Of a stretch of 8,780 bases of DNA, positions 1-8,780 are shown piece after piece. The stretch comes from Coriobacteriales bacterium. Lineage in GTDB: Bacteria > Actinomycetota > Coriobacteriia > Coriobacteriales > UBA8131. Below the pieces are notes generated by a model. It made no database searches. It was not told the DNA's origin and worked only from the letters and a program-made list of their open reading frames with translations. Position 1 is the stretch's first letter. The number at the start of each line of letters is the position of its first letter. The position numbers and the translations under genes were made by a program. The DNA lies in assembly GCA_031256575.1 (NCBI GenBank), contig JAIRQI010000072.1, positions 1 to 8,780 on the forward strand, written 5' to 3'.

Positions 1-19
1 GTCTTCTCCACATTTTTAC

Positions 20-48
20 TTGAATCCGCAGTGAGGCTAGGTTATTAT
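20..48 (+). promoter_or_regulatory. Candidate sigma70-type promoter for infA and the downstream operon
   Basis: TTGAAT at 20-25 (4/6 match to TTGACA) is followed after exactly 17 bases by TATTAT at 43-48 (5/6 match to TATAAT). Transcription would begin near position 55 and give a leader of about 55 bases before infA. The placement fits a promoter that serves infA and probably the whole infA-rplQ cluster, but an earlier promoter outside the window could also read through. The match is seen in the sequence; its use is inferred. Confidence 0.5.
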
Positions 49-110
49 TACTGACTGTCACTTTTCTGTAAGCGACTGGTTTTTCGTGCCTTTAGAAAGA
101 AACGGTCTTT

Positions 111-329
111 TTGGTCAAAGAGAATGCCATTGAAATGGAGGGTACGGTCGTCGAACCGCTCCCTAATGCTATGTTCAGGGTTCAGTTGGAGAACGGCCAT
201 ATGGTTCTGGCTACTATCTCGGGAAAGATACGTATGCACTACATCCGCATCCTACCGGGAGATCGGGTAACCGTTGAGCTTTCTCCCTATGACTTAAACC
301 GGGGACGAATCACCTACCGCTTCAAGTGA
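111..329 (+). CDS. infA: Translation initiation factor IF-1
   Basis: IF-1 binds the A site of the 30S subunit during initiation and, with IF-2 and IF-3, secures correct start-site selection. The 72-residue product is the usual length and is one OB-fold. It shows the family's typical run of [17 protein letters not shown] near residues 8-22, then [16 protein letters not shown] (about 38-53) and a basic end RGRITYRFK. The start is TTG; no ATG is in frame upstream and the residues after it (VKEN) align with the normal IF-1 N-terminus. A purine-rich AGAAAGA at 94-100 is only a weak SD. It is the first gene of the cluster in this window, and its stop codon lies inside a tandem repeat. Identity is certain; the TTG start is very likely. 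Confidence 0.96.
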
Positions 330-374
330 GCATTGGCTTTAAGTAAGTGTTGGCTTTAAGTGAGCATTGGCTTT
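324..374 (+). repeat. Three tandem 17-bp repeats overlapping the infA stop codon
   Basis: Units lie at 324-340, 341-357 and 358-374. Units 1 and 3 are identical (AAGTGAGCATTGGCTTT); unit 2 differs at three positions (AAGTAAGTGTTGGCTTT). The first unit contains the last Lys codon and the TGA stop of infA, so the array looks like a local duplication of the 3' end of the gene. Each unit carries TTGGCTTT, which is repeated in inverted form at 398-436. Confidence 0.85.
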
Positions 375-397
375 AAACCAGCCAGCGACTAACAATC

Positions 398-437
398 AAA
401 GCCAGCTTTTATCCAGTAAAAGCCAGTCAAAGCCAAT
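398..437 (+). repeat. Inverted copies of the tandem-repeat core (AAAGCC) before rpmJ
   Basis: AAAGCCAG at 398-405, AAAGCCAG at 419-426 and AAAGCCAA at 429-436 are reverse-complement copies of the TTGGCTTT core of the three tandem units at 324-374. The best pair is ATTGGCTTT (366-374) with AAAGCCAAT (429-437), a perfect 9-bp stem. Three arms facing three arms allow several mutually exclusive hairpins in the infA-rpmJ leader. No T-run follows, so this is not a standard terminator. A role in transcript processing or attenuation is inference. Confidence 0.6.
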
Positions 438-526
438 AAAGACCAGTGACCACCCAGTACCAACTCAACGCCAGCGGCTGCGGCGTCATAGATAGAAGAA
501 GTAACTCACAACTGAAGGGATCATCG

Positions 527-640
527 ATGAAGGTTCGACCTTCGGTCAAAAAAATGTGCGATAAATGCAAAATCATTCGGCGCCATGGCCGGGTTTTGGT
601 GATTTGCGAGAATCCCAGGCATAAACAGCGCCAAGGTTAA
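527..640 (+). CDS. rpmJ: 50S ribosomal protein L36, zinc-type
   Basis: L36 is the smallest protein of the large subunit and binds 23S rRNA. The product has 37 residues, the standard length. It opens with [11 protein letters not shown] and ends with NPRHKQRQG. Zinc ligands are kept (C11 and C14 in MCDKCK, C27 in VICEN, H32 in PRHK), so this is the C+ zinc-binding form. The ATG at 527 is chosen over an in-frame GTG at 446 because the family starts here and because GAAGGGA (514-520) gives an SD six bases upstream. It is followed after 12 bases by rpsM, with the rpsM SD beginning at the last base of the rpmJ stop codon. Confidence 0.96.
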
Positions 641-645
641 GGAGG
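640..645 (+). promoter_or_regulatory. Ribosome binding site that sets the rpsM GTG start
   Basis: AGGAGG at 640-645 lies seven bases before GTG at 653. A second in-frame GTG at 647 would be only one base from the SD and is therefore rejected. The S13 N-terminus [10 protein letters not shown] confirms 653. Confidence 0.8.
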
Positions 646-652
646 AGTGCTA

Positions 653-1021
653 GTGGCACGTATCGCCGGCGTCGATCTGCCGCGTGACAAACGCGTCGAG
701 ATCGGGCTCACTTATATCTATGGTATTGGGTTGACCACCTCTACTAAGATACTTGAAGCAACCGGGGTTGACCCGGACATCCGTGTAAGAGACCTATCCG
801 AAGCAGAGACTGTTGCTCTGCGTGACTACATTGATAAGAATCTCCAGATTGAGGGCGACCTGCGCCGTGAGGTTTCGCAGAACATCAAGCGCCTGATGGA
901 GATTGGCTCCTATCGAGGGCTGCGTCATCGTCGTGGATTACCGGTACGCGGACAACGTACCCATACCAACGCCCGGACGCGCAAAGGTCCTCGTAAACAG
1001 ATAGGAGGCAAGAAGAAGTAA
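653..1021 (+). CDS. rpsM: 30S ribosomal protein S13
   Basis: S13 sits at the head of the small subunit, touches the P-site tRNA and forms bridges to the large subunit. The product is 122 residues, normal for the family. Visible features are [10 protein letters not shown] at the N-terminus, the helix-two-turns-helix region with YIYGIG at about 21-26, the signature block from [13 protein letters not shown] (88-100) into [13 protein letters not shown] (101-113), and a Lys-rich tail that reaches the tRNA. The start is GTG at 653, with AGGAGG seven bases upstream. The stop TAA shares its last base with the ATG of rpsK (TAATG), indicating coupled translation. Confidence 0.97.
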
Positions 1022-1419
1022 TGGCTGCCAAGAAACAGACCCGCACCCGCATCAAGCGCTCTGAGCGCAAGAACATCGCAGTGGGTGCCGCTCATATCAA
1101 ATCAACCTTCAACAACACAATCATCTCCCTGACCGACCCGTCCGGCAATGTCATCACATGGCAGAGCGCTGGTACCGTCGGTTTCAAGGGATCGCGTAAA
1201 TCCACCCCTTATGCTGCCCAAATGGCAGCCGAAGCTGCTGCCAAGATTGCCATGGAGCATGGCCTGAGGCGGGTTTCGGTCTTCATCAAGGGGCCAGGGT
1301 CTGGCCGCGATACAGCTTTTCGGGCGCTACAAGCGGCCGGGCTGGAGATTGCCAGCATTCAGGATTGCACACCGATCCCCCACAACGGGGTCCGACAGCG
1401 CAAGCGTCGTCGCGTGTAG
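1021..1419 (+). CDS. rpsK: 30S ribosomal protein S11
   Basis: S11 lies on the platform of the small subunit near the E site and helps shape the mRNA exit path. The 132-residue product is typical. It has a basic N-terminus, [15 protein letters not shown] at about 25-39, [14 protein letters not shown] at 54-67, the [13 protein letters not shown] block at 91-103 and the conserved end [16 protein letters not shown]. The ATG overlaps the rpsM stop by one base. AGGAGG at 1003-1008 inside the end of rpsM serves as SD with a longish 12-base spacing. rpsD follows after 25 bases. Confidence 0.97.
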
Positions 1420-1444
1420 CGCAGATCTCGAAAGGAAGCATAAT

Positions 1445-2071
<627 letters not shown>

Positions 2072-2095
2072 TCAGACCGGTTAGGAGCGAATACG

Positions 2096-3037
2096 ATGAC
2101 AAAGTTCATGCGACCGGTAGTTACCGTTGAACGCGTCAGTGATACCATGGCGCGCTTCGAGGTTGAACCCTTGGAGCGTGGTTACGGTCAGACTTTAGGC
2201 AATAGCATGCGCCGCGTGCTGCTCTCATCCCTGGAGGGTGCGGCAGCGACCTCGATTATCATCGAAGGCGTGTTGCACGAGTTCTCCGCCATCGAGGGAA
2301 TCATCGAGGACGTCACAGATATCGTCTTGAATATCAAGGGCCTGGTCTTTTCACCCTTAGGCACTGGAGAAGAAGCTACGGCGACCTTATCCGCAGTTGG
2401 CCCGATGGTCGTTACTGGCGGTGACCTGCAGGTTCCGGCAGAATTCAACCTGGTTAACACCGACCACGTGATTGCCACCCTAGCTGAAGGCGGCCGCCTA
2501 GACATGAGCATCCGCATCGGCGTCGGCCGCGGTTATATTACCGCGGAGCAGAACAAGCGCCCCGATGACCCAATCGGCTTAGTGCCGGTGGACTCGCTTT
2601 TCTCCCCAGTTCGTCGTTGCACTTTAAACGTCGAAGACACCCGTGTCGGCCAACGCACCGACTACGACAGGCTGGTCCTGGAAGTCGAGACGAACGGTGC
2701 GATTACCCCACTGGAGGCAGTTTTGCGGGCGGCTGATATCATTCAGCAGCACATGGATGCCTTCACAGCCTTAGTCGGTGATGGGGAGAAGACCGAAAGC
2801 GCGACCATTTTTACCTCCGACGATGCCGTTGGCAGCGGAGACTTGGACAAGCAGGTCGAGGACCTGGATTTGTCCGTACGTTCATACAACTGTCTGAAGC
2901 GGGCGGGGATTCATTCCGTGCGTCAGTTAGTCGATTTCTCGGAGAACGACCTGTTGAACATCCGCAACTTCGGAGCCAAGTCCATCGAGGAAGTCAAAGA
3001 GAAACTGCACTCCATGGACCTCGACCTGAAGCAATAG
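2096..3037 (+). CDS. rpoA: DNA-directed RNA polymerase subunit alpha
   Basis: The alpha dimer is the assembly platform for RNA polymerase, and its C-terminal domain contacts UP elements and activators. The product is 313 residues, the normal length. The N-terminal domain (to about residue 230) shows GYGQTLGNSMRRVLLSS, the conserved dimerisation block, and VPVDSLFSPV with TRVGQRTDYDRL. A short acidic linker leads to the alpha-CTD (about 250-313) with LDLSVRSYNCLKRAGIHSV and NIRNFGAKSIEEVKEKL, including the residues that read the DNA minor groove. SD AGGAG at 2083-2087 is eight bases before the ATG. The stop codon lies inside the SD of rplQ. The N-terminal domain wording looks actinobacterial, near Coriobacteriia. 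Confidence 0.97.
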   Translation: MTKFMRPVVTVERVSDTMARFEVEPLERGYGQTLGNSMRRVLLSSLEGAAATSIIIEGVLHEFSAIEGIIEDVTDIVLNIKGLVFSPLGTGEEATATLSAVGPMVVTGGDLQVPAEFNLVNTDHVIATLAEGGRLDMSIRIGVGRGYITAEQNKRPDDPIGLVPVDSLFSPVRRCTLNVEDTRVGQRTDYDRLVLEVETNGAITPLEAVLRAADIIQQHMDAFTALVGDGEKTESATIFTSDDAVGSGDLDKQVEDLDLSVRSYNCLKRAGIHSVRQLVDFSENDLLNIRNFGAKSIEEVKEKLHSMDLDLKQ

Positions 3038-3049
3038 GAGGAGCAGCCG

Positions 3050-3871
3050 ATGCGACATTACAAACGTGGCCGTAAGCTGGGCACCGATGCCAGCCACACT
3101 AAAGCCATCAAAAAGAACCTGGTCGTCAGTATCTTCACTTACGACCGTATCAAGACCACCCTGGAGCGGGCCAAAGAGATTCGCGGCGACGTTGACCGGG
3201 TAGTCACCTGGGCCAAACGTGGCGATGTGCACTCCCGCCGTCTGGCAATTGCCAAATTGGGCAACAAAGACCTGGTCGCTGAGATATTCGCCAAGGTCGA
3301 GCAAGGCCTCTTCGAAGGCCGCGAGGGTGGTTACACCCGCATCCTGAAGCTGGGCAAACGCCGTGGCGACGACGCTATCGTGGTAATCATGGAGCTGGTG
3401 CAAGAGCCGGTTAGCAAGAAGAAAAAAGCTAATGAGGATGAGACCGCGTCCACCTCTACCCGTCGGCGTGGCCTACGCAGCCGGCGTGCCCGCGCCGCAG
3501 AGGCAGCGGAAGACGCCGAGACTCAACAGGTTGAAGCGACCGAGGACGATGCTGAGGGCGATGCTGTTGAGGACGACGCGGCCGAGGACGATGCGGCTGA
3601 GCTGGCTGAAGACGAAGTGGATGCTGAAGTCGAGGACGACGAGGATGGCGAGGACGGCGACGAGTCGGAGGACGATGCCGACGACGACGCGGACGACGGA
3701 GACGCGGACGACGATGCTGACGACACCGATAACGACGAAGACACCACCGAGTCTGACGACGACGCAGTCGATTCGGACGATGCCGCCGACAGCAGCGACG
3801 ACACCAACACCGCCGCCGCTAACGCTGACGATGACAGCGAACAAAGCAAACCCGCCGAGGAGGCGGAGTAA
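3050..3871 (+). CDS. rplQ: 50S ribosomal protein L17 with a long Asp/Glu-rich C-terminal tail
   Basis: L17 is a large-subunit protein located near the polypeptide exit tunnel. Residues 1-117 are an ordinary L17 core: MRHYKRGRKLG, then AIKKNLVVSIF, TTLERAKEIRG, and GGYTRILKLGKRRGDDA at the end of the domain. A basic hinge follows (KKKK at 123-126, RRR at 138-140, RSRRAR at 143-148). Residues 151-273 are an extreme acidic tail in which I count 66 Asp/Glu out of 123 residues and a single Lys, with Ala, Ser and Thr as filler. Total length is 273, against roughly 115-180 in relatives I know. SD AGGAGG (3036-3041) overlaps the rpoA stop. The tail is in frame with normal stop placement, so it appears genuine and not a frameshift product. 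Confidence 0.95.
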   Translation: MRHYKRGRKLGTDASHTKAIKKNLVVSIFTYDRIKTTLERAKEIRGDVDRVVTWAKRGDVHSRRLAIAKLGNKDLVAEIFAKVEQGLFEGREGGYTRILKLGKRRGDDAIVVIMELVQEPVSKKKKANEDETASTSTRRRGLRSRRARAAEAAEDAETQQVEATEDDAEGDAVEDDAAEDDAAELAEDEVDAEVEDDEDGEDGDESEDDADDDADDGDADDDADDTDNDEDTTESDDDAVDSDDAADSSDDTNTAAANADDDSEQSKPAEEAE

Positions 3872-3891
3872 TTCTTACCGCAGGTTCTCCG

Positions 3892-5619
3892 ATGACTTCT
3901 GAGGACTATTATTGCAACGACTGCCTTCAACGTCTTTTGACCTTGAAGGCAGCTTCGCGTTTGGGCGCGGCTGATTCCTCGTTGTTCGGACTCTATCCTG
4001 ACATCCAAGAGCAGGCTAGCAGCCGATTAGGCTGGGTTCATTTAGCTTCCGACCCGCCCTTCTCCGCAAAAGAAATCACCAGCTTAGCCCAGGGTATTCG
4101 CTCTGAAGGGCTGGATGCTGTGGTGTTAATCGGCCAGGGAGGGTCCTCCCAGGCTTCGATGACCATTACCAAGTTGCACGAGGTAGCTGCTGGCAACCAT
4201 CAAGCTGTGGCCTTTCGCACCATGGATTCGCTCTCTCCGGTCTTTGTCAACCACATTCTCGGGTCTTCTGACCCAGCCAGGACCATTTATATCATCTCAT
4301 CCAAATCCGGTTCGACCATTGAGCCTTTAATGTTAGAGCGGGTGGTTTGGCATTATGTGGCAGGACACCTGGGCAGTGCCGCTGCAGCCCGCCGTTTTGT
4401 GGCAATAACCGACCCCATGAGCAGGTTGGCTGAAATCGCCGCAGAACGCAATTACCGACTGGTCTTACCAGCCCAAACCGGAGTCGGGGGGCGTTTTTCG
4501 GCCCTGACAGTATCGACTCTCTTTCCGGCGGCGTTGGTCGGCATCGACATTCAGGCTGCCCTGGCTGGCGCGGCTATTACTGAAGCCGCCTGCACGGTAG
4601 ATACTGCTGAAAACCCCGCACTGCAACTGGCCTGTTTTCTATATGGTGCCTATCTGGCTGGTCGGGATAAGTTCTCTTTGGTGTTGCCGCCTTCCGGGCA
4701 GGTATTCGGCTTATGGGTTGAGCAGATGATTGCCGAATCACTGGGTAAAGCCGGTGTCGGCATTCTACCGAATGTCGAGGTCGATGCCAGCATCCTGGTT
4801 GTTCCCCATACTGACCGTTGTGTGATTACCTATGCTGTTGGAGAAGTCGACGGCTTTGCAGAATCAATTGCCAACATCGATGCCAGCATACCTCAGATGC
4901 ATGCGACAATCGACGACCCCACCCAGGCCTTCTCCCGTTTTGTGCTTTGGGAATATGCGACCGCCTTCCTGGGTATCTTGATGGGGGTGTTCCCCTTCGA
5001 CCAACCGGATGTCGAGCTGACCAAGCTAATCACTCAACAATTCTTAACTGGCCAAGACGAACCAGCCAGCGAGGTCTATCGCCAGTTTCCTCCCTTGGAT
5101 AGCTTCGTGTACGGGTTGCGACTATCCAATGCCTTGTTCGCCAGCTTGCAGGCTAGCGGCGACCCCGAGTCGCCGAGCCTCGACCAGCTATTACGGGTCT
5201 TGCTGGGGTCGTTTAGACCGGGTGATTATTTCTCGCTGAATGCTTTCATCCCATTTCGCGGATACGGTCGACGAGAGGCCTTGGAGCGTATGCGTAACCG
5301 GGTGGCTTCACGCTTGAACGTGGTGTCTTGCTTAGAGATTGGCCCACGCTATCTGCATTCTACTGGGCAGTTGCACAAAGGCGGCCCGGATAATGGTATC
5401 TACCTGATACTTTCTTCTGACGAGCGGGACGACCTGGTGATTCCCAATGAGAACCTGACACTGGGGGGCCTGGCTGCCGTACAAGCCCGGGCCGACTTCA
5501 CAGCCCTGGCTAAACTGGGACGCCGGGCCCTGCATGTTCATCTCTCTGACAATGACTCGGAGACCCTATCGCGTTTCGCAGACCGGTTCTGCTCAGCCAT
5601 CTCCGCCGTCCAAGTGTGA
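3892..5619 (+). CDS. pgi: Glucose-6-phosphate isomerase, Tal-Pgi type domain standing alone
   Basis: The enzyme interconverts glucose 6-phosphate and fructose 6-phosphate in the cytoplasm. In 575 residues two SIS (sugar isomerase) halves are visible. GQGGSS (81-86) and SSKSGSTIE (136-144) form the sugar-phosphate site, TGVGGRFSALT (196-206) follows, AESLGK (281-286) carries the likely catalytic Glu282, FDQPDVELTK lies at 369-378, and HSTGQLHKGG (489-498) has the likely catalytic Lys496. The last two motifs resemble the Pgi half of transaldolase-Pgi fusion proteins more than the classical E. coli enzyme, yet no transaldolase part is present. The ATG at 3892 lies 20 bases after rplQ without a convincing SD; GAGGAGG at 3857-3863 is too far. 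A start slightly downstream cannot be excluded. It may be cotranscribed with rplQ. Confidence 0.9.
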   Translation: MTSEDYYCNDCLQRLLTLKAASRLGAADSSLFGLYPDIQEQASSRLGWVHLASDPPFSAKEITSLAQGIRSEGLDAVVLIGQGGSSQASMTITKLHEVAAGNHQAVAFRTMDSLSPVFVNHILGSSDPARTIYIISSKSGSTIEPLMLERVVWHYVAGHLGSAAAARRFVAITDPMSRLAEIAAERNYRLVLPAQTGVGGRFSALTVSTLFPAALVGIDIQAALAGAAITEAACTVDTAENPALQLACFLYGAYLAGRDKFSLVLPPSGQVFGLWVEQMIAESLGKAGVGILPNVEVDASILVVPHTDRCVITYAVGEVDGFAESIANIDASIPQMHATIDDPTQAFSRFVLWEYATAFLGILMGVFPFDQPDVELTKLITQQFLTGQDEPASEVYRQFPPLDSFVYGLRLSNALFASLQASGDPESPSLDQLLRVLLGSFRPGDYFSLNAFIPFRGYGRREALERMRNRVASRLNVVSCLEIGPRYLHSTGQLHKGGPDNGIYLILSSDERDDLVIPNENLTLGGLAAVQARADFTALAKLGRRALHVHLSDNDSETLSRFADRFCSAISAVQV

Positions 5620-5839
5620 ACCCAAGCTACACCAGCGCGAGTGGCAAGAGCAGCTCTCACTAATCATCCAAGCCAAAACCGAATAATGATAGGCAAGCTG
5701 TTAAGGCAAACTTAAACTGGTAAGGCCAGCTAAGGCAAGCAAGGTTAAGGCAACATGCAAACAAGCACATCCAGCAAACTCCTAGAACAAATGTTTGGTG
5801 TTATGCTAAGATTTGTTTATTGCTTTTACAGGGGATGAG
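5620..5839. other. Intergenic gap between pgi and the TerB-family gene
   Basis: This 220-base gap has no convincing reading frame, no RNA gene I recognise and no GC-rich hairpin with a T-run. The 3' part is A-rich and contains five TAAGGC-like repeats (separate entry). A promoter for the downstream module probably lies in the AT-rich stretch 5780-5820, for instance with TATGCT (5802-5807) or TAAGAT (5807-5812) as -10, but no good -35 partner is visible. The gap marks the border between housekeeping genes and the accessory module. Confidence 0.5.
5689..5753 (+). repeat. Five short TAAGGC(A/C)A direct repeats upstream of the TerB-family gene
   Basis: Copies start at 5689 (ATAGGCAA), 5702 (TAAGGCAA), 5721 (TAAGGCCA), 5731 (TAAGGCAA) and 5746 (TAAGGCAA). 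Start-to-start spacings are 13, 19, 10 and 15 bases, which is too irregular for a standard iteron array or helical phasing. They lie 90-150 bases before the start codon and could be binding sites for a regulator of the module or simple degenerate repeat DNA. The copies are seen; any function is inference. Confidence 0.55.
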
Positions 5840-7513
5840 ATGGAAGAACAACGACTTCATAGCTCCAGTTACGACGACTATGTCGAGATAGAATACGATT
5901 CATTTGTTGACGTGGTCACAATTGGCGACCACGAATTTTACGACCAGGTACCAGCAGGACCTGCAGTATATGCTGCCCAACCCATTGACCGTCGGGCCAG
6001 TGACCCGATTCGTGAGCGGTTCTACAAAATGCGCAGCTTGGCCAGTGCTGACCCCTTCTCCCGCCGTGATTCGGAACTCTTCGTCAAGCAAGCCCAGTTC
6101 ATGGCGGACTTCACCGACGACTACTCCGACGATGTTCCATTGACGATGCTTTACCCCTGCTACCAGCGCCTTGGCTACGACCAGCTGCGCACCTATTTCA
6201 GCTGGCGAACAGAGGTCCGCAACAATCGGCTGCAGCAAACTTGGCTTTCCTACATCTTTCTCTATATCTACGAGCTGTTGAATGGCATCGCAGTCAGTGA
6301 CCTGCAGGATGGTTTGGCCAAACTGCTCGATATCTGGCTGACCTACCGCCAAGCTGAACCAGCCCTGGACTCCTACCTGCCGCGTTGGTTGAAGGACTAC
6401 CACATCTACTACCAGCCCCCGATAAGCTTCACTGATTTTGTCGCGGCAAACGACCTGTCGGTGTTTTACCCTGAGCAATCCCTGTTTACTGAGACCTCGA
6501 ACAATCTAGCGGTCTGGAACAGCATGTCCAGTTATGATGTCACGAAGTCGAAGTTCTATCTGGATGGCAATGCCGAGCTCATGCAAAGCTGTCTGGCTTA
6601 CGTGTTGGGAGCACTAAGCGAACTCTGCGCTAGTTTTAGTATGGATATCGCTGACTTGTTCTGGCTGGGCTTTCGTTCCAAGTCGTATTGGCGTCCCTTT
6701 CAAAAAGCCTTATTTGTGGATAAAACCGCGCAAGCTGAGCGGACTGTTGTGATAAGCAGCGCGGAGATATACAACTACGAGAACAGGCAATGGACTGTTG
6801 ATTCTGTCGTCTACCGAAGTGACCGGCGGGAGTTGGTCGGCTATCTGCTGAAGAAAACCGAAGCCTGCCTGCGTCAGGCTAGCAAGTACCGGTTCAAAAT
6901 CACTGCCAACCCCGGTTTGCAGCGCCTCAGTATCACTAAGGCTGGGATTCCCTTTGAGCAGTTTGAGCAGACAATCGAACAGGCAGTCCAGGGATTCATC
7001 CGTGAACAGAACCGCACTGTCGTCACTGTTGACCCGACTAATCTATCACGCATCCGAGAGGAAGCCCTAGATACCCAAGACCGTCTGACGGTTCCCGACC
7101 CAGCCGAATCCTTTGACACAATGATGACCAAGCAGATTGGCATCCAAGACCGAAGTACAGTCTCTGACCAGGAGCCTCAGCCAAGCGATGGTGCTTCCGG
7201 CTATACCCTAGAGACAGACCAGACCTTCACGGTTGCTGATTCTGCTTTACCATCAGACTCCAATGGCTGGCAGGATTTTCAGCAGGCTCTTGATACTGTG
7301 GAGCGGCAAGCGTTGGCCTTGGTATTGGGTGAAGGCTTAACAGCATTGGATTTGAAAACGTTCGCCGACCAAAACCAGATTATGCTGGAGGTCTTGCTAG
7401 ATAATATCAACCAGAAAGCAGTCGACTACATCGGTGATGTCATCATGGACACAGCAGGCATCCCAACAGTTTTTACCGAATACCATGAGCTAATCAAAGG
7501 AGTATTGATTTGA
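5840..7513 (+). CDS. TerB-N / TerB-C domain protein of a candidate stress or defence module
   Basis: The product is 557 residues. After an acidic N-terminus, a TerB-N domain spans about residues 58-191: it has KQAQFMADFTDDY, QLRTYFSWRTEVR, LSYIFLYIYELLNGI and RWLKDYHIYY, the standard pattern of this domain. A helical middle part (about 230-340) carries SYWRPFQKALF. A TerB-C region follows, split by a low-order linker (about 410-478), and ends in EVLLDNINQKAVDYIGDVI. No signal peptide, membrane segment or catalytic motif is visible, so it is probably a cytoplasmic scaffold or sensor. Comparative work on Ter systems places such proteins beside P-loop ATPases and helicases in predicted stress and phage-response loci. 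The ATG at 5840 has AGGGGATG (5830-5837) upstream; a TTG at 5813 lacks an SD. The molecular function is unknown. Confidence 0.85.
   Translation: MEEQRLHSSSYDDYVEIEYDSFVDVVTIGDHEFYDQVPAGPAVYAAQPIDRRASDPIRERFYKMRSLASADPFSRRDSELFVKQAQFMADFTDDYSDDVPLTMLYPCYQRLGYDQLRTYFSWRTEVRNNRLQQTWLSYIFLYIYELLNGIAVSDLQDGLAKLLDIWLTYRQAEPALDSYLPRWLKDYHIYYQPPISFTDFVAANDLSVFYPEQSLFTETSNNLAVWNSMSSYDVTKSKFYLDGNAELMQSCLAYVLGALSELCASFSMDIADLFWLGFRSKSYWRPFQKALFVDKTAQAERTVVISSAEIYNYENRQWTVDSVVYRSDRRELVGYLLKKTEACLRQASKYRFKITANPGLQRLSITKAGIPFEQFEQTIEQAVQGFIREQNRTVVTVDPTNLSRIREEALDTQDRLTVPDPAESFDTMMTKQIGIQDRSTVSDQEPQPSDGASGYTLETDQTFTVADSALPSDSNGWQDFQQALDTVERQALALVLGEGLTALDLKTFADQNQIMLEVLLDNINQKAVDYIGDVIMDTAGIPTVFTEYHELIKGVLI
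7496..7502 (+). promoter_or_regulatory. Ribosome binding site that sets the TTG start of the ATPase gene
   Basis: AAAGGAG at 7496-7502, inside the last codons of the TerB-family gene, lies seven bases before TTG at 7510. The TTG overlaps the preceding stop as TTGA. The combination supports a TTG start and translational coupling. The next in-frame ATG (7546) has no SD. Confidence 0.75.
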
Positions 7514-8780
7514 ACATAGACGAACAAGCCCCAGCAACAGACGACATGACCCAAGCCGCTCCGGCCCAGACTCCGGCTCAAGCCGCTGCACCGCCAGACC
7601 TTATAACTCAAGCAGCCTTGACACAGGCCCCCACCCAAACCGCTCCCACCCAGGTTCCCACCCGAATCGCCAACATCCTGATTAACTCCCTAAAGGGTGG
7701 AGTGGTACCGCGAGTTGGCCTGGAATACATCACCGTCGGACGGGCTCAAGAGATTGCTGCAATCTTAAACGACATTGAGCTGATAGCAGACGGTGGTGCC
7801 TCATTCAGGTTCATCGTTGGCCGCTACGGTAGCGGCAAGAGCTTCTTATTGCAGACTATCCGCAACTATGCGACCGCCAAAGGCTATGCAGTCGTCGATG
7901 CCGACCTCTCTCCAGAACGCCGTTTTGCTGGAACCAAGGGGCAAGGCCTGGCTACCTACAAAGAGTTGATTCAGAACTTATCCACAAAATCAAAGTTGGA
8001 CGGCGGGGCCTTGCCTTTGATTCTGGAGAAGTGGATTTCAGGTATCCAAACGGCAGTCAAAGCCCAAAGCGACCTGGAAGGTGCGGCTTTTGACAGCCAG
8101 GTTGAAAGGCAAATCTATGCTGTGGCCGGAGCCTTGGAAGGCATGGTCAACGGCTTTGAGTTCTCCAAAGCCATCGTCACTTACTGGCGGGCTTATCAAA
8201 GCGATGACACAGCCACTAAAAGCAACGTTTTAAAATGGTTCAGGGGAGAATACCTGACCCGCCGGGAAGCCCAAGCCGACCTGGGTATCAATTTCGTGGT
8301 CACAGACGAGAATTGGTATGACTTTTTGAAGGTCTTTGCGGTCTTTTTGGTCAGCGCCGGGTACCGTGGGCTACTGGTGCTGATTGATGAGCTGGTGAAT
8401 ATCTATAAGATTCCGAACTCGATTTCCCGCCAGAATAATTACGAGAAGATACTGACTATTTACAACGACGTTTTGCAGGGCAAGGCGCAAAACATCGGCT
8501 TCCTAATCAGCGGTACGCCACAGTGCATCGAGGACCGCTACAAAGGGGTCTTCAGCTATGAGGCCCTGCGCTCCCGACTGGCGGAGGGGCATTTTGCCAG
8601 TGAGGGGCTGCGCGACCTGACCGCTCCGATTATCCGCTTGCAGATGCTCACCCAGGAAGAAATGTATGTGCTGACCGAAAAACTGCGCGACATCCACGCC
8701 GGGCTGTATGGCTATTCGCCGACCCTTCAGCACGCCGACCTCGTCTATTTTCTGACTGTTGAATACAACCGGGTCGGCGC
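7510..8780 (+). CDS. BrxD-like (DUF2791) P-loop ATPase, 3' end cut by the window
   Basis: The frame is open from TTG 7510 to the window end, giving 423 complete codons. Residues 1-50 are a Pro/Ala/Gln/Thr-rich extension. The conserved region begins near residue 51 and includes VPRVGLEYITVGR (66-78). Walker A is GRYGSGKS at 104-111; DADLSPERRFAG follows. Walker B is LLVLIDE at 288-294 with acidic Asp293-Glu294, and GFLISGTP near 331-338 resembles a sensor-1 strand. This is the pattern of BrxD/DUF2791 proteins, which occur in BREX type 2 loci with a BrxHI helicase and also beside TerB-N proteins. The family is about 430-450 residues as I recall, so probably only a short C-terminus is missing. 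It likely uses ATP to act with the TerB protein and a helicase on DNA. Its exact reaction is unknown. Confidence 0.85.
   Translation, partial: MNIDEQAPATDDMTQAAPAQTPAQAAAPPDLITQAALTQAPTQTAPTQVPTRIANILINSLKGGVVPRVGLEYITVGRAQEIAAILNDIELIADGGASFRFIVGRYGSGKSFLLQTIRNYATAKGYAVVDADLSPERRFAGTKGQGLATYKELIQNLSTKSKLDGGALPLILEKWISGIQTAVKAQSDLEGAAFDSQVERQIYAVAGALEGMVNGFEFSKAIVTYWRAYQSDDTATKSNVLKWFRGEYLTRREAQADLGINFVVTDENWYDFLKVFAVFLVSAGYRGLLVLIDELVNIYKIPNSISRQNNYEKILTIYNDVLQGKAQNIGFLISGTPQCIEDRYKGVFSYEALRSRLAEGHFASEGLRDLTAPIIRLQMLTQEEMYVLTEKLRDIHAGLYGYSPTLQHADLVYFLTVEYNRVG

Follow-up and report, generated by a model that had tools for sequence, protein, structure and literature searches.

Which system is formed by two overlapping genes, one for a TerB-domain protein and one for a BrxC/BrxD-family ATPase, at the end of a Coriobacteriales contig, and what could it do for its host? 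The window analysed here is the entire contig (G000:C5, 8780 bases), so that sequence beyond 8780 is absent from it, and the source genome, G000, comprises 1.06 Mb in 182 contigs with an estimated completeness of 63.6%.

The gene pair and its assignment to Shango

The 5' part of the window holds the end of a ribosomal-protein block and pgi. A stretch of 220 bp in which no gene is listed separates pgi from sngA and sngB, which lie on one strand (Table 1). Scans of positions 5500-6000 for promoters, terminators and repeats were negative, as was a tRNA scan of the whole window, so that the junction of pgi and sngA shows no visible scar of a mobile element. An island marked by base composition was also considered and rejected, since the GC3 of sngA (0.606) and sngB (0.638) lies inside the range of five flanking core genes (0.548 to 0.693). 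No other defence genes were recognised within the window.

Table 1. Positions of the Shango genes, their sequence features and the flanking genes in the window.
Feature	Position	Strand	Remarks
End of ribosomal-protein block: rpsM, rpsK, rpsD, rpoA, rplQ	5' part of window		rpsM, rpsK and rpoA named by reading ORFs
rpoA-rplQ-pgi, conserved flank	2096..5619	+	Outside the Shango system; marks its site
pgi, glucose-6-phosphate isomerase-like	3892-5619		
sngA, TerB_N/TerB_C protein, 557 aa	5840..7513	+	ATG start, AGGGG upstream; Pfam and PADLOC
TerB_N domain of SngA	6035..6544	+	Pfam, residues 66-235; mean column conservation 0.62
SngA linker, residues 421-473	7100..7258	+	pLDDT <50; mean conservation 0.16
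SngA C-terminal compact domain, residues 474-557	7259..7510	+	Predicted model; possible likeness to winged helix-turn-helix domains
AAAGGAG, likely sngB ribosome-binding site	7496..7502	+	Within the 3' end of sngA; seven bases before TTG
sngB, AAA+ ATPase, BrxC/BrxD family	7510..8780	+	TTG start; cut by contig end after 423 aa
SngB Walker A, GRYGSGKS	7819..7842	+	Sequence motif
SngB Walker B-like, LVLIDE	8374..8391	+	Sequence motif

As anticipated in the original prediction, the first protein carries both TerB domains, with Pfam matches to TerB_N at 7.4e-27 and to TerB_C at 3.7e-12 (residues 388-552), both above the cut-offs, and the PADLOC SngA model matches its residues 63-555 at 1.7e-62. 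The expected overlap of the two genes was also found, since the stop codon TGA of sngA (7511-7513) and the start codon TTG of sngB (7510-7512) share the TTGA at 7510-7513; the reading frame of sngB meets no stop codon before 8780. Its product matches PF10923 (BrxC_BrxD) at 2e-145, so that profile searches of the kind proposed as a check gave matches for both proteins, and it fits the PADLOC SngB model at 1.8e-163 and 542.7 bits over model positions 4-382 of 439. Judged by these models, the pair is SngA and SngB, and the locus is one more member of a known system, Shango, rather than the separate compact system that had been proposed.

Millman et al. 2022 reportedly gave the other first description of Shango. 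That study is cited in PMC10952713, a source available in part. Shango consists of SngABC and, according to the available part of PMC10250203, several phages were inhibited on its expression in P. aeruginosa PAO1 and two phages modestly so in E. coli. The window's own copy would presumably play an anti-phage role as well. The locus shares with Shango a TerB-domain protein and a BrxC/BrxD-family ATPase, which most relatives carry in this order with a DEAD/DEAH helicase as the third protein, and the PADLOC models fit SngA and SngB of the window and SngC of the relatives. However, the host here belongs to the Coriobacteriia, only sngA and part of sngB are readable on the contig, and the genes lie on separate contigs in some clostridial relatives.

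The best conserved parts of SngA are the TerB_N domain and residues 388-420 (mean column conservation of 0.67 among 49 sequences), followed by residues 474-557 (0.58), in contrast to the linker. The SngA profile gave no match to PDB sequences up to E 1, nor did its predicted model in Foldseek up to E 0.001, and a re-check with VIA-align returned middling scores only, which concerned the C-terminal domain and barely covered the remainder of SngA. No nuclease motif was seen by eye in the conserved columns.

The third gene and the neighbourhood in relatives

A Lhr/BrxHI-type DEAD helicase had been predicted as the next gene, and this is what relatives of the window carry. The sngC gene starts directly after sngB in the congener G001, where the contig end cuts it, and a complete SngC is encoded right after sngB in G016, the two proteins being 83% identical over 229 aa, up to the end of the G001 contig. 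SngC of G016 matches the SngC model at 8.7e-218 versus 1.5e-120 for the BrxHI model, and contains the motifs GTASGKT, DEVH, SAT and QRLGRCGR. Among PDB structures, the SngC family is closest to 5v9x and 7lhl ("ATP-dependent DNA helicase"), which we take to be Lhr proteins, and next to YprA (6znp); the predicted SngC model is weak (mean pLDDT 69.7). SngC was not found in the assembled part of the source genome, whose contig ends within sngB, and the missing third of this assembly can explain the absence of a match. The sole match there, C86, was rejected as SngC because its domains (RecJ_OB, DHHA1, DEAD and Helicase_C) are those of a RecJ-RecQ-like fusion. Judging from the relatives, sngC of the source genome likely lies just past the contig end.

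The tabulation of neighbours in many genomes, which had also been suggested, supports this arrangement. A contig scan yielded 183 loci with a SngB relative, the best 80 of which were kept and named. Among these best 80 of 183, 76 have 600 bp or more upstream of sngB, and 64 of them carry sngA within that distance; 77 have 700 bp or more downstream, and in 65 of them sngC follows within 1.5 kb. The sng genes apart, every ORF family is limited to 10 loci or fewer. The flanks were represented by 119 immediate neighbours from 69 loci (one per side at most, restricted to complete ORFs 100 to 900 aa long). PADLOC at E <= 1e-10 matched 35 families among these proteins, each by at most two members, and 23 of the 25 families among those listed (25 of 35) are Cas3 models; since a DEAD domain (E <= 1e-5) occurs in only 2 of the 119 proteins, the Cas3-model matches should represent at most two proteins. 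The QatD matches are probably two TatD proteins. Defence genes are rare among the immediate neighbours, that is, among the directly adjacent genes covered by the scan. A statement in the available part of PMC10924106, namely that R-M genes prefer colocalisation with Shango outside defence islands, fits this island-free habit in part.

Distribution, horizontal transfer and unlinked genes

Shango is not core in the window's family and its distribution is patchy. Within the order, 16 of 60 genomes gave a SngB match: 4 of the 33 genomes of the window's family (G000, G001, G002 and G016; they include 3 of the 4 from the genus, the fourth being 61% complete), G008 of this family with one weak match, and 11 of the 27 genomes of other families. 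The pair is, as the original prediction supposed, no core locus of all relatives, yet SngB approaches this state in one clostridial genus described below. Moreover, pgi had been found in 19 other genomes of the family, and the loci of 14 of these were fetched. A pgi-like ORF was picked at 13 of the 14 (in L132, pgi itself was missed by ORF picking), mostly preceded by rpoA and rplQ, and the ORFs picked there, over a stretch after pgi that varies by locus, included no match to sngA or sngB. The three congeners have two shared gene families after pgi (clusters c10 and c11), not Shango; in G000, therefore, Shango was inserted downstream of the 3' end of pgi or took the place of something else there.

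The kinship of SngB does not follow that of its hosts. A quick tree of 94 SngB rows groups the four rows of the window's family with clostridial sequences, and branches with SH-aLRT 100 separate them from the 11 rows of the order's other families. The named loci had been selected for their likeness to the window, a sampling effect that accounts in part for the clostridial bulk of the clade but not for the split of the family from its own order. One contig of an Oscillospiraceae MAG (L047) encodes proteins that are 45% (rpoA), 36% (rplQ) and 82% (SngB) identical to those of the window. Slow evolution alone is insufficient for the last value because SngB of the order's other families, which are closer kin, is just about 56 to 62% identical to SngB of the window. 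From these comparisons, SngB, or the whole set, has likely been exchanged between the window's group and clostridia by horizontal transfer. The four family rows branch at the clade's base, outside the clostridial rows, a weakly supported placement (81 to 89) that leaves the direction open and does not favour a simple transfer from clostridia.

Some clostridia keep the Shango genes apart. Thirteen genomes were examined, chosen for a missing nearby partner or a short flank, so that the counts do not represent a rate; 12 were searched for SngA, 12 for SngC and 11 for both. All but G061 and G071 gave a SngA match (10 of 12), all but G063 a SngC match (11 of 12), and the 12 genomes searched for SngB had one full-length copy apiece, with two extra weak matches in G070. 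At least one partner lies on a contig other than that of sngB in 11 of 12 genomes of this set, which was selected for missing neighbours; this concerns sngA in G060, G062, G063, G064 and G068, and sngC in G062, G064, G065, G066, G067, G069, G070 and G072. Fragmentation alone is no sufficient explanation, since the partner is well inside its contig in six genomes (G062, G064, G065, G066, G067 and G070); weaker cases are those with short contigs (G060, G063, G068 and G072) and G069, where sngC is near a contig end. Furthermore, sngA is preceded by one common gene family in the Oscillospiraceae loci L038, L041, L045 and L059, taken to be an aspartate/ornithine carbamoyltransferase (4 of the 119 flank proteins), and by eye sngA has the same gene neighbourhood in G062 and G063, where sngB is located elsewhere. 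As the same neighbour of sngA occurs with and without sngB nearby, the Shango operon seems to break up in steps. No mention of unlinked Shango genes was found in the available parts of the literature examined.

Surveys of SngB alone show how common the gene is. Full-length SngB occurs in 17 of 19 species in the genus of G062, as a single copy in each. For the genus of G065 the figure is 10 of 61, or 11 with a weak match counted, and for the Acetatifactor muris family it is 18 of 150 genomes, or 22 with weak ones. SngB is near-universal in one clostridial genus and patchy elsewhere, and the last two counts led to the rejection of a Shango that would be core everywhere in clostridia.

A predicted division of labour and its alternatives

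We consider it fairly probable that the window contains sngA and most of sngB of a Shango operon, with sngC likely just past the contig end, and that the three proteins act jointly on invading phage DNA. SngA, which is variable and has a winged-helix-like C-terminal domain in its model, would recognise the infection or its DNA and serve as an adaptor; SngB, an AAA+ ATPase of the BrxC/BrxD type, would form an oligomer that loads or activates SngC; and SngC, an SF2 helicase like Lhr and BrxHI, would travel on phage DNA and block its replication. Such a complex and order of action are proposed by analogy. BrxD is described in the available part of PMC12839542 as an ORC-Cdc6-type AAA+ ATPase that is possibly the loader or activator of BrxHI, and SngB could, by analogy, load or activate SngC; SngC, BrxHI, DruE and DpdJ are placed in one potential helicase clade in the available part of PMC12278908. 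The latter source also allows a comparison with Hachiman (HamAB), in which an SF2 helicase is likewise the DNA-sensing partner of a second protein. However, HamB is related to Ski2 helicases, SngC is in a separate potential clade, and Hachiman is without an AAA+ ATPase, while the conserved columns of SngA lack, by eye, a nuclease motif. The literature examined, available in part, gave no mechanism for Shango.

Within the window's Shango clade, the median pairwise identity is 42.4% for SngA, 81.5% for SngB and 77.7% for SngC (52 loci, 1326 pairs), that is, SngA differs at about three times as many positions as SngB and SngC. This pattern suggests that SngA is the protein in contact with the phage and SngB-SngC a constant motor. 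Moreover, the retention of separated genes speaks against a toxin-antidote logic, which would favour linkage.

A different role, which seems unlikely although it is the most probable of the alternatives, is that SngABC of this clade is mainly a resident genome-maintenance machine acting on DNA damage or stalled forks, with phage restriction as a side effect. The full-length, single-copy SngB of 17 of 19 species in one clostridial genus, the unlinked partners retained in 11 of 12 genomes of the set chosen for missing neighbours, the few defence genes among the immediate neighbours and the likeness of SngC to Lhr-type helicases would all suit such a machine. However, several points argue against it: SngB is patchy, with matches in 4 of the 33 genomes of the window's family, 11 of the 27 from the remainder of the order and, full-length, 18 of the 150 from the Acetatifactor muris family; its kinship conflicts with the species tree; SngA is variable; and Shango restricts phages in other hosts (PMC10250203, available in part).

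The locus of G000 could also be a decaying Shango remnant that retains sngA and sngB, intact as far as read, and has lost sngC. The failure to find SngC in the assembled part of the genome agrees with this possibility, which nevertheless appears improbable given an assembly that is 63.6% complete, a contig that ends inside sngB, reading frames of sngA and sngB that are open as far as read, and a start of sngC in place in the congener G001.

A new compact system with a borrowed BrxD, as originally predicted, or a reduced BREX is very improbable, although the presence of a BrxC_BrxD domain and the match of the G016 SngC to the BrxHI model (1.5e-120) speak in its favour. BREX type 2 has a tightly linked dyad of BrxD and BrxHI, the latter being Ski2-like with a Lhr-type C-terminal domain (available part of PMC12839542), and it shares with the locus the ATPase family and a related SF2 helicase. 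The BrxD-like character was correct at the level of the BrxC/BrxD family, but the protein is SngB and not a borrowed BrxD, since the PADLOC BrxD model reaches 5.8e-46 and 155.5 bits versus 542.7 for SngB. The NCBIfam BrxD equivalog gives 156.6 bits, far under its cut-off of 350, for this protein truncated by the contig end, and the SngC model likewise far outscores that of BrxHI. As in the original prediction, BREX core genes (PglW, PglX, PglZ or BrxC) were not seen on reading the ORFs of the window, where a TerB protein stands in place of the BREX core. The incomplete G000 has no PglZ above the cut-off (one sub-threshold match, 18.6 bits), and of 16 genomes searched in the order, G055 alone has a PglZ that exceeds it. 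Least probable of all is a metal or oxyanion stress system. Only the names TerB_N and TerB_C speak for it; against it, no other ter genes (terC, terD, terE, terZ) were seen on reading the ORFs of the 8780 bases, and the TerB protein is accompanied by an AAA+ ATPase, which a DNA helicase joins in relatives.

With a joint action of SngA, SngB and SngC on phage DNA as the preferred reading, the clostridial relatives allow a further, tentative proposal. Shango of the window's clade may no longer be a mobile island in gut clostridia but a resident single-copy set, whose three unlinked genes would act in trans and combine a near-invariant SngB-SngC DNA motor with a fast-changing SngA sensor, and whose operon copies, the window being one of them, would be traded with other phyla. 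A system split over the chromosome yet kept is what these relatives add beyond one more Shango locus in a patchy family. Thus, defence finders that require adjacent genes could miss or mislabel split Shango systems, and strains in which the genes are naturally apart allow a direct test of how SngA, SngB and SngC share the work.

The rpoA-rplQ neighbourhood

In a locus from an Oscillospiraceae MAG (L047:1566-8129), as in the window, rpoA-rplQ is followed a few genes later by sngB, an arrangement that is probably a coincidence. The window rplQ (3050-3871) encodes a product of 273 aa, in which the L17 domain (residues 22-117) precedes a long, acidic, D/E-rich C-terminal extension; long rplQ ORFs are also found in relatives.

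Fused and possibly fused ORFs

At one locus, L115 (2084-4606), a single ORF of 841 aa joins a Radical SAM domain (Radical_SAM match, E 7.9e-12) to TerB_N-TerB_C, and this could be either a natural fusion or an effect of assembly. In the window's own Coriobacteriales genome, an ORF on contig C86 is a RecJ-RecQ-like fusion.

Separated and interrupted Shango genes

In clostridial genomes, picked for a missing nearby partner or a short flank, the Shango genes are kept though they lie on separate contigs (loci L048, L049, L108, L082, L083, L110, L065, L067 and L090, with L170-L181), and SngB is full-length there, with one per genome. SngB was found in 17 of the 19 species of one clostridial genus. 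Some relatives also carry extra genes inside their sng operons, and it looks as if the gap between sngB and sngC were favoured by toxin-antitoxin genes (L047, L051 and L025).

Extra genes in sng operons of relatives, and the fused ORF of genome G000
Feature	Position	Location	Domains
DUF3791/DUF3990 pair, small genes	sngB-sngC	L047:8179-8900	
ParE-like toxin, small gene	sngB-sngC	L051:9660-9926	
Two small ORFs	sngB-sngC	L025:10018-10582	no Pfam match
RecQ-like helicase gene	sngA-sngB	L038:6011-7867	DEAD, RecQ_Zn_bind, RQC, HRDC
850-aa ORF, 5' end open		L033:2300-4849 (G000:C86)	RecJ_OB, DHHA1, DEAD, Helicase_C
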